A stretch of DNA of 64,000 bases from Devosia sp. Root436 (lineage in GTDB: Bacteria > Pseudomonadota > Alphaproteobacteria > Rhizobiales > Devosiaceae). Positions within the stretch are counted from its first letter, which is position 1, and every line of letters begins with the position of its first letter. The position numbers and the translations under genes are program-made. Below the pieces are notes generated by a model. That model saw only the letters and a list, made by a program, of their open reading frames with translations. It was not told the origin of the DNA and searched no databases. This document shows positions 1 to 64,000 of this stretch, piece by piece. Location: contig NZ_LMEM01000014.1 of NCBI RefSeq assembly GCF_001426345.1, positions 186,001 to 250,000 of the forward strand, read 5' to 3'.

Positions 1-2
1 GC

Positions 3-560
3 CTGGTGCCCGGCTGGGTCAAGGATCCGCGCGATTTCCCGCTGCTGGTCAATGCGCGGGTGGAGACCATGGCCGAAAAACCGGCCTTTCGCGATTCGCT
101 CAAGCATGGCCGCTGCATCATTCCGGCCAGCGGCTACTACGAGTGGCACACCAACCCGGACAAGACCAAGCAGCCCTATTACATCACCATGGAAGATGAT
201 CGGCCGATGGCGCTGGCCGGGCTCTATACGAGCTGGATGGGGCCCAATGGCGAGGAAATCGACAGCGTGGCGACGATCACCGTGGCGGCCAACGCGCAGC
301 TTTCGCAAATCCACGACCGCATGCCGGCGATTCTGGAGGGGGCCGATATCGACGATTGGCTCAATGTGCGCGCGGTGCGGGCGCGTGAGGCAGGGCAACT
401 GGCGCTGCCACTGGCGGATGGGGCGCTGAAGTTCCATCCGGTCTCGACGCGGGTGAATTCGGCGCGGGACGATGATGCGGGGCTGATCGAGAGGGTGATG
501 GTGATGAAGCCGGAGCCCGTGCGCAGGAAGGCGGCGGGCGGGCAACTGGATTTGTTCTGA
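3..560 (+). CDS. SOS response-associated peptidase (SRAP/YedK family), 5' end cut by window edge
   Basis: This is the C-terminal part of an SRAP protein (YedK/HMCES family), which shields abasic sites in single-stranded DNA through a covalent link to its N-terminal cysteine. The open frame continues past base 3 and out of the window, so the catalytic Cys2 is not visible. Family hallmarks seen are NARVET, the RCIIPASGYYEW block with the conserved glutamate, and HDRMPAIL with the active-site histidine. The tail ends in QLDLF. A GTG at base 6 could be read as a start but lies inside the conserved region (LVPGW), so the gene is partial rather than short. Family assignment is firm. Confidence 0.9.
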   Translation: MVPGWVKDPRDFPLLVNARVETMAEKPAFRDSLKHGRCIIPASGYYEWHTNPDKTKQPYYITMEDDRPMALAGLYTSWMGPNGEEIDSVATITVAANAQLSQIHDRMPAILEGADIDDWLNVRAVRAREAGQLALPLADGALKFHPVSTRVNSARDDDAGLIERVMVMKPEPVRRKAAGGQLDLF

Positions 561-582
561 GGGGCGCTGGAGCCTCAGTCGA

Positions 583-773
583 CACCATCCCCCTTGAGGG
601 GAGGGTAGCGCAGCTAGGCCCGGTCAGGGCCGTAGCAAAGCTAGGGAGGGGGGCGGAGGTGCCACAGACACCGAGTTCGCGGAAGCGTTGACACCCCCAC
701 CCTGCTCGATTCAACGGACTTAGCTGACGCTAAGTCCTATCTCGCTTCCCTCCCCACAAGGGGGAGGGTGGGG
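583..773. repeat. Intergenic palindromic repeat elements
   Basis: The gap between the SRAP gene and the hemerythrin gene contains no convincing ORF. It holds GC-rich palindromic blocks: one at about 583-656 (CCCCTTGAGGGGAGGG through AGCTAGGGAGG) and one at about 718-773 (TTAGCTGACGCTAAG followed by TCCCTCCCCACAAGGGGGAGG). They resemble REP-like elements scattered through alphaproteobacterial genomes and may also end transcription between these convergent genes. Confidence 0.6.
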
Positions 774-796
774 CCGGCGGGCGGGACAAGATCGTG

Positions 797-1357
797 CTAC
801 CCCCCGAGCCCGAAATAGCCCAGCGCGTCGCCCATGGCGTCTTCTTCCCAGCCGAGGTGGGAGAGCAGCACGCGTTCGAGGGCGTGGTAGACGGTTTTGG
901 TGTCCTCGAAGCGGGCAGGGGTGGGCTCTTCGGCCAAAGCGTTGAGGGCAGCCATGAGCCGCTCCAGCAGTTCGTGGACCACGACATGCTCGGCGCGCAG
1001 GCGGTCGGCAATGGCCTTGAAGGCGGGGCCTTGCTGGGCCAAGGCCGGGAAGATGGCGTAGTCCTCGATGGAATGGTGCATCTCGACGATGCCGCAATGC
1101 TGGCCGCACAGATTACCGAAGCGGCGATAGTTGGCGACCATGGCGAGATCGGCGGTTTCGGCGGCGATCTCGGCCTGGCTCACCGTGCCGGCATTGGCCC
1201 GCTCGATGAGCTTGCCGAGGGTGAGCATGTTGGCGCGCAGGTGATCATGCACCTGCCGCAGATGCAGGCCCGGTGCGCGCTGGGCATCGGTCAGGCCTTC
1301 GAGTTTCTGCAGAGGCGGACGGGTGGCGTCGTCGAGAAATTGGATGTTGAGCAGCAT
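797..1357 (-). CDS. Hemerythrin-like HHE cation-binding domain protein
   Basis: A 186-aa all-alpha protein with histidines and acidic residues spaced as in the HHE/hemerythrin fold: HLRQVHDH, CGQHCGIVEMHHSIEDYAIFP, AEHVVVHELLE and LLSHLGWEED. Such proteins bind a di-iron centre and are linked to oxygen, NO or iron sensing; the role here is not known. The ATG at 1357 is preferred over an upstream TTG at 1393, which would add an Arg-rich tail. It lies downstream of, and on the same strand as, the FAD-linked oxidase. Confidence 0.8.
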   Translation of the reverse strand: MLLNIQFLDDATRPPLQKLEGLTDAQRAPGLHLRQVHDHLRANMLTLGKLIERANAGTVSQAEIAAETADLAMVANYRRFGNLCGQHCGIVEMHHSIEDYAIFPALAQQGPAFKAIADRLRAEHVVVHELLERLMAALNALAEEPTPARFEDTKTVYHALERVLLSHLGWEEDAMGDALGYFGLGG

Positions 1358-1438
1358 GGGCGCATAGATGGCCCTGCGGACGCGCCGGCGCAAGGCGGCA
1401 CCGCTACGTGACTGAGTGTCCTCGGTGTGACTGTGGCG

Positions 1439-2854
1439 CTACCCCAGCATTTTCCCCGGATTGAGGATGCCCCTGGGGTCGAGCGCGGTCTTGATGGCAC
1501 GCATCATGTCGAGCGCGACGGGGTCCTTCACCTGCTTGAGCAGGTCGGTCTTGAGCTGGCCGATGCCGTGCTCGGCCGAAACCGAACCGCCCAGGCGCAG
1601 CACGATCTCGTAGATCGCCTCGTGCAGAATTTCGTCGGCCTGGGCCATGAAGGCTTTCGCGTCGGCGCCGACGGGCTGGCTGAAATTGAAGTGGATATTG
1701 CCGTCGCCCATATGGCCGAAGGGCACCGGGCGGATGCCGGGGACCAGACGTTCGGCGGCGGCGCTGCCTTCGGCGATGAGCTGGGGCACGGCGGCGATGG
1801 GCACGGATACATCGTGCTTGATCGAGGCGCCTTCCTTTGACTGCACCTCGCTCATCTGTTCGCGGAAGGCCCACATGCGGGTGCGGTCCCCAAGGGATTC
1901 GGCGAAGACGGCATTGTCGATCAGATTGTCGGCAAAGGCGGCCTCGATAGCCTCCATCAACGCACCGGGGGCGCCACCGGCCATGCGGCTGACTTCGATC
2001 AGGGCATACCAGGGGGAGGGACCGGCGCTGGGGTCGCGGTCGAGCATGCCATGGCGGAGCTGCATGTCGAGGCCGAGATGGGGGATGATCTCGAAGGCAT
2101 TGAGCCGGCCGCCGATGCGCCCGCGCAGCAGCTGGAACAGGGTGAGGGCGGCCTCGGGGCCGGGGATGCTGATCAAGGCAGTTTCGTAGTCTTCCGGCTT
2201 GGGGAAGAGCTTGAGCGTGGCCGCGGTGATGATGCCCAGAGTGCCCTCGGCGCCGACCAGCAGATCCTTGAGGTCGTAGCCGGTATTGTCCTTCTTGAGG
2301 GAATTGAGGCCGCGATAGAGCCGGCCATCGGCGAGGACGGCCTCGACGCCCATGGTGAGCTCGCGGGCATTGCCATAGGCCAGCACATTGACGCCGCCGG
2401 CATTGGACGAGAGCAGGCCTCCGATGCGGGCGGAGCCCTGCGAGCCCAGCCAGAGCGGGAAGATCATGCCCTGGGCTTCGGCGGCCTTGTGGGCATTTTC
2501 GAGGATGACGCCGGCTTCCGCTGTCATGGTGCCGGCGGCGGTATCGATGGCACGGATATGGTCGAGCCTGGCGAGGCTGACGATGACTTCGTCGCCGCGC
2601 AGGGGCACCTGGGCGCCCACCAGCCCGGTATTGCCGCCCTGCGGGATGATGCCGACGCCGTTCTCATTGGCCCAGCGCAGGATGGACTGCACCTGTTCTA
2701 TCGAGGCGGGCAGGGTTACGGCGGCGGCTTGCTGGTGGAAGCGCTTGCGTGGTTCGTTGAGATAGGGGGCCATTCGCCCGGCTTCGCCGATGACCGCATT
2801 GGCGCCGATGAGCGCGGTGAGCTGGACAATGGTGTCGGCGGCGGAAAGTGTCAT
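1439..2854 (-). CDS. FAD-binding oxidase, D-lactate/D-2-hydroxyglutarate dehydrogenase (GlcD) family
   Basis: About 471 aa. The N-terminal half is a PCMH-type FAD domain (PQGGNTGLVGAQVP; GLLSSNAGGVNVLAYGN; GAEGTLGIITAATLKLFP). The C-terminal half is the FAD-oxidase C domain with FGHMGDGNIHFNFSQP and the AEHGIGQLK motif, whose histidine is conserved across the family. Members oxidise D-2-hydroxyacids and pass electrons to quinone or an electron-transfer flavoprotein; the exact substrate cannot be read from sequence. The ATG at 2854 is chosen because the upstream in-frame start at 2908 adds 18 unconserved residues. The gene is monocistronic or weakly linked to the hemerythrin gene below it. Confidence 0.88.
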   Translation of the reverse strand: MTLSAADTIVQLTALIGANAVIGEAGRMAPYLNEPRKRFHQQAAAVTLPASIEQVQSILRWANENGVGIIPQGGNTGLVGAQVPLRGDEVIVSLARLDHIRAIDTAAGTMTAEAGVILENAHKAAEAQGMIFPLWLGSQGSARIGGLLSSNAGGVNVLAYGNARELTMGVEAVLADGRLYRGLNSLKKDNTGYDLKDLLVGAEGTLGIITAATLKLFPKPEDYETALISIPGPEAALTLFQLLRGRIGGRLNAFEIIPHLGLDMQLRHGMLDRDPSAGPSPWYALIEVSRMAGGAPGALMEAIEAAFADNLIDNAVFAESLGDRTRMWAFREQMSEVQSKEGASIKHDVSVPIAAVPQLIAEGSAAAERLVPGIRPVPFGHMGDGNIHFNFSQPVGADAKAFMAQADEILHEAIYEIVLRLGGSVSAEHGIGQLKTDLLKQVKDPVALDMMRAIKTALDPRGILNPGKMLG

Positions 2855-2967
2855 GGCGGAACCGGACTTGGCGTCATGCTGGTGGCGAACTGATCCACCA
2901 TGTGCCACAACCAGCGCAGCGACTCCACTAGCCTTAGGACGCGCCGGCTCAGCGGCGCGGGAATATC

Positions 2968-3579
2968 ATGACAGCCCTGGTCTGGCCGGAAATCTACTTT
3001 GTCCGGCATGGTGAAACCCCCTGGAATGCCGAACGCCGCTATCAGGGGCGCAAGGATATTCCGCTCAACGACAAGGGCCGCGGCCAGGCCAACCAGAACG
3101 GCAGGACGCTGGCGGCTTTGTTCGCGGCGCGCGGGCTCGATCCCAACGCCTTCGAATGGCACGCTTCGCCTTTGGGCCGCACGCGCGAGACCATGGAAAG
3201 GGTACGCGCCGGATTCAATGCGCACCTGCCCGAGGTCAAGTACGACGTGCGGCTGATGGAGATTTCCTTCGGCGTGCTGGAAGGGGAGCTGTTCGAGCAG
3301 CTTCCGGCCAATATGGCTATCGCCCCGGGCGAGCGCACCGAGGATTATTGGGATTACCGGCCCGAGAATGGCGAGAACTATCGCGATGTCGAGGCGCGGC
3401 TGGCCGAGTTTGCCAGTGTGCTCAAGGGACCCTCGGTGGTGGTGGCGCATGGCGGCATCGCGCGCACCCTGCGGGTGCTGATCGAGCATGCGCCGATCGT
3501 CGAGGTCATCAACTGGGCGCCGCCGCAGGACGCCGTGATGCATTTCACGCCGGGGCGGATGGAGCTGCTGCGGGGGTGA
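2968..3579 (+). CDS. Histidine phosphatase family protein (phosphoglycerate mutase-like)
   Basis: A 203-aa protein starting near its catalytic RHG motif (YFVRHGETPWNAERRYQG), with the second arginine in ASPLGRTRETM, the acidic EISFGVLEGE and the C-terminal catalytic VVVAHGGIAR. This is a complete branch-2 histidine phosphatase; known substrates of relatives range from phosphosugars to alpha-ribazole phosphate, so no specific substrate is given. A diverged paralogue lies 0.64 kb downstream (4218-4843), so the pair looks like a tandem duplication later separated by a vapBC-type module. Confidence 0.87.
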   Translation: MTALVWPEIYFVRHGETPWNAERRYQGRKDIPLNDKGRGQANQNGRTLAALFAARGLDPNAFEWHASPLGRTRETMERVRAGFNAHLPEVKYDVRLMEISFGVLEGELFEQLPANMAIAPGERTEDYWDYRPENGENYRDVEARLAEFASVLKGPSVVVAHGGIARTLRVLIEHAPIVEVINWAPPQDAVMHFTPGRMELLRG

Positions 3580-3637
3580 TGTTGTTGCGGGTGCAGTTCG
3601 GGCTTATGTTATGTGCCTGAAGCCGATGGAGGCGCCC

Positions 3638-3886
3638 GTGAACGAGATTATTACGCGCATAGTCCGCGAGGGAGACCGACACGTCGTCGAAATCCCGAAG
3701 GAGTTCGGGCCTGCCAATGCCGAAGTGACCATCCGGAAAGATGGCGATACCCTTGTCATCAAGGCCAAGGTCGAAAAGGGGCTAACCTTGCGAGAGGCGC
3801 TTGATGCCTTGGAGCCGCTTACCGAGGAAGAATGGCCCGACATCACCGACGATGACCTGGGACCGCTACGGGATGTGAAACTTTGA
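3638..3886 (+). CDS. VapB-like antitoxin (AbrB/SpoVT-type fold predicted)
   Basis: An 82-aa acidic protein beginning VNEIITRIVREGDRHVVEIP, with short beta-strand segments (AEVTIRKDGDTLVIKA) like swapped-hairpin AbrB-type antitoxins, then an acidic C-terminal tail (LTEEEWPDITDDDLG) of the kind that wraps a PIN toxin. The GTG at 3638 is chosen because a GGAGG lies 5 bp upstream (3628-3632); in-frame ATGs at 3611 and 3626 are alternatives. Its stop overlaps the start region of the PIN-domain gene, the usual antitoxin-toxin arrangement. The partner is broken, so this may be an orphan antitoxin. Confidence 0.65.
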   Translation: MNEIITRIVREGDRHVVEIPKEFGPANAEVTIRKDGDTLVIKAKVEKGLTLREALDALEPLTEEEWPDITDDDLGPLRDVKL

Positions 3887-4165
3887 GTCTGGCCAAGGCC
3901 ATGCTCGATACCAACATCGTGTCGGCAATCATTCGCAACCCCGGTAGCGGTCCGGTCTATGACCGCCTGGTCGCTTTCGGCGGCGCCGGCCGACCAATAC
4001 TACGGTCAGTTGCGATCCCATCTGGAGAGCATGGGCACGCCAATAGGACCAAACGACCTCTTCATCGCCGCTCATGCCCTCGCCCTCGATCTCACCCTCA
4101 TCACCGACAATATCCGTGAGCTTTCCCGCGTGCCCAATCTGCGGGTCGAGAACTGGCTCGGTTGA
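3883..4165 (+). pseudogene. Decayed VapC (PIN-domain) toxin: internal deletion plus frameshift
   Basis: The reading frame opens with the PIN signature AMLDTNIVSAIIRNP (TTG at 3883, or ATG at 3901). After about VYDRLVAF it runs into an unrelated frame. The normal C-terminal PIN half appears in another frame from about 3985: ADQYYGQLRSHLESMG, then GPNDLFIAAHALALD, LITDNIRELSRV and ENWLG. About 50 residues expected between the halves, including the segment with the conserved glutamate, are missing. The toxin is therefore very likely non-functional through a deletion that also shifted frame. Confidence 0.8.
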
Positions 4166-4217
4166 CCTGGGGCGTCCACTGCACCTAGAAGGCCGGCACG
4201 CAGCGCGGGAAGAATCG

Positions 4218-4843
4218 ATGACACCCCTGGATTGGCCGGATTTCTATTTTGCCCGGCATGGCGAGACCGACTGGAATCGCGAGCGGCGCTATCAGGGCAC
4301 CAAGGATATTCCCCTCAACGACACGGGCCGCATGCAGGCCGATGCCAGCGGCGTGCTGCTGCGCGAACTGCTGGAACGGGACAATGTCGATCCGCTGTCG
4401 CTGCGCTGGTTCGCATCGCCCCTGGGCCGGGCGGCCGAGACCATGGAGCGCATGCGGGACGCCTTCGACATGGAACTGCCGCCGGTGGTGCTCGATCCGC
4501 GGCTGCTCGAAATCTCGTTCGGCACGCATGAAGGGCGGCTCCATTCCGAATCGCGCGCGAACAGGCACTGGCGGGTGAGTATGACCGCTGGCATTACCGG
4601 CCCGAGCAGGGCGAGAGCTACGATGACGTGGCGGTGCGCTTGCTCGATTTCGCCCGCGAATTGACCCAGCATGCAGTGGTCGTGGCCCATGGCGGCGTGC
4701 TGCGGGTGTTGCGCCATCTCGTCGAAGGCGTGGAGCGCGACCAGGTGGTGAGCTGGCCGCCGCCGCAAGGCGCCGTCGCCCATTTCGTGCGGGGCCGCAT
4801 GACGCTCTATTCGGCGACCAACACCTGGGACAGCGTGGGTTGA
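4218..4843 (+). pseudogene. Second histidine phosphatase, frameshifted
   Basis: A paralogue of the gene at 2968-3579. The first part reads FYFARHGETDWNRERRYQG, ASPLGRAAETMERM and LLEISFGTHEGRLHSE. At about 4550 the frame breaks; shifting frame restores AREQALAGEYDRWHY, RPEQGESYDDVAVRLLDFA, the catalytic VVVAHGGVLRVLRHL and the tail to 4843. A single missing base near GAATCGCGCG explains this. Both catalytic motifs survive either side of the break, so it is a recent mutation or a sequencing error. As read, the product loses its second catalytic histidine. Confidence 0.8.
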
Positions 4844-4895
4844 TTGACCTTGTCGCGCGTGGCTCCTAGAAAGCCTCGACCCAAGGGGCTGCACC

Positions 4896-6011
4896 ATGTC
4901 GTTCAATACATCAGGACATCTCTTCCGCTTCACCACCTGGGGCGAAAGCCATGGGCCGGCGCTTGGCGTTGTGGTCGATGGGTGTCCGCCGGGCCTGAGC
5001 CTGACGTCCGAGATGATCCAGCGCGACCTGGACCGCCGCAAGCCGGGGCAGTCCAAGTATACGACGCAACGGCGCGAGGCCGATGAGGTGAAAATCCTCT
5101 CCGGCGTGTTCGAGGACGAGCGCACCGACGGGCCGCGCACGACCGGCACGCCGATTTCGCTTGTTATCGAGAATACCGACCAGCGCTCCAAGGATTATGC
5201 GGAAATCCGCGACAAATACCGGCCCGGCCACGCCGACTATACCTATGACCAGAAATACGGCATCCGCGACTATCGCGGCGGTGGCCGCACCTCGGCGCGC
5301 GAGACTGCGGCGCGGGTGGCGGCCGGTGCAGTGGCGCGGCAGGTGCTGGCGGGAATTTCCATCCGCGCCAGTCTCGTTCAGGTCGGTCCGCACAAGATCG
5401 ACTACAACAATTTCGATTGGGATCAGGTGGACCAGAACCCGTTCTTCTGTGCCGATGCCAAGGCAGCGGCGCTATGGGCCGACTATCTCGACGGCATCCG
5501 CAAGGAAGGCAATTCGGTGGGTGCCGTCATCGAGGTGGTGGCCGAGCATGTGCCGGCCGGCTGGGGCGCGCCGATCTATGGCAAGCTGAGCGCCGACCTC
5601 GCCGCGGCGATGATGAGCATCAATGCGGTCAAGGCAGTGGAAATCGGCGCCGGCTTCGAGGCGGCCAGCCTGACCGGCATCGAGAATGCCGACCAGATGC
5701 GCTCCGGGGAAGAGCGGCCCTATTTCCTCTCCAACCATGCCGGCGGCATATTGGGCGGGATTTCCAATGGCGACCCCATTGTGTGCCGCTTTGCGGTGAA
5801 GCCGACCTCGTCCATCCTGACGCCGCGGCAGACGGTGACGACGGGCAATGAGGACACCGATATCGTGACCAAGGGGCGGCACGACCCTTGCGTGGGCATC
5901 CGCGCCGTGCCGGTGGGCGAGGCGATGATGGCGCTGGTGCTGGCCGACCATGCGCTGCGCCATCGCGGGCAGACCGGGCGGGATGGCGCTGTGGGGTTTG
6001 AGCGGAACTGA
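4896..6011 (+). CDS. aroC: Chorismate synthase
   Basis: A 371-aa protein with the chorismate synthase signatures: [13 protein letters not shown] at the N-terminus, [49 protein letters not shown] and the C-terminal [17 protein letters not shown]. It converts 5-enolpyruvylshikimate 3-phosphate to chorismate in the cytosol using reduced FMN, the last common step of aromatic amino acid biosynthesis. Length and N-terminus match the family. It is alone on its strand and faces tlyA; the 135-bp gap holds paired palindromes that could end both transcripts. Confidence 0.97.
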
Positions 6012-6032
6012 GATCAGGACTACCCGCTGATG

Positions 6033-6135
6033 CGGTGTCATCCCGGCGAAGGCCGGGATCCATCTTGGGGTTTTCCAGCCCTCGCAGTGCGTCATGTCAT
6101 CTTAGGATGGATTCCGGCCTTCGCCGGAATGACAT
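6033..6135. repeat. Paired REP-like palindromes between convergent genes
   Basis: Two inverted copies of a short palindromic element: GTCATCCCGGCGAAGGCC at the left and GGCCTTCGCCGGAATGACAT at the right, each able to form its own hairpin (CCCGGCGAAGGCCGGG) and to pair with the other. This type of element is widespread in Alphaproteobacteria. Its place between the convergent aroC and tlyA suggests a bidirectional terminator role. Confidence 0.75.
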
Positions 6136-6146
6136 CGCGTTTTTGG

Positions 6147-6884
6147 TTATTGGCGCCCGAACACCAATACCGTTTCCACATTGCCGTCGCCGCCGGCAAT
6201 GGGCGAGGTCACCGATAGCCGGTGCCGGAACCCCTGTGCGGTGACGAAGGCGATGACTTCGACGAGTGCGGCGGCGATTGCGGTTTCGTCGGTCACGATG
6301 CCGCCCTTGCCGATATTCTGCCGGCCGACCTCGAATTGCGGCTTGAACAGGATCACCGCGTCGGCCGCGGGCGCGCAGAGCGCCAGCGGCGCGGCGAGAA
6401 CCTTGGTGACCGAGACGAAGCTGATGTCGGAGACCAAGAGGTCGATGGGCTCGGGGATCGTCTCGCGGGTCAGCTCGCGCGCGTTGACGCCTTCCATGCT
6501 GACGACGCGGTCGCTGCCCCGGAGGCGGCTATGCAACTGGTCGTGGCCGACATCGACGGCGTAGATGCGGGCAGCGCCGCGCTCCATCAGAACCTGGGTG
6601 AAGCCGCCGGTCGAGGCGCCGACATCGAGGCAGGTCTGGCCCGATGGGTCGATGCTACCGGCTTCGAGTCCGGCCACCAGCTTGAGGGCGGCGCGCGAGA
6701 CGTAGTTGGCGGCGGGATCGCTGAGCGCCAGCTTGTCGGCCGCGCCGACCATCTGGTTGGGCTTGTGGGCGGTGACGCCGTTGATGGTGACGGTGCCGCG
6801 CAGGATGGCGTCGCGGGCCCGGGCCCGGCTGGGCACCAGGCTCCGCTGTTCGAGGGCGAGATCGATGCGGATGCGCTCGCTCAT
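6147..6884 (-). CDS. tlyA: TlyA family rRNA (cytidine-2'-O)-methyltransferase
   Basis: A 245-aa protein with an N-terminal S4 RNA-binding domain (RIRIDLALEQRSLVPSRARA, residues about 4-60) and a C-terminal FtsJ/Rossmann methyltransferase domain (CLDVGASTGGFTQVLMERGA for SAM binding; VSDISFVSVTKVL; LFKPQFEVGR). Characterised relatives 2'-O-methylate cytidines in 16S and/or 23S rRNA and affect capreomycin sensitivity; the older name hemolysin is misleading. The start overlaps the stop of the upstream SCO-family gene by 4 nt (ATGA), so the two are coupled. Confidence 0.93.
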   Translation of the reverse strand: MSERIRIDLALEQRSLVPSRARARDAILRGTVTINGVTAHKPNQMVGAADKLALSDPAANYVSRAALKLVAGLEAGSIDPSGQTCLDVGASTGGFTQVLMERGAARIYAVDVGHDQLHSRLRGSDRVVSMEGVNARELTRETIPEPIDLLVSDISFVSVTKVLAAPLALCAPAADAVILFKPQFEVGRQNIGKGGIVTDETAIAAALVEVIAFVTAQGFRHRLSVTSPIAGGDGNVETVLVFGRQ

Positions 6885-7486
6885 CCCTCGACCAGGCGCT
6901 TGACCTTGGCGATGGCGGTATCGGTGGCTTCCTCGTAGGCGACGGTGCCGTCAAAAGTGCCGTCGGCGTCAATGAGGAAGGTCAGGGCGGTGTGATCGAC
7001 GAGATAATAGGGATCGTCCTCGGCATAGCCTTCGGCCTTTTCCCCGACCACGCCAAAGGCGGCCTTGATCGCGTCGGTCTGCGTTTCGTTGCCGACCAGC
7101 CCGATGATCGACGGATCGAAGCCCTCGACATAGCCCTTGACCGTGTCGAGCGTGTCGCGGGCCGGATCGACGGTGACGAAGATGATGCGAAGCTGCTCGG
7201 GCGTCAGGCCGAGCGCGGCACGCCAGGCCGTGGTTTCGGCCAGGGTGGTGGGGCAGACATCGGGGCAGAACGTATAGCCGAAGAAGATGAGGCTCGGCAC
7301 GCCCTTGAGGCTATCCTGCGTGAAGCTGCCGCCCTTGGTCGAGGCCAGCTCGAACGTCTGCCCGGTGACGCCGAGCGGGCGGGCAGGGGGGCGGAACAGG
7401 TAGAGCGCGGTGGCGCCGATGGCCACCACGGCAACCAGCGCCCAGAGCACGATGCGGAAATTGCGGAGGGATTTGGGACTGGTCAT
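6881..7486 (-). CDS. SCO1/SenC family copper chaperone-like protein
   Basis: A 201-aa protein with an N-terminal membrane anchor (FRIVLWALVAVVAIGATALY, about residues 8-28) and a periplasmic thioredoxin-fold SCO domain. The copper/redox motif CPDVC follows FFGYTF, and the distal histidine is in YLVDHTALTFLID. SCO proteins deliver copper to the CuA site of cytochrome c oxidase or act as thiol reductants. The ATG at 7486 gives a proper membrane anchor; the open frame upstream is unrelated. In many rhizobial relatives the space between xseB and tlyA is taken by dxs, so an SCO gene here is a local difference. Confidence 0.9.
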   Translation of the reverse strand: MTSPKSLRNFRIVLWALVAVVAIGATALYLFRPPARPLGVTGQTFELASTKGGSFTQDSLKGVPSLIFFGYTFCPDVCPTTLAETTAWRAALGLTPEQLRIIFVTVDPARDTLDTVKGYVEGFDPSIIGLVGNETQTDAIKAAFGVVGEKAEGYAEDDPYYLVDHTALTFLIDADGTFDGTVAYEEATDTAIAKVKRLVEG

Positions 7487-7502
7487 GTTGCCTCGGTGGC
7501 AC

Positions 7503-7549
7503 GCCCTCATGGTGAGGTGGGAGCGCAGCGACCCTCGAACCACGAGGGC
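7503..7549. repeat. REP-like palindrome (CCTCATGGTGAGG family)
   Basis: An imperfect inverted repeat beginning GCCCTCATGGTGAGG and ending GAACCACGAGGGC, with a GAGCGCAGCGAC loop. Elements of this kind are frequent in Hyphomicrobiales genomes. It sits in the 73-bp gap between xseB and the SCO gene and may reduce read-through between them. Confidence 0.65.
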
Positions 7550-7559
7550 GTGGCAGAGT

Positions 7560-7811
7560 CTACGCGTCCAGCGGTTCGGTGCCAGTGGGCTTTCCGTCGC
7601 GGGAGAGGGTGATCTTTTCGATGCGGGCTTCTGCGGCCTGAAGCAGGGTTTCGCAATGCTTCTTGAGGGCTTCGCCGCGCTCATAGATGGCGATGGATTC
7701 GGCCAGCGGCGCGCGGCCCGATTCGAGCTTGCCGACGATTTCCTCGAGCTGGGCCAGGGCGGCCTCGAAGCTCAGCGTCTTGACGTCTTCATTGTCGGCC
7801 ATCGTACTCAT
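7560..7811 (-). CDS. xseB: Exodeoxyribonuclease VII small subunit
   Basis: An 83-aa protein matching XseB in length and core motif: [35 protein letters not shown] and [11 protein letters not shown]. It partners XseA in exonuclease VII, which degrades single-stranded DNA. The ATG at 7811 overlaps the deacetylase stop codon (ATGA), indicating translational coupling; an internal ATG at 7802 is the alternative. The xseA gene is not in the window. Confidence 0.93.
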
Positions 7812-8770
7812 TCCTGGTCAGCAAGGCGCCCGGTGGCGCCATCCATCAGCATGGCGACATGGTGCGAAGCACCCCCCGCCAGGCCCTTGAGGTCATAGCC
7901 ACCTTCGAGCAGCGACACAATGCGGTTGCCGCAGCACCTCGCGGCGGCATCCATCAACTTTCCCGTGAGCCAGCCATAGTCGCCCGATTGCCAATTGAGC
8001 TGGGCCAGCGGGTCGCGCTCATGGGCATCGAAACCCGCCGAAATGAGGATGAGATCGGGGGCGAAATCGAGGAGGGCGGGGATGATGCGAGCCTCGTAGG
8101 CTTCGCGCATGCTCTCGCCATCGGTATTGGGCGCGAGGGGGGTGTTGGCGATATTGCCGACGCCGGTCTCGCTGGCCTTGCCGGTGCCGGGATAGAGCGG
8201 CATCTGGTGGCTGGAGGCGTAGAAGACGGTGGGGTCGGCCTTGAAAATGTCCTGCGTGCCATTGCCGTGATGCACGTCGAAATCGACGATGGCGACGCGC
8301 TCGGCGCCATATTTGCGCTGCGCCTCGCGCGCGGTGATGGCCACGGTATTGATGAGGCAGAAGCCCATCGGCGTGGCGATTTCGGCGTGATGGCCGGGCG
8401 GGCGGATGGCGCAGAAGGCATTGTCGGCCTCGCCCAGCAGCACGGCATCGAGTGCCGCCAATGCGCCGCCCAGCCCGGTGGCGGCGGCGGCGAGCGAATT
8501 GGCGGAAATGAAGGTATCGGCGTCGAGCTGGCCGATGCCCTCGGCGGGGCGGCCGCTGCGCAGATGGGCGAGATAGTGGGAATCGTGGACCAACTCGGCC
8601 AGCATCAGGTCGCCCGATGGCGCGTTGCGGCGCAGGAGCTTGTCGAAGCGCGGACTTTTGAGGGCATCCTCGACCGCGCGGATGCGGTCGGCGCGCTCGG
8701 GGTGACCCTGCGGCGTGACATGGTCGGCAAAGTTCGGTTGGCTGACAAGCAGCGTGGTCACCGGGCTCAC
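7808..8770 (-). CDS. Histone deacetylase family protein (acetoin utilization/acetylpolyamine amidohydrolase-like)
   Basis: About 320 aa with the arginase/deacetylase fold: [25 protein letters not shown], the zinc site [16 protein letters not shown], and [13 protein letters not shown]. These are zinc-dependent amidohydrolases that remove acyl groups from lysines or polyamines; bacterial substrates are usually unknown. No ATG fits. A GGAG motif precedes GTG codons at 8770 and 8761, so a GTG start is likely; a TTG at 8824 would add an unconserved acidic leader. First gene of the deacetylase-xseB-SCO-tlyA run, with divergent transcription from the Sua5 gene. Confidence 0.9.
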
Positions 8771-8829
8771 GTCTCCTGATTCGTCCCCTTCGTCTTGACG
8801 CGCGAGGGCGGCATTGTCAAACAACGGCC

Positions 8830-9771
8830 ATGACCGAACCCGCCGCCGACCCCAAAACCGTGGCCGAGGCCGCCGCCCTGCTGCGCGCGGGCCGGCTCTG
8901 CGCTTTTCCCACCGAGACCGTCTATGGGCTGGGGGCGGATGCGACCGACGCCGATGCGGTGCTGTCGATCTATGAGACCAAGGGGCGGCCGCGCTTCAAT
9001 CCCCTGATCGTCCATTGCGCCGGGCTTGATATGGCCCGGACGCTGGCGGTGTTTTCGCCGCTGGCGCTGAAGGTGGCGAGCCTGTGGCCGGGCAGCCTGA
9101 CGCTGGTATTGCCGGCGAAACCGGGCAATGGGCTGGCCGATGTGGTTATGGCGGGGCTCGATAGCGTGGCGATCCGGATTCCCGACCATGCCCTGGCGCT
9201 GGAGCTGATCGCGGCCGTGGGGCGGCCACTGGCGGCGCCATCGGCCAATCCGTCGGGGCGGCTGTCGCCGACGACGGCCGCGCAGGTGCGGCGGGGATTT
9301 GGCGGCATTGTGCCAGTGCTCGATGGCGGCCCATGCCGGGCGGGGGTGGAATCCACCATCGTCCGGGTCGAGGGGGATCGGCTGGTGCAATTGCGCGCCG
9401 GGGCGGTGGCGCGGGAGGAAATCGAGCGAAAGCTGGGTGTGACCGTCGCGGTGGCGGAGAAGGACGCGGCGGTGGCGGCGCCGGGCATGCTGGCGAGCCA
9501 CTATGCGCCCAATGCGCTGCTGCGGCTCGATGCCGAACCGCGCGAGGGTGAGGCATATCTGGCATTTGGCGAGGGGCCGGATTTTGGCGGGGTGACGCGG
9601 AACCTGTCACCGGCGGGAGATCTGCACGAGGCAGCGCGGAACCTGTTTGCGATGCTGCATGAGCTGGATGCGGCGGGGGTAGGGGTGATCGCGGTGGCGC
9701 CGATTCCGGAGACGGGATTGGGCGAGGCGATCAATGACCGGCTGGCACGGGCGGCGGCGCCGCGGGGGTAG
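8830..9771 (+). CDS. L-threonylcarbamoyladenylate synthase (Sua5 type)
   Basis: A 313-aa protein with the YrdC/TsaC domain (CAFPTETVYGLGADATD; ETKGRPRFNPLIVH; SLWPGSLTLVL; PLAAPSANPSGRLSPTTA) followed by the Sua5 C-terminal domain (about 210-313, including ASHYAPNA). It makes threonylcarbamoyl-AMP from threonine, bicarbonate and ATP for the tRNA t6A37 modification. The extra C-terminal domain makes it Sua5-like rather than the short TsaC. It is divergent from the deacetylase with about 60 bp between starts. Confidence 0.94.
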   Translation: MTEPAADPKTVAEAAALLRAGRLCAFPTETVYGLGADATDADAVLSIYETKGRPRFNPLIVHCAGLDMARTLAVFSPLALKVASLWPGSLTLVLPAKPGNGLADVVMAGLDSVAIRIPDHALALELIAAVGRPLAAPSANPSGRLSPTTAAQVRRGFGGIVPVLDGGPCRAGVESTIVRVEGDRLVQLRAGAVAREEIERKLGVTVAVAEKDAAVAAPGMLASHYAPNALLRLDAEPREGEAYLAFGEGPDFGGVTRNLSPAGDLHEAARNLFAMLHELDAAGVGVIAVAPIPETGLGEAINDRLARAAAPRG

Positions 9772-9779
9772 GGCTGCTC

Positions 9780-9806
9780 TTACCTCTCCCCCAAAGGGAG
9801 AGGTAA
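9780..9806. terminator. Perfect 11-bp inverted repeat between convergent genes
   Basis: TTACCTCTCCC (9780-9790), a 5-nt CCAAA loop, then GGGAGAGGTAA (9796-9806). It lies between the convergent Sua5 and DnaJ-like genes. There is no long U-run, so termination efficiency is uncertain; the same core also occurs in REP-like elements elsewhere in the window. Confidence 0.55.
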
Positions 9807-9812
9807 GGAAGG

Positions 9813-10754
9813 CTAATCCCGAACCTTGTACGGCTTTTGATCCCGCATGAATCGGGCCAAAGCTTCCAAATCCGGATCGCCGCCGGGGGGCAGGACGACC
9901 CGTAGGTTCACATACAAGTCGCCACCGCCATGGAGGCCCTTGCCCTTGAGGCGGAGGGCCTTTGATGTATCGACGCCGGGGGGCAGGTTGAGTTCGACCG
10001 AACCGTCCAGCGTGGGCACGCGGACCTTGGCGCCGAGCACGGCTTCGTAGAGCGTCAGCGCGACATCGGTGCGCAGGTCGGCGCCGTCGCGGCGGAACTG
10101 CTTGGATTTCTCGAAACGCACGGTAACCAGCGCGTCGCCGGGCTCGCCCAGGCCGGGCGAGCCCTGGCCCTTGAGGCGAATCTGCTGGCCTTCCTCGACC
10201 TTTTCGGGAAGCTTGACCGACAGCACCTTGCCCGAAGGCATGCGCACCGGGACCGCGGCGGCCTTGTGGGCATCTTCCAGCGACACGGCAGCGGTGACGA
10301 CGATATCCTCGCCCTTCATGCTGCGGCCGCCACCGGCCGTCGCGCCGGCAAAGGGGTCCCACTGGGCGCCGCCGGTAGGGCCGCGGCCATTGCCCATGCC
10401 GCCGCGCGGCTGGCCACCGAAGCCGCTCATGAATTCCTTGAGAATGTCCTCGGCCGAAAAGCCTGCGCCGGCCCCGCCACTGCGGGCGCCACGCGCGCCG
10501 CCGCCGCCGGGACTGAAGCCGGCGAATTTGGGGTTGCCGTCGGCGTCGATCTCGCCGCGATCGAACTGGGCCCGCTTGCCGGCATCGGTCAGCAGGTCAT
10601 AGGCATTGGTCGCCTCGGCAAATTTGCCGTGCGCCGAGGGATCGTCCGGGTTCTGGTCGGGGTGATACTTCTTGGCCAGCTTGCGATAGGCGGACTTGAT
10701 GTCCTTCTCGCTCGCCGATCTTTGCACCCCAAGCACGGTATAGGGATCGCGCAT
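9813..10754 (-). CDS. DnaJ-like co-chaperone without zinc fingers (CbpA type)
   Basis: A 313-aa type II Hsp40. The J-domain is at residues 4-66 with the HPD motif at 31-33 that stimulates DnaK ATPase. A Gly-rich linker (about 80-140) follows, then the C-terminal substrate-binding domains (VSLEDAHKAAAVPVRMPSGK; VKLPEKVEEGQQIRLKGQG; LNLPPGVDTSKALRLKGKG). The four CxxCxGxG zinc repeats of DnaJ are absent, so it is CbpA/DjlA-like, not DnaJ itself. It is transcribed divergently from pdxH. Confidence 0.92.
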   Translation of the reverse strand: MRDPYTVLGVQRSASEKDIKSAYRKLAKKYHPDQNPDDPSAHGKFAEATNAYDLLTDAGKRAQFDRGEIDADGNPKFAGFSPGGGGARGARSGGAGAGFSAEDILKEFMSGFGGQPRGGMGNGRGPTGGAQWDPFAGATAGGGRSMKGEDIVVTAAVSLEDAHKAAAVPVRMPSGKVLSVKLPEKVEEGQQIRLKGQGSPGLGEPGDALVTVRFEKSKQFRRDGADLRTDVALTLYEAVLGAKVRVPTLDGSVELNLPPGVDTSKALRLKGKGLHGGGDLYVNLRVVLPPGGDPDLEALARFMRDQKPYKVRD

Positions 10755-10860
10755 TTGGTCCGTTCAATGTCGAGGGCGTTGCTTCGCCCAAGGTTCAAGT
10801 CCTATATGGCCACCGCCCCCGGTAATGTCCAGTTATGCGCGACGAAGGGATGATTCCACC

Positions 10861-11484
10861 ATGCTCCAGACGCTGACCGAGCGCCTGTTCGACGACAGCG
10901 ACCGTGCCGACCTCGATCCCTTTGCCGTGTTCGAGGAGTGGTTCGCCTTGGCCAAAGAGGCCGAGGCCAACGATCCCCATGCCATGGCCTTGGCCAGCGT
11001 CGATGGCGATGGACTGCCCGATGTGCGCATGGTGCTGCTCAACGCGCGGGATGCGCGGGGGTTCTGTTTTTTTACCAATTTCGAGAGCGAGAAGGGCAAG
11101 CAACTGCTGGCCCAGCCCAAGGCGGCCATGGTGATGCACTGGAAGTCGCTGCGGCGGCAGGTGCGGATGCGCGGCCCGGTGGAGGTGGTGACGCCACAGG
11201 AGGCGGACGCCTATTTCGCCTCGCGGGCCAAGGGCAGCCAGATCGCCTCGTCGGCCTCCGAGCAGTCCCGGCCGGTTTCGAGCCGCGCGGCCTTGTTGAC
11301 GCGGGTGGCCGAGATCAGCGCCGAAATCGGCGAAAACCCGGTGGTGCGGCCAATGCACTGGTCGGGGTTCCGGCTGGTGCCCGACAGTATCGAATTCTGG
11401 AAGGATGGGGAGTTCCGGTTGCATGACCGGGTAAGGTTCACCCGCGCGAGTGGCGGCTGGAGGAGCGAAAGGCTCTATCCTTAG
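10861..11484 (+). CDS. pdxH: Pyridoxamine 5'-phosphate oxidase
   Basis: A 207-aa FMN enzyme that oxidises pyridoxine or pyridoxamine 5'-phosphate to pyridoxal 5'-phosphate. Seen motifs are MALASVDGDGLPDVRMVLL, FCFFTNFESEKGKQL, HWKSLRRQVRMRGPVE, the segment from SRAKGSQIASSASEQS to RPVSSRA, and the C-terminal IEFWKDGEFRLHDR with FTR. The ATG at 10861 matches the family N-terminus better than the ORF opening at 10825. It is divergent from the DnaJ-like gene. Confidence 0.96.
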   Translation: MLQTLTERLFDDSDRADLDPFAVFEEWFALAKEAEANDPHAMALASVDGDGLPDVRMVLLNARDARGFCFFTNFESEKGKQLLAQPKAAMVMHWKSLRRQVRMRGPVEVVTPQEADAYFASRAKGSQIASSASEQSRPVSSRAALLTRVAEISAEIGENPVVRPMHWSGFRLVPDSIEFWKDGEFRLHDRVRFTRASGGWRSERLYP

Positions 11485-11522
11485 GGGATGCGCACAATGT
11501 TGCCGCATCCACGGAGCTTCCC

Positions 11523-11647
11523 TTCTCCCCTTGAGGGAGAAGGTGCCTCCCCGGGGTTTGTTCCACAAGCACCGGACTTGCGGAGAGAACCCCTCACCCG
11601 CAATTTCCTCTGAACGAGGAAATTGCCCCCTCTCCCTCAAGGGGCGA
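11523..11647. repeat. REP-like palindromes downstream of pdxH
   Basis: This 262-bp gene-free stretch contains an inverted repeat CTTCTCCCCTTGAGGGAGAAGG (about 11523-11546, imperfect), a perfect 10-bp one at 11601-11625 (CAATTTCCTC-TGAAC-GAGGAAATTG), and CCCCCTCTCCCTCAAGGGG. These can form successive hairpins after pdxH and look like a composite REP-like element. No other feature was seen between 11485 and 11746. Confidence 0.6.
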
Positions 11648-11746
11648 GGGGGAACTCCACTCTTGGTGCGCATTGTCGGGACAAGCACGCACCTTCCCAA
11701 TCTCCACCACCTCGCCTAAAACCCTCCCGTGGCTTGAGGGTGGATC

Positions 11747-12955
11747 ATGGTCTGGGGGCAGGAGCGGCCGGTGCCGGTCAAGTTTACCGGAAAGCGGGGA
11801 GAGCTGGCGGCCATGCTGCTGCGCGGCTATGTGCTGCTCATTCCCACCATCGGGCTCTATCGGTTCTGGCTGACGACGTGGAAGCGGCGGTTCTATTGGG
11901 CCAATACCGAGATCGATGGCGATCCGCTGGAATATACCGGCAATGCCATCCAACTGCTGCTCGGCTTCCTGATGGCGCTGGCGGTGTTCGTGCCGCTTTA
12001 CGGGCTGTTCTTCTATCTCTCCACGCAATCGTCCGAAGCGGCCATTGTCGGCTATTCGGGTGTCGCGGTGCTGGTCTGGTTCCTCATGGGCTATGCCATC
12101 TACCGGGCGCGGGACTTCCGGCTGTCGCGGACCCTGTGGCGCGGCATACGCTGCGATCAGGGCGGCAGCGCCTGGGGCTATGCCATCAGGCGCTTCTTCT
12201 GGTCGCTGCTGGTACTGGCGACGGCGGGGCTGGCCTATCCGTTCATGGCGGCAAACCTGTGGGCCTATCGCTACCGCCATAGCTGGTATGGCGACCGGCA
12301 ATTCGGCTTTACGGGCAGTTGGAGGCAGCTCGCGCGCCCGTTCTATGTGTCCTATGTCGCCATCGCGCTGATCGCTGCGGCGGGATTGGGCACGGGCTGG
12401 GCCATGGGCGGGGTGCCAGTGAGCGGCGTGCCCAGCGTCGGGGGCGTCGTGGTGATGGTCATCGCCGTCGCGCTGATTGGCCTGCTGGTGCTCTATTACC
12501 AGTCGCGCGAGATCAGCCGCATGTTCTCTTCGGTGCGGCTGGGACAGGCAGCGCTTGCCGTTTCGGTGCGGGCGCGGAGTCTGGTCGGGCAATATGTGCT
12601 GTTCGGGCTCGCCTTGGCCGGGAGTTACGTCGTGCTGGCGATTGGCGGGCTGGTCGTGCTGGGCTCGGTGGCGAGCGGGGCGTTTGCGGGGGGTGAATTC
12701 GATCTGCAGGTGTTCATGCAGAACCTGCAGGGGAGCTTCAGCGTGCTGCTTGCCATTGTCTTCGGCTATCTGCTGCTGCTGGGCGCTTTCAGCCTGATGG
12801 TGGAACTGTTCCTGGGGCTGGGTTTCTGGAAACTGGTGGCGCAAGGCGCCAGCATCACCGGGCTCGACAGCCTGCGTGACGTCAAGGCGCGGGGCGAGGA
12901 TGCCCGCCTTGGCGGCGAGGGCCTGGCCGATGCGCTCAATGTCGGAGCCTATTGA
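11747..12955 (+). CDS. DUF898 (YjgN-like) inner membrane protein
   Basis: A 402-aa polytopic membrane protein. The N-terminus (VKFTGKRGELAAMLLRGYVL followed by IPTIGLYRFWLTTWKRRFYW) is the conserved opening of the DUF898/YjgN family. Several hydrophobic helices follow at roughly 65-85, 100-120, 155-180, 205-225 and 240-260, and two more near the C-terminus. Function is unknown for the family. Its stop overlaps the ATG of the M48 peptidase gene (ATGA), so the two are co-translated and probably work together at the membrane. Confidence 0.85.
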   Translation: MVWGQERPVPVKFTGKRGELAAMLLRGYVLLIPTIGLYRFWLTTWKRRFYWANTEIDGDPLEYTGNAIQLLLGFLMALAVFVPLYGLFFYLSTQSSEAAIVGYSGVAVLVWFLMGYAIYRARDFRLSRTLWRGIRCDQGGSAWGYAIRRFFWSLLVLATAGLAYPFMAANLWAYRYRHSWYGDRQFGFTGSWRQLARPFYVSYVAIALIAAAGLGTGWAMGGVPVSGVPSVGGVVVMVIAVALIGLLVLYYQSREISRMFSSVRLGQAALAVSVRARSLVGQYVLFGLALAGSYVVLAIGGLVVLGSVASGAFAGGEFDLQVFMQNLQGSFSVLLAIVFGYLLLLGAFSLMVELFLGLGFWKLVAQGASITGLDSLRDVKARGEDARLGGEGLADALNVGAY

Positions 12956-14088
12956 TGAGCGAGAGCATCGCGGCGCGCTTTCACGATGGGCTGACGGCAG
13001 AGGTTCACCTCGTGGGGCTCATCCACGAGGCCGGGGCGCTGGTGATCCGCGCCGGGGATGGCGCCGAGCTGGGGCGCTGGGCGACGGCCGATCTCTTTGC
13101 CATGCACGGCCGGAAGGACGAATTGCGGCTGGGCGCCAATGGACAGCCGACCGGTGCCCGCGTGGTGGTCAAGGGGCGCGAGGATGTGGCGCGGGTGCTG
13201 GCGACCTTGCCGGTGCTGCATCAGAAGCGGCGGCAGCAGGCCGGGCGGGAAATCCGCATCGCGGTGACCGCCACCGTGGCGCTGGCGGCAGTGATCCTCG
13301 CCTATCTCTACGGCGTGCCGCTGCTGGCCGGCCGCATTACCGCACTGGTGCCGCCCGACTGGGAACGGAGCCTGGGCGAGACCGTGGCGCGGCAGATGCA
13401 GGCCAGCCTCGGCGACGAGAGCGGTTTCCAGGTTTGCGACAGCAACCCCGATAGCCTCGCCAACCGGGCTATCGCGCGGTTCGGGGCGGCGGCGCTGGAG
13501 GGGTCGGGATCGCCATTCGAGCTCGATATCCGGGTGGTCAAGTCCGACATTCCCAATGCCTTCGCGCTGCCGGGCGGGCAGGTCTTCTTCTTTTCGGCGC
13601 TGCTGGACCAGGCCGAGACGCAGGATGAGTTTGCCGGCGTGCTGGCCCATGAGGTGGGCCATGTGGCGCACCGGCACGGCATGGAACAGCTGATTTCCAC
13701 GGCCGGCACCGGCGCGCTGATCGGCTTCATCCTCGGCGACATGACGGGCATTTCGGTGGCGGCGGGCCTGGGCGCGACCATCATCGACGCCCGCTTCTCG
13801 CGCGATGCCGAGCGGCAGGCCGATGCCTTTGCCGGCCATGTGGCCGAACGCATGGATTTCAACCCGGCCGGGCTGGCCGACCTCATCAACCGGGTCGGGG
13901 CGGACGATGAATTCGCCCGCGCGCTGGCTTTGCTCAGCACGCATCCGCTGACCGATGACCGCAAGGCGGCGCTGGAGATACTGAGCCAGCAGCGGCCGGC
14001 CGGGCTGGAGCCGCCGTTCACATCGGCGGAATGGAACGCCATCCGCGCCATGTGCGGCGCGCCCGATCCCAAGACCAAGCGCAAATGA
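12955..14088 (+). CDS. M48 family zinc metallopeptidase, membrane-anchored
   Basis: 377 aa. The N-terminal segment of about 100 residues is cytoplasmic (EVHLVGLIHEAGALVIRAGD), followed by one transmembrane helix (about 104-124) and a peptidase domain with the zinc site HEVGH at 232-236 and the third ligand in the RDAERQADAFAGH glutamate. This architecture is typical of M48 peptidases paired with YjgN-like DUF898 proteins. The likely role is membrane or envelope protein quality control; the substrate is unknown. The start at 12955 uses the ATGA overlap with the DUF898 gene. Confidence 0.9.
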   Translation: MSESIAARFHDGLTAEVHLVGLIHEAGALVIRAGDGAELGRWATADLFAMHGRKDELRLGANGQPTGARVVVKGREDVARVLATLPVLHQKRRQQAGREIRIAVTATVALAAVILAYLYGVPLLAGRITALVPPDWERSLGETVARQMQASLGDESGFQVCDSNPDSLANRAIARFGAAALEGSGSPFELDIRVVKSDIPNAFALPGGQVFFFSALLDQAETQDEFAGVLAHEVGHVAHRHGMEQLISTAGTGALIGFILGDMTGISVAAGLGATIIDARFSRDAERQADAFAGHVAERMDFNPAGLADLINRVGADDEFARALALLSTHPLTDDRKAALEILSQQRPAGLEPPFTSAEWNAIRAMCGAPDPKTKRK

Positions 14089-14162
14089 TCGCTGGCCGGG
14101 GAAATCTTCAAATTCGCGCAATACCTTGCGGGTAATCTCGCGGCGCATGTGAAGGGGCGGCA

Positions 14163-14978
14163 TTGCGCATACTGATCCGAACATCGAAATGGGCAATTGT
14201 GGCGCGCCGGCTGGGCAGCGTCGCGGTGCCGCTCGTCATCATTTCGGTGCTGCTGCACTGGTTCCGGCTGATCACCAGCGACCTGTTCCTGGTGGCGGCG
14301 CTGGCAGCAGGCCTGGTGGCCCTGCTGGCGGTGTTGGCCGCGCTGGTCGCGCTGGCGCGGCTATGGCAGACCGGCGACCAGGGCTGGGGCAGGGCGCTGG
14401 CCGGGCTGCTGTTCGGCACGCTGAGCCTGTTGCCCTTTGCCTGGTACGGCAGCCTGATGCTGACCTATCCACCGGTGACGGACATTTCCACGACCGATCG
14501 GGCACTACTGCCGCTGGTCTTCGAGCCGGGCATGCAGGCCATGCCGGCGCCCAAAATGCTTTCGGCCGAGGAGATGGCGGCGGTGTTTCCCAATGTCGAA
14601 ACGCGCACCTATCCGTTGGGCCTGGTGCCGACCTTCGGCCTGGTGCGAGGGCTGGTGGCCGCCAATGGCTGGGACATCCGCCTGTTGCGAGAGCCGACCG
14701 CCGGGTTCGATCCGGGACAGGTCAATGCCCAGATCGTGACCTTGCCGGGCTGGCGCGAGGAAGTGGTGATCCGCGTGACCGGCAACCTTACATCGTCGGT
14801 GGTCGATATGCGTTCGGCTTCGCTCAATGCGCTGCATGACTTCGGCGCCAACGGCACGCGCATCGAGGACTTCCTCGGGGCGCTGGACGATGCGGTGACG
14901 GGGCTGCTGCGCGACAATCCCAATGCGAACATGCCGCTGGAGGCGGGGACGGAGGAGACGGAACAGGCGGTGGAGTAG
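14163..14978 (+). CDS. DUF1499 family membrane protein
   Basis: A 271-aa protein with three predicted N-terminal transmembrane helices (about 18-35, 40-65, 78-98) and a soluble C-terminal region. The tail VVDMRSASLNALHDFGANG followed by RIEDFLGAL fits the DUF1499 pattern, as does PPVTDISTTD just after the last helix. Function is unknown. It lies 75 bp downstream of the M48 peptidase on the same strand and may belong to the same transcription unit. Confidence 0.75.
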   Translation: MRILIRTSKWAIVARRLGSVAVPLVIISVLLHWFRLITSDLFLVAALAAGLVALLAVLAALVALARLWQTGDQGWGRALAGLLFGTLSLLPFAWYGSLMLTYPPVTDISTTDRALLPLVFEPGMQAMPAPKMLSAEEMAAVFPNVETRTYPLGLVPTFGLVRGLVAANGWDIRLLREPTAGFDPGQVNAQIVTLPGWREEVVIRVTGNLTSSVVDMRSASLNALHDFGANGTRIEDFLGALDDAVTGLLRDNPNANMPLEAGTEETEQAVE

Positions 14979-14990
14979 CGTCTCAACAAT

Positions 14991-15083
14991 CGCCGGACCG
15001 TCCTCGGGCTTGACCCGAGGACCATTGGCCGCTTGTGCCGTGTTGAGGACGGCCCTCGGGTCAAGCCCGAGGGCGGTCCGGCG
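14991..15083. repeat. Long inverted repeat, two copies of a REP-like element
   Basis: A 30-nt arm at 14991-15020 (starts CGCCGGACCGTCCTCGGG) and its near-perfect reverse complement at 15054-15083 (ends GAGGGCGGTCCGGCG). Each arm itself contains a CTCGGG/CCCGAG hairpin. It lies between the convergent DUF1499 and MBL-fold genes and is probably a mobile palindromic element that also stops transcription. Confidence 0.75.
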
Positions 15084-15110
15084 GGTGGGGTTGTATGAGC
15101 GAAGGCCCCC

Positions 15111-16061
15111 TCACCCGGCGCTACGCGCCGACCTCTCCCCCGAAGGGAGAGGTGAAGAAGATATCCGCATCCCCAGCGGCCCCCGCGACACCCTCAGTTC
15201 TCCAAGCCCCTCCAGATATTCGACATGGGCCGTGATGGTCAGGCGGGCGGCGCGGCGGACCGGCAAGGGCTGGGCGGGATAGATTGCCGCCACGATCGCC
15301 GAAACGGTGCGGGCGCCGGCGCGGACGGCGGCGACCACCTGTTCGTTGCGCATCTGGCGGTGGGCCCGAAGAGCGGTCGCATAGGCAGGCCCATCGGCGA
15401 TGGGGCCGCCATGGGCGGGGACATATTGGCAGCAGGGCAGGGCGATGACCTTGTCGAGCGAGGCCAGATAGTCTGCCATCGAGCCGTCGGGGACCGAGAC
15501 CAGCGTCGAATTCCAGCCCATGACATGGTCGCCGCTGAGCAGGATATCGCCAATGCCGAAGGCCAGGTGATTGGCACAGTGGCCCGGCGTGGTGTGGACG
15601 GTGACGGGCAGGTCGCCCGCGGTGATGGCTTCACCGTCGACCAGCGTACGGTCTGGCACCAGATCCCAATCGCAGGACTTGCGGATGGGATTGCGCTCGA
15701 ATCGGCGCAGCGGGCGCGACAAGCGATGCGGGCCGCCGAACCAGAGCGGGGCGCCCAGGTCGCGCGCCAGCCGCGCAGCCGATGCGCTGTGGTCGCGGTG
15801 GGTATGCGAAAGGATGATGGCATCGACCGGCCGGCCGCCGATGGCATCGACCAGCGCGGCGAGATGAACCGGATCGTCGGGCCCCGGATCGACCAGCGCA
15901 AGCCGCTCATGGCCCAGCAGAAAACTGTTGGTGCCGGTGAAGGTATAGGCGCTCCCATTGGGCGCGGTAACGCGGGTAATGCCGGACGCAACGGGCACGG
16001 CGCGGCCGGTCTGGGGGTCGAAGTCCCTGTCGAAGGACAGGGCCGGAACGGGTGACGCCAT
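15111..16061 (-). CDS. MBL-fold metallo-hydrolase (LACTB2-like)
   Basis: About 316 aa. The metallo-beta-lactamase zinc motif is LSHTHRDHSA, followed by TTPGHCANHLAF, LLSGDHVMGW and VPAHGGP, and a C-terminal winged-helix-like segment (TVSAIVAAIYP, LTITAHVEYLEGLGEL) as in LACTB2-type hydrolases. The substrate is unknown. The ATG at 16061 is taken as start; a GTG at 16070 is possible. The last 15 or so residues (SSPLPSGERSARSAG) are encoded by a palindromic REP-like sequence, so the natural C-terminus seems to have been extended by insertion of that element. Confidence 0.85.
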   Translation of the reverse strand: MASPVPALSFDRDFDPQTGRAVPVASGITRVTAPNGSAYTFTGTNSFLLGHERLALVDPGPDDPVHLAALVDAIGGRPVDAIILSHTHRDHSASAARLARDLGAPLWFGGPHRLSRPLRRFERNPIRKSCDWDLVPDRTLVDGEAITAGDLPVTVHTTPGHCANHLAFGIGDILLSGDHVMGWNSTLVSVPDGSMADYLASLDKVIALPCCQYVPAHGGPIADGPAYATALRAHRQMRNEQVVAAVRAGARTVSAIVAAIYPAQPLPVRRAARLTITAHVEYLEGLGELRVSRGPLGMRISSSPLPSGERSARSAG

Positions 16062-16157
16062 TGCACTCACTTTGTCGAGAGACTAAAGAAGTCGTGATTT
16101 GAACGACAGCGCGGCCCGGGAGGGGACGCCGGTTCAGACAAGCATGGAAGGTATGAA

Positions 16158-16769
16158 ATGGCCGTGACTTTGACCACGCCCAACACGCTGCTCGGCGTAT
16201 TCCAGCCCAAGGGCGATACTGCCAAGCTGGCAGCCAATCTCGCAACGGTCGTGCTCGGCACGCTGCTCATCACCATCTGCGCCAAGATCAACGTACCGGT
16301 CTGGCCGGTTCCGGTGACGCTGCAGGGCTTTGCCATCGCGGCGCTGTCGGCGGCCTTCGGCCTGCGCATCGGCGTCGCCACGGTGGCGCTCTACCTGCTC
16401 GAAGGCGCCTTCGGCCTGCCGGTCTTCGCCGCCGGCGGGGGCCTGGTCTATCTCGTCGGCCCGACCGGCGGGTTCCTGCTCGGGTTCCTGGTGATGGCCG
16501 CCATCGTCGGCTATGCCGCCGACAGGGGCGCTTCGGGCAAGCCGCTGACCCTGTTTGCCGCCATGGTCGCCGCCGACGCCGTGCTGCTGGTGCTGGGCTT
16601 TGTCTGGCTGCTGGCCTTGTCCGGCAATGCCGGCTGGATCGACCAGAACAATGTGGTCGGCTCGGCCTATGCCGGCGCCATCCAGCCGTTCATCATCTGG
16701 GATATCCTCAAGATGGCCCTGGCCGCGCTGACTGTAACCGGCGCCTGGAACATCCTGGCCAAGCGCTAA
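16158..16769 (+). CDS. bioY: Biotin transporter substrate-binding component BioY
   Basis: A 203-aa protein with about six transmembrane helices and the BioY motifs VPVWPVPVTLQGFAIAALS, YLLEGAFGLPVFAAGGG and GPTGGFLLGF. BioY is the S-component of the ECF biotin importer and can work alone or with BioMN; bioM and bioN are not adjacent. GGAAGG lies 6 bp before the ATG. No BioR-like TTATAGATAA operator was seen in the 96 bp upstream. A strong terminator follows. Confidence 0.93.
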   Translation: MAVTLTTPNTLLGVFQPKGDTAKLAANLATVVLGTLLITICAKINVPVWPVPVTLQGFAIAALSAAFGLRIGVATVALYLLEGAFGLPVFAAGGGLVYLVGPTGGFLLGFLVMAAIVGYAADRGASGKPLTLFAAMVAADAVLLVLGFVWLLALSGNAGWIDQNNVVGSAYAGAIQPFIIWDILKMALAALTVTGAWNILAKR

Positions 16770-16786
16770 ACCTCTGTAAAAGACTG

Positions 16787-16816
16787 AAAAGGCCGGCCTC
16801 GCGCCGGCCTTTTGCT
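16787..16816 (+). terminator. Rho-independent terminator after bioY
   Basis: AAAAGGCCGGC, a short CTC loop, then GCGCCGGCCTTTTGCTT. The G+C-rich stem is followed by a T-run on the plus strand and starts 17 bp after the bioY stop. Confidence 0.85.
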
Positions 16817-16900
16817 TGACATTTTACTGCTCAGTGAGCAACGGATGGGCGCATATTCTGGTGTCGCCGCAAGGCGGCTGGCTATTGGGCTGGGGGAACC

Positions 16901-17302
16901 ATGATTGACGCACCGATGCGCACGGTGCTGATTGCCGACGCCAATGCCGACAGTCGCCGGCCGCTGCGAGACGCGCTGAGTGATGCAGGCTTTGCCGTTG
17001 TCGAGGTCGACGATGGCATGGAGGCCATCGAGACATTGGGCCGCGAGGCCTTCGACGTGGTGGTGACCGATCTGTGGATGCCGCGCGCCGACGGCATCGC
17101 GATCATCCAGTCCATGCGGGCCATATCGCCGGCAGCCGAGATATTCGTGGTCACCGGGGGCGGGCCGGGTCTCTCCATCGCCACGGCAGCGGCGCTGGCG
17201 CTGGTCTGGGGTGCCCGCAAGGTCTATGTGAAGCCGTTCGAGATGGGCGAGCTGATCGTCGATATCAGGGCACTGTTCGGCTCGCTAGCGCAGCACCGAT
17301 AG
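16901..17302 (+). CDS. Single-domain response regulator (CheY-like)
   Basis: A 133-aa receiver domain with no output domain. The acidic pocket residue is D13, the phospho-acceptor D57 is in VVVTDLWMPRADG, the switch threonine is T85 (FVVTGG) and the conserved lysine is K111 (YVKPFEMGEL). No kinase is adjacent, so its partner is unknown. Its 3' end overlaps the convergent MarR gene by 18 bp. Confidence 0.88.
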   Translation: MIDAPMRTVLIADANADSRRPLRDALSDAGFAVVEVDDGMEAIETLGREAFDVVVTDLWMPRADGIAIIQSMRAISPAAEIFVVTGGGPGLSIATAAALALVWGARKVYVKPFEMGELIVDIRALFGSLAQHR

Positions 17303-17755
17303 CCGCCGGACGATGAGTTCGAGCGAGCGGGCAAAGCATTCCTGCTCGCTGGTCTCCAGCCCGCTGATGATGTCCTCGAGCGCCAAGGTCGGATCCTGGT
17401 CGAGCATAGCACGGCCCGCACCGGTCAGCTCGAGCAGCTCGGCGCGCCCCTTGGGCTGCTCCGCCGCCTTGGCCAGCAGGCCCTTCTGCACCAGCGTTCG
17501 CACCGTGCGGCTCACCGGGCCGTTGGCGAGGCCCTGGAAACGCGCCAGTTCGCTGGCGGTACGCTGGCTGATCGGCGCGCGGGAAAAATAGCGCAGGGCC
17601 GTCCATTGCGCTGGAAACAGATCGGCCGCGTAGCCGCGTGAATGCAGCATGCGGGCCGTCAGCTCCAGCAGTTCGGCGAGCGCAGATGTCGATAGGGACC
17701 GCAAAGCCAACTCCGCCGCAACGCTTTGGCCCCGACGCGCGTGCGCCTGGGCCAA
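17285..17755 (-). CDS. MarR family transcriptional regulator
   Basis: A 156-aa winged-helix protein: dimerisation helices at both ends, and a DNA-binding core ALRYFSRAPISQRTASELAR, then GPVSRTVRTLVQKGLLAK and the wing QPKGRAELLELTGAGRAML. It resembles MarR-type regulators of stress or efflux genes; the target is unknown. Its 3' end overlaps the response-regulator gene tail-to-tail. Confidence 0.88.
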   Translation of the reverse strand: MAQAHARRGQSVAAELALRSLSTSALAELLELTARMLHSRGYAADLFPAQWTALRYFSRAPISQRTASELARFQGLANGPVSRTVRTLVQKGLLAKAAEQPKGRAELLELTGAGRAMLDQDPTLALEDIISGLETSEQECFARSLELIVRRLSVLR

Positions 17756-17876
17756 GACTGATCGTGTCCATGCCCCCTATTCATACAAACCCTTTTACAC
17801 GACGAACAACGCCACGTCACAGCATCGTTAAAAATGTTATTTGCTCACTGGGCTTTTATAGGGCGTACGGCCCCGC

Positions 17877-18719
17877 TCAGGCGGGTATCTGCAGCCTGGC
17901 CTTCAGGTGGTCGTGGAGGCGCTGGTCGCGCGACGCGGTCGGGCGCAGGACGCAGGTGGTGCAATATTCGCCGGCCGATTCCGCGGTCGTATAGTAGCGG
18001 CAACAGCCGCCCCGCGCCCGGAACCATTCGCAGCCCAGGACGCGCTCGGGATCGGTCTCGTCGCGCACCACGATCTCCACGAACCCGGTCTGCTTGTTGG
18101 CCAGTGGCGAGCCGGGGGCGTGGATGATGGCGGAGGCAGCCTGCATGGCGTCGGTCTCCCGGCCAACCCGCTTGCCGGCCGCCAGCCAGCCCGCCGCCAG
18201 GGCATCGGCCACCAGCCGCCACATGGCGCCGCGGCCCAGCCGGGTTTTGGCAAAGAGCGCTTCGATCAGTGGCGCATGGGCCGCTATGGCGAGGGCCCGG
18301 ATATCGGCGGCATCGAGCGGCCGATGGCCGGCATCGGGATCGGCCAGCAGCCGCAGGGTGAAGCGCAGGGCATCGCCGCTCTCGCCGTCCTCCTCCCAGC
18401 GATACCACTGCGGCGCCGCGGCGATGGCGGCGGCGTCGATATCGGGCAGGCCGCCGGCCAGATGCAGGGCGCCCATGCCGCAGCCAAACGCCCAGCCGAT
18501 ATCCCCGATCAGGTAGGCGGCGCGGGTCTTGGCATCCATGCCCGTGGCGCCGTGGCCGACCTCGATCAGCCACGTGTCGATGACAGCGGGGGACAATGCG
18601 ACAACCGGCTCATGTCCGACAGGTTCGACGCCGATCGACAGATGCAGGTTCTGTGCCGATTGCAACGGCGCCAGAAACTGCCGCAGCGGCAGGGCAGCGA
18701 TGGCGTCTTTTGCCGTCAC
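17877..18719 (-). CDS. FhuF-like siderophore-iron reductase
   Basis: A 280-aa protein whose C-terminus carries the FhuF-type [2Fe-2S] cysteines: C239 and C240 (GGCCRYY), then C253 and C256 (YCTTC), spaced CC-x12-C-x2-C, close to the CC-x10-C-x2-C of E. coli FhuF. FhuF-like proteins reduce ferric iron from hydroxamate siderophores in the cytoplasm. The N-terminal region is only loosely conserved. No siderophore transporter is next to it. It is divergent from the nucleoside hydrolase, with about 200 bp between starts. Confidence 0.78.
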   Translation of the reverse strand: MTAKDAIAALPLRQFLAPLQSAQNLHLSIGVEPVGHEPVVALSPAVIDTWLIEVGHGATGMDAKTRAAYLIGDIGWAFGCGMGALHLAGGLPDIDAAAIAAAPQWYRWEEDGESGDALRFTLRLLADPDAGHRPLDAADIRALAIAAHAPLIEALFAKTRLGRGAMWRLVADALAAGWLAAGKRVGRETDAMQAASAIIHAPGSPLANKQTGFVEIVVRDETDPERVLGCEWFRARGGCCRYYTTAESAGEYCTTCVLRPTASRDQRLHDHLKARLQIPA

Positions 18720-18919
18720 GATATATATGATCTCCCAAGTCAGGATTAGCTAGTTCCCGCTTCGGCAAATGTCAATCCGGCCATGCTGGCCGCACCATCT
18801 TGACGGGCGGCATCCGCCATGATTGATGCCGCCACCCGATGGAGCATTGCGCTCCACCTCCCTTTCTTCCCCGCGCAGAGGCCCCCACGGCAGGGCGCGA
18901 TACAGCATTGGACGAATCC

Positions 18920-19870
18920 ATGAAGGTCATCTTCGATACCGATCCGGGCATCGACGACGCCATGGCGCTGCTCTACCTGAGCAAGCTGCCCGAAATCGAA
19001 CTGCTCGGCATCACCACCGTCGTCGGCAATGCCGATATCGCGACAACGACACGCAACGCGCTGTTCCTGCGTGAGCGCTTCCACATTGCCGCGCCGGTCA
19101 TCCAGGGCGCAGGCCAGACGCTTGACGGCAAGGTCAAGCCCGAGCCGGTCATCGTGCACGGCCATAACGGGCTGGGTGACATCGATATTCCGGCAGTCGA
19201 CGAGACGGGCCTGCAGCCGGGCACGGCATCGCAGTTCATCATCGATACGCTGCGCGCCCATCCAGGCGAGGTGACGATCATTGCCGTGGGGCGGATGACC
19301 AACCTGGCGCTCGCCTTGCGGCAGGACAAGGCCATTGCCGGCCTCACCAAACAGGTTGTGATCATGGGCGGGGCCTTCGGCTACGAAGGCCGCAGCGGCA
19401 ATATTACCCCGGCGGCCGAGGCCAATATCTATGGCGACCCGGTTGCCGCCGACGAGGTTTTCACGGCCGAATGGCCCGTCGTGGTGGTGGGGCTCGATGT
19501 GACGCATGACATCATCCTCACAGAGGACTACCTCGCCGCTTTATCGGCCGAGGCCGGGGAGAATGGCGAGTTGCTGCGCCAGATGTCGGATCACTATGCG
19601 CGCTTCTACAAGGACGTCATGGGCCTTGCCGGCGTGGTCGGGCACGACCTGCTGGCCGTGACTTATGCGCTGCGTCCCGACTGGTTCGAAACACGCTCCG
19701 GCCCCATCTGCGTCGTTTGCGACGGCATCGCCGCCGGCCAGACCATCCAGATGCCGGCGGCCCGCAAGGGTGGACACCCCGACTGGGCCAACCGCCCGCC
19801 ACACCTGATCTGCACCGCCGTCAACGCCGACGCCGTCCTGCGCCACTATCGCGAGACGGTAGCAGGGTAG
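18920..19870 (+). CDS. Inosine-uridine preferring nucleoside hydrolase family protein
   Basis: A 316-aa protein starting with the calcium-binding signature KVIFDTDPGIDDAMAL. It also has ITTVVGNADIATTTRNAL, VHGHNGLGDIDIP, VTIIAVGRMTNLALAL, VIMGGAFGYEGRSGNITP and AEANIYGDPVAADEVF. It hydrolyses the N-glycosidic bond of ribonucleosides in purine/pyrimidine salvage. The ATG at 18920 begins exactly at the motif; the longer ORF from 18839 is not conserved. The CRISPR array starts only 22 bp after its stop, so read-through could feed the array. Confidence 0.93.
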   Translation: MKVIFDTDPGIDDAMALLYLSKLPEIELLGITTVVGNADIATTTRNALFLRERFHIAAPVIQGAGQTLDGKVKPEPVIVHGHNGLGDIDIPAVDETGLQPGTASQFIIDTLRAHPGEVTIIAVGRMTNLALALRQDKAIAGLTKQVVIMGGAFGYEGRSGNITPAAEANIYGDPVAADEVFTAEWPVVVVGLDVTHDIILTEDYLAALSAEAGENGELLRQMSDHYARFYKDVMGLAGVVGHDLLAVTYALRPDWFETRSGPICVVCDGIAAGQTIQMPAARKGGHPDWANRPPHLICTAVNADAVLRHYRETVAG

Positions 19871-19892
19871 GGGCGTGGCGCATTGCGGCGGG

Positions 19893-21451
19893 GTTGCCGT
19901 TGGCCCGTCTTCTCTGAACTGCTAGGCTGAAGGGCATACTGGATGCCGCCGCATCGACCGTTGCCGTTGGCCCGTCTTCTCTGAACTGCTAGGCTCCAGG
20001 CCGATTGCCGCCTCAACATGGGCTGGGTTGCCGTTGGCCCGTCTTCTCTGAACTGCTAGGCTAGCGACGGCTATCTGTCGATGCACTTCGGGGTTGCCGT
20101 TGGCCCGTCTTCTCTGAACTGCTAGGCTTTCGTCGGCTCGTGATCGACGCAAAGCACTCGTTGCCGTTGGCCCGTCTTCTCTGAACTGCTAGGCTGAAGG
20201 CGCCTATGTGAACCTCGATCTCAGCGTTGCCGTTGGCCCGTCTTCTCTGAACTGCTAGGCTTCACCGGCCACGAACTGCCGAAGCATTTCGGTTGCCGTT
20301 GGCCCGTCTTCTCTGAACTGCTAGGCTGCTGCCGGCATGGCGTAGAGTTCCATGGCCGTTGCCGTTGGCCCGTCTTCTCTGAACTGCTAGGCTGCTCGCC
20401 ATGTCGGCCAAAAAGCTGATCGAGTTGCCGTTGGCCCGTCTTCTCTGAACTGCTAGGCTTAAGACGGTTGTTGCTGCACTGGTTAAGTCGTTGCCGTTGG
20501 CCCGTCTTCTCTGAACTGCTAGGCTCCATCAAGCCAATGGGCGCTTGGGCGCTCAGTTGCCGTTGGCCCGTCTTCTCTGAACTGCTAGGCTAGCCATAGG
20601 ACCGGATCGCGGCCGCGTCATGTTGCCGTTGGCCCGTCTTCTCTGAACTGCTAGGCTCCATGAACGGACGCGGATAAAGCGGTCTTCGTTGCCGTTGGCC
20701 CGTCTTCTCTGAACTGCTAGGCTCCTTGCGGTTCTCGTGCACCCAGAGAGCGTGTTGCCGTTGGCCCGTCTTCTCTGAACTGCTAGGCTATACATCCGCA
20801 CTGAAAGCGTCGATATCGAGTTGCCGTTGGCCCGTCTTCTCTGAACTGCTAGGCTACTAACCCCCATCCCCAAGCAGAAGGCATAGGTTGCCGTTGGCCC
20901 GTCTTCTCTGAACTGCTAGGCTCATGATCCGCGCGAATGACAACTTGCCTGAGTTGCCGTTGGCCCGTCTTCTCTGAACTGCTAGGCTGGCCGCTTCCCA
21001 GATCGTGGCGCCACACCAGTTGCCGTTGGCCCGTCTTCTCTGAACTGCTAGGCTTGGTGACGGGTGACCGCGTTCTGGTCAAGGGTTGCCGTTGGCCCGT
21101 CTTCTCTGAACTGCTAGGCTGTAGGAGGTGGTTGGTCCCACGCTCACTCTGTTGCCGTTGGCCCGTCTTCTCTGAACTGCTAGGCTCGCGCACACAACAT
21201 CCTCAATGCAGCGGTCGTTGCCGTTGGCCCGTCTTCTCTGAACTGCTAGGCTTGATGTTGCCTTTGTACTCCCGGCCCCAGTGTTGCCGTTGGCCCGTCT
21301 TCTCTGAACTGCTAGGCTCTTTTCGCTCATGGGCTGATCGGCTTCCCGGTTGCCGTTGGCCCGTCTTCTCTGAACTGCTAGGCTTAGCGCCTGACATGGC
21401 TCGATCCATTGAGCGGTTGCCGTTGGCCCGTCTTCTCTGAACTGCTAGGCT
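19893..21451 (+). CRISPR. Type II-C CRISPR array, 24 repeats and 23 spacers
   Basis: Twenty-four copies of a 36-bp repeat (GTTGCCGTTGGCCCGTC...CTGAACTGCTAGGCT) separated by 23 unique spacers: 18 of 30 bp and 5 of 31 bp. All repeats read as identical, including both terminal ones. The plus orientation is assigned because the tracrRNA anti-repeat (26465-26500, plus strand) is complementary to the repeat in this direction and is followed by a terminator. That means the array is transcribed towards, and opposite to, the cas genes. Only 22 bp separate it from the upstream gene, so there is no room for a conventional leader on the left. No spacer was matched to a source. Confidence 0.99.
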
Positions 21452-21460
21452 CGATGTTGG

Positions 21461-21491
21461 CCGAAATCTCTGTAAACACAGGAGATTTCGG
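21461..21491. terminator. Hairpin between array and cas2
   Basis: CCGAAATCTC (21461-21470) and GAGATTTCGG (21482-21491) form a perfect 10-bp stem; the loop TGTAAACACAG can add TGT/ACA pairs with one bulged base. It sits in the 72-bp gap between the last repeat and the cas2 stop. It could end the array transcript, the cas operon, or both, or mark the array boundary. Neither side has a strong U-run, so the terminator label is tentative. Confidence 0.5.
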
Positions 21492-21523
21492 TCACTTCGG
21501 CGTCTGGAAATTGGCGGCTGGAC

Positions 21524-21889
21524 TTAGAAAAGTGCCATCTGGTCCGGATTTTTTCTCGCTGGGCGGCGGCCTTGATCCGAGAATCGCACGATGTTCTCAT
21601 ACTGCCGGTCGGTGAACTGGAAGATGTAGACATTGCCAAACTCCGGCAGCTTTGCACCGATCTTGCGGACGTAGGAGTCGAACTGCTCCTTGCCGTTGCA
21701 GAAGCGAAGATAGTTGGAAAGCTGGCTCATTTCAAAGCCAAGATCGAGCAGGTCGTGGCGGAATCGGTTGGCGGCCTTGCGCTGGGCCGGTGTCTCGACA
21801 GGCAGATCGAAGGTTACCAGCATCCACATGAATCGGTATCCGCTGAGGTGGGAAGGTTCGGCATTGGCCCTAAGTTCCCGCCGGGTCAT
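21524..21889 (-). CDS. cas2: CRISPR-associated endonuclease Cas2 (type II)
   Basis: A 121-aa protein with the ferredoxin-like Cas2 core: MLVTFDLPVETPAQRKAANR, with the metal-site aspartate at D28, then LLDLGFEMSQLSNYLRF and FGNVYIFQFTDRQYENI. It forms the Cas1-Cas2 spacer integration complex. The ATG at 21889 has a GGAGG 6 bp upstream and overlaps the end of cas1 by 20 bp; the longer ORF to 22027 is a cas1 shadow. It is the last gene of the cas9-cas1-cas2 operon. Confidence 0.95.
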   Translation of the reverse strand: MTRRELRANAEPSHLSGYRFMWMLVTFDLPVETPAQRKAANRFRHDLLDLGFEMSQLSNYLRFCNGKEQFDSYVRKIGAKLPEFGNVYIFQFTDRQYENIVRFSDQGRRPARKNPDQMALF

Positions 21890-22799
21890 CGAGGGCCTCC
21901 TCGCGCCGCTCAGCGAAGACAAGCCCGGCGGGCAAAGCGAGTCGGGCTTCGCCGGATTCGAAGCTGGTTGCCACCGAATGGACAAAGCGCTGCACGTGGA
22001 CCGCAAGCGGCGAGACGATGTCGCCACTAGTCAGATCGAGCGTGGAAATGGCTGCCAGTTGCCGCTTGGTGTCTGGGTTGACCTCGGTGGCGCCTTCGGT
22101 GGCAAGGCGCCGAACCAATTCGTCGACGAGCGGGCGGTAGGGCTCCATCAGGTCGTCGGACAGGGCGAAAGCATTGGCGCGATTGGAATGAAAAACGCTG
22201 ATGGTGGGGTGCAGCCCCGCTGCACAGATGGCGCGGGAGACGATCGCGCGTAATACCGCATAGCCGTAGTTGAGCAGGCCATTGAGGCCGGCTGCGTCTT
22301 GATCGCGCGAAAAGTCCGGGCCGAACAGGGCCTTCCAGTATCGCCGCGCCGCCTGCGCCTCCACATTGTCGGGATCGCCGGAACGAACCTTGCGGGCGAG
22401 CATGTCGAAAGCGCCGGCTTCGACGCCGCGGCGCATGAGAACGTCGCCCTGCATGCGGATTTTGCTGGCCACTATCCTGGCCCAAATCTGCTTGCCGAGC
22501 GGGCGGGTGGCCGCAATCTGGGCCCGCATGCGCGCCGCCTGCAGGTGATGCCCTTCCAGCGGCCAGACGCAGGCGACCGGCGCATGGTTGGTGCCGCATA
22601 TGACCACCGGCACAGCGCGCTCGCTCAGCCGCGTGAAGACGCTATTGGACCAACTGGTGCCATGCGCATGCACAATCAATGCGCCAATATCGTCGAGTGC
22701 AATACGCCCGCGCTCCTCGCCGGCTTCGCTCACGGTCAAAAATCCGCGATGCACCGCCAGAAACAGGCCATCGGTTTCTATGTCGACTATCCGCTCCAT
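21870..22799 (-). CDS. cas1: CRISPR-associated endonuclease Cas1 (type II)
   Basis: A 309-aa integrase with an N-terminal beta domain (GRIALDDIGALIVHAHGTSW) and an alpha-helical catalytic domain. The metal-binding residues are E147 (NVEAQAARRYW), H204 (TISVFHSNRANAFAL) and E219 (LSDDLMEPYRP). Length and motifs match type II Cas1. It starts 55 bp after the cas9 stop. No cas4 or csn2 is present, which with the short Cas9 makes the locus subtype II-C. Confidence 0.97.
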   Translation of the reverse strand: MERIVDIETDGLFLAVHRGFLTVSEAGEERGRIALDDIGALIVHAHGTSWSNSVFTRLSERAVPVVICGTNHAPVACVWPLEGHHLQAARMRAQIAATRPLGKQIWARIVASKIRMQGDVLMRRGVEAGAFDMLARKVRSGDPDNVEAQAARRYWKALFGPDFSRDQDAAGLNGLLNYGYAVLRAIVSRAICAAGLHPTISVFHSNRANAFALSDDLMEPYRPLVDELVRRLATEGATEVNPDTKRQLAAISTLDLTSGDIVSPLAVHVQRFVHSVATSFESGEARLALPAGLVFAERREEALDDPAGT

Positions 22800-22854
22800 G
22801 ACGGCAACACTATGCCGCCGCTATTGAGCGCGAAATTTATTCCTTTATTTAGTG

Positions 22855-25800
22855 TTAACCGGCGTCGTTCTGCTTGCGCGCGTTGCGGCTCTCGCGGTCC
22901 TGCGGGCCTGGATCGAAGACACGTCCGGTCTCATCCACCCGTACCTGGCGGAGTTGTACATCCCGCATGGCGCCACCTGACTTGTAGAAATAGCGGAACC
23001 GGTCCTCTGGATCGGCATCCCGGCTCTTGAGCGCGCCGCCCTCCCGGTTACCGGCAAGCGCCATCTGTCCGCCGGCACTGAATTTCACGACCCGTCCGAT
23101 GGTATAACCATCCTGGGGATGCTCATAGGCCACCATGTCGTTCTGGTGCAGGCTCAGCACCTTGCGGGCGGCGGGATTTTTGCTGCGGATTTCGGACTGC
23201 CAGTCGGGTCGATGGGCATTGAACATGCTCACCACCTCGTGGGTCCATTTGCCATTGGGCAATTCCCAGACGTCGTAGCGATAGTTGGCGTCGCCCTTGT
23301 AGCCCTTATAGGCCTTCCCGGCCTGGTCCTTTATGGCGATGACGCTGACCGGCTCGACCACGCGCACATGGCGGATGCCTTTATAGGGTCCGCTCTCGCT
23401 GAAGCGGGCGAGCGCGGCCGCCAGCTCGGCTTTGCCGGAAATGCCCGATATGGCGGCATAGAGCGCGTCGGCGAGCTGCCGATCGCGGATCGAGGGAATG
23501 TCTTTTTCGGTCAGGCTGGCGAACGGGACGCGGTGCACCATGATCGGCACGCCGTTCCGCGCTTCTCCGGTAAAGCCATAGGCGGTATCATTGTGCAACT
23601 GGCCGGCTGTCCGGCCCGGCTTACCTGGTTTGGGCAGCGAGCCGTGATCGGGCTTATGGCTGACCACGATGCGGTCGATGGCAGCCTTCACGTCGTCGTA
23701 AAAGCCCGGCCAGGGCGGCTCGATCTTGCCGATGGTTTCCTCGAGCGCCAGCGCCTCGCGCCCGCCTGCTACAGTCGCGATGCGCTGCAGCAGACGGCGG
23801 GTGGTCACCCCGACGACAATGGCGTCGATGGCGTGATGGCGGTGGTCGTTGCGATTTTTCTGATTGTGGTCGGAGATGATGGCGTTGAGGCCCCATTGCC
23901 GCCGCAACATCTCGGTCATCCTCCCCGGAATGACGCGGACATGGTTTCGGCGTGCGGGGCCGCCCCATTCGTCCGGTTCCTCGTCAGGATAAAGCGCGCC
24001 CAGATATTCATGCGCCAGGCGCGACAGATATTGGGTGTCGGTCAGCTGGCGGGCGAGAAAACTCTCATCGTCCTTGAATTTCTTCATCGCCTCGCGGCCG
24101 AAGCGCCAGGCCTTGTTGCGGGGCAGGCGCTCGGCCCGCGCCAGGATGTCGTCGTACCGATCATGCCATTGCGGCACCTCGGCAGGGGCGTGATTGCCCT
24201 TTTGCCTGTTGCATTCGACATGGCAGACGATGCGGTTGGCCTGGCTGTCATCGAGGGTTTTCGACCAGGGCAGGATGTGGTCGATATCGACCTGGTTGGA
24301 AAGCAGCGTGCCGATGCCGATCGCCTTGCCGCAATAGATGCATTCTCGGTTTTCGGGCTGCTTGAGGTTGAGATCTTCCCATAGCTTGAGCAGGACGCGG
24401 TTGTAGCCGTTGTTCGCGTGGCCAAGTTCCTCCAGCTTCTTTCCTCGTGCTTCCGCGGCCTTGGTGTTCCGCGCGATCTCCCGGTTTTTCTCGGCCTTCT
24501 GTTCCTCGTTGAGCTTGAGGTCGCGCGCCAGTTCCAGCGCGATCTGTTCGGGCCGGCCGTGGCGGCGCATCAGCACGTTGACGATGCGCTTGAGCTGGTT
24601 GAGCCCGATATGGACGGTGGGATTGGTCAGGCGACCCTTTTGCACGTCATAGGGGTCGGCGGGCTTGCCGGTGCCCGGCGGAATGCGCCGGCCCAGAACC
24701 TCCTGATAGGGTGGAAGCTCGCGCGCATCGGTCACGGCGCGCTGCAGGGCGGGGTTGTCGCCCCAGATATTATCCATGGCCTGCCGCTCGGTCAGCACCA
24801 CGTCGCGCCCGGCATCGTCCTTGACGGTACCGTTTCTCAGCTCATCAAGCATGTCCCGCAGCGCCGTCTCACCCAGGCGGCCGTAGCCGGTCGGGAGTTT
24901 CGCGGCGGCAATGGCATCGATCCGGTCGGCGGCAAAGCCATAGCGCTCTTCGAGCCATGCCTTGACCTCCAGCGGGTCTTCGGTGTCGAGCAGCATCGCG
25001 ACCACCGCCCAGCGCTCGGCCAGCGGCATGCCGATCCAGGCCTGGCCGAAGCGGTCCTTGTGGCTCATTTCGGCCGCGACCTCGTCGCCCTTGAGCTTGT
25101 CGCGGGCGTCGCTCTCCTTGTTGAAGCGGGTTCCGGTGGGCGCCTTGATTGTCTTGCGCAGCGCGGTGAAAGCCGAGGAGCGCTGTGTGCGCAACTGGTT
25201 GAACAGCCTATCGCGCTGGTCAGGCGTCAGCTTTTCGCGCCGGTCGCCACGATGGACGACTTCCAGCTCATTGAGCTCCTTGATCAGCCGGAATTCCTGG
25301 AACAGGGGATGCGCCTTGGGCAGGCGATCCTCATCCGGGTGGAAACTGCATTTGCCGACTGTCGGCCGTTTGAGAGGGCGCTGGAAAAACATCACCCAAT
25401 GCAGGTGGTCGCGCCGTTCCTCGGTCAGCAGTTCGGGATAGAAGGCGGCCTGTGCTTCCCATATCGCGGCGAATTCGCGCTCGAGAAAGCTGCGTTCGGG
25501 ATAAAAGCCATAGCCGTCCTCTTCCTTGTCGTCCTCGCCGGGGACGCGCGACGGGCGCACGCGCACCCATTTGCCAGCGGCATGCTGCTTATGCAGGAAC
25601 TCGCCGAGGGTTCGTGCTCCTGCTTCATCGAGTTTTCGGCCAAGGCGCGAAATAGCCGAGGCGATCTTGCCCTGGTCGTTATCGCGTTTGTCGGTCTTGC
25701 GGTTGGATTTGAAGCCCCGCCGCTGGTTGAGGTGAAACAGCGCGCGCCCCAGTTGATAGAGCGGCAGTTTTTCGTCCAGCGCGCGGGCCCGCAGTGCATA

Positions 25801-26133
25801 GACATTGCTGGCCACTTCCCCGAAACGCCGGTCATTGGTTTCGGCCACCAGCGCCTTGCGCGCCGCTTTGGTCGCCGGCATCAGGCCGAATTCGGTCAAG
25901 GTGTTGAGCACCGTTCGGCGGCGGCGCTTATAGCGGTCGCGGCGGCGCGACATGCCGCGCGCAATGCGGCGCCCCTCGGCCAGCGAGGTGCCGGACTTGG
26001 GCTCGCGCCCATCGGCATAGATGCGCACGCCAGCCTCGATGATGCCGACAGGCTCGCCCTGTTCGTCGAGACGCAGGGCGGCCCAGCCGATGGAATTTGT
26101 GCCCTTGTCCAGTCCAAGAGAATACGATACCAA
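22855..26133 (-). CDS. cas9: Cas9, type II-C RNA-guided endonuclease
   Basis: 1092 aa from a TTG at 26133, a typical compact II-C length. RuvC-I is SLGLDKGTNSIGWAAL with D9. The arginine-rich bridge helix (RRIARGMSRRRDRYKRRRR) is near 55-75. RuvC-II has E534 (QIALELARDL). The HNH domain has DIDHILPWSKTLDDSQANR with H619, bracketed by CIYC and CHVEC cysteine pairs that could hold zinc. RuvC-III has HRHHAIDAIVVG with H767 and D770. All nuclease residues are intact, so it should cut both strands. The upstream in-frame TTG at 26145 overlaps the GGAGGG ribosome-binding site, so 26133 is preferred. Its promoter region is matched by a guide-like sequence beside the tracrRNA. Confidence 0.98.
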   Translation of the reverse strand: MVSYSLGLDKGTNSIGWAALRLDEQGEPVGIIEAGVRIYADGREPKSGTSLAEGRRIARGMSRRRDRYKRRRRTVLNTLTEFGLMPATKAARKALVAETNDRRFGEVASNVYALRARALDEKLPLYQLGRALFHLNQRRGFKSNRKTDKRDNDQGKIASAISRLGRKLDEAGARTLGEFLHKQHAAGKWVRVRPSRVPGEDDKEEDGYGFYPERSFLEREFAAIWEAQAAFYPELLTEERRDHLHWVMFFQRPLKRPTVGKCSFHPDEDRLPKAHPLFQEFRLIKELNELEVVHRGDRREKLTPDQRDRLFNQLRTQRSSAFTALRKTIKAPTGTRFNKESDARDKLKGDEVAAEMSHKDRFGQAWIGMPLAERWAVVAMLLDTEDPLEVKAWLEERYGFAADRIDAIAAAKLPTGYGRLGETALRDMLDELRNGTVKDDAGRDVVLTERQAMDNIWGDNPALQRAVTDARELPPYQEVLGRRIPPGTGKPADPYDVQKGRLTNPTVHIGLNQLKRIVNVLMRRHGRPEQIALELARDLKLNEEQKAEKNREIARNTKAAEARGKKLEELGHANNGYNRVLLKLWEDLNLKQPENRECIYCGKAIGIGTLLSNQVDIDHILPWSKTLDDSQANRIVCHVECNRQKGNHAPAEVPQWHDRYDDILARAERLPRNKAWRFGREAMKKFKDDESFLARQLTDTQYLSRLAHEYLGALYPDEEPDEWGGPARRNHVRVIPGRMTEMLRRQWGLNAIISDHNQKNRNDHRHHAIDAIVVGVTTRRLLQRIATVAGGREALALEETIGKIEPPWPGFYDDVKAAIDRIVVSHKPDHGSLPKPGKPGRTAGQLHNDTAYGFTGEARNGVPIMVHRVPFASLTEKDIPSIRDRQLADALYAAISGISGKAELAAALARFSESGPYKGIRHVRVVEPVSVIAIKDQAGKAYKGYKGDANYRYDVWELPNGKWTHEVVSMFNAHRPDWQSEIRSKNPAARKVLSLHQNDMVAYEHPQDGYTIGRVVKFSAGGQMALAGNREGGALKSRDADPEDRFRYFYKSGGAMRDVQLRQVRVDETGRVFDPGPQDRESRNARKQNDAG

Positions 26134-26148
26134 CGAGCCCTCCAAACA

Positions 26149-26184
26149 CTTATAAGTTTGATGGTAATCAAGTTGTCTTATAAG
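26149..26184. promoter_or_regulatory. cas9 promoter region with two CTTATAAG palindromes and a self-target site
   Basis: The AT-rich region just upstream of cas9 holds two identical 8-bp palindromes, CTTATAAG at 26149-26156 and 26177-26184; each supplies a TATAAG that could act as a -10 box on the minus strand. No good -35 could be fixed. Bases 26161-26182, overlapping the distal palindrome, match 19 of 22 bases of the guide-like segment at 26382-26403. On the plus strand the bases after this protospacer are AGGAATAA, the PAM position for this Cas9. Confidence 0.6.
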
Positions 26185-26261
26185 GAATAATTAGGTACGT
26201 AAAGAAATATGTTGCCTATGGGTCGGCTAAGGGTTACGGCTAACGGAATTGCCAAAGAGGC

Positions 26262-26320
26262 AGTGATCGGGATTGGCGTCCAAACCCATACCCCGATCAC
26301 TCATCCAGACCCGGATGAGT
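26262..26320. repeat. Two consecutive perfect hairpins in the cas9-tracrRNA intergenic region
   Basis: Hairpin one: AGTGATCGGG (26262-26271) with CCCGATCACT (26292-26301), a 10-bp stem and 20-nt loop. Hairpin two: ACTCATCC (26299-26306) with GGATGAGT (26313-26320), an 8-bp stem and 6-nt loop. The two overlap by 3 bases. No ORF is present. They may be a structured RNA, a terminator for an upstream cas9-region transcript, or protein-binding sites. Confidence 0.5.
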
Positions 26321-26381
26321 CCTTGAGTAGCATAGGCGCAGGGTCCACACCAGCGCCGCTCCTAACCTGACTGTGCTCACA

Positions 26382-26461
26382 ATGGTAAGCAAGTAGTCTT
26401 GTAGTTGCCGTCGGAATGCTTTGGACTTGAACTGACGTGGTTTTTCTGGCTTTGTGCTAGG
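26382..26461 (+). ncRNA. crRNA-like element: cas9-promoter-matching guide plus degenerate CRISPR repeat
   Basis: Bases 26382-26403 match the cas9 promoter (26161-26182) at 19 of 22 positions. Directly after, 26404-26461 reads like a decayed repeat in array orientation, its blocks kept in order: GTTGCCGTCGG (10 of 11), TGAACTG (7 of 7) and TGCTAGG (7 of 7), with insertions between. TGCTAGG (26455-26461) forms a perfect 7-bp stem with CCTAGCA (26466-26472) at the start of the anti-repeat; TTTTTCTG (26441-26448) can pair with CAGAGAAG, and GTT (26404-26406) with the terminal AAC. A long tracrRNA starting upstream would thus be a natural single guide. Confidence 0.7.
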
Positions 26462-26561
26462 ACTGCCTAGCAGTTCAGAGAAGGCGGGTCGGCTGTTAAC
26501 AAGCGAAAGCTCGTAAGGCTGAACGCACCAAATAAGGCCCTCGCTCCGGCGGGGGCTTTTT
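26455..26561 (+). ncRNA. tracrRNA
   Basis: The anti-repeat at 26465-26500 (GCCTAGCAGTTCAGAGAAGG then CGGGTCGGCTGTTAAC) pairs with the array repeat over a nearly continuous 26-bp stretch, with a bulged lower stem. It is followed by a small AGC-GAAA-GCT hairpin (26502-26511) and a Rho-independent terminator: an 8-bp stem (26537-26544 with 26549-26556), TCCG loop and five T residues (26557-26561). The short-form 5' end is not known; TGCTAGGAC at 26455 resembles an extended -10. Orientation opposite to cas9 and place next to its 5' end fit II-C loci. Confidence 0.9.
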
Positions 26562-26611
26562 GGTTTGGCGATCCGGGGGGCATGGTGGCGAGGCGGCTGC
26601 CAGAGGGGTTC

Positions 26612-27481
26612 ATGCGGGATATCAGGCTTTCGAGTTTGCGGATTTGCCTTGAGGTTCTGCGCCGCCAGAACCTGACGGCAGCAGCCCAGGCTCTCAACAT
26701 GACGCAGAGTGCGGTCAGCAAGAACGTTCAGCAGGTCGAGGCGCAACTGGGCGTGCCCCTGTTCGAGCGGAGCAAGGACGGCGTCATTCCCTATGACAAT
26801 GCAAGGATATTCCTGTCGCGCATTGCCGAGGGCATCGGCACCATCGATGCCGCAGTCGAGGCCTTTGTGAGTTCGCAGGGCTCGGGCACGCTGAGGATCG
26901 TGGCGCCGCCCATCATTGCCCAGCGCTTTCTCATTCCGTTTCATCACGACCTGGTGGCCCGGCACCCGGACCAGGAACTGGTCTTTCGGGTACGGACGGC
27001 GCCCGGCCAGCGCTATGCCGATACCGATGCCGAGATATTCTTCAATGGCGGCGGCAGTCCGCCGCCATCAGCGCAGTGGCTGATCGGCGATCGCTTCTGG
27101 GTGGTCGCGCATCCCTCGATCGCCACGGCGGACCTGGCGCTGAGGGATATCGTCACCTATCCGCTGCTGCAGCATGTGAAGGTGGAGGCCGCCTGGTTCC
27201 AGCTGGCAGAGCGGCATGGCATCAGCCTCTCCGCGACGCGGTTTCACTATTATGAGCAATATGGCCTCATCATAGATGCCGCCCTGCAAAAGCTCGGCAT
27301 TGCGATCGTGCCGCGCTTTCTCGTTCGCGACGCCGTGCAAGCGGGCCAGCTGCAGCGGATCGGCGAGGAAATCGTCTTTCCGGAAATGGGCTATTACTAT
27401 CAGCTCGTGCGCCACGAAAAGCTCTCGGTGTCCCGTAAATTCTTCACCTGGCTAAAGGAGATAGCGGACGCGCAAGCCTGA
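26612..27481 (+). CDS. LysR family transcriptional regulator
   Basis: A 289-aa regulator with an N-terminal winged helix-turn-helix (LRICLEVLRRQNLTAAAQAL followed by NMTQSAVSKNVQQVE and LGVPLFERSKDGV) and a periplasmic-binding-like effector domain (GTLRIVAPPIIAQRFLIPFH; LGIAIVPRFLV). The ATG at 26612 has AGAGGGG close upstream; the ATG at 26582 is the alternative and lies only 20 bp after the tracrRNA terminator. It is co-directional with tctCBA just downstream and is the likely regulator of that importer, with the effector probably being the imported acid or a catabolite. Confidence 0.9.
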   Translation: MRDIRLSSLRICLEVLRRQNLTAAAQALNMTQSAVSKNVQQVEAQLGVPLFERSKDGVIPYDNARIFLSRIAEGIGTIDAAVEAFVSSQGSGTLRIVAPPIIAQRFLIPFHHDLVARHPDQELVFRVRTAPGQRYADTDAEIFFNGGGSPPPSAQWLIGDRFWVVAHPSIATADLALRDIVTYPLLQHVKVEAAWFQLAERHGISLSATRFHYYEQYGLIIDAALQKLGIAIVPRFLVRDAVQAGQLQRIGEEIVFPEMGYYYQLVRHEKLSVSRKFFTWLKEIADAQA

Positions 27482-27483
27482 CT

Positions 27484-27498
27484 ATTCCAGATTGGAAT
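27484..27498. promoter_or_regulatory. Candidate LysR-type operator upstream of tctC
   Basis: ATTCCA-GAT-TGGAAT is a 15-bp interrupted palindrome with the T-N11-A form of LysR-family sites. It lies 79 bp before the tctC start and immediately after the LysR stop. Confidence 0.45.
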
Positions 27499-27576
27499 GG
27501 ATAGCCGCCCAGTTTTCGCTGCCCTTCCGGGAGGATGGGTTGCTAAGGGTGGCTGGATAACCAAGGGAGGAAATCA

Positions 27577-28545
27577 ATGTTTCGCTTGCATTCCGCGCTC
27601 GGCACCGCACTGGCCGTCCTGATGCTCGGCCAGCCGGCCATCGCGGCCGATTGGCCGACAGGCACGGTCACCATCATCGTCCCCTATACGCCGGGCAATA
27701 TCACCGACATCGCCGCCCGCATCGTCGCCCAGAAACTTCAGGAAAGCACCGGCCAGTCCTTCATCGTCGAGAACAAGCCCGGCGCGAGCACGCAGATCGG
27801 CACCGCCGAGGTGGCACGGGCCGAACCGGACGGGCAAACCCTGCTGATCACCGGCGCGGGCTTCGCCACCAACCCTGCACTGTTTGCCGAACTGCCCTAT
27901 GATACCGACAAGGATCTGGTGCCGGTTGGCCTGGTCGTTTCCAACCCGCTCGTGCTGGTGACGGCGGCGGACAAGCCCTATCCCGACTTCGCCAGCCTGG
28001 TGGATTTCGCCAAGGCCAATCCGGGTCAGCTTACCATGGCATCAGGCGGCAATGGCACGCTGTCGCATATGGCCGAAGCGCTGACCGCGCTCGTCACCGG
28101 CACCGAAATGATCCATGTGCCCTACAAGGGCGGCAGCGCCGCCGCCACCGACACGCTGTCGGGCCATGTGGACTCGATGTGGGACAATCCCAGTTCGGCC
28201 ATGCCCCAGATCGAGGCCGGCCGCATTCGCGCGCTTGCCGTGTCGAGCGCGCATCGCAGCGACGCCTTCCCCGATGTGCCGACGGTGGGCGAGTTCGGTT
28301 ACGGCAACTTTGAAGTGATCAACTGGTTCGCCATGTTCGCGCCGGGTGCGACCGATCCCGAACTGCTGGACACCATTCATGACCAGGTGCAGGCGGCGCT
28401 TGAACAGCCTGACGTGCAGGAGCGCTTCGCCAAGGACGGCGTCACCGCCGGCGGTCCCTCGCGGTCCGAGTTTGCTGCCTTCGTGGCGAGCGAAACCGAA
28501 AAGTGGGGCCAGATCATCCGCGACAACGGCATCCACGCCGACTGA
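27577..28545 (+). CDS. Tripartite tricarboxylate transporter substrate-binding protein (TctC/Bug family)
   Basis: A 322-aa periplasmic protein with a signal peptide (about 1-23, cleaved after QPAIAA) and the Bug-family core: VTIIVPYTPGNITDIAARIV, VENKPGASTQIGTAEVAR, MIHVPYKGGSAAATDTLSG and GRIRALAVSS. It captures a carboxylated ligand for the TctAB membrane complex. GGGAGG lies 6 bp before the ATG. The substrate cannot be told from sequence; the downstream lyase suggests a di- or tricarboxylic acid. Confidence 0.9.
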   Translation: MFRLHSALGTALAVLMLGQPAIAADWPTGTVTIIVPYTPGNITDIAARIVAQKLQESTGQSFIVENKPGASTQIGTAEVARAEPDGQTLLITGAGFATNPALFAELPYDTDKDLVPVGLVVSNPLVLVTAADKPYPDFASLVDFAKANPGQLTMASGGNGTLSHMAEALTALVTGTEMIHVPYKGGSAAATDTLSGHVDSMWDNPSSAMPQIEAGRIRALAVSSAHRSDAFPDVPTVGEFGYGNFEVINWFAMFAPGATDPELLDTIHDQVQAALEQPDVQERFAKDGVTAGGPSRSEFAAFVASETEKWGQIIRDNGIHAD

Positions 28546-28644
28546 CCCGAGCCTGGTGCGAGGCGGATGGATTGCCCGTCCGCCTCGTCCGCTTCGCGCC
28601 GGCATCCGCCGGTGAGCCAACATCCCTCTGGAAGGCCATCCGCT

Positions 28645-29160
28645 ATGTCCGGTAGAGCAGAATACAAGCCAGGTGGCAGCGCATTCGCCAGTGAAATCCT
28701 GCAGCGCAAGGATTTCTGGTCGGCAGTGCTTTACGTCACGCTCGGCATCGGCACGATTATCGCGTCGCTGGGCTACGAGTTTGGCAGTCCATCCAATATG
28801 GGACCGGGCTTCTTTCCCATCATACTGGGAGCGATGCTCGCCATTATCGGGGGCGTCATCGCCATCCGCGTCTTCACCACAACTGATGGAAACCCGGACA
28901 TGAGGCTGGGATTCATCAACTGGAAGGCGCTGGCGCTGGTCTCCGGCTCGACCGTGCTGTTCGCGCTGCTGCTGCCCTATTCCGGGGTGTTGATCGCCCT
29001 TCCTGCCCTGATGCTGGTGGGAGCGGCGGCCAGCCGCCATTTCCGCATCGAGCTGCGCGCTGTCGCCGGCATGCTCGTCCTCAGTGCGGCCTGTGCGCTG
29101 GTCTTCGTCGTGGGGCTCGGCGTGCCGATGCCTTTGCTCGGCTCGCTGTTCGGAGGCTGA
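28645..29160 (+). CDS. Tripartite tricarboxylate transporter small membrane subunit (TctB, DUF1468)
   Basis: A 171-aa protein with four predicted transmembrane helices and the typical opening (LQRKDFWSAVLYVTLGIG; GSPSNMGPGFFPIILGAML). It is the small permease subunit that works with TctA. The ATG at 28645 follows a 99-bp gap after tctC; the longer ORF from 28567 is unsupported. It is followed by tctA after 3 bp. Confidence 0.87.
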   Translation: MSGRAEYKPGGSAFASEILQRKDFWSAVLYVTLGIGTIIASLGYEFGSPSNMGPGFFPIILGAMLAIIGGVIAIRVFTTTDGNPDMRLGFINWKALALVSGSTVLFALLLPYSGVLIALPALMLVGAAASRHFRIELRAVAGMLVLSAACALVFVVGLGVPMPLLGSLFGG

Positions 29161-29163
29161 CCC

Positions 29164-30666
29164 ATGGACATCTTCGCCAATCTCCTGATCGGCCTGCAAA
29201 CGGCCGGCAGCCTTACCAACCTGCTCTATTGCTTCGTCGGCGTGTTTCTCGGCACGGCCATCGGCGTGCTGCCCGGCCTGGGTCCGACTGCGACCATCGC
29301 CATCCTCTTGCCGATCACCTTCACCATGGGGCCGGAAAACGCCCTTATCATGCTGGCCGGCATCTATTATGGCGCCCAATATGGCGGCTCGACCACCGCC
29401 ATCCTGGTCAACCTGCCGGGCGAGCCCTCCTCGGTCGTCACGGCTATCGATGGCTATCAGATGGCGCGCAAGGGCCGCGCCGGAGTTGCGCTGTCGACGG
29501 CTGCCATCAGTTCCTTCATTGCCGGCACCATCGCTACGCTGCTGATCGCGCTTTTCGCGCCGATCCTGGGCGAGGTGGCGCTGAAGTTCGGTCCGGCCGA
29601 GTATTTTTCACTGTTGAGCCTGGGGCTGGTAGCCGCGCTGGTGCTGGCGCATGGCTCGCTGCTTCAAGCCTTCGGCACGGTCATCGTTGGCCTGCTGCTT
29701 GGCCTGATCGGCCCTGACGTGAATTCGGGCGTGCAGCGCTTCACTTTCGGCATAACCGGCATGCAGGACGGCATCAGCTTCGTCATCGTCGCCATGGGCG
29801 TGTTCGGACTCGGGGAAATCGTCGCCAATCTGGGCGATGAGAGCGGCCGTTCGGTGTCCGATGGGGCGATCAGCAAGATGCTGCCCAACCGTGAGGACAT
29901 CCGGCGCATGGCCGCGCCGATCATCCGGGGTACGGCGCTAGGCTCACTGCTGGGCATATTGCCCGGCGGCGGGGCGATGCTGGCCTCCTTTGCCTCCTAT
30001 ACGGTCGAAAAGAAGCTGTCCAAATTTCCCGATGAATTCGGCAAGGGCGCCATCGAAGGCGTTGCCGGGCCGGAAGCGGCCAACAATGCCGGTGCCCAGG
30101 CCGCCTTCATACCCATGCTCACCCTGGGCGTGCCCTCCAACTCCATCATGGCGCTGATCATAGGCGCGATGATCATACAGGGCATCCAACCCGGCCCCTC
30201 CGTCATGATAGAGCAGCCCGCGCTATTCTGGGGTGTCATCGTGTCGATGTGGATCGGCAACCTGATGTTGCTGGTGCTGAACCTGCCGATGATCGGGCTG
30301 TGGGTGCGCATGATCGGGATTCCCTACCATTTCCTGTTCCCGGCCATCCTGGTGTTCTGCGCCATCGGGGCCTTCAGCCTGAGCAATTCGACTTTCGATG
30401 TCTTCCTGCTCGCTGCCTTCGGTGTGGTTGGCTACGTCCTGCGCAAGCTCGATTGCGAGCCGGCCCCGCTGCTGCTGGGTTTCATCCTCGGGCCCATGAT
30501 GGAGGAAAACCTGCGCCGCGCCCTGATGATCAACCGTGGCGATGCCAGCGTGCTGTTCACCCGGCCGATCAGCTGCGCGCTGCTGGTTGGCGCCATCGCC
30601 CTGCTCGTCATGGTGCTGCTGCCCAGCATCAGGGCCAGGCGCGACGTGGCCTTCCAGGAAGAGTAA
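29164..30666 (+). CDS. Tripartite tricarboxylate transporter large permease subunit (TctA)
   Basis: A 500-aa protein with about 11-12 transmembrane helices and the TctA signatures GTAIGVLPGLGPTATIAILL, AGIYYGAQYGGSTTAILVNL and FGKGAIEGVAGPEAANNA. It forms the sodium- or proton-driven channel of the TTT system. It starts 3 bp after tctB and ends 5 bp before the lyase gene, so the transporter and lyase form one operon. Confidence 0.94.
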   Translation: MDIFANLLIGLQTAGSLTNLLYCFVGVFLGTAIGVLPGLGPTATIAILLPITFTMGPENALIMLAGIYYGAQYGGSTTAILVNLPGEPSSVVTAIDGYQMARKGRAGVALSTAAISSFIAGTIATLLIALFAPILGEVALKFGPAEYFSLLSLGLVAALVLAHGSLLQAFGTVIVGLLLGLIGPDVNSGVQRFTFGITGMQDGISFVIVAMGVFGLGEIVANLGDESGRSVSDGAISKMLPNREDIRRMAAPIIRGTALGSLLGILPGGGAMLASFASYTVEKKLSKFPDEFGKGAIEGVAGPEAANNAGAQAAFIPMLTLGVPSNSIMALIIGAMIIQGIQPGPSVMIEQPALFWGVIVSMWIGNLMLLVLNLPMIGLWVRMIGIPYHFLFPAILVFCAIGAFSLSNSTFDVFLLAAFGVVGYVLRKLDCEPAPLLLGFILGPMMEENLRRALMINRGDASVLFTRPISCALLVGAIALLVMVLLPSIRARRDVAFQEE

Positions 30667-30671
30667 ATGCC

Positions 30672-32036
30672 ATGAGCCTCGCAGCGACTGCTCCTGGCCT
30701 GCTGACCCAGACCACCGGCTACCGGCGCGCGTCCAATGTCTTTGGCGAAGCCGGAACAGTCGACGCCTATCTTCGCGTCGAGGCTGCCCTAGCCGAGGTG
30801 GAGGGCGAACTCGGGGTGATCCCGCGGGAGGCGATCGCGCCCATCGTCGCCGCCTGCCGCCGCGAGAACCTTGACCTCGATGCGCTGCGCGAAGCCGCCG
30901 CCGTCGTCGGCTATCCGATCGTGCCGCTGGTCGCAATGCTGGCCAGCAGGGCAGGCGAGAGCGGGCAATGGGTGCATTTCGGCACCACCACGCAGGATGT
31001 CATGGACACCGCGCAAGTGCTGCAAATGCGCGAGGTTCTGAATATCACGCTGGCCGATACGGCACGGGTGGAACGCCTGCTGGCCAGGCTGTGCGATCTG
31101 CACCGGCGGACGCCGATGGTGGGCCGTTCCAAGTTGCAGCACGGCGTGCCGATCTCGTTCGGCTACAAGATTGCCGTCTGGCTCGACCAGATATTCCGGA
31201 CGCGCATCGGTCTCGCCCGGGCGTTGGAGGAGGCGTCGGTGCTGCAATTCGGGGGCGCGATGGGAACCTTGGCTTCATTGCGCGCCGATGGCATGGCGGT
31301 GCGCCGCCGGCTGGCCGAGCGCCTGTCATTGGTGGAACCCGACATTTCCTGGCATGCGAGCCGCGACCGGATGGTTGCCCTGGCCGGCGCCGTCGCGGCG
31401 CTGCTGGCCGCGCTTGCCAAGGTTGCGGTCGATGTGGCCCATCTCATGTCCACGGAAGTCGGAGAAGTCCAGGAACCGGCCGCGGCGGGGCGCGGCAGTT
31501 CATCAACCATGCCGCAGAAGCGCAATCCCGTGATCTGCGAGGCGATCATCGAAGCGGCGCGCAGCGTACAGCATGTCCCTGGCGTGCTGTATGGCACCAT
31601 GCTTCAGGAGCACGAGCGCGGTATCGGGCATGGCTACCGCGAGCGCGCCGCCCTCAGCGATGCCGTCCAGCATCTGTCCGGCGCCGTATCCCTCGCCGAG
31701 GAAATGCTGGCGGGGCTGGAGGTTGATGCGGGACGCATGGACCGAAACCTGAAATTGACCAATGGGCTGATCCACACCGAGGCGATGATGATCCATCTGT
31801 CGGACCGGATCGGCCGCATCGAGGCGCATCGCGTGCTCCACGAAATATCGCACCGGGTAAGCCAGACCGGCACGGACCTTGGCACTGCCTTGTGGGAGGT
31901 TGCGGGGGCCGAGCTTCCCGAACGGGTACTGGATTTCCACTCCCAGGTGGAAGCGGCCCAGCAGATGATCGATCGCGTACTCGAAACTGTTTCCTTCCTG
32001 GGACCGAAGCCCGAGCCCGGTCTGGCTCCGGACTAA
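30672..32036 (+). CDS. Fumarase/aspartase superfamily lyase, 3-carboxy-cis,cis-muconate cycloisomerase-like
   Basis: A 454-aa enzyme with the superfamily signature SSSTMPQKRNPVICEAI, and also VHFGTTTQDVMDTAQVLQMR and MVGRSKLQHGVPISFG. The layout fits PcaB/adenylosuccinate lyase relatives. PcaB converts carboxymuconate to muconolactone in protocatechuate breakdown, but no other pca genes are nearby, so a different carboxylic acid brought in by TctABC is plausible. The ATG at 30672 follows tctA closely; a longer ORF from 30249 overlaps tctA and is rejected. Confidence 0.82.
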   Translation: MSLAATAPGLLTQTTGYRRASNVFGEAGTVDAYLRVEAALAEVEGELGVIPREAIAPIVAACRRENLDLDALREAAAVVGYPIVPLVAMLASRAGESGQWVHFGTTTQDVMDTAQVLQMREVLNITLADTARVERLLARLCDLHRRTPMVGRSKLQHGVPISFGYKIAVWLDQIFRTRIGLARALEEASVLQFGGAMGTLASLRADGMAVRRRLAERLSLVEPDISWHASRDRMVALAGAVAALLAALAKVAVDVAHLMSTEVGEVQEPAAAGRGSSSTMPQKRNPVICEAIIEAARSVQHVPGVLYGTMLQEHERGIGHGYRERAALSDAVQHLSGAVSLAEEMLAGLEVDAGRMDRNLKLTNGLIHTEAMMIHLSDRIGRIEAHRVLHEISHRVSQTGTDLGTALWEVAGAELPERVLDFHSQVEAAQQMIDRVLETVSFLGPKPEPGLAPD

Positions 32037-32073
32037 CGATCCATCGTACCGTCTGTGCCGCACCAGACCGACG

Positions 32074-32892
32074 CTAGGCCAGGGCAATGACCCGTGTATG
32101 ATCCAGGACCGACGGGTCGTCAAAACGCGCGGTCGGGTCTCCGTTGGTGATCAGCACATCGACATCGGCGAGTTGCGTCACGACATGGGGCGCACGCCGC
32201 TCGAACTTCTCGTCATGGGCCACCAGGATGACCTGCCGCGCATGGGGCAGGATGGAGCGGACCAGATCGACCTCCATCGGATCGAATTCCTGCACAGTGC
32301 CGTCGCGATCGATGGCACTGGCGCCGATCACGGCCACATCGAATTTGAAGCGCTGCCGGCTGTCGTCGGCCAGCGTCAGCACGGAAGAATCCTTGTTGCG
32401 CACATAGCCGCCATAGACATAGACCGTCGCGTCGGTCTTGAGGGCGCAGGAGTGGGCCACCTCGAGGTTTGGCGTGGCGATCAGCACGCCGGGGTGACGC
32501 GCCAGAACTTCGTGCAGGCTGTCAAATGTCGTGCCGAGCCCGACAAAAGTGGTGGCGCCTGGAACGAGGAATTCCTCCAGCGCCAGGACGAGCTGGCGCT
32601 TCACCGCGACCTGAATGCTGTGGCGCTCGTCATGGGTATGGTGCGCGACGCCCGGCGAGGCGAAGGCGCCGCCGAAACCCTTCTGCAGCAGACCCTGCAG
32701 CTCGAGCGTGCGAAGGTCGCGCCGGATTGTCTGGTAGGTGACGTCGAAGCGGGCGGCCAGTTCGGCAACCGAGGCCGCGCCATTCGCGCGCACAGCCTGA
32801 AGGATTGCCTGCCGCCGCTCGCCCGCCCGACCGGTTTCGGGCGGCGCCATTCCAGGCCCGGCGCCCACCCCGGGCGCGGTTTCGCCGCTCAT
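32074..32892 (-). CDS. DeoR/GlpR family transcriptional regulator
   Basis: A 272-aa regulator. The N-terminal DeoR helix-turn-helix is RRQAILQAVRANGAASVAEL, AARFDVTYQTIRRDLRTLE and GLLQKGFGGA; the C-terminal sugar-phosphate isomerase-like sensor domain spans about 95-255 (TTFVGLGTTFDSL; FDVAVIGASAIDRDG). Such regulators usually sense phosphorylated sugars. Its start overlaps the stop of the PP2C-like gene by 4 nt, so it belongs to the ABC-importer group upstream rather than to tct genes it converges on. Confidence 0.9.
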   Translation of the reverse strand: MSGETAPGVGAGPGMAPPETGRAGERRQAILQAVRANGAASVAELAARFDVTYQTIRRDLRTLELQGLLQKGFGGAFASPGVAHHTHDERHSIQVAVKRQLVLALEEFLVPGATTFVGLGTTFDSLHEVLARHPGVLIATPNLEVAHSCALKTDATVYVYGGYVRNKDSSVLTLADDSRQRFKFDVAVIGASAIDRDGTVQEFDPMEVDLVRSILPHARQVILVAHDEKFERRAPHVVTQLADVDVLITNGDPTARFDDPSVLDHTRVIALA

Positions 32893-33905
32893 TTTAGGCG
32901 CACACCCAGATAGCTGCGGTCGTCCGTCAGTTGCGTGGACGTGGTCCCCTTGGTGCTCATATAGCGGCCGATCTTGTGAAAGTCTTCGGCTTCGACGTCC
33001 TGAAAGGCGGCTTCCCAGGACGCCACGCCGAATCCGGTGCCCGGTTTGAAATAGCCATCCGAGAATAACTCGATTGTATGGATGTCGGCCAGCGGATAGC
33101 TGCGGGTTTCCACGAAACGACCGGGCACGGCGAAGCCATCGATGCCGCCATAGCCCAGCACGGGTTCAGTGACGTTCTGAAATTTGCCTTGCCCGTGGGA
33201 AATGCCGTGCTGGATCAGCAGCAGCAATTCGCTTTCCGGCACGCCGGGCAGGTGCTCCCTGCTCGCTGACAGGGCCCTGGCTTCGATTGCCGCCACCACG
33301 TCGCCATTGGCCGTCACACTGTCATGCGGCTGGTTGCGTGTCCCCTGCCAGGTCATGGACCCGGCAAGGCGGTCGCATTCGTCGGTCGGCTTTCCGAGGG
33401 CCTCGAAGTAGCGCCAGGTCTCGCGACGCAGGATGGCGGTAACGTCGTCCAGCGGCTTGAGCACCTGCAGGGTGTCCTTGCCGTTGACGCGAATGCCGCT
33501 GTCGCCGACGGCGACGATTTCAAGCCGATCGCCGATCAGCATGGCGGCCATAACGGTGCAGCCGCCGCGCAGCTTCCAGTCAGCCTCGACCGCCGCCAGG
33601 GCACCATGGGCGGCATAGCCGGCATGAATGGCCTTGCCGAGATAGTCGACGAAATGCTCGCCGCCCTGGAACTGCAGTTGCGGCTGGTCCTTCTGGCCTT
33701 GCGCCAGGAGAAATATCTCGATGGCCCGCTTGACGGTGCGCGAGGCGAACTGCCCCGAGAGCATGCCGCCATAGCGTGTGCCGTTGCGGTCGGTTACGCC
33801 GTCGATGACGGCGTAACCGAGGTTTGGCATGACCACGAGGCTGTCTTCGTTGGTCTCCGGATGGCCGAACTTCTTGCCCAGCGAAAATGCTTCAAGCTGC
33901 CTCAT
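32889..33905 (-). CDS. PP2C-like protein phosphatase domain protein
   Basis: A 338-aa protein with the acidic metal-binding pattern of PP2C phosphatases: HPETNEDSLVVM near the N-terminus, YAVIDGVTDRNG, GGCTVMAAMLIGDRL with VAVGDSG, ELFSDGYF, and a terminal LTDDRSYLGVRL. These match the aspartates that hold two Mn/Mg ions. It has no membrane segment. It lies between a substrate-binding protein gene and a DeoR regulator, which suggests a metabolite- or signalling-phosphatase role in that transport module rather than general Ser/Thr phosphatase work; this is inference. Confidence 0.7.
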   Translation of the reverse strand: MRQLEAFSLGKKFGHPETNEDSLVVMPNLGYAVIDGVTDRNGTRYGGMLSGQFASRTVKRAIEIFLLAQGQKDQPQLQFQGGEHFVDYLGKAIHAGYAAHGALAAVEADWKLRGGCTVMAAMLIGDRLEIVAVGDSGIRVNGKDTLQVLKPLDDVTAILRRETWRYFEALGKPTDECDRLAGSMTWQGTRNQPHDSVTANGDVVAAIEARALSASREHLPGVPESELLLLIQHGISHGQGKFQNVTEPVLGYGGIDGFAVPGRFVETRSYPLADIHTIELFSDGYFKPGTGFGVASWEAAFQDVEAEDFHKIGRYMSTKGTTSTQLTDDRSYLGVRLK

Positions 33906-33947
33906 CTAGTCCTGCTTTGGTCGTGTGTCGTCAAACCTGCTGCCGGC

Positions 33948-34940
33948 CTATTCGCCGATGGCAGTCCGCCATTCGGCCAGCACGGCTTCGGCGCCGCCGA
34001 AATCGCTCAGCGGCTTGACATTGACCAGGGTCAGGTCAGCCAGATCAGGCGTGCCCGCGGGACCGGCGACGTCGATGCGGACGGAGCGGCGGCCGATATC
34101 CATGGCCAGCTTTTCCTGGGTCGACTTGGACATGGCCCAGTCGATGAAGGCCTTGCCGCCTTCCGGATTGGGCCCGCCCTTGACCAACGCTACGCCATCG
34201 GGCGTTGCCGCGGTGCCGTCGGTCAGGTGCACGATGGAGATGGGTGCGCCGCCCTGGACATATTCGAGTGCATTGTCCTCGAGCGTCAGGCCCATCGAGG
34301 TTTCGCCATCGGCCACGAAGCGCGGCACGGCGCCCGAGCTGTCGGTGAACACGAAGTTCTTGGCGATCTCTGCATACTTGGCCCAGCCCTCGTCACCGAA
34401 CACGGTCAGCACGGTCTGCAACTGCTGCATGGCCGAGCCCGAGCCATCGGCGCGGGCGCTGGCAATCTGGCCGGCCCATTTGGGATCGGCGAGTTCGGCC
34501 CAGGTCTTGGGTGCGCTGTCGAGCGGCTGCAGGTCGGTATTGACCGCCAGAACGTAGACCACGGCCGTATAGGGCGTCCAGGACGGGTCCATGACGAACT
34601 GCGGGTCGATCTTGTCGAATTCGGGCGGCGTGTAGGGCTCGAGAAGATCCTTGAGTTCGGTGAGCTGGCTGCCCGAAATCGACCAGATGACGTCAGCTGC
34701 CGGGGCGCCGGCTTCGGCCTGCGCGCGCTTGGCGATGTCGCCCGAGCCGAGCTTGACCACTTCGGCCTTGAGGCCGGTTTCCTGCTCGAAGATCGGCAGC
34801 AGCGTATCGACGATCGACGACTTGTGGGCAGTGTAGATGACCACGGTGCCATCCTGGGCGAAGGCCAGCGAGGTCATGGAAGTGGACGCGATCAGCGCAG
34901 CGGCAGACAGAGCCAGAAATGTACGTTTACGAATGTTCAC
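33948..34940 (-). CDS. ABC transporter substrate-binding protein, Fe3+/phosphonate/sugar-phosphate type
   Basis: A 330-aa periplasmic protein with a signal peptide (about 1-29, ending SLAFAQ) and the extracellular solute-binding family 1/AfuA-FbpA fold: VVIYTAHKSSIVDTLLPIFE, GLKAEVVKLGSGDIAKRAQA, PAADVIWSISGSQL and SMGLTLEDNALEYV. FbpA iron-ligand tyrosines are not obvious, and AfuA-type relatives bind sugar phosphates, so iron is not the only option. It is divergent from its ATPase and permease genes across a 128-bp control region. Confidence 0.85.
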   Translation of the reverse strand: MNIRKRTFLALSAAALIASTSMTSLAFAQDGTVVIYTAHKSSIVDTLLPIFEQETGLKAEVVKLGSGDIAKRAQAEAGAPAADVIWSISGSQLTELKDLLEPYTPPEFDKIDPQFVMDPSWTPYTAVVYVLAVNTDLQPLDSAPKTWAELADPKWAGQIASARADGSGSAMQQLQTVLTVFGDEGWAKYAEIAKNFVFTDSSGAVPRFVADGETSMGLTLEDNALEYVQGGAPISIVHLTDGTAATPDGVALVKGGPNPEGGKAFIDWAMSKSTQEKLAMDIGRRSVRIDVAGPAGTPDLADLTLVNVKPLSDFGGAEAVLAEWRTAIGE

Positions 34941-35068
34941 TTGAGTCCTCCCGTTCGATTTCGATCAATCCAAGATCGATTTGATCCTGAACCACGCCGA
35001 AAATTGTTGCAATACGAAACTTTGTCGGTGTCATATGCACCAACAGCGCTCGCAGGGGGAACGACGCA
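34941..35068. promoter_or_regulatory. Divergent control region with repeated CGATC/TTGATC motifs
   Basis: Between the divergent substrate-binding protein and ATPase genes there are repeated motifs: GATTTCGATCAA, then GATCGATTTGATC (together giving a GATCAA...TTGATC dyad at about 34963-34985), ATTGTTGCAAT, and ACGAAAC. Such clustered repeats suit the DeoR-type regulator encoded in the left-hand operon. No clean promoter could be fixed. Confidence 0.45.
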
Positions 35069-36133
35069 ATGAGCTACCTGACGGTCAGCAACGCCACCAA
35101 ACAGTTCGGGCAGAGCTTCATGGCGCTCAATGGCGTGTCTGTCGCGGTGGAACGCGGCGAGTTCTTCACGCTGCTCGGGCCGAGCGGCTGCGGCAAGACC
35201 ACATTGCTGCGATCGATTGCCGGCTTCAATGACCTGACTTCGGGCGAGATCACCCTCAACGGCGCCAACCTGCGCGTCGTGCCCCCGCACCAGCGCGATA
35301 TCGGCATGGTGTTCCAGGACTATGCGGTGTTTCCCCATCTCAGTGTATTCGACAACGTCGCCTTCGGCCTCAAGCCGCGCAAGGTCCCGGCTGCCGAGAT
35401 CAAGACCCGCGTAACCCAGGCGCTGGACGCCGTCCGCCTCGGTGCCCTGGCAGACCGCCTCCCGGCCGCCATGTCCGGTGGCCAGCAGCAGCGCATTGGC
35501 CTCGCCCGCGCCATGGTGATCAATCCGCAGCTGCTGCTGATGGATGAGCCGCTGTCCAATCTCGACGCCAAGCTGCGCATCGAGCTGCGCGAGGAAATCC
35601 GCGATATTCAAAAACAGGTCGATATCGCCACGATCTACGTGACGCATGACCAGGAAGAGGCCCTGGCCATTTCCGACCGCATCTGCGTGATGAATGCCGG
35701 CCGCATAGAGCAGGTTGGCACGCCGCAGGACATCTATGGCAACCCGCAGACGCGATTTGTTGCCGAGTTCGTCGGCACGCTCAATCTCTTCAATCCCGGC
35801 GCGGCGCTTGATGCGATGCTCGGGCATCTCGGGCTGTCGGCCGCCGGCGCCGCGGCATGGGCTGTCCGTCCCGAACATCTCGGCCTGATCGCGTCCGGTG
35901 CCACCGCGCCGGCCGATGCGGCAGTGCTCGACGGTATCGTGACGAAGTTTACATATCTTGGCCGCGAGGCCCATGTCGGGGTGGAAACGCCGGCCGGTAA
36001 CCTCGTGGTGCAATTGGCCAATCCGGGCATGGCGGCGAGCCGGGCTGCCGGGGAAAAGGTGTCCGTCGTTGTTCCGCAAAGCGCTCCGATGGCCTTCGAT
36101 GCCGAGGGCCAGCGCCTCGGCCGGAAGGGGTGA
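35069..36133 (+). CDS. ABC transporter ATP-binding protein (Fe3+/spermidine/phosphonate type)
   Basis: A 354-aa ATPase with Walker A GPSGCGKTTLLRSIAG (about 37-52), Q-loop MVFQDYAVFPHLSV, signature SGGQQQRIGLARAM, Walker B LLLMDEPLSNLD, H-loop IYVTHDQEEAL, and a C-terminal TOBE domain from about 270. It powers the permease encoded directly downstream; the stop overlaps a possible GTG start of that gene. Confidence 0.94.
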   Translation: MSYLTVSNATKQFGQSFMALNGVSVAVERGEFFTLLGPSGCGKTTLLRSIAGFNDLTSGEITLNGANLRVVPPHQRDIGMVFQDYAVFPHLSVFDNVAFGLKPRKVPAAEIKTRVTQALDAVRLGALADRLPAAMSGGQQQRIGLARAMVINPQLLLMDEPLSNLDAKLRIELREEIRDIQKQVDIATIYVTHDQEEALAISDRICVMNAGRIEQVGTPQDIYGNPQTRFVAEFVGTLNLFNPGAALDAMLGHLGLSAAGAAAWAVRPEHLGLIASGATAPADAAVLDGIVTKFTYLGREAHVGVETPAGNLVVQLANPGMAASRAAGEKVSVVVPQSAPMAFDAEGQRLGRKG

Positions 36134-36138
36134 CCGCC

Positions 36139-37779
36139 ATGCCACGCTTCAATTTCTGGACCGTGGTGATGATCCTCACCTGGCTGCTGCTGTTCGTGCT
36201 GCTGTTCATCCCGGTCGGCTCGGTTCTGGTTTCGAGCTTCTATGACCAGAGCGGCAATCCGACATTCGCCAATTACCTCAAATTCCTGGGTGAACCGCGC
36301 TTCCACCAGGCCTTCGTCAATACGCTGGTCGTCGGCTTCGGCGGGCTGCTCGGGGCGCTGCTGCTCGGCTCCATCATGGCGTTCTGCGTGTCGCGCTTCG
36401 TCATCGGCGGTGGCAGGTTCGTGTCGCTGCTGGCCATCCTGGCGCTGGTATCGCCGCCCTTTATCGGGGCCTATTCGTGGATCGTGCTGTTTGGCGCGGG
36501 CGGGGTGGTGCGCGGCTTCCTGCGCGACCTGGGCATCAACATGCCGCCCATCTACGGCGTTGGCGGCATCCTCATCGTCTTCTCGCTCAAATTCTATCCC
36601 TACGTGTACCTGATGGTTTCGGGGGCGCTGAGCAACGTCAACCGCTCGCTGGAAGAAGCCGCCGAAGGGCTGGGCCTGACGCCGCTGCAACGCACCTTCA
36701 AAATCTCGTTCCCGATGGTGTTTCCGGCGCTGACCGCGGGCGGATTGCTGGCGCTGATCCACGCCATTGCCGATTTCGGCACACCCCGGCTGCTGGGGCG
36801 CGGCTACAACGTGCTGGCGACCGAGGCGTTCACGCTCTATTCGGCCGAAGTGGGCTCGAACATGTCGATGGCCACGACGATCAGCGTGATCCTGATCCTG
36901 GTGTCGATGGTCTTCGTCATGCTGCAGCGCTACATGTCGCGCCGCAACGTCTACCACGGCAACATGATCAACAAGCCGAGCCGCATCCGGCTCAAGGGCT
37001 GGCGCAATGTGCTGGCGCATTTCGCGGTCTATTTCATCGGCCTGTGCGGGGCCATGCCGGTCATCATCTCGGTGATCTATTCGTTCCGCAAGACCAGCGG
37101 TCCGGTGTTCCAGAGCGGCTTCGCGCTTCAGAGCTACGAGCGCATCCTGTTTAATCTCGGCGACGTGGTGCGCAATTCGCTGACCTTTTCGATTGCCGCG
37201 GTGGTGCTTATCGTCATTGTCGGCACCGTGGTCGGCGTGCTGGTGGCGCGCCGCACCAACTTCAACACGGCCCTGCTCGATGGCGCCTTCATGGTGCCCT
37301 ATGTGATGCCCGGCATCGTCATCGGCATCGCTTTCATCGCGGCATTCAATACCGGGCCCATCGTGCTGACGGGGACCGCGACGATCATCATCCTCTCGGT
37401 CTTCATCCGGCGGCTGCCTTATACGGTGCGCACCACCGCCTCGTCGCTGCGGCAGATATCGCCCAGCATGGAGGAGGCGGCAGTGTCGTTGGGCTACAGC
37501 CCGTTCCAGGCTTTCCTGCGCATCACCGTACCGCTGATCGTGCCGGGCATCATTGCCGGTGGCATGCTCAGTTTCGTGACGGCGATCAACGAACTGTCGT
37601 CATCGCTGGTGCTCTATGTGGGCAGCACAATGACCATGCCGGTACGCATCTACCTGCTCATTCTCGATGGCGATTTCGGCACCGCCGCGGCCCTGTCGAC
37701 AGTGCTGCTGGTGCTGAGCGGCTGCGCCGTCTACATCGCCTTCCGCTTCATGGGCCGCAACGAGCAGGCTTTGCTTTAG
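36139..37779 (+). CDS. ABC transporter permease, double-domain (FbpB-like)
   Basis: A 546-aa protein with about 12 transmembrane helices and two binding-protein-dependent permease domains in tandem. Each has an EAA loop: EEAAEGLGLTPLQRTFKISF in the first half and EEAAVSLGYSPFQAFLRITV in the second. This fused layout is typical of iron, phosphonate and AfuB-type importers. GTG at 36130 overlaps the ATPase stop, but ATG at 36139 is better spaced from GGAAGGGG. The operon ends here, followed by the tRNA-Pro terminator from the other strand. Confidence 0.93.
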   Translation: MPRFNFWTVVMILTWLLLFVLLFIPVGSVLVSSFYDQSGNPTFANYLKFLGEPRFHQAFVNTLVVGFGGLLGALLLGSIMAFCVSRFVIGGGRFVSLLAILALVSPPFIGAYSWIVLFGAGGVVRGFLRDLGINMPPIYGVGGILIVFSLKFYPYVYLMVSGALSNVNRSLEEAAEGLGLTPLQRTFKISFPMVFPALTAGGLLALIHAIADFGTPRLLGRGYNVLATEAFTLYSAEVGSNMSMATTISVILILVSMVFVMLQRYMSRRNVYHGNMINKPSRIRLKGWRNVLAHFAVYFIGLCGAMPVIISVIYSFRKTSGPVFQSGFALQSYERILFNLGDVVRNSLTFSIAAVVLIVIVGTVVGVLVARRTNFNTALLDGAFMVPYVMPGIVIGIAFIAAFNTGPIVLTGTATIIILSVFIRRLPYTVRTTASSLRQISPSMEEAAVSLGYSPFQAFLRITVPLIVPGIIAGGMLSFVTAINELSSSLVLYVGSTMTMPVRIYLLILDGDFGTAAALSTVLLVLSGCAVYIAFRFMGRNEQALL

Positions 37780-37833
37780 CTACGGGTTCGCGCGGTTGGC
37801 GTCCGGCCTCTCCAGTTCTGACTCTGCCGGCAT

Positions 37834-37865
37834 AAAAAACCCCGACGTCCGCAGACGCCGGGGTT
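37834..37865 (-). terminator. Rho-independent terminator of tRNA-Pro
   Basis: On the minus strand, CCCCGGCGTC-TGCG-GACGTCGGGG followed by a TTTTTT run. It lies 3-35 bp beyond the CCA end of the tRNA-Pro gene and also faces the end of the permease gene. Confidence 0.85.
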
Positions 37866-37868
37866 GAT

Positions 37869-37945
37869 TGGTCGGAGTAGAGTGATTCGAACACTCGACC
37901 CCCTGCTCCCGAAGCAGGTGCGCTACCAGGCTGCGCTATACTCCG
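37869..37945 (-). tRNA. tRNA-Pro (anticodon CGG)
   Basis: A 77-nt gene with encoded CCA. The acceptor CGGAGTA pairs with TACTCCG, the D-loop region is AGCGCAGCCTGGTAGCGC, the anticodon arm is CCTGC-TTCGGGA-GCAGG with anticodon CGG, and the T-arm contains GTTCGAATC. Confidence 0.95.
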
Positions 37946-38125
37946 TCAGGAAGGCGACACGGGATTTGCTGGCAGCGGGCCGGTTTTAGGGCGCGCGCTG
38001 CCTGTCGCGATGGGCCGGGTTATAGCTGCGGTTGCCGTCCCGTTCAAGCGCTTAGAGCAGGGTTTTTACCGGTGTTGTGGCCGTGTTGCGAAGCCCGGGC
38101 AAACCGTGTAGGAACCGCGCCACGT

Positions 38126-38200
<75 letters not shown>

Positions 38201-38207
38201 ATCACTG

Positions 38208-39200
38208 CTAACGCTGCGTGCCCGCTGGACGGATCGCCACCGAGGCGCGTTCCACCAGTTCGGGCACCAGCATGACGCGCTGTGGCGGCAATTGGTGCTT
38301 GCCGCTGTTGATCCGCTCGACCAGCAAACGAAACGCGGCGACGCCCATATCGGCGCCGGGAAGCCGAACGGTGGTGAGCATGGGCGAGATTTGCCGGGCG
38401 GCGGCGAAGTCTCCGTAGCCGACCACCGAGATATCCTCGGGAACCCGGTAACCCATCCGGTGCAGTTCGGAGATAACGTGCACGCCCAGGCCATCATGGG
38501 CGCAGAACAGGGCAGTGGGCATCTCGCCCTCCGCCTTGAGCGCGAGGAAGGCGCCGGTAAAGCCCTCGTCTTCGTACTGTATTTCGCAGACGCTGGCATC
38601 GTCCTGCGGCAGCAGCGCCTCCCGCAGTCCGAACAGGCGCTCCATGCGGCCGCGCAGCACCCGCGCGCCGTGCACGAAGCCAATGCGGCGATGCCCCTTG
38701 GACAGCAGATACTGGCCGATGGCATTGCCGGCCTCGTGATCGGCGCCGGCAACCTGGTCGACCGGCTCCAGCGGCAACACCCAGCCCAGGCGAACCACCG
38801 GCTTGCCGGAGCGCCTTACGGTATCAAGCGTCTCGGGCTCATGCTGGCCGACCAGCACGATGCCGGAACTGACCCTGACGATATTGCCGACCTGCTCGGC
38901 CTGCCGCGTCCAGTGGATCTGCACCTCGTAGCCCGATCGGGACGCTTCGGTCTGGATGCCGTTCTGCATCTGCATCCACAATTCGCTGTTTACCGGATCG
39001 TGGTCATTGAAGACGATGTGGATGGCGGGTCGCTTGGCGGCGCCGTCCACGGCGCGCAGATAACCCAGTTCCACCGCCTTGCCGTTGATCCTGTCGCGCG
39101 TCTCGGCGCTGACGCCACCCTTGCCGGCGAGCGCCCGGGATACGGCGAACTTGGAGACGCCCAGATTGTCCGCAATGTCCTGCAGCGTGACTTTTTTCAT
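38208..39200 (-). CDS. LacI family transcriptional regulator
   Basis: A 330-aa regulator with the LacI helix-turn-helix (VTLQDIADNLGVSKFAVSRA followed by LAGKGGVSAETRDRI) and a periplasmic-binding-like sensor (RPAIHIVFNDHDPVNSE; YLLSKGHRRIGFVHGARVLR; PTALFCAHDGLGVHVISELH; VVGYGDFAAARQISPMLTTV). It is divergent from the sugar import and catabolism operon starting at 39418 and is its likely repressor. Confidence 0.93.
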   Translation of the reverse strand: MKKVTLQDIADNLGVSKFAVSRALAGKGGVSAETRDRINGKAVELGYLRAVDGAAKRPAIHIVFNDHDPVNSELWMQMQNGIQTEASRSGYEVQIHWTRQAEQVGNIVRVSSGIVLVGQHEPETLDTVRRSGKPVVRLGWVLPLEPVDQVAGADHEAGNAIGQYLLSKGHRRIGFVHGARVLRGRMERLFGLREALLPQDDASVCEIQYEDEGFTGAFLALKAEGEMPTALFCAHDGLGVHVISELHRMGYRVPEDISVVGYGDFAAARQISPMLTTVRLPGADMGVAAFRLLVERINSGKHQLPPQRVMLVPELVERASVAIRPAGTQR

Positions 39201-39215
39201 CGGTCCACCATGATT

Positions 39216-39349
39216 TTGTTAGGTTCTATCACATCAATTGGTTTGCGCAATGTTTTGTAGTGAAATTCGATTAAGTATCGAATAATCAATATGTTAGCTA
39301 TTAGAAATCCACACCGTAAACGTTTTTGTAAAATATGTTGACCTAACAA
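39216..39349. promoter_or_regulatory. AT-rich divergent promoter region with candidate LacI operators
   Basis: The 217-bp gap between the LacI gene and the importer operon is markedly AT-rich against its surroundings. It contains TTGTTAGGT (39216-39224) and its exact inverse ACCTAACAA (39341-39349), which could be looped operators, and AAACGTTT (39318-39325), an 8-bp palindrome with the central CG typical of LacI-family sites. Confidence 0.5.
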
Positions 39350-39417
39350 TCGTCGCTTGAAAGGCTTGCGTTAGCCCGAAGAGCGCTGCGTTAGGTGCCC
39401 GGGTGCAGGAGGAATTC

Positions 39418-41346
39418 ATGACCCTTATCAGTCGCAGAGCATTTCTGGCCGCCACCGGTGCGGCCATGATCCTGCCGGCCATTCCGGCTTTCGCCCAATC
39501 CCAGCTCAAGGAGGCTCCGGCTTTGGCCGAAGCAGTGGCGGCCGGTACCCTGCCGCCGGTCGCCGAGCGTCTGCCGGTCAATCCCATGGTGGTCCAGCCG
39601 CTCGAGAGCGTCGGCACCTATGGCGGCGATCTGCGCACGGCCCTGGTGGGTGGCGGCTCGCTCAACATGATGCATCGCTACCAGGGCTACGAGCCGCTGG
39701 TGCGCTACACGCCCGACTGGACCGGCGTCATCCCCAATGTCGCCGAGAGCTTCGAGGCCAATGAGGATGCGTCCGTCTATACGTTCAAGCTGCGCGAGGG
39801 CCACAAATGGTCCGACGGCCAGCCCTTCACCACCGACGACATCATGTTCTTCTATGAGGATGTGCTGCTCAACGAGGAGCTGACGGTCAGCCCGCCGACG
39901 CCTTTGCGTACGCTCGATGGCGGCACCGCCAAGTTCGAGAAGGTGGATGAGACCACGTTCCGCATCGTCTTCCCCGAATCCAATGGCCTCTTGCCGCTGC
40001 GCCTGGCCTGGGCCAATGACGACCGCTCGACGCGGGCGCCGCGCCATTACCTCGAACAGTTCCACATCAAGTACAATCCCGATGCCGACAAGCTGGCGAC
40101 CGACCAGGGCCTGACCGGCTGGGTGCAACTGTTCCAGATCAAGAGCGGCATCGCCGTGGACGGCGAAATCTTCAAGAACAAGGACATGCCGACCCTTTAC
40201 GGCTGGATGATCACCCAGCCCATCGGGGAATCGGCGGAATATTCGATTGCCGAACGCAATCCCTACTATTTCAAGGTCGATACAGCGGGCAACCAGCTCC
40301 CCTATATCGACCGGCTCACCTATGCCGTGGCGGCCGATAACGAGGTGCTGCTGCTGAAGGCCCTGCAGGGTGAGATCGACGTGATCGACCAGTGGATCTG
40401 CACGCCGGCCAACCGCGCGGTGCTGTTCGATGGCAAGCAGGCCGGCGGCTACGATTTCTATACAACCACCTCCACCGAACCCAACGAGATGGTGTTCCAG
40501 CTCAACCTGACCCATGTCGATCCGGTCAAGCGGGCTTTGTTCCAGAACAAGGATTTCCGCATCGCCCTGTCCCACGCCATCGACCGGCAGGCGGTGATCG
40601 ATACGGTGTTCATCGGCCAGGGCGCGCCGGCCCAGCCGGCCATTCGCCCCGAGGACCCGCTCTATAACGAGCAATTGGCCACTCAATACACCGAGTTCGA
40701 CCTGGCCAAGGCCAATGAGCTGCTCGACACCATCCTGCCCAACAAGGATGGCGAGGGCTACCGGCTGATGGAGGATGGCAAGCGCCTCACCATCATCTTC
40801 GAGATCGACCAGGTGCGCACGACGTTCGTGGATTCCTTCCAGCTCGTGCTGCCCATGCTGCGTGCCGCGGGCATCGACACACAGATGCGCACCATGGACC
40901 GTTCGCTATGGGAAGTGCGGGTGCGCCAGGGCGGGGAATACGACGCCACGGTGCACAAGTTCGGCGGCAATGGCGGCATCGCGGCCATTCTGGATCCGCG
41001 CTACTTCTTCCCCAACACCACCGAGGCCATGTACGCCAAGGGCTGGCAGATCTGGTACAATGATCCCACCTCGCCCGACGCGGTCGAGCCGCCAGAAGCC
41101 ACCCAGCAGCAGTTCGCGCTCTATGACGAACTGCGTCAGACCGGGGACCAGGCCCGTCAGCAGGAACTGATGGCGCAGATCCTGCAGATCGCCGCCGATC
41201 AGTTCTACGTTTTCGGCGTGACCCTGCCGCTCAACGGCTATGGCATCGTCGCCAACCACATCCATAACATGGCCAAGTCCATGCCCAATTCCTGGGGCTA
41301 TCCGACGCCGGCGCCGACCAACCCGGAACAGTATTTCATCAGCTGA
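39418..41346 (+). CDS. ABC transporter substrate-binding protein (family 5, peptide/oligosaccharide type)
   Basis: A 642-aa periplasmic protein with a twin-arginine-type signal (SRRAFLAATGAAMILPAIPA then FAQ). The family-5 binding core includes YTFKLREGHKWSDGQPFTTD, PNEMVFQLNLTHVDPVKRAL and FRIALSHAIDRQAVIDTVF. Family-5 proteins bind peptides, but in alphaproteobacterial sugar loci they often carry oligosaccharides or glycosides, which fits the hydrolase next door. The ATG at 39418 has AGGAGG 5-6 bp upstream. First gene of the LacI-controlled operon. Confidence 0.92.
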   Translation: MTLISRRAFLAATGAAMILPAIPAFAQSQLKEAPALAEAVAAGTLPPVAERLPVNPMVVQPLESVGTYGGDLRTALVGGGSLNMMHRYQGYEPLVRYTPDWTGVIPNVAESFEANEDASVYTFKLREGHKWSDGQPFTTDDIMFFYEDVLLNEELTVSPPTPLRTLDGGTAKFEKVDETTFRIVFPESNGLLPLRLAWANDDRSTRAPRHYLEQFHIKYNPDADKLATDQGLTGWVQLFQIKSGIAVDGEIFKNKDMPTLYGWMITQPIGESAEYSIAERNPYYFKVDTAGNQLPYIDRLTYAVAADNEVLLLKALQGEIDVIDQWICTPANRAVLFDGKQAGGYDFYTTTSTEPNEMVFQLNLTHVDPVKRALFQNKDFRIALSHAIDRQAVIDTVFIGQGAPAQPAIRPEDPLYNEQLATQYTEFDLAKANELLDTILPNKDGEGYRLMEDGKRLTIIFEIDQVRTTFVDSFQLVLPMLRAAGIDTQMRTMDRSLWEVRVRQGGEYDATVHKFGGNGGIAAILDPRYFFPNTTEAMYAKGWQIWYNDPTSPDAVEPPEATQQQFALYDELRQTGDQARQQELMAQILQIAADQFYVFGVTLPLNGYGIVANHIHNMAKSMPNSWGYPTPAPTNPEQYFIS

Positions 41347-41369
41347 CCCCTCCCAACGTCAGCACTGCG

Positions 41370-41396
41370 CGCCGGCGACGCCAGTCGTCGCCGGCG
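41370..41396 (+). terminator. Intercistronic hairpin after the substrate-binding protein gene
   Basis: CGCCGGCGACG (41370-41380) and CGTCGCCGGCG (41386-41396) form a perfect 11-bp stem with a 5-nt CCAGT loop, followed by TGATTTTCTC. In importer operons such a hairpin commonly protects the upstream binding-protein mRNA or partly ends transcription. Confidence 0.7.
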
Positions 41397-41428
41397 TGAT
41401 TTTCTCACGCCAAGACCCGGACGCCCCG

Positions 41429-43537
41429 ATGCTCAAGCTCGAAGACCGACCAGCAGCCGAATTGCGGACACAAGACTGGTACAAGACTGCGACACGCTGG
41501 ACCCAGCTCACCTTCGTCGAAGACGATCCGCAGCGCTACGATCCGGCCTTCTGGGTCGATGTGTTCAAGCGCACGCGCTCCAACGCCCTCTGCCTCTCGG
41601 CCGGTGGCTATATCGCCTACTATCCGAGCGAAATCCCGCTGCACTATGTCTCGAAATATCTCGGCGATACCGACCCGTTCGGCACGCTGGTCGAGGAAGC
41701 GCGCAAGCTCGACATGCATGTCATGGCCCGCGTCGATCCGCACGCCATCCATGCCGACGCCGCCAAGGCGCATCCCGAATGGGTGTCGCTGACCAAGGAT
41801 CGCAAGCCGCGCGAACACTGGGCTTTGCCGGGCATCTACGTCACCTGCGCATATTCGAGCTATAATTTCGACTTCATGACCCAGGTGATCGTCGAGATCG
41901 CCGAAAAATACGACATCGACGCCCTGTTCGGAAACCGCTGGCAGGGCCATGGCGTCTGCTATTGCAAGGCCTGCGAGGGCAATTTCCGCAGCGCCAGCGG
42001 CTATGAATTGCCAGAAGGCAGCAATGCGGACGACCCCGTATGGCAAGCCTGGGCGGCCTGGCGCCGCACCGTGCTCACCCGCCTCGTGGCCCATTGGGAC
42101 GATGCCGTCAAAGCCGTGCGCCCCCATGCCAGCTTCATTCCCAATATGAGCGGCTCCTCGCTCATGGAATTCGACCTGTCGGTTATCCAGAAGCATTGCC
42201 CCATCCTGTTCGTCGATCACCAAGGCCGGCGCAATGTGGAACTGGGCTGGTCGGCCGGCCGCAACGGCAAGCGCATCCGCGCCACCTTCCGCGACCGTCC
42301 GGTCGGCCTCATCACCTCCATCGGCCCCGAAGAGGAGCCGCGCTGGAAGGATTCGGTGCAGACCGGTCCCGAGATCGAGCAATGGGTGCATGCCGGCATC
42401 ACCCAGGGGCTGTTCCCCTGGTTCACCAAGTTCAATGCCTGCATTCCCGACGACCGCTGGGTCGAGCCGGTGGTGGATTCCTTTAGCCTGCATGCCGATC
42501 TCGAACCGGTGCTCGGCACGATGCAGCCGACGGCCGAGATTGCCGTCATCGACCCGGCCACCACCCTGCGCCATTGGGCACCGGAGAAGCGGCACCTGGC
42601 CGAGCTCAACGACCTTGGCGTCTACCAGGCACTGGTCGAGGCGCGCCTGCCCTTCGAATTTCTGTCCGACCAGGTGATGACTGCCGAAGCGCTGGGACGT
42701 TTCAAACTGGTGATCCTGGCCAATGCCACCTATCTCTCCGACGCGCAGTGCCAGGCCATTCGCGACTATGTGGCCGCCGGCGGCAGTGTCGTCGCAGCGC
42801 ATGAAACTTCGCTCTACGACGAAAAGGGCGCGGCCCGCGCCGATTTCGGTCTCGCCGACGTGTTCGGCGTCACCATGACCAGTCCGCCGCGCAGCGGGGT
42901 GCGCAACAGCTATGTCGCGCTCAACGGCCTGCACCCGATCAATGAGGGTTTCGGCACGGCGCAGCGCATCATCGGGGGCACCAAGCTCATCGCCGTCGAA
43001 GCCACCGGCGATGTCGATCTGCCGTTCCTCACCGTCCCTGATTTCCCCGACCTGCCGATGGAGGAAGTCTATCCGCGCCTGCCGCCGCAGGGCGCGGGCG
43101 TGGTGGCGCGCACCACCGCGGCGGGCGGGCGCGTCGTCTATGTGCCGTGGAATATCGGCGAGGTGTTCTGGACCTATCTGGCGCCCGACCAGGGCCGGCT
43201 GATCGCCAATGCCGTCAAATGGGCCTTGGGCAAGGCGCCGCAAATCGAGATCGAGGGACGTGGCGTCTTCGATGTCGCCCTGCATGAGGGTGAAGAGGGC
43301 AGGGCCCTGTGCCTGCTCAACCTCACCAATCCGATGATGATGAAGGGCCCGCTGCGCGAAACCTGGCCGGTTGGTCCGCTAAAAGTCACGATTGAGGTGC
43401 CAGGGGGGCGTCAGGTCGGCAAGGCGAGGCTGCTGGTGGCCGGGCGCGATGTTCCTTTCGAACTTGTGGATGGCCGCGCCGTGGTGGATGTGCCGGGGCT
43501 GGAAACCATGGAAGTGGTCCAGTTGAGCTGGACCTGA
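41429..43537 (+). CDS. Predicted glycoside hydrolase (GHL6-like) with beta-galactosidase trimerisation-type domain
   Basis: A 702-aa cytoplasmic protein; no signal peptide. The N-terminal TIM-barrel region (about 20-370: RYDPAFWVDVFKRTRSNALC; HVMARVDPHAIHADAA; IDALFGNRWQGHGVCYCKAC; GITQGLFPWFTKFNACIP) resembles the hypothetical glycosyl hydrolase 6 family. The middle region (about 395-600: LGVYQALVEARLPFEFLSDQ; RFKLVILANATYLSD; YVAAGGSVVAAHETSL) resembles the amidotransferase-like trimerisation domain of GH42 enzymes. The C-terminal part is beta-rich. The substrate is unknown; it probably cleaves the glycoside imported by the flanking ABC genes. Confidence 0.72.
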   Translation: MLKLEDRPAAELRTQDWYKTATRWTQLTFVEDDPQRYDPAFWVDVFKRTRSNALCLSAGGYIAYYPSEIPLHYVSKYLGDTDPFGTLVEEARKLDMHVMARVDPHAIHADAAKAHPEWVSLTKDRKPREHWALPGIYVTCAYSSYNFDFMTQVIVEIAEKYDIDALFGNRWQGHGVCYCKACEGNFRSASGYELPEGSNADDPVWQAWAAWRRTVLTRLVAHWDDAVKAVRPHASFIPNMSGSSLMEFDLSVIQKHCPILFVDHQGRRNVELGWSAGRNGKRIRATFRDRPVGLITSIGPEEEPRWKDSVQTGPEIEQWVHAGITQGLFPWFTKFNACIPDDRWVEPVVDSFSLHADLEPVLGTMQPTAEIAVIDPATTLRHWAPEKRHLAELNDLGVYQALVEARLPFEFLSDQVMTAEALGRFKLVILANATYLSDAQCQAIRDYVAAGGSVVAAHETSLYDEKGAARADFGLADVFGVTMTSPPRSGVRNSYVALNGLHPINEGFGTAQRIIGGTKLIAVEATGDVDLPFLTVPDFPDLPMEEVYPRLPPQGAGVVARTTAAGGRVVYVPWNIGEVFWTYLAPDQGRLIANAVKWALGKAPQIEIEGRGVFDVALHEGEEGRALCLLNLTNPMMMKGPLRETWPVGPLKVTIEVPGGRQVGKARLLVAGRDVPFELVDGRAVVDVPGLETMEVVQLSWT

Positions 43538-43562
43538 CTGTGCCAAGCCTGGAGGAATGGCA

Positions 43563-44549
43563 ATGCTGAACTATATCCTGAAGCGGCTGGTCTACATGAT
43601 CCCGACGCTGTTCGGCATGTCGATCATCTCGTTCGCCATCATCCAACTGCCGCCGGGTGATTACCTGACCTCGCTGATGTCGACTTTGGCCGATGGCGGC
43701 GCGCCGATCGATGCCGCCACCGTCGAGCGCCTGCGCTCGCAATACGGGCTCGACCAGCCCATCTGGCTGCAATACGGCAAGTGGATGGCCGGCATTCTGT
43801 TCCGCGGCGATTTCGGCTTTTCCTTCGAATGGAACCAGCCGGTCGCCGAGGTGATCTGGTCGCGCATGGGCACGACGCTGGCGCTCTCCTTTGCCGCTTT
43901 GCTGTTCGTCTGGGCGGTCTCGCTGCCCATCGGCATCTATTCGGCCGTGCGGCGCCATTCGGTGGGCGACTATGTCTTCACGTTCCTCGGCTTCATCGGC
44001 CTGGCCGTGCCCAATTTCATCTTCGCGCTGACGCTGATGTATGTCTCGTTCCGCGTGTTCGGCCAGTCGGTTGGCGGCCTCTACTCGCCCGAATATGTCG
44101 ATGCGCCCTGGAGCTGGGCCAAGCTCTGGGACCTGATGATGCATCTGTGGATTCCCATCATCGTCATCGGCACCTCCGGCACCGCCGCGATGATCCGCAT
44201 CCTGCGCGCCAATCTCACCGATGAATTGTCCAAGCCCTATGTGACCACGGCGCGGGCCAAGGGCCTGCCCGAATACAAGGTGATCGTGAAATACCCGGTG
44301 CGCATCGCGCTCAATCCCTTCGTTTCCGCCATCGGCTGGGTGCTGCCCGAACTGGTGTCCGGCGTCACCATCACCGCCATCGTGCTCAACCTGCCCACGG
44401 CCGGCCCGCTGCTGCTGCGGGCGCTGGTGGCCCAGGACATGTACCTGGCTGGCAGCTTCATCCTGCTGCTCAGCGTGCTGACCCTGGTGGGCATGCTGGT
44501 CTCCGACATCCTGCTTGCGCTGCTCGATCCGCGCATCCGCTACAATTGA
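43563..44549 (+). CDS. ABC transporter permease (DppB/OppB-like)
   Basis: A 328-aa protein with six predicted transmembrane helices, the N-terminal YILKRLVYMIPTLFGMSIIS of the DppB family and the EAA-type loop PYVTTARAKGLPEYKVIVKY. GGAGG lies 7 bp before the ATG at 43563; the ATG at 43557 would be too close to it. It pairs with the DppC-like gene that follows. Confidence 0.93.
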   Translation: MLNYILKRLVYMIPTLFGMSIISFAIIQLPPGDYLTSLMSTLADGGAPIDAATVERLRSQYGLDQPIWLQYGKWMAGILFRGDFGFSFEWNQPVAEVIWSRMGTTLALSFAALLFVWAVSLPIGIYSAVRRHSVGDYVFTFLGFIGLAVPNFIFALTLMYVSFRVFGQSVGGLYSPEYVDAPWSWAKLWDLMMHLWIPIIVIGTSGTAAMIRILRANLTDELSKPYVTTARAKGLPEYKVIVKYPVRIALNPFVSAIGWVLPELVSGVTITAIVLNLPTAGPLLLRALVAQDMYLAGSFILLLSVLTLVGMLVSDILLALLDPRIRYN

Positions 44550-44559
44550 GGTATCGGCC

Positions 44560-45726
44560 ATGACCATGACCCCCAGCCTCGACGATGCCGCGCTTGAAGA
44601 CGGCCCCGCCATCAGCGGCCTCAAGCCTGGCCTCGCCCCGACATCGGATGCCGCAGCCGGCCAATGGACGCTCATCGCCCGCAAGTTTCTGGCCCAGAAG
44701 CTGGCCGTATTCTGCGGTGGGCTGATCCTGGCACTCTATCTCATCGGCGCCCTCGCCGAGTTCCTGGCGCCGGGCCTGCCCGATACCAGCCGGGCCCAGT
44801 TCACCTATGCGCCGCCGCAGAGCATCGGCCTGTTCACGCCCGACGGCGCGTTCCAGCCCCATATCAAGGGCTACAAGGTCGAGATCGACCAGGAAGCCTT
44901 GCGCCGAACCTTCGTGGTCGATGACTCGATCATCGTGCCGATAGGCTTTTTCGTCGAAGGTCCGGCTTACAAGTTCTGGGGGCTTTTCGAGAGCAACCGC
45001 CACCTGGTCGGGCCGCTCGACCCAACCCAGCCCATGTATCTGCTTGGCGCCGACCGCCTGGGGCGGGACCTGCTGAGCCGGCTGATCTACGGCACCCGCA
45101 TTTCCATGTCGATCGGGCTGATCGGCGTCTGCCTGTCGCTCATGCTTGGCGTCGTGCTCGGCAGTATTTCGGGCTATTTCGGCGGCTGGGTGGATACGGT
45201 AGTGCAGCGCATCATCGAGGTGGTGAGCGCCATGCCCACCATCCCGCTCTGGCTCGGGCTGGCCGCGGCCATTCCGCTGACCTGGTCGCCGGTGCAGGTC
45301 TATTTCGTCATCACCGTCATCGTGTCGCTGCTGGGCTGGACCGGGCTCGCCCGTGAAGTTCGGGGCCGCTTCTTCGCCCTGCGCAACGAGGATTTCGTCA
45401 CCGCGGCCAAGCTCGATGGCTCGAGCGAGCGGCGGGTGATCTTCCGGCATATCCTGCCCTCGCTTACCAGCCATATCCTGGCGGTGGTGACCCTGGCCGT
45501 GCCCTCCATGATCATCGCGGAAACCTCGCTGTCCTTCCTCGGCGTCGGCCTCAAGGCGCCGGTGGTGAGCTGGGGCGTGCTGCTGCAGGATGCCCAGAAT
45601 ATCCGCTCCATTTCCACCGCGCCTTGGCTGCTGATCTGGCCGAGTCTGGCGGTGGTCATCGCGGTGCTCTCCTTCAACTTCTTCGGCGATGGCCTGCGCG
45701 ATGCCGCCGATCCCTATGAAAGCTGA
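44560..45726 (+). CDS. ABC transporter permease (DppC/OppC-like)
   Basis: A 388-aa protein with the OppC N-terminal domain (about 35-60) and the permease domain from about 170 (GADRLGRDLLSRLIYGTRIS; EDFVTAAKLDGSSERRVIFR; ETSLSFLGVGLKAPVVSWG). A long periplasmic insertion lies between helices 1 and 2 (about 65-165), as in OppC proteins that handle large oligosaccharides. The ATG at 44560 is 10 bp after the DppB-like stop. Confidence 0.92.
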   Translation: MTMTPSLDDAALEDGPAISGLKPGLAPTSDAAAGQWTLIARKFLAQKLAVFCGGLILALYLIGALAEFLAPGLPDTSRAQFTYAPPQSIGLFTPDGAFQPHIKGYKVEIDQEALRRTFVVDDSIIVPIGFFVEGPAYKFWGLFESNRHLVGPLDPTQPMYLLGADRLGRDLLSRLIYGTRISMSIGLIGVCLSLMLGVVLGSISGYFGGWVDTVVQRIIEVVSAMPTIPLWLGLAAAIPLTWSPVQVYFVITVIVSLLGWTGLAREVRGRFFALRNEDFVTAAKLDGSSERRVIFRHILPSLTSHILAVVTLAVPSMIIAETSLSFLGVGLKAPVVSWGVLLQDAQNIRSISTAPWLLIWPSLAVVIAVLSFNFFGDGLRDAADPYES

Positions 45727-45736
45727 GGAGGCGAAC

Positions 45737-47443
<1,707 letters not shown>

Positions 47444-47447
47444 GACC

Positions 47448-48476
47448 ATGACCATCCATCAGAAAGCCGTACTCGCCGGTGCCGGCGCCATGAGCCGCAA
47501 ATGGCTCGAAGCCATCAAGACCATTGGCGGCGTCGACATTGTCGGCATCGTCGATATCAACCCGGCCAATGCCGAAAAGCGCGCCGAAGAGCAGGGCATC
47601 GCGCCCGAAATCGGCACCGATCTCAAGGCGATGCTGTCGCGGCTGACGCCGGACATCGTGCTCGACGTCGCCATTCCGGCTGCAAGGCACGAGATCGTCT
47701 CGACGGCCCTCTCGGCCGGCGCGCATGTGCTGTCGGAAAAGCCCATGGCCGAAACCATGGAACAGGCCCGCGACCTGGTCGCGCGCGCCAGGGCGGCCGG
47801 CCGTCTCCATGTCGTCGTGCAGAACCGGCGCTATCTGGCCCAGCTCCGGCGCATCCGGCGGCTGGTCGCCTCCGGCGCCATCGGCGAGCTCACCGCCATT
47901 CACTGCGATTTCTTCCTCGATCCCCATTTCGGCGGCTTCCGCGAGCAGATGGCGCACGTGCTGTTGCTCGATATGGCCATCCACACTTTCGACGCGGCGC
48001 GCTTCGTCGCCGATGACGCGGCGGCCTCGGTCTATGCCGAGGAGTGGAACCCGGCCGGCAGTTGGTACCGGGAGGGTTCCTCGGCGCTTGCCAGCTTCCG
48101 TTTCGCCGGCGGCGCCGTCTTCACCTATCGCGGCTCATGGTGTGCGCCCGGCCTGCGCACGAGCTGGGAGAGCGCCTGGCGCATCGTCGGCACGACGGGC
48201 AGCGTAGTCTGGGACGGCGCCGACGACATTCGTGCCGAGCGCAGTGTTCCGGGCGGCGGCCAATTACTCCCCGCCATCGAGCCTGTCGCCATTCCCGCGC
48301 TCGATCCCGCCGACCGCATCGGCGGGCATCTGGGCGTCATCACCGACTTCATCGCCGCCACGCGCGGCGGGCCGCTGCCCGAAACCGTCGGACACGAAAA
48401 CATCAAGAGCCTCGCCATGGTTCTCGGCGCCATCGACAGCGTCGGGCAGGGCGGGCGCGTCGAAATCGTCATCTAG
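47448..48476 (+). CDS. Gfo/Idh/MocA family oxidoreductase (first of two)
   Basis: A 342-aa NAD(P)-dependent dehydrogenase. The N-terminal Rossmann fold has AVLAGAGAMSRKWLEAI and VGIVDINPANAEKRAEEQ, with the catalytic lysine in VLSEKPMAETME, and the C-terminal alpha/beta domain includes CDFFLDPHFGGFREQM and LDMAIHTFDAARF. It starts 4 bp after the ATPase gene and probably oxidises the liberated sugar or its derivative. Confidence 0.92.
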   Translation: MTIHQKAVLAGAGAMSRKWLEAIKTIGGVDIVGIVDINPANAEKRAEEQGIAPEIGTDLKAMLSRLTPDIVLDVAIPAARHEIVSTALSAGAHVLSEKPMAETMEQARDLVARARAAGRLHVVVQNRRYLAQLRRIRRLVASGAIGELTAIHCDFFLDPHFGGFREQMAHVLLLDMAIHTFDAARFVADDAAASVYAEEWNPAGSWYREGSSALASFRFAGGAVFTYRGSWCAPGLRTSWESAWRIVGTTGSVVWDGADDIRAERSVPGGGQLLPAIEPVAIPALDPADRIGGHLGVITDFIAATRGGPLPETVGHENIKSLAMVLGAIDSVGQGGRVEIVI

Positions 48477-48486
48477 GAGATATTTC

Positions 48487-49401
48487 ATGGCCATAGACCC
48501 CAAAGCCATTCGCATCGGCACCATGATCCGCGGGCACGAGCCCGATCCGGTGGGGTATCTCGAAAAGATCCTGCCGCATGGCTTCGAAAGCATCGAGCCC
48601 TATTTCTGGCAGACCGTGAACAAGGACCTGCCCGAACTGGCCAAGCGCCTCAAGGACGTGATCGGAGACCGCGACGTCACCATCTCGACGCTGGGCATGT
48701 TCGGCAATCCCCTAGAAGAACAGCCCAAGGACATCGACACCCTGCGCGGCTGGGAAGCCCTGATCGACAATGCCCACCATTTCGGCGCCACCTGCGTCGC
48801 CGGCTTTACCGGCCGCATCCGCAACCGGCCCATCGAGGAAAGCCTGCCGCAATTCAAGAAGGTCTGGTCCGAGCTGTCCAGGCGCGCCGCCGACAAGGGC
48901 GTCAAGATCGCCTTCGAGAACTGCGCCATGCGCGGCAACTGGGAAAGCGGCGACTGGAACATCGCCCACAATCCCGACGCCTGGGAACTGATGTTCAACG
49001 CGGTGCCGGAGGACAATCTGGGGCTCGAATGGGAGCCATGCCACCAGATGGTCTATCTCATCGATCCCATCCCACAAATCCGCAAATGGGCGCATAAATT
49101 CTTCCACGTGCATGGCAAGGACGCGACCATTCGCTGGGACGTGATCAGGTCGCAGGGCTATGGTGGCAAGGAAAAAGCCGTGTGGATGCGCACGCCCGGC
49201 TTCGGCGACACCAACTGGACGGACGTCATCTCCGAATTGCGGCTGGCCGGCTGGTCGGGCTCCATCGATATCGAGGGCTGGCACGATCCGGTCTATCGCG
49301 AGGAGTTGGAAATGGTCGGCCAGGTCCATGCGCTCAACTATCTCAAGGCCTGCCGGGGCGGTGACTTTACCCGCTATCCCGGCCCGCTCAAGGGAGCCTG
49401 A
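48487..49401 (+). CDS. Sugar phosphate isomerase/epimerase (AP endonuclease 2-like TIM barrel)
   Basis: A 304-aa PF01261-type protein. Likely metal-binding residues lie in KIAFENCAMRGNW, LGLEWEPCHQM, FFHVHGKDATIRW and SIDIEGWHDPVY, as in IolE, IolI and 3-keto-sugar epimerases. Next to Gfo/Idh/MocA dehydrogenases such proteins often act on keto-sugars, so a 2- or 3-keto-glycoside isomerase or lyase role is reasonable but unproven. A GGAGA motif precedes the ATG at 48487. Confidence 0.85.
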   Translation: MAIDPKAIRIGTMIRGHEPDPVGYLEKILPHGFESIEPYFWQTVNKDLPELAKRLKDVIGDRDVTISTLGMFGNPLEEQPKDIDTLRGWEALIDNAHHFGATCVAGFTGRIRNRPIEESLPQFKKVWSELSRRAADKGVKIAFENCAMRGNWESGDWNIAHNPDAWELMFNAVPEDNLGLEWEPCHQMVYLIDPIPQIRKWAHKFFHVHGKDATIRWDVIRSQGYGGKEKAVWMRTPGFGDTNWTDVISELRLAGWSGSIDIEGWHDPVYREELEMVGQVHALNYLKACRGGDFTRYPGPLKGA

Positions 49402-49403
49402 CC

Positions 49404-50189
49404 ATGCCGCGCTTTTCCGCCAATATTTCCATGCTCTATCCCGACCTGCCGTTTCTCGACCGTTTCGCGGCAGCGGCGGCGGACGGGTTCGCGGCGGTGG
49501 AATATGTCGGCGCCTATGACCAGACCCCGGCCCATCTCAAGACCATCCTGGCCGATAACGGGCTGACCCAGGCGCTGTTCAACCTGCCGGCGGGCGACTG
49601 GGCGGCGGGCGAGCGCGGCATCGGTTGTCATCCCAATCGGGTCGAGGCGTTTCGCCAGGGCATAGACACGGCCATCGCCTATGCGACCGCCACCGATTGC
49701 GGGCAGGTCAATTGCCTCGCCGGCATCGCCCCGACGGGACACGATCGCGCGGCATTGGAGGCGGTGCTGATCGACAATCTGCGCTACGCCGCGCCGCGCC
49801 TGGCGGCGGCCGGCATCAAGCTGCTGCTGGAGCCGATCAATACCCGCGATATTCCGGGCTTCCTCGTCAATTCCACCGACGACTACGAACGTATCGCCGC
49901 CGCCGTCGGCCACGACAATCTCTACCTGCAATACGATTTCTACCACATGCAGGTGGTGCAGGGTGAACTGCTGGCGACCTTCAGGCGGCTGCAATCGCGC
50001 ATCGCCCATGTGCAGATCGCCGACAATCCCGGCCGCAACGAGCCGGGCACCGGCGAGATCAATTACGCCAATATCTTCAAGACGCTGGACGCGGCTGGTT
50101 ACACCGGCTGGGTCGGCGCCGAATATAAGCCGCTGGCCGGCACCAGCGCCGGGCTGGGCTGGTTCAAGGATTGGAGCATACACGCATGA
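49404..50189 (+). CDS. hyi: Hydroxypyruvate isomerase family protein
   Basis: A 261-aa TIM barrel with the Hyi signatures SANISMLYPDLPFLDRFA, LLEPINTRDIPGFLVNSTDD, LYLQYDFYHMQ, HVQIADNPGRNEPGTGEINY and WVGAEYKP. It interconverts hydroxypyruvate and tartronate semialdehyde. The next gene encodes a tartronate semialdehyde reductase, and the two overlap by 4 nt (ATGA), which supports the assignment. It starts 2 bp after the upstream isomerase stop. Confidence 0.9.
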   Translation: MPRFSANISMLYPDLPFLDRFAAAAADGFAAVEYVGAYDQTPAHLKTILADNGLTQALFNLPAGDWAAGERGIGCHPNRVEAFRQGIDTAIAYATATDCGQVNCLAGIAPTGHDRAALEAVLIDNLRYAAPRLAAAGIKLLLEPINTRDIPGFLVNSTDDYERIAAAVGHDNLYLQYDFYHMQVVQGELLATFRRLQSRIAHVQIADNPGRNEPGTGEINYANIFKTLDAAGYTGWVGAEYKPLAGTSAGLGWFKDWSIHA

Positions 50190-51043
50190 AGATCGGTTTC
50201 ATCGGCCTGGGCGTCATGGGGCGGCCCATGGCGGGGCATCTGATTGCTGCCGGGCATGAGGTCCATCTGCATCGGGTCAAGGACGTGTCCCGGCATCTCG
50301 TCGAGGCAGGCGGCAAGGCTCACGACAGCGCCCGCGCGGTCGCCGCGGCGGCCGATGTCATCATCCTCATGGTGCCCGATACGCCGGATGTGGAAGCGGT
50401 GCTGTTTGGCGCCGAGGGCGTTGCCGAGGGTCTCTCGGACGGCAAGCTGGTGATCGACATGAGTTCGATTTCCCCCGTGTCTACCAAGGATTTTGCGGCC
50501 CGCATCGCCGGGCTGGGCGCCGGCTATGTCGATGCCCCGGTCTCCGGCGGAGAGGTCGGCGCCAAGGCGGCATCGCTCACCATCATGGTCGGCGCATCGG
50601 AAGCCGATTTCGACCGCGCGCGCCCGCTCCTGGACCTGATGGGCAAGAACATCACCCGCATCGGCGGAGTCGGGGCAGGGCAGACGGCCAAGGTGGTCAA
50701 CCAGGTCATCGTCGGTCTCACTATCGAGGCGGTGGCCGAGGGCCTGCTGCTGGCCAAGGCGGCCGGCGCCGATCCCGCCAAGGTGCGTGAAGCGCTGATG
50801 GGGGGCTTTGCCGCGTCGCGCATTCTCGAAGTGCATGGTGACCGCATGGTCAAGCAGACTTTCGATCCCGGCTTCCGCATTCGCCTGCATCGCAAGGATA
50901 TCGGCCTCGCCATGGAGGCTGCCAAGGCGCTCGACCTCTATCTGCCGCATTCGGCCAGCCTGCAGCAGTTGATGAACAAGGCACTGGCCGAAGGGCTGGG
51001 TGACCAGGACCATTCCGCGTTGATCAAGACGCTGGCGCCCTGA
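50186..51043 (+). CDS. garR: 2-hydroxy-3-oxopropionate (tartronate semialdehyde) reductase
   Basis: A 285-aa beta-hydroxyacid dehydrogenase. The NAD(P)-binding motif is IGFIGLGVMGRPMAGHL, the substrate-binding block is YVDAPVSGGEVGAKAASLTI, and the catalytic lysine lies in GGVGAGQTAKVVNQ. It reduces tartronate semialdehyde to D-glycerate. The ATG at 50186 overlaps the hyi stop. Other members of this family act on 3-hydroxyisobutyrate, but the hyi neighbour favours GarR. Confidence 0.88.
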   Translation: MKIGFIGLGVMGRPMAGHLIAAGHEVHLHRVKDVSRHLVEAGGKAHDSARAVAAAADVIILMVPDTPDVEAVLFGAEGVAEGLSDGKLVIDMSSISPVSTKDFAARIAGLGAGYVDAPVSGGEVGAKAASLTIMVGASEADFDRARPLLDLMGKNITRIGGVGAGQTAKVVNQVIVGLTIEAVAEGLLLAKAAGADPAKVREALMGGFAASRILEVHGDRMVKQTFDPGFRIRLHRKDIGLAMEAAKALDLYLPHSASLQQLMNKALAEGLGDQDHSALIKTLAP

Positions 51044-51059
51044 GCGGACGGAGAGACAC

Positions 51060-52067
51060 ATGTCCGGCAAGGTGCGGTGGGGGATTCTGTCGACTGCCAA
51101 TATCGGATTGACCAAGGTCATTCCCGCTATCCAGAAATCTCCCCATTCGGAAGTCGTCGCCATTGCCTCGCGCACGCTGGACACATCGCGCACCGCCGCC
51201 CAGGCGCTGGGGATAGACAGGGCCTACGGATCCTATGAGGACCTGCTGGCCGATCCGGAAATCGACGCCGTCTACAACCCGCTGCCCAACCACCTGCATG
51301 TCGAGCTGACCCTGGCCGCCAATGCCGCCGGCAAGCATGTGCTGTGCGAGAAACCTATCGCCGTCAATGCGGAAGAGGCCAGAAAGCTGCGGGGCGCCAG
51401 GACGGACCGGTTGATCATGGAAGGCTTCATGGTGCGCTTTCATGGCCAGTGGCTGCGCATGCGGGAGATCGTGCGCTCGGGCGAACTGGGCACGGTTCGC
51501 GGGCTCAACGCGACCTTCAACTACCACAACGTCAATCCCGCCAATATCCGCAACCGAGGCGAGACCGGCGGCGGGGGACTGCTGGATATCGGCGGCTACG
51601 CCGTCACCAGCGGCCGTTTCTTCTTCGAGGCCGAACCGTTGCGTGTCGTGGCGCTTGTCGATCGCGATCCTGCCTTCGGCACCGACAGGCAGGCCAGCGT
51701 CATCGCCGATTTCGGCGGCGGCCGGCAGATGGTCTTCATGGTGTCCACCCAGCTGAGCCGCACCCAGTCGATACACATACTCGGCACCAGGGCGCGTGCG
51801 GAAATCTGCGTTCCGTTCACGCCGCGGCAGGGTGACGCCACTTCTATCCTCATCGACCCCGGCCACAGTGTCGATGGGCATCTGTCGCGCCGCGAAATTA
51901 TCCCGCCCAGCGATCAGTATTCGGACATGGCGGAAGCGTTCGCTTTGGCGGTGCTGGGGCAGCAAGACTTGCCCTACGGCGTTGAAGACGCAATCCGGTC
52001 CATGTGCGTACTCGACGCGATCCTGGAGAGCGAGCGGAGCGGCGGCTGGGCTCAGGTCAGAAGCTGA
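51060..52067 (+). CDS. Gfo/Idh/MocA family oxidoreductase (second)
   Basis: A 335-aa dehydrogenase with the Rossmann opening RWGILSTANIGLTKVIPAI, NPLPNHLHVELTLAANA, the EKP motif HVLCEKPIAVNAEEA and a GGGLLDIGGYAVTSGRFFF block as in glucose-fructose oxidoreductase and dimeric dihydrodiol dehydrogenase relatives. It differs clearly from the copy at 47448, so the two probably act at different steps. It is the last gene of the operon. Confidence 0.9.
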   Translation: MSGKVRWGILSTANIGLTKVIPAIQKSPHSEVVAIASRTLDTSRTAAQALGIDRAYGSYEDLLADPEIDAVYNPLPNHLHVELTLAANAAGKHVLCEKPIAVNAEEARKLRGARTDRLIMEGFMVRFHGQWLRMREIVRSGELGTVRGLNATFNYHNVNPANIRNRGETGGGGLLDIGGYAVTSGRFFFEAEPLRVVALVDRDPAFGTDRQASVIADFGGGRQMVFMVSTQLSRTQSIHILGTRARAEICVPFTPRQGDATSILIDPGHSVDGHLSRREIIPPSDQYSDMAEAFALAVLGQQDLPYGVEDAIRSMCVLDAILESERSGGWAQVRS

Positions 52068-52085
52068 CGGCCGGAATCCGGATGT

Positions 52086-52280
52086 CTAGACCTGTTCTTC
52101 TGCCAGTTCGGGAGAGCGAAGGCGATCGAGGAGGGCTTCCATTTCGTCGGCGACCTCGGCGGGATAGAGGCCGCGGCGGAACTTGGTCACGATCTCCGAG
52201 ACCCTTTCATAACGCCGGCGATAGCTTTCCATGCGCTCGCCATCGAAGCGGGGGCAGCGAACTGGGGGCCATTCGTCCAT
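52086..52280 (-). CDS. Small hypothetical protein
   Basis: A 64-aa charged protein (SYRRRYERVSEIVTKFRRG; EMEALLDRLRSPELAEEQV), mostly helical, not recognised. A GGAG motif lies 8 bp before the ATG, and it does not overlap other genes, so it is likely real. It lies between the sugar operon and the two-component system, on the latter's strand but separated from it by 63 bp. Confidence 0.55.
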   Translation of the reverse strand: MDEWPPVRCPRFDGERMESYRRRYERVSEIVTKFRRGLYPAEVADEMEALLDRLRSPELAEEQV

Positions 52281-52343
52281 AGCGTCACTCCATCGCCGCA
52301 GGCAACCGGCCTGCCGATGGGGTGCGATGCTACCTGCGTCAGG

Positions 52344-53066
52344 TTAGGGCCTATTGAGGCTCTGGTTAGAATTTGGAGAGAGAGTCTCGTCCGGCCGCGA
52401 GGACATCATGTAGCCAACGCCCCGCACGGTCTGGATCAGCGATGGCTGGTCCAGCAGGTCGATCTTCCTGCGCAGGTAGCGAATATAGACATCGACGATC
52501 TTGGTGCCGGGATCGTAGCCATAGTCCCAGACACTGTTCAGCAGCCGCTGGCGGCTCACCACCTTGTCGGCATTGGCCATGAGATAGGCCAGCAGCTCGA
52601 ATTCGCGGAGGGTCAAGTGCAGCGGCTCGCCCGCCTTGGTGACGCGATGGGCGGCGGTATCGAGCACCAGATCGCCGACACGGATCTGCCGGGCGTGATC
52701 GTGGCCGAGATTGCGGCGGCGCAGGGCGACGATGCGCGCCAGCAGCTCGTCGAAGGCGAATGGCTTGGTCAGGTAATCGTCCGCACCGCCCTTGAGGCCT
52801 TCGATCTTGTCCTGCAAGCTGTCCTTGGCGGTGAGCATCAGGACCGTGACCGGCACCTGCTCCTCGCGGATCACCCGGCACACTTCGAGACCATCCACAT
52901 AAGGCAGCATGCGGTCGAGGATAACCAGATCGAACTGGTCGGCACGAACGCGCTCGAGCCCGTCCCGCCCGTCGCGCTCCACGCTGACATGGTAACCCTC
53001 GGCCGACAGGCCGCGCTCGAGGAAGGCGGCAATGCGCCGGTCGTCTTCGATCACAAGTATCTTCAC
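52344..53066 (-). CDS. Two-component response regulator, OmpR/PhoB family
   Basis: A 240-aa regulator. The receiver domain has D8/D9, phospho-acceptor D51 (LVILDRMLPYVDG) and K101 (YLTKPFAFDEL). The C-terminal winged helix has LHLTLREFELLAYLMANADK, VVSRQRLLNSVWDY and VDVYIRYLRRKID. It is translationally coupled to the downstream-named kinase: its ATG overlaps the kinase... stop region by 4 nt, with the kinase gene lying upstream on this strand being read first. Confidence 0.93.
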   Translation of the reverse strand: MKILVIEDDRRIAAFLERGLSAEGYHVSVERDGRDGLERVRADQFDLVILDRMLPYVDGLEVCRVIREEQVPVTVLMLTAKDSLQDKIEGLKGGADDYLTKPFAFDELLARIVALRRRNLGHDHARQIRVGDLVLDTAAHRVTKAGEPLHLTLREFELLAYLMANADKVVSRQRLLNSVWDYGYDPGTKIVDVYIRYLRRKIDLLDQPSLIQTVRGVGYMMSSRPDETLSPNSNQSLNRP

Positions 53067-54481
53067 GGCAATGGCCCGGCATGGAGTGGCAACACGATGG
53101 TCAATGTGGCCCCGCCTCTATCGTCATTGGTCAATGTGATTGTTCCGGAATGTTGATCGACAATGCCCTTGGCGATGGCAAGACCGATGCCCAGCCCGGC
53201 GCCGGTGCTGCCGCTGCCACGGTAGAACCTGTCGAACACATGCGCCTCGTCCTCTTCGGACAGGCCGGAACCCTGGTCCGATATCCTGATTTCCGCGCCC
53301 GCTTCGGAGGCCGAGAGCGACGCTTTCACCGTGCTGCCCGGCGGCGAATGGTTGATGGCATTGTCGATGCCGATGATCAGCGCCTGTTTCAGCCGCCGCG
53401 CCTCCGCCGAAACCCAGACCCCTTTGTCGGGCATGGAAAGTTCGAGCACCACCTCGCGTGGCTCGGCAAGCGCCTCGGCATCGTCCACGGCGGCGGCCAG
53501 CAGATCCCCGAGCAGGACCGATGCCAGGCGCAGGGGGAGCGCTTCGCCCTCGAAACGCGCAAAGGCGATCAGGTCATCCAAGAGTTGCCCAAGCTCGGCA
53601 GCCTGGTCCTGGATGCGTTCGAGCGACCGGCGCTGCTCGTCCGGTCCCGCTTTGGGCAGCAGCGCCACATCGGCCTCGCCGCGCAGGATGGTCAGGGGCG
53701 TGCGCAGCTCGTGGCTGACATCGGCGAGGAATTGCCCCCGCCTGGCGTCGGTTTCGCGCAAGCGCCGATTGCTGTCCCGCAGCTCCTCGGCCCGGGCTTC
53801 ATAGGCCTGTGCCAGGGTGTCGGCGGCGGGCGAGGGCCTTCGCCACAGCACAAGAGCGGTGAGCGCGAGCAGGATCGCGCCGCTTGCAGCGACAAGGCTC
53901 CAGGCGATCAACGACTGCTGGCGGGCCATGGCAGCGGTCCGTCCGGCGGCGTCGATCCGCGCCTGGCCGCCACTGCGGGCGTCGTCGAGCAGGGCGGCAA
54001 ACTCGGTGGTGAGGCGAAAGTTTACCTCGCCCTCATAGACCGCCATGGCCTGTGCCGCCTGCTGGTCCCGATCGAGCACGATGGCGCGTGCGGCGGCCTG
54101 GTCGATGGCATGGTAAAGCTCGAGCATGCGGCGGGCGTTCTCGACGTCGCGCAAGCCATCCTGGGTTTCATCCCCGTCCGCCGCTATCGCGACCTGGGTC
54201 CGGGCCGCCTGGGCGAAGCCGACAAAGGCCCGCTCGACCGACAATCTGGCGCTGCGCAGATCGGCCTGCTGATCCCGGCCCAGCAGAAAAAACCGGGCAA
54301 GCTGGGCGGCATAGTCGGCAATGGCGGCATCGACATCCTGAATGCTGGACATTTCTGCCCATAATCCATTCACGCGAGCGGTACGCCTTGCGTCACTCGA
54401 CAGCGCCCAGCCCGCCAGGCCAAGCACGGCCAGCAGCCACACCGTATTTGCAAGGATCAGAACAAGCCTGCGCCGCCTCAA
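53063..54481 (-). CDS. Sensor histidine kinase
   Basis: A 472-aa membrane kinase. Two transmembrane helices (about 5-27 and 193-213) bracket a 165-residue helical periplasmic sensor (4HB-like). The HisKA domain has DVSHELRTPLTILRGEAD with H257, and the ATPase domain has N-box IIGIDNAINHSPPGS, G1 IRISDQGSGLSEED, and GAGLGIGLAIAKGIVDQHSG. It is transcribed before the OmpR-type regulator, with a 4-nt overlap. Its signal is unknown; divergent pseudoazurin and nearby PQQ-linked genes make redox or alcohol sensing possible. Confidence 0.92.
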   Translation of the reverse strand: MRRRRLVLILANTVWLLAVLGLAGWALSSDARRTARVNGLWAEMSSIQDVDAAIADYAAQLARFFLLGRDQQADLRSARLSVERAFVGFAQAARTQVAIAADGDETQDGLRDVENARRMLELYHAIDQAAARAIVLDRDQQAAQAMAVYEGEVNFRLTTEFAALLDDARSGGQARIDAAGRTAAMARQQSLIAWSLVAASGAILLALTALVLWRRPSPAADTLAQAYEARAEELRDSNRRLRETDARRGQFLADVSHELRTPLTILRGEADVALLPKAGPDEQRRSLERIQDQAAELGQLLDDLIAFARFEGEALPLRLASVLLGDLLAAAVDDAEALAEPREVVLELSMPDKGVWVSAEARRLKQALIIGIDNAINHSPPGSTVKASLSASEAGAEIRISDQGSGLSEEDEAHVFDRFYRGSGSTGAGLGIGLAIAKGIVDQHSGTITLTNDDRGGATLTIVLPLHAGPLP

Positions 54482-54534
54482 TTCAGTCCATCCCCTTGCG
54501 CGATCTCATGGAACTGCCGGTTTCCCTGTGCGTT

Positions 54535-54563
54535 TTGACACAGTCTTGGGTTTGCCAATAAGC
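54535..54563 (+). promoter_or_regulatory. Candidate sigma-70-type promoter upstream of pseudoazurin
   Basis: TTGACA (54535-54540), a perfect -35 consensus, is followed after 16-17 bp by AATAAG/ATAAGC as a weak -10. It is about 120 bp upstream of the pseudoazurin start. No FNR- or NnrR-like TTGAT-N4-ATCAA site was seen. Confidence 0.4.
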
Positions 54564-54686
54564 TAAATAAGCCCTCTTTCCCCGTGCCGCTTGTAGTTTG
54601 GTGGCACGCGGGCGCGCCGAATGCGACCCGACCTGTAAACCGCTGTGTGAAAATCCCGATCGGCTGATCACGTAGCAAGGAGACGT

Positions 54687-55127
54687 ATGTTGAAGTCCAT
54701 CTTTACCGTGGCGGCTGTCGCGGCTTTCAGTCTTGTCAGCTTTTCGGTTGGCGCCGCTGAGTTCGAAGTTCATATGCTCAACAAGGGCGAAGCGGGGAAC
54801 ATGGTTTTCGAACCGGCGTTTCTGCAGATCGCGCCCGGCGATACCGTGAAGTTTGTTCCCGTCGACAAGGGACACAATGCCGAAACCATCAAGGACATGA
54901 TCCCCGAAGGGGCCGAGCCTTTCAAGGGCAAGATCAACGAAGAGTTCAGCGTGACCTTCGATGTCGAGGGCGCCTACGCCTATAAGTGCCTGCCGCATTT
55001 CGCCATGGGCATGGTGGGCATGATCGTGGTGGGCGAGGCCCCAGCCAATCTTGACGCTCTCAAGGCCGCGCGGGTGCCGCCCAAGGTGGCCGACAAATTC
55101 GAAGAATTCTACAGCCAGATCCAGTAG
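54687..55127 (+). CDS. Pseudoazurin (blue copper electron carrier)
   Basis: A 146-aa periplasmic protein with a signal peptide (about 1-23, cleaved at VGAA-EF). The type-1 copper ligands are H63 (DKGHNAET), C101, H104 and M109 in [14 protein letters not shown], the pseudoazurin spacing. It carries electrons from the cytochrome chain or periplasmic dehydrogenases to acceptors such as nitrite reductase or peroxidase. No denitrification gene is in the window. It is monocistronic with its own terminator. Confidence 0.94.
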
Positions 55128-55146
55128 CGCTCGCCGCTCGGGTTTG

Positions 55147-55180
55147 AACCGGCAGTGCCTGGCACTGCCGGTTTTGTTTT
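55147..55180 (+). terminator. Rho-independent terminator after pseudoazurin
   Basis: A long palindrome (ACCGGCAGTGCC and GGCACTGCCGGT) followed by TTTGTTTT, starting 20 bp after the stop. Confidence 0.88.
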
Positions 55181-55218
55181 GCCTGGAGCCGAGCGTATCT
55201 AAAGGATCGCGACGCGCT

Positions 55219-56031
55219 TTAGTCACGCTTGACGTGGCGGATGGCGCCGGCCTGGGGGTTGTAGCCATGGGCTGCCAGCAGGAATGCAACGGTTGCAAAA
55301 CCAACGACCACGGCAAGAGACACCCAGTTGACCTGCCCATAGGCGGCATAGCGCATCAACTCGACGGCATGGGTGAAGGGGTTGGCCAGCGACAGGTAGT
55401 AGATAGGCTCCGCCCCCGCCTCGCGCAGTTTCCATAGCGGATAGAGGGCCGAGGACAGGAAGAACATCGGAAACACCACGAAGTTCATCATACCCGCGAA
55501 ATTCTCGATCTTGGGCGTATAGACCGACACCAGCAGTCCGATGGCGCCGAGCATGAGGCCAGACAGGACGACGGCCGGCAGCACGGCAAGTTCGCCCCAG
55601 GGCGGAAAATGATAGCCGAACAGGCGCGCGAGGATCAGGAAGGCATAGACCTGCAGCACCGACAGGATGGTGGCGCCCATGATCTTGGCGAACAGCAGGA
55701 AGCCCCGCGGGAGCGGTGACACCAGCATGACCCGCATGACGCCGGCTTCCCGGTCATAGACCATGGACAGTGCCGACTGCATGCACTGGAACAGCACCAC
55801 AATGCCCGCGAGGCCCGGAAGGATATACTCCTGATACGGCGTATAGGTCCGGTAGGGCTCGACGATCGACACCCCCAGCAGATCGTGCAGCCCGGTCGCA
55901 AAGACCACCAGCCAGAGTGCAGGCCGCACCAGCGCGGAAAGCAGTCGCTCGGTCTGGCGCATGAACTTTGCCACCTCGCGCCAGGCGATGGCGTAAAGCC
56001 CCAGCCACATATGGGCGAGCGTTATTGGCAT
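55219..56031 (-). CDS. ABC-2 type permease of the PQQ-alcohol-oxidation-associated transporter (PedC-like)
   Basis: A 270-aa ABC-2 membrane protein with six helices: AIAWREVAKFMRQTERLLSA, VYDREAGVMRVMLVSPLPRG, MNFVVFPMFFLSSALYPLW and LANPFTHAVELMRYAAYGQV. It resembles the permease of the three-gene ABC system beside PQQ-dependent alcohol dehydrogenase genes. The putative ATPase partner is at 61247-62014 on the other strand. Its start overlaps the substrate-binding gene by 10 bp. Confidence 0.83.
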   Translation of the reverse strand: MPITLAHMWLGLYAIAWREVAKFMRQTERLLSALVRPALWLVVFATGLHDLLGVSIVEPYRTYTPYQEYILPGLAGIVVLFQCMQSALSMVYDREAGVMRVMLVSPLPRGFLLFAKIMGATILSVLQVYAFLILARLFGYHFPPWGELAVLPAVVLSGLMLGAIGLLVSVYTPKIENFAGMMNFVVFPMFFLSSALYPLWKLREAGAEPIYYLSLANPFTHAVELMRYAAYGQVNWVSLAVVVGFATVAFLLAAHGYNPQAGAIRHVKRD

Positions 56032-57188
56032 TGATGTTCGGGCTGGTCGGTGCCCAGCGTGTCGAGGGTCGTCGTCTGATGCAGGAACCCTTCGAGAGGC
56101 GCCTCGGCAATGACGGCGTTATGGGTGGCCAGCACGATGGGCATGCGCATTTGCCCGTCCCACTCGCGGAAATTGAGCTGGACGCCCTTGGCGCCATCCA
56201 TGCGCAGGCGGCTGCCGCGCAGATAGGCGGCAATGTCGGCCGGGTCGTCCGAACGCGCCTTGGCATAGGCGGTGACGATGGACTTGGCCGCCATCCAGGT
56301 CGACCAGTCCTGCCCCGTCATGCGGCGCCCATCGGTCAATTCCTCGAAGCGCACCGTGACCTGGGTCGAGCCGTCCCGGTCCCACGACCATTGCCACTCG
56401 CTGGCGACCAGCCCGGTCGATCCCACCACCGGACGTGGCAGCTGGGTGTCATAGGGCAGGTAGCGGGCATATTCGCCTTCGCTGTCGGCGATGTAGATGA
56501 TGTCATAGTCGGCGCCGCCGGTAATCAGCTGCGTGTTATTGGCCTCGCGGTTGGCGGGGTCGGTGGAGAGGGTGAACTGACGCTCGTCGACGATGTCGAG
56601 CCGCAGCCGTTCGGCAGAAGCGCGAAAGGACGCCGCTATTTCGGCGTCGCGCTCGTGCGGGCCCACCAGCATGAGGATGCGGGTCCAGTTTCGCGTGCGC
56701 AGCAGTTGCACCAGGGCATCCGCATTCATGCGGTCCGAGGCGGCGGTGTGCAGCAGGTTTGGATAGCAGCGGGTCCGCAGATAGTCCTGCGGCGCCGTTG
56801 CATTGACCAGGGTGACCGGCAGCTCGGTCGCGGCCGCCGCCACCTGGTCCACGAGGTCCGCCGGCAGGTCGAGGATGACGAAATGCTCGCCCTTGGCCAC
56901 CATGTCATTGAGCGTGGCGATCAGCCCAGGCGCATCGGCAGCCTCGACGTGATCGAGCGAGACGGTCTGCCCCACTGCGTCGGAGACGACCGCCAGATCG
57001 TCCACGCCCATGATTGCGCCGTCGATGGGATTGCCCCCCGGCGCAATCTCGATGCGCGTATAGACGATATCGGGATGATAGCGGGCGTCGTCGGTGAGGC
57101 CGAGATAGCCGATGGTCACCTCGGCCGCCGCGGCGGTGCCGGTCAGCAATCCCAGGGTCAGTGCCGCTGTACCCAGGAACCTAGTCAT
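56022..57188 (-). CDS. Periplasmic binding protein of the PQQ-alcohol-oxidation-associated ABC system (PedB-like)
   Basis: A 388-aa protein with a signal peptide (about 1-21) and a leucine/amide-binding-like fold: EVTIGYLGLTDDARYHPD, FVILDLPADLVDQVAAAATE, ILMLVGPHERDAEIAASFRA, and RMTGQDWSTWMAAKSIVTAY. This divergent family is found with PQQ-dependent dehydrogenase clusters; it seems unusual for an importer since its permease is ABC-2 (exporter type). Overlaps neighbours by 8-10 bp at both ends, so it is in an operon. Confidence 0.83.
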   Translation of the reverse strand: MTRFLGTAALTLGLLTGTAAAAEVTIGYLGLTDDARYHPDIVYTRIEIAPGGNPIDGAIMGVDDLAVVSDAVGQTVSLDHVEAADAPGLIATLNDMVAKGEHFVILDLPADLVDQVAAAATELPVTLVNATAPQDYLRTRCYPNLLHTAASDRMNADALVQLLRTRNWTRILMLVGPHERDAEIAASFRASAERLRLDIVDERQFTLSTDPANREANNTQLITGGADYDIIYIADSEGEYARYLPYDTQLPRPVVGSTGLVASEWQWSWDRDGSTQVTVRFEELTDGRRMTGQDWSTWMAAKSIVTAYAKARSDDPADIAAYLRGSRLRMDGAKGVQLNFREWDGQMRMPIVLATHNAVIAEAPLEGFLHQTTTLDTLGTDQPEHQCQ

Positions 57189-58167
57189 CGATCACCACCG
57201 AATGCGGCACGCGCCCGACAGGAATGGACTGGATGGCCGACATGCTGGCCATATCGACCACCGTGATGTCGTCAGACAGGCCATTGGCCACATAGGCCCG
57301 CGTCTCGTCGCTTGAGAGATCGACCGACCAGGCGCGCTTGCCGACGAGTACATATTTCAGCACCTCGTGGGTGGCGGCATCGATGATCGCGATGTGATTG
57401 GCGCGCCCCAGGCTCAGCAGCACCTTGCTGCCATCCTTGGTGATCGCCATGCCGACCGGGGTGACATCTTCCTCGCGGAAGCCAGGCGGCACGAAGATGA
57501 GGCTGTCGCGCTTGATTTCGTTGGTCGCCGTGTCGATCACGTATATTTCGCTCGACAGTTCGCAACTGACCCAGAGCTCGCTGCCATCGGGAGTCAGCAT
57601 AAATCGCCTCGGGCGGGTGCCGACCAGGATATTCTTGGTCACGGCTCCGCTTGCCACATCCACCACATGGACCATGTCGGCCACCTCGGAAGTGACATAG
57701 GCCGTCTTGCCATCGGGCATCACCAAAACACCCTCCGGCTCTGCCCCGGTGGGGATATCCATCACCGATAGACGGCTCGCCATGTCGATCACTTCGAGGC
57801 GGGAGTCTTCTTCGTTGGAGACGAAGATCTGCGTTTCGTCCGGTGAAAAGGCGAACACTTCCGGGCTTGGCCCGGTGGGGATGCTGTCCACCACTTCCAA
57901 TGTCGCCACATCGATCACGTCGATGACGTCGTCATCGCCACAGGCGACATAGAGCAGGGTCTTGTCTGCATTGAAGTGCATGTCGCGCGGCCGGCGCGAC
58001 GTCTCGATCCGCTTGACGATGCTGTAGTCGGCATCGAGCACCACGACCTCGTGGCTCTTTTCATTGGACACGAAGATCAGGCCCGTCCCGGCAGCCGCGG
58101 CTACCGTAACGGACAGGCATAGGGAGGCCAGCGCCAAGGCGCCTGCGAATATCCGTTTCATGGTCAT
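57181..58167 (-). CDS. YVTN-type beta-propeller protein (PQQ-catabolism-associated)
   Basis: A 328-aa secreted protein: signal peptide (about 1-26, ending VTVAAAAG), then a seven-bladed propeller made of repeats such as LIFVSNEKSHEVVVLDADY, LLYVACGDDDVIDVIDVA, IFVSNEEDSRLEVIDMASR and AYVANGLSDDITVVDMAS. Such propellers accompany PQQ-linked alcohol oxidation loci; the molecular role is not established. The ATG at 58167 overlaps the upstream stop (ATGA); ATG at 58161 is possible. Confidence 0.87.
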   Translation of the reverse strand: MTMKRIFAGALALASLCLSVTVAAAAGTGLIFVSNEKSHEVVVLDADYSIVKRIETSRRPRDMHFNADKTLLYVACGDDDVIDVIDVATLEVVDSIPTGPSPEVFAFSPDETQIFVSNEEDSRLEVIDMASRLSVMDIPTGAEPEGVLVMPDGKTAYVTSEVADMVHVVDVASGAVTKNILVGTRPRRFMLTPDGSELWVSCELSSEIYVIDTATNEIKRDSLIFVPPGFREEDVTPVGMAITKDGSKVLLSLGRANHIAIIDAATHEVLKYVLVGKRAWSVDLSSDETRAYVANGLSDDITVVDMASMSAIQSIPVGRVPHSVVIDD

Positions 58168-58589
58168 TTCACGATAAACGTGCCGGCCAGGCCACGGGTT
58201 TCATAGCCATCGGCCCAGAACTTGTATTCGCCGGGACGAATAGGCACGAACCAGATGTCGATCGTGCCCTCGTCGTCGAACTCGACGCTGTAGAGGCCAT
58301 AGGGCGTAATTTCGAGGTCATTAACGATCACCTGGTTGATCCAGGAGTTGCGGAACAGCTCGGGCGCGACCACGGCGAGTTCCTCGCCGCCATCATGCAC
58401 GATGCGCAAACGGTAGTATTTGCCGGTTTCGAGTTCGAAGCTGGTTTCCGAGAATGTCAGATTGGCACTGTCGATCGTAAGGTCGGGCAGGCGCGTTGCA
58501 TTCGCTGCCAGATTGCCCTCCGCCATGGCCGGCGTGGCCAGCGCCGCCAAAATCATTGCCCCCGCCCAAATGCGCTTCAGACCCAACAT
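58164..58589 (-). CDS. Cupredoxin-like periplasmic protein lacking copper ligands
   Basis: A 141-aa protein with a signal peptide (about 1-24, ending TPAMAEG). The rest looks like a small beta-barrel of cupredoxin type (YYRLRIVHDGGEELAVVAPE; IDIWFVPIRPGEYKFWADG; RGLAGTFIVK). It has no cysteine in the mature part and only one histidine, so no type-1 copper site is possible. First gene of the propeller/PedB/PedC-like operon; its role is unknown. The ATG at 58589 gives a normal signal peptide. Confidence 0.65.
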   Translation of the reverse strand: MLGLKRIWAGAMILAALATPAMAEGNLAANATRLPDLTIDSANLTFSETSFELETGKYYRLRIVHDGGEELAVVAPELFRNSWINQVIVNDLEITPYGLYSVEFDDEGTIDIWFVPIRPGEYKFWADGYETRGLAGTFIVK

Positions 58590-58751
58590 GCAATCTCCTG
58601 TACCGGCGTTCCGGTTTACGCTCAAATAAACTGCGGTACTGTGTTGGCTGGTTTGGCGCCCCGCAATCGTTGAGCCTCAATATCTTACATTGCGTTCGCC
58701 GATGAGCTTGGGTGATAGCGGTACGGTTCAATCGAATGGAGGGGAGGCCAA

Positions 58752-59741
58752 ATGCGCCTTTTTGCAAAATTGTGGCTCGCGGCTTTGGCGACACTTGTGG
58801 CGGCGCCGGCCTGGGCCCAGCATGGCGGGGCCAATACGCTTGTCGTCGGTGTGCAGGAATCGGGCACCGTGCAGTGGGAAATCGAAACCATCGTGGCCAA
58901 TGGGCTGGCCAGCAAGCATGGGTTGGAGCTGGAAATACGGCCTTTGGCCGACAGCCGCGCCGGGCAGATCGCCCTGCAGGCGGGCGAAGTGGATGTCATC
59001 CTGTCCGACTTCGTTTGGGTGACCATTCAGCGCAGCCAGGGCAACAAGGTGACCATGGTGCCGCACTCGCTTGCCGTGGGTGGCCTGATGGTCGCCCCCG
59101 ACAGCGGCATTACCAAGGTCGAAGACCTCAAGGGCAAGCGAATCGCGGTGGCGGGCGGCCCGGTGGACAAGAGCTGGGTAACCCTTCAGGCCTATTATAA
59201 CAGCGTCACCGGCGCCAAGCTGGTGGACGACGTTTCAGCCAATTATGGCGCCCCCCCGCTGGTCAACGAATTGCTGGCCAATGGCGGCACCGATGCGGCG
59301 CTGAACTTCTGGCAGTGGAATGCGCGGGCAAAGGTGGCCGGCGCCATCGAACTGCTGTCGGTGGCCGACATGCTGTCGGCGCTGGGCGTCTCCGAGCAGC
59401 CGCCATTGCTGGGCTGGACCTTCACCGACGAAACCGCCAAGAACAAGAAGGCAGCCATCGTGGCCTTCCTTGATGCCTCGTTCGAGGCCAAGGACCTGCT
59501 GCTCAATGACGACAGCGCCTGGCCCCCGCTCCAAAGCCTGATGGGGGCCGAGGGCGACGACGCGCTGTTTGCCCAATTGCGCGACGACTATCGCGCCGGC
59601 ATCGTCACGGGCTACAATCCCACCAAGATGGGCGCGGCCAAGGAGGCATTCGCCCTGATGGCCGAATATGGTGGTTCCGAACTGGTTGGCGAAGACTCCA
59701 AGCTGGATCCGGGCACCTTCTGGCGGGGATACCGCAAATAG
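58752..59741 (+). CDS. ABC transporter substrate-binding protein (NMT1/SsuA-like)
   Basis: A 329-aa protein with signal peptide (about 1-22, ending AWAQ) and a nitrate/sulfonate/taurine-like fold: TLVVGVQESGTVQWEIETIV, GQIALQAGEVDVILSDFVWV, KVEDLKGKRIAVAGGP. It opens a second ABC operon divergent from the propeller group, and is followed by its permease and ATPase. Substrate unknown; alcohol- or PQQ-linked small molecules are possible from context. Confidence 0.87.
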   Translation: MRLFAKLWLAALATLVAAPAWAQHGGANTLVVGVQESGTVQWEIETIVANGLASKHGLELEIRPLADSRAGQIALQAGEVDVILSDFVWVTIQRSQGNKVTMVPHSLAVGGLMVAPDSGITKVEDLKGKRIAVAGGPVDKSWVTLQAYYNSVTGAKLVDDVSANYGAPPLVNELLANGGTDAALNFWQWNARAKVAGAIELLSVADMLSALGVSEQPPLLGWTFTDETAKNKKAAIVAFLDASFEAKDLLLNDDSAWPPLQSLMGAEGDDALFAQLRDDYRAGIVTGYNPTKMGAAKEAFALMAEYGGSELVGEDSKLDPGTFWRGYRK

Positions 59742-59806
59742 CCTCGAACGACGGTTCAGAACATCGCATTTCAAGCGCGTGGCGGCCTCGTGCCGGCGCG
59801 CTGGAA

Positions 59807-60535
59807 GTGTTGTCCCTGCCTTTGCTGCTGACCATCTGGCAGGTGCTGTCCATGATCATCGTCAATCGCCTGTTCCCGTCGCCGATCATGGTGGCGCAGG
59901 TGATGTGGGACGCCGCGACCGAGGGGCGCCTCCTGGGCGACCTGGGCAAAACGCTGTGGCGCGCAGCCATGTCCTTTGTCATTGCCATGGCATTGGGCAC
60001 GGCGATCGGCATCGCCTTCGGCCGGGTCCGCTGGGTCGATCGGCTGTTCTCGGGCTGGCTGCTGGTGGGGCTGAACCTGCCGGCCATCGTCATCGCCATC
60101 GTGCTCTATATCTGGCTGGGGCTGAACGAGTTGTCGCTCATTCTTGCCGTCATCCTGAACAAGGTGCCGCTGGTCATCGCGACGGTACGCGAGGGCGTCC
60201 GCAGCTTCTCCGACGATCTGGACGAGCTGGGGACCGTTTTCCGCATGTCGGCGCTGCGGCGATTGCGGCTGATCTTCATCCCGCAACTGACCCCGTTCGT
60301 GCTGGCGGCGGCGCGCACCGGGCTCTCCCTCATCTGGAAGATCGTGCTGGTTTTCGAGGTGCTGGGCAGCGATGGCGGCATCGGCTACCGCATCAGCATC
60401 ATGTTCCAGTTTTTCAACATTTCGGGCATCCTGGCCTATACGACCGCCTTCATCCTGGTTGTCCTGGCCTTTGAATACGGCATCATGCGGCCGCTCGAGC
60501 GACGGATATTGAGATGGCGACCGGTCCGGAATTGA
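59807..60535 (+). CDS. ABC transporter permease (SsuC/TauC-like)
   Basis: A 242-aa protein with five or six transmembrane helices and the EAA loop (DELGTVFRMSALRRLRLIFI). The start is uncertain: GTG at 59807 begins inside a conserved-looking stretch and the frame stays open upstream to the binding-protein stop (GSEHRISSAWRPRAGALE), with no ATG. A non-standard start between 59744 and 59807 is therefore possible. It overlaps the ATPase gene by 22 bp. Confidence 0.88.
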   Translation: MLSLPLLLTIWQVLSMIIVNRLFPSPIMVAQVMWDAATEGRLLGDLGKTLWRAAMSFVIAMALGTAIGIAFGRVRWVDRLFSGWLLVGLNLPAIVIAIVLYIWLGLNELSLILAVILNKVPLVIATVREGVRSFSDDLDELGTVFRMSALRRLRLIFIPQLTPFVLAAARTGLSLIWKIVLVFEVLGSDGGIGYRISIMFQFFNISGILAYTTAFILVVLAFEYGIMRPLERRILRWRPVRN

Positions 60536-61245
60536 AGATCGACATCGCCGAAAAGCGTTTTCCGGGCGCGCCGGACGCGCTTTTTGCCGGACTGCGACTG
60601 GACATTGCGCCGTCGAGCGTGGTGGCGCTTGTCGGCCCTTCGGGCATCGGCAAATCGACATTACTGCGCATGATTGCCGGCATCGATACCGATTTTTCCG
60701 GCAGCGTCGAGATCGGTGGCCAGGCCGCCAGGGCCGCGCCCACGCCCGGTTTTGTCTTCCAGGACCCCCGCCTGCTGCCCTGGTTGACGGCCATCGACAA
60801 CATTCGCGCCGCCGATCCCGATTGCACCCACGAACAAGCGATGGAGGTTCTGGGGCGGGTGGGGCTGGCCGGCGCCGGCGCGCTTTACCCCTACCAGTTG
60901 TCGGGCGGCATGCAGCGTCGCGTTGCGCTGGCGCGGGCGCTGGTGGTCAATGCGCGGCTTTTGCTGCTCGACGAACCTTTCGTATCGCTCGACCGGACGC
61001 TGGTGGGTGAAATTCACGCACTCTTCGCGCGGCTGGTAGCGGAAAGCCGGCCCACCGTGGTTTTCGTTTCCCATCTCACCGAGGATGCCGCGGCGCTGGC
61101 GGATCGGGCCGTCCTGCTCGGCCATCGCCCGGCGTGCATAGTGGCCGATATGTCGCTGCCCATTGCCGGCGCGGAACGCGACCAGGCGACCCTTGAACGC
61201 TACCGGGCCATGCTGGACGGCGCCCTGGAAAGCGACGGAGACTAG
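60514..61245 (+). CDS. ABC transporter ATP-binding protein (SsuB/TauB-like)
   Basis: A 243-aa ATPase: Walker A GPSGIGKSTLLRMIAG, Q-loop FVFQDPRLLPWLTAIDN, signature LSGGMQRRVALARALVV, Walker B LLLLDEPFVSLD, H-loop VVFVSHLTEDAAALAD. It belongs with the binding protein at 58752 and the permease at 59807. It is followed after 1 bp by the second ATPase gene. Confidence 0.93.
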   Translation: MATGPELKIDIAEKRFPGAPDALFAGLRLDIAPSSVVALVGPSGIGKSTLLRMIAGIDTDFSGSVEIGGQAARAAPTPGFVFQDPRLLPWLTAIDNIRAADPDCTHEQAMEVLGRVGLAGAGALYPYQLSGGMQRRVALARALVVNARLLLLDEPFVSLDRTLVGEIHALFARLVAESRPTVVFVSHLTEDAAALADRAVLLGHRPACIVADMSLPIAGAERDQATLERYRAMLDGALESDGD

Positions 61246-61246
61246 A

Positions 61247-62014
61247 ATGCAGGCAACCACCCCCGTCATTTCGTTCGACGCCGTCAGCAAATCCTATGGC
61301 GCGCTGAAAGCCCTCGACGCGGTCAGCTTCTCGGTCGGGGAGGGCGCCATTGTCGGCCTGCTGGGCCCCAATGGTGCCGGCAAGTCGACGCTGTTCCAGG
61401 TTGCGGCGGGACTGTTTGCGCCCGATGGCGGGTCGGTCTCGGTGCTGGGGAAAAGCTATGGCGATGCGAGCTCCGATATTCTGCGGCAGCTCGGCGTGGT
61501 GTTTCAGGCCAGGTCGGTCGATCTCGATATGAGCACGCGCGCCAATCTGAGATTTCACGGGCAACTCTTCGGCCTGTCCGGCAAGCTCCTCGCCGAGCGG
61601 ATCGACGCGGTGGCGCGCTTTCTCGATATCGGCGATCTGCTCGATCGGCTGGTTCGCACGCTCTCGGGCGGCAATCAGCGGCGGGTGGAAATCGCGCGGG
61701 CCCTGATCAATCAGCCGAAATTGCTGCTGATGGACGAGCCGAGCGTAGGGTTGGACACTACCGCTCGCCTCGCGCTGGTCGAGCATTTGCGGCGCGAACG
61801 GGATGCGCATGGCACCTCGATCCTGTGGTCGACCCATCTGGTCGACGAGGTGGAGGCGGCCGACTGGATCGTGCTGATCGACAAGGGACGCGTGGTCCTT
61901 GCCGGCACGCCGGCCGACGTCATCGCCGCGGCCGGGACCCGAACCCTGGCCGAAGCCTATGTCGCCCTGACGGGCGGCAGCCGCCCGATGACGGAACCGC
62001 ACCGCCGGCTCTAG
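61247..62014 (+). CDS. ABC-2 type ATP-binding protein (PedA-like)
   Basis: A 255-aa ATPase: Walker A GPNGAGKSTLFQVAAGLF, Q-loop VVFQARSVDLDMSTRANL, signature LSGGNQRRVEIARALIN, Walker B LLLMDEPSVGLD, H-loop ILWSTHLVDEVEAAD. The NatA/NodI type matches an ABC-2 permease, so it probably drives the PedC-like permease at 55219 although the two are on opposite strands 5 kb apart. The ATG at 61247 is close to the preceding stop. Confidence 0.9.
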   Translation: MQATTPVISFDAVSKSYGALKALDAVSFSVGEGAIVGLLGPNGAGKSTLFQVAAGLFAPDGGSVSVLGKSYGDASSDILRQLGVVFQARSVDLDMSTRANLRFHGQLFGLSGKLLAERIDAVARFLDIGDLLDRLVRTLSGGNQRRVEIARALINQPKLLLMDEPSVGLDTTARLALVEHLRRERDAHGTSILWSTHLVDEVEAADWIVLIDKGRVVLAGTPADVIAAAGTRTLAEAYVALTGGSRPMTEPHRRL

Positions 62015-62514
62015 CGAAAACCGCCGGGATTGCGCTTACGCCAGGCCCAGGGATCGTCGACCTTGGCGCCCGCCTGCCACACGCCCAGTCCGGCTGCCTT
62101 GGCTGCCTCCTCGGCCGCCAGATAGGCGTCGGTCTGGTCGAGATAGGCCCGCGCCATGCCGGTGCCGACAAAGGCTTCGCCCACGTCCATTCCATCGATG
62201 GTGCAGGTTCCGTGACTGCGACCGAAGGGGTCGGCAACGCCCGTCAGGACGCATGTTGCGTCTCCCCGCGCCAGAATCCCGTCAAGCGCCTGCTTGGCCG
62301 CATCCCAGCAGGCCCATTTCTGGCTGCCGACGGTGCAGATCTGATCGCGCTCGGGTGCATCCACGCCCCAGAGGATGACGCGCTGGTTGTCGACCATGAT
62401 GATATCGGCGTCGATGGTCCGCCCCGGTCCGGTGACCGTATCGCCCTCCGCAGCCATTGCGGGGACGCAGCCGAGCGCGAGGGAGGCCAACAGGGCGGCC
62501 AGGACTGGTCTCAT
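62011..62514 (-). CDS. Secreted thermonuclease (SNase)-like protein
   Basis: A 167-aa protein with a signal peptide (about 1-21, ending AMAAEG) and an SNase-like OB-fold: RVILWGVDAPERDQIC, CVLTGVADPFGRSHGTC, and a C-terminal helix AYLAAEEAAKAAGLGVWQAG. The glutamate and second arginine of the SNase active site are kept (E55; FGRS), but the position of SNase Arg35 is occupied by isoleucine (I47), so nuclease activity is doubtful. It is convergent with the PedA-like ATPase, overlapping by 4 bp. Confidence 0.82.
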   Translation of the reverse strand: MRPVLAALLASLALGCVPAMAAEGDTVTGPGRTIDADIIMVDNQRVILWGVDAPERDQICTVGSQKWACWDAAKQALDGILARGDATCVLTGVADPFGRSHGTCTIDGMDVGEAFVGTGMARAYLDQTDAYLAAEEAAKAAGLGVWQAGAKVDDPWAWRKRNPGGFR

Positions 62515-62594
62515 CGAATTCTCCAATATTCTTGTTCGTTACACATGTGCGGCACCCTCGGCTAGGATGCCGCACAACAGGAAGCAGGCAACCG

Positions 62595-63353
62595 ATGAAG
62601 ATGATTGCGTTTGCGGCATTGACAGCCATGGTCTGGAGCGCTGCGCCGGCAATGGCGGGCCCGGTGGAAGACCTGCTGAGCGGTGCACGGAAGGAATGCG
62701 TTGGCTGTGATCTCAGCGATGCCCGTTTCAAATCGGCGGATCTCAGCGGTGTTGATTTCAGCGGCGCCAATCTGAGCGGCGCGACATTTCACCGGGCTGT
62801 GCTCAGCGGCGCCATTTTCGATGATGCCGATGTCACCGGCACCAACTTCAACCTGGCCAACCTCGGCGGCGCCAGCTTCGTGGGCGCCACGGCCACGGGT
62901 GCCTATTTCTATGAGGCGCAGCTGTCCGGTGCCGACTTCACCGACGCGGACCTGTCCAATACCCGGATGCAGCATGCGCGCATGACCGGCGCGACCCTGG
63001 TGGGCGCCAATCTCGACGGCGCCGTGATGAAGGAGGTACGCCTCAACAATGCGGACCTCAGCGGGGCATCGATGCTGCGCACCAATCTCAACGATTCCAG
63101 CATTGGCCGGTCGAACTTTACCGCGGTCCGGATCGACAATGGTAGCTTCTCCAATGCCAAGATGGCGCGGGCCATCTTCGACGATGCGGTGATTACGCTG
63201 ACCGATTTTTACGGGGCGGACATGGATGGCGTCAGCTTCGTGGGCGCCACTGTCGCCGGGTCGCGCTTTACCCGCGCACGCATATCCGACAGCGCCTTCG
63301 CCCAGACCAAGATGCTGCACAATTTCATGCAGGACGGGCATCAGCAGAACTAG
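62595..63353 (+). CDS. Secreted pentapeptide-repeat protein
   Basis: A 252-aa protein with a signal peptide (about 1-21, ending APAMAG), then about 40 pentapeptide repeats of A(D/N)LSG type (DLSGVDFSGANLSGATFHRA; NLDGAVMKEVRLNNADLSG) predicted to form a right-handed quadrilateral beta-helix. A CVGC pair at the start of the repeats is notable. Function of secreted members is unknown. The ATG at 62595 gives a clean signal peptide. Confidence 0.85.
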   Translation: MKMIAFAALTAMVWSAAPAMAGPVEDLLSGARKECVGCDLSDARFKSADLSGVDFSGANLSGATFHRAVLSGAIFDDADVTGTNFNLANLGGASFVGATATGAYFYEAQLSGADFTDADLSNTRMQHARMTGATLVGANLDGAVMKEVRLNNADLSGASMLRTNLNDSSIGRSNFTAVRIDNGSFSNAKMARAIFDDAVITLTDFYGADMDGVSFVGATVAGSRFTRARISDSAFAQTKMLHNFMQDGHQQN

Positions 63354-63354
63354 T

Positions 63355-64000
63355 TCAACTCGGCGGCAGGCTCGGCTCGTAGGGTGTCTGAACAACCTCC
63401 AGCCGCGTCTGGCTTTGAAAATACCCAACGTTGAGCTGCTGGGTGTCGGTATTGAAAGCGTCCTGCCCCTTCTTGCGCAGGAAGCTCGATTCGAGCCGCA
63501 TGCGTTCGGTCCCGTCAGGGCTTTCCGCCGTGCAGATTTCATGGATGAACTGGTTGCCGACAGGGTTTTCGCCAGCGCGCGGCGGCAGGTCGTCGCATGT
63601 CTGCTTCCAACTGCCGTAGCGTCCCTTGAGGTTGCGCGCCAGCGTCACCGCAACGCGCCGCTCGCGGGTGCTGGCCCTCTCGTCGGTCACGATGCGAATG
63701 CCGCGCACGATGGCGTCGTCGTCGACGAGTACTGACACCATGACCGGATGGGCATAGATCGAGGTGCCGCCCTGCAGCACCTTGTATTCCGCCTCCTGGG
63801 CGCGTGCGAGATAGTCGATCTCGTCGTCGTTTTCGAAATAGACTTCGTGCAGGCCCGATGGTTCTGCCGGGCACCGGGCAAAGTCGGAAAATCCTGCGGC
63901 CAGCTTGACCGAGGGCGGTCCGCCATTGGTGCCGCAGGAAATCTCGACCACTTCCATTGCCGGAATCTGGGAGACGGGCCGGCCCAGCGTGACGTTCCAG
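63355..64000 (-). CDS. Hypothetical protein, 5' end cut by window edge
   Basis: The frame is open from the right window edge (WNVTLGRPVSQIPAMEVVEI) to the stop at 63355, at least 214 residues. An internal ATG at 63957 is not necessarily the start. Visible features are several cysteines (ISCGTNGG; FARCPAEP; WKQTCDDLP; HEICTAE) that may form disulfides, and mixed alpha/beta composition. I do not recognise the family. It is convergent with the pentapeptide-repeat gene, 1 bp apart. Confidence 0.6.
   Translation of the reverse strand, partial: WNVTLGRPVSQIPAMEVVEISCGTNGGPPSVKLAAGFSDFARCPAEPSGLHEVYFENDDEIDYLARAQEAEYKVLQGGTSIYAHPVMVSVLVDDDAIVRGIRIVTDERASTRERRVAVTLARNLKGRYGSWKQTCDDLPPRAGENPVGNQFIHEICTAESPDGTERMRLESSFLRKKGQDAFNTDTQQLNVGYFQSQTRLEVVQTPYEPSLPPS

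Follow-up and report, generated by a model that had tools for sequence, protein, structure and literature searches.

The window, by which we mean the whole analysed stretch of 64,000 nucleotides from Devosia sp. Root436, contains a CRISPR-Cas locus with a tracrRNA region next to cas9. The cas9 ORF occupies 22855..26145 on the minus strand (NCBIfam TIGR01865, 588 bits), and TTG at 26133, which comes after a GGAGGG ribosome site, is by eye more likely to be the start codon than the beginning of the ORF at 26145. It is accompanied by cas1 (21870..22799, minus strand; TIGR03639), an ORF with a cas2 domain beginning at residue 67 (21524..22027, minus strand; TIGR01573) and a CRISPR array of 24 repeats of 36 nt and 23 spacers (19893..21451, plus strand). 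Judged from these adjoining genes, with no other cas gene in between, the arrangement is that of type II-C and not of type II-A, the subtype in which the natural single guide tracr-L was described. The tracrRNA anti-repeat lies at 26465..26500 on the plus strand; within it, 26465-26488 matches the array repeats in inverted orientation (24 nt, 96%), the stretch from there to 26500 was added by eye, and the anti-repeat is conserved in relatives. The intrinsic terminator of the tracrRNA (26534..26559, plus strand) is conserved in Devosia sp. Root635. An Rfam search of 25900-26800 returned only two matches, both far below the gathering scores.

On the same strand lies ATGGTAAGCAAGTAGTCTTGTA (26382..26403), the guide segment of a proposed long tracrRNA, which matches a site upstream of cas9, the putative protospacer at 26161..26182 (plus strand). 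An earlier note, made from the letters alone, had counted 19 identities in 22 positions with mismatches at positions 3, 9 and 15 from the PAM side, and recomputation gave the same figures. The match is far beyond chance: the runner-up site for the guide on both strands of the 64-kb window reaches 14/22, the best site in 2001 first-order shuffles of 26146-26380 reached 16/22 (the commonest value being 12), and in the whole 3.9-Mb genome only the guide and target sites fall within three mismatches, with 0 for a reversed-pattern control. Of the three mismatches, the one at position 3 is by eye a G.T wobble, the one at position 9 a true A.A mismatch, and the one at position 15 falls outside the seed. 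The spacing of 3, 9 and 15 was also set by hand against a six-base period, and no significance was attached to it.

With respect to the likely start codon of cas9, the target lies 28-49 nt upstream, and it overlaps TATAAG, a minus-strand motif that by eye resembles a -10 element. The target is assigned to the promoter by its position; a sigma-70 consensus scan of both strands of 26120-26600 found no full promoter. An inverted repeat, AGTGATCGGG / CCCGATCACT at 26262-26301, is found between the target and the guide of the window, and comparable inverted repeats differing in sequence are present at the related loci L069, L070 and L073.

A decayed CRISPR repeat (26404..26461, plus strand) starts at 26404, directly after the last nucleotide of the guide, in agreement with the boundary drawn previously. 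The remnant is colinear with the array repeat, comprising GTTGCCGTCGG at 26404-26414 (10/11 of the repeat start), TGAACTG at 26428-26434 and, after an insertion of approximately 20 nt, TGCTAGG at 26455-26461; it is complete but decayed, and the anti-repeat follows directly 3' of it. The remnant had been suggested to pair with the anti-repeat, and it is indeed predicted to fold onto it, TGAACTG pairing with CAGTTCA in the minimum-energy fold, but one of the suggested pairings, TTTTTCTG with CAGAGAAG, is possible and goes unused there. When the guide is held single-stranded, the predicted fold of RNA 26382-26561 brings the repeat start onto the 3' end of the anti-repeat, with hairpins after it, and 10 of the first 12 remnant nucleotides find their partners among the 30 nt that precede the nexus. 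The energy of the remnant pairing is unexceptional (72 of 300 shuffles were as low).

The layout was then searched for at 76 loci with relatives of the Cas9, from genomes and plasmids. The scan was blind to the PAM and extended from cas9 to the tracrRNA nexus or, at the 20 loci without a detected nexus motif, up to 600 nt upstream of cas9, and it recorded stretches abutting a repeat-like start and matching another site, counted from the 3' end of the stretch; 200 first-order shuffles per locus gave the expectation. A guide-like stretch with a matching site beside cas9 was found at 16 of the 76 loci (1.82 expected), and at 10 loci GG occupied PAM positions 2-3 (0.17 expected). Twelve of the 16 hits are judged to be real. 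The remaining four (L112, L122, L124 and L195), which have seed score 9, a repeat match of 8/11 and no GG at PAM positions 2-3, two of them having the match on the opposite strand, were set aside as chance. Exploratory looks that showed the pattern preceded the scan. A first scan of 35 loci (seed score 9, repeat 7/11) gave 15 against 4.0 expected, with several self-matches of repeat and anti-repeat included, and a second one, tightened to 8/11, gave 13 of 62 loci against 1.14. The final clause (seed score 8 with repeat 9/11) was added once L006 and L083 had been noticed by eye, and it alone admits these two; without it 10 of the 12 elements stay, nine of them with GG. Loci that were found and left unscanned are those of six of the 40 order-level genomes (G142, G255, G286, G365, G457 and G495), the class hits G574, G712 and G759, the phylum hits G827, G926 and G969, three further fragments of G003, second matches in G205, G423 and G310, and 36 of the 44 plasmid records, all from Pseudosulfitobacter, of which genus one record was scanned.

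The 12 elements span seven families of the order Hyphomicrobiales. In terms of best-segment Cas9 identity to the window, they occur at seven of the 13 loci at 50% or above, at five of the 25 between 40 and 50% and at none of the 38 below 40%. Among the 56 loci with a nexus, elements are present in 11 of the 17 whose scanned region is at least 279 nt, a limit chosen after seeing the data, and in none of the 39 shorter ones; the six long-gap loci without an element are L080, L081, L085, L128, L132 and L193. Uninterrupted seeds of 9-12 nt are found in nine of the 11 elements outside the window, the exceptions being L006 (position 1) and L083 (position 7), and the match is exactly 11 nt long in six of the 12. 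In six of eight loci, the window included and L073 being outside this test, at least 10 of the first 12 remnant nucleotides are predicted to pair near the anti-repeat 3' end. The lower stem of the minimum-energy fold is only partial in L075 and absent in L078, and in both a second repeat-like copy takes the anti-repeat instead in the predicted fold. This second copy, just before the anti-repeat, contains by eye promoter-like TTGACC, 16 nt and TATCAT or TATCCT. It is perhaps the promoter for a short tracrRNA, a repeat turned promoter; promoters carried by II-C repeats are described in a published report (PMC12080349).

Guides vary by species yet fit their own locus. When guides were paired with foreign loci, two of 900 pairings reached seed score 9, versus 10 of 12 at the own locus. 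In L069 and L070, which represent two genera of one family, the guides differ at five of the 10 positions nearest the PAM, and the aligned targets show the same five differences. The pre-seed segment TTTGCAAGACA is conserved, as is the scaffold. Another difference between the guides, at position 11, has no counterpart in the target. The earlier note had asked for conservation in related genomes and had named compensating changes in guide and promoter as decisive beforehand: guide and target do covary between species, the layout recurs in other families, and compensating changes are seen in one pair of loci, L069/L070.

Operators are commonly direct repeats, and both 22-mers of the window are near presumed promoters. 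The pair could accordingly be binding sites for a regulatory protein acting on the cas9 and tracrRNA promoters and have nothing to do with Cas9 guidance, but we consider this very improbable. A protein-binding site would presumably stay the same from one species to the next and would not adjoin a CRISPR repeat, whereas in the 12 loci the matched sequences are locus-specific and the guides fail to match foreign loci, one copy always ends at a repeat-like start, and in 10 of the 12 the other copy adjoins NGG; the operator reading was rejected on these grounds.

The 3' flank of the window target is AGGAATAA, as claimed previously, with AGGAAT as the candidate PAM (26183..26188, plus strand). The ten NGG targets have AGGAAT (window and L005), CGGAAT (L004 and L006), AGGGAC (L069), GGGTGT (L070), GGGGGT (L073), AGGCAC (L075), GGGAGT (L076) and GGGAAT (L078). 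R at position 5 and Y at position 6 are shared by all ten, which gives the motif NGGNRY, and the selection had asked only for GG. The targets of L083 (TGATAC) and L086 (GGAGTT) have GA instead of GG. For three spacers of Devosia arrays, this motif also flanks the best-matching phage protospacer: GGGAAC for spacer 6 of the window (20328..20357, plus strand), GGGCGT for a spacer of L006 (29/30 against viral contigs) and CGGGAT for a spacer of L004 (28/30 against a microvirus; an exact search of viral contigs with an L004 spacer gave none). The PAM of spacer 6 was drawn from its exact 30/30 viral-contig match (GGGAAC) alone, and it is compatible with AGGAAT, a compatibility on which the earlier note had made its proposal depend. 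The eight viral matches of spacer 6 are flanked by GGGAA in six cases, GGAAA in one and GGATA in one, and conform to NGGNRY in four, the exact match among them. This spacer matches phage major capsid genes, viral contigs and related sites in numerous genomes of the family, and flanks such as GGATAG and GGAAAC occur at the phage and family-genome capsid genes. All 16 viral matches of L006 spacer 20 have NGGNRY and count as one, because the genes are homologous. Two matches were kept out of the PAM evidence, namely that of L006 spacer 10 in a Devosia genome (flank GCGTGT, without GG) and that of L004 spacer 26 (25/30, flank AAATAT). The L080 array yielded one spacer match, with flank GACCAT, and no phage matches were found for the arrays of L076 and L077.

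Extra repeat copies without a matching target are known near cas9 (L083, L132), and a self-targeting remnant of an old CRISPR unit could by chance look like the element of the window and have no regulatory role. Recurrence, covariation and the shared PAM make this hardly credible, and it was rejected for these reasons. In the cas9-tracrRNA gap of L132 (same genome place as L044, G165) the tracrRNA strand has two repeat copies, one full and the other partial. Near them, the best match to the L132 guide measures 9 nt, is shifted out of register by one base, lies on the opposite strand and lacks GG; the guide is possibly directed at another gene. In L083 (G474) an extra near-intact repeat with its own guide is situated 850 nt upstream of cas9, and no target of this guide was found near cas9.

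In Devosia and its relatives the small RNA required by Cas9 thus appears, on sequence grounds, to have a built-in guide aimed at the promoter of cas9 itself, and therefore Cas9 probably turns itself down. In the proposed mechanism the guide segment would be held in an sgRNA fold by the repeat remnant paired to the anti-repeat, and the RNA would direct the II-C Cas9 to 26161-26182 in the promoter region of cas9, beside AGGAAT. With only partial complementarity there, Cas9 would bind without cutting and block cas9 transcription in a negative feedback; the three mismatches of the window, which the earlier note took to favour binding over cutting, would spare the chromosome. By the precedent of S. 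pyogenes, Cas9 should bind its own promoter. We put the probability that the tracrRNA-fused guide of the window steers the II-C Cas9 to its promoter region and represses cas9 at roughly 0.8. The anatomy, the guide-target match with a fitting PAM, the predicted fold, the covariation in relatives and the recurrence in seven families support this reading, and we infer that the long form is transcribed, loaded into Cas9 and repressive. The type II-C version of self-repression put forward in the earlier note is supported by these comparisons.

The seed of the window guide has mismatches at positions 3 and 9, and its strength is therefore uncertain. The guide might once have worked and now be decaying, so that self-repression holds across the clade and the window copy no longer represses. 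This is rather unlikely, even though nine of the other 11 seeds are uninterrupted and the sister Root635 has another layout, since the match spans 22 nt, the mismatch at position 3 is a wobble, and scaffold, PAM and terminator look intact. Self-repression in the window is the preferred reading.

Two layouts can be distinguished among the elements. The guide is on the tracrRNA strand in nine (window, L069, L070, L073, L075, L076, L078, L083 and L086), ahead of the tracrRNA as in tracr-L of S. pyogenes. In Devosia L004, L005 and L006 a single repeat and guide are on the cas9 strand, just upstream of cas9; there, 72-113 nt separate the end of the guide from the 5' end of cas9, and the end of the target is another 113-147 nt upstream. 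The nearest sister, Devosia sp. Root635 (Cas9 91% identical), differs from the window in layout, and no close relative sharing the layout of the window was found. In L004, L005 and L006 the system would work in two pieces, with the crRNA-like unit pairing with the tracrRNA. It may tentatively be proposed, with the odds somewhat against it, that the II-C Cas9 proteins of Hyphomicrobiales share an RNA-guided self-repression with two interchangeable layouts, a tracrRNA-fused guide and, in the three Devosia loci, a crRNA unit within what is presumed to be the leader of the cas9 mRNA; in the latter the guide precursor would be the cas9 message itself, which would be cut as it is processed with tracrRNA and RNase III, so that the feedback would act on the mRNA as well as on transcription. 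After the leader repeat, L004, L005 and L006 each have a hairpin, unrelated in sequence (arm lengths 13, 11 and 12 nt), then a G-rich stretch and the cas9 start. The hairpin might serve to shield a processed leader RNA at its 3' end or to adjust translation.

In the literature searched, in which subscription journals were thinly covered, no report was found of II-C Cas9 self-repression or of tracr-L or a natural single guide in II-C. If the reading is true, natural guides by which Cas9 represses itself are no peculiarity of II-A and occur again in II-C, in two layouts and with another PAM. The PAM of a Cas9 could also be read off the native target in its promoter, and such targets suggest that in II-C hosts, too, cas9 would be switched on by anti-CRISPR proteins.

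The nearest literature concerns scaRNA of Francisella and Neisseria (PMC13431127), likewise a Cas9-associated non-canonical guide-like RNA but one directed at other genes (in N. meningitidis at an mRNA) and not at the cas9 promoter. The CreR RNAs regulate cas genes in types I-B, I-E and V-A (PMC13131331, PMC12737573). Their mini-CRISPR anatomy, a separate crRNA-like unit with limited complementarity to a cas promoter, is found in L004, L005 and L006 and not in the window, where the guide is fused to the tracrRNA; unlike CreR, the three Devosia loci are of type II, would need tracrRNA and have the unit between the target and the cas9 start codon. The natural single guide tracr-L is described from type II-A of S. 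pyogenes, S. mutans and S. agalactiae (PMC8616872, PMC11417352, PMC12216829), and in S. pyogenes an 11-nt guide match grants binding while cutting appears to be prevented (PMC8616872, PMC11417352). Like tracr-L, the proposed long tracrRNA of the window has a guide that precedes the anti-repeat part and is complementary to a site in the cas promoter region beside a PAM of the cognate Cas9 (as drawn from one own spacer); its guide, repeat-like strand and anti-repeat are also predicted to fold as one sgRNA-like RNA. The 11-nt match of S. pyogenes has its counterpart in the six elements of exactly this length, and the seeds of 9-12 nt centre on it. Unlike tracr-L, the elements described here belong to a II-C locus and Cas9, have the NGGNRY motif and a guide directly abutting a recognisable repeat start, and the match in the window is 22 nt with three mismatches versus 11 perfect nucleotides in S. 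pyogenes. Self-control by a guide is thus known from streptococcal type II-A, and what appears to be new is its probable occurrence in two layouts in the separate II-C branch.
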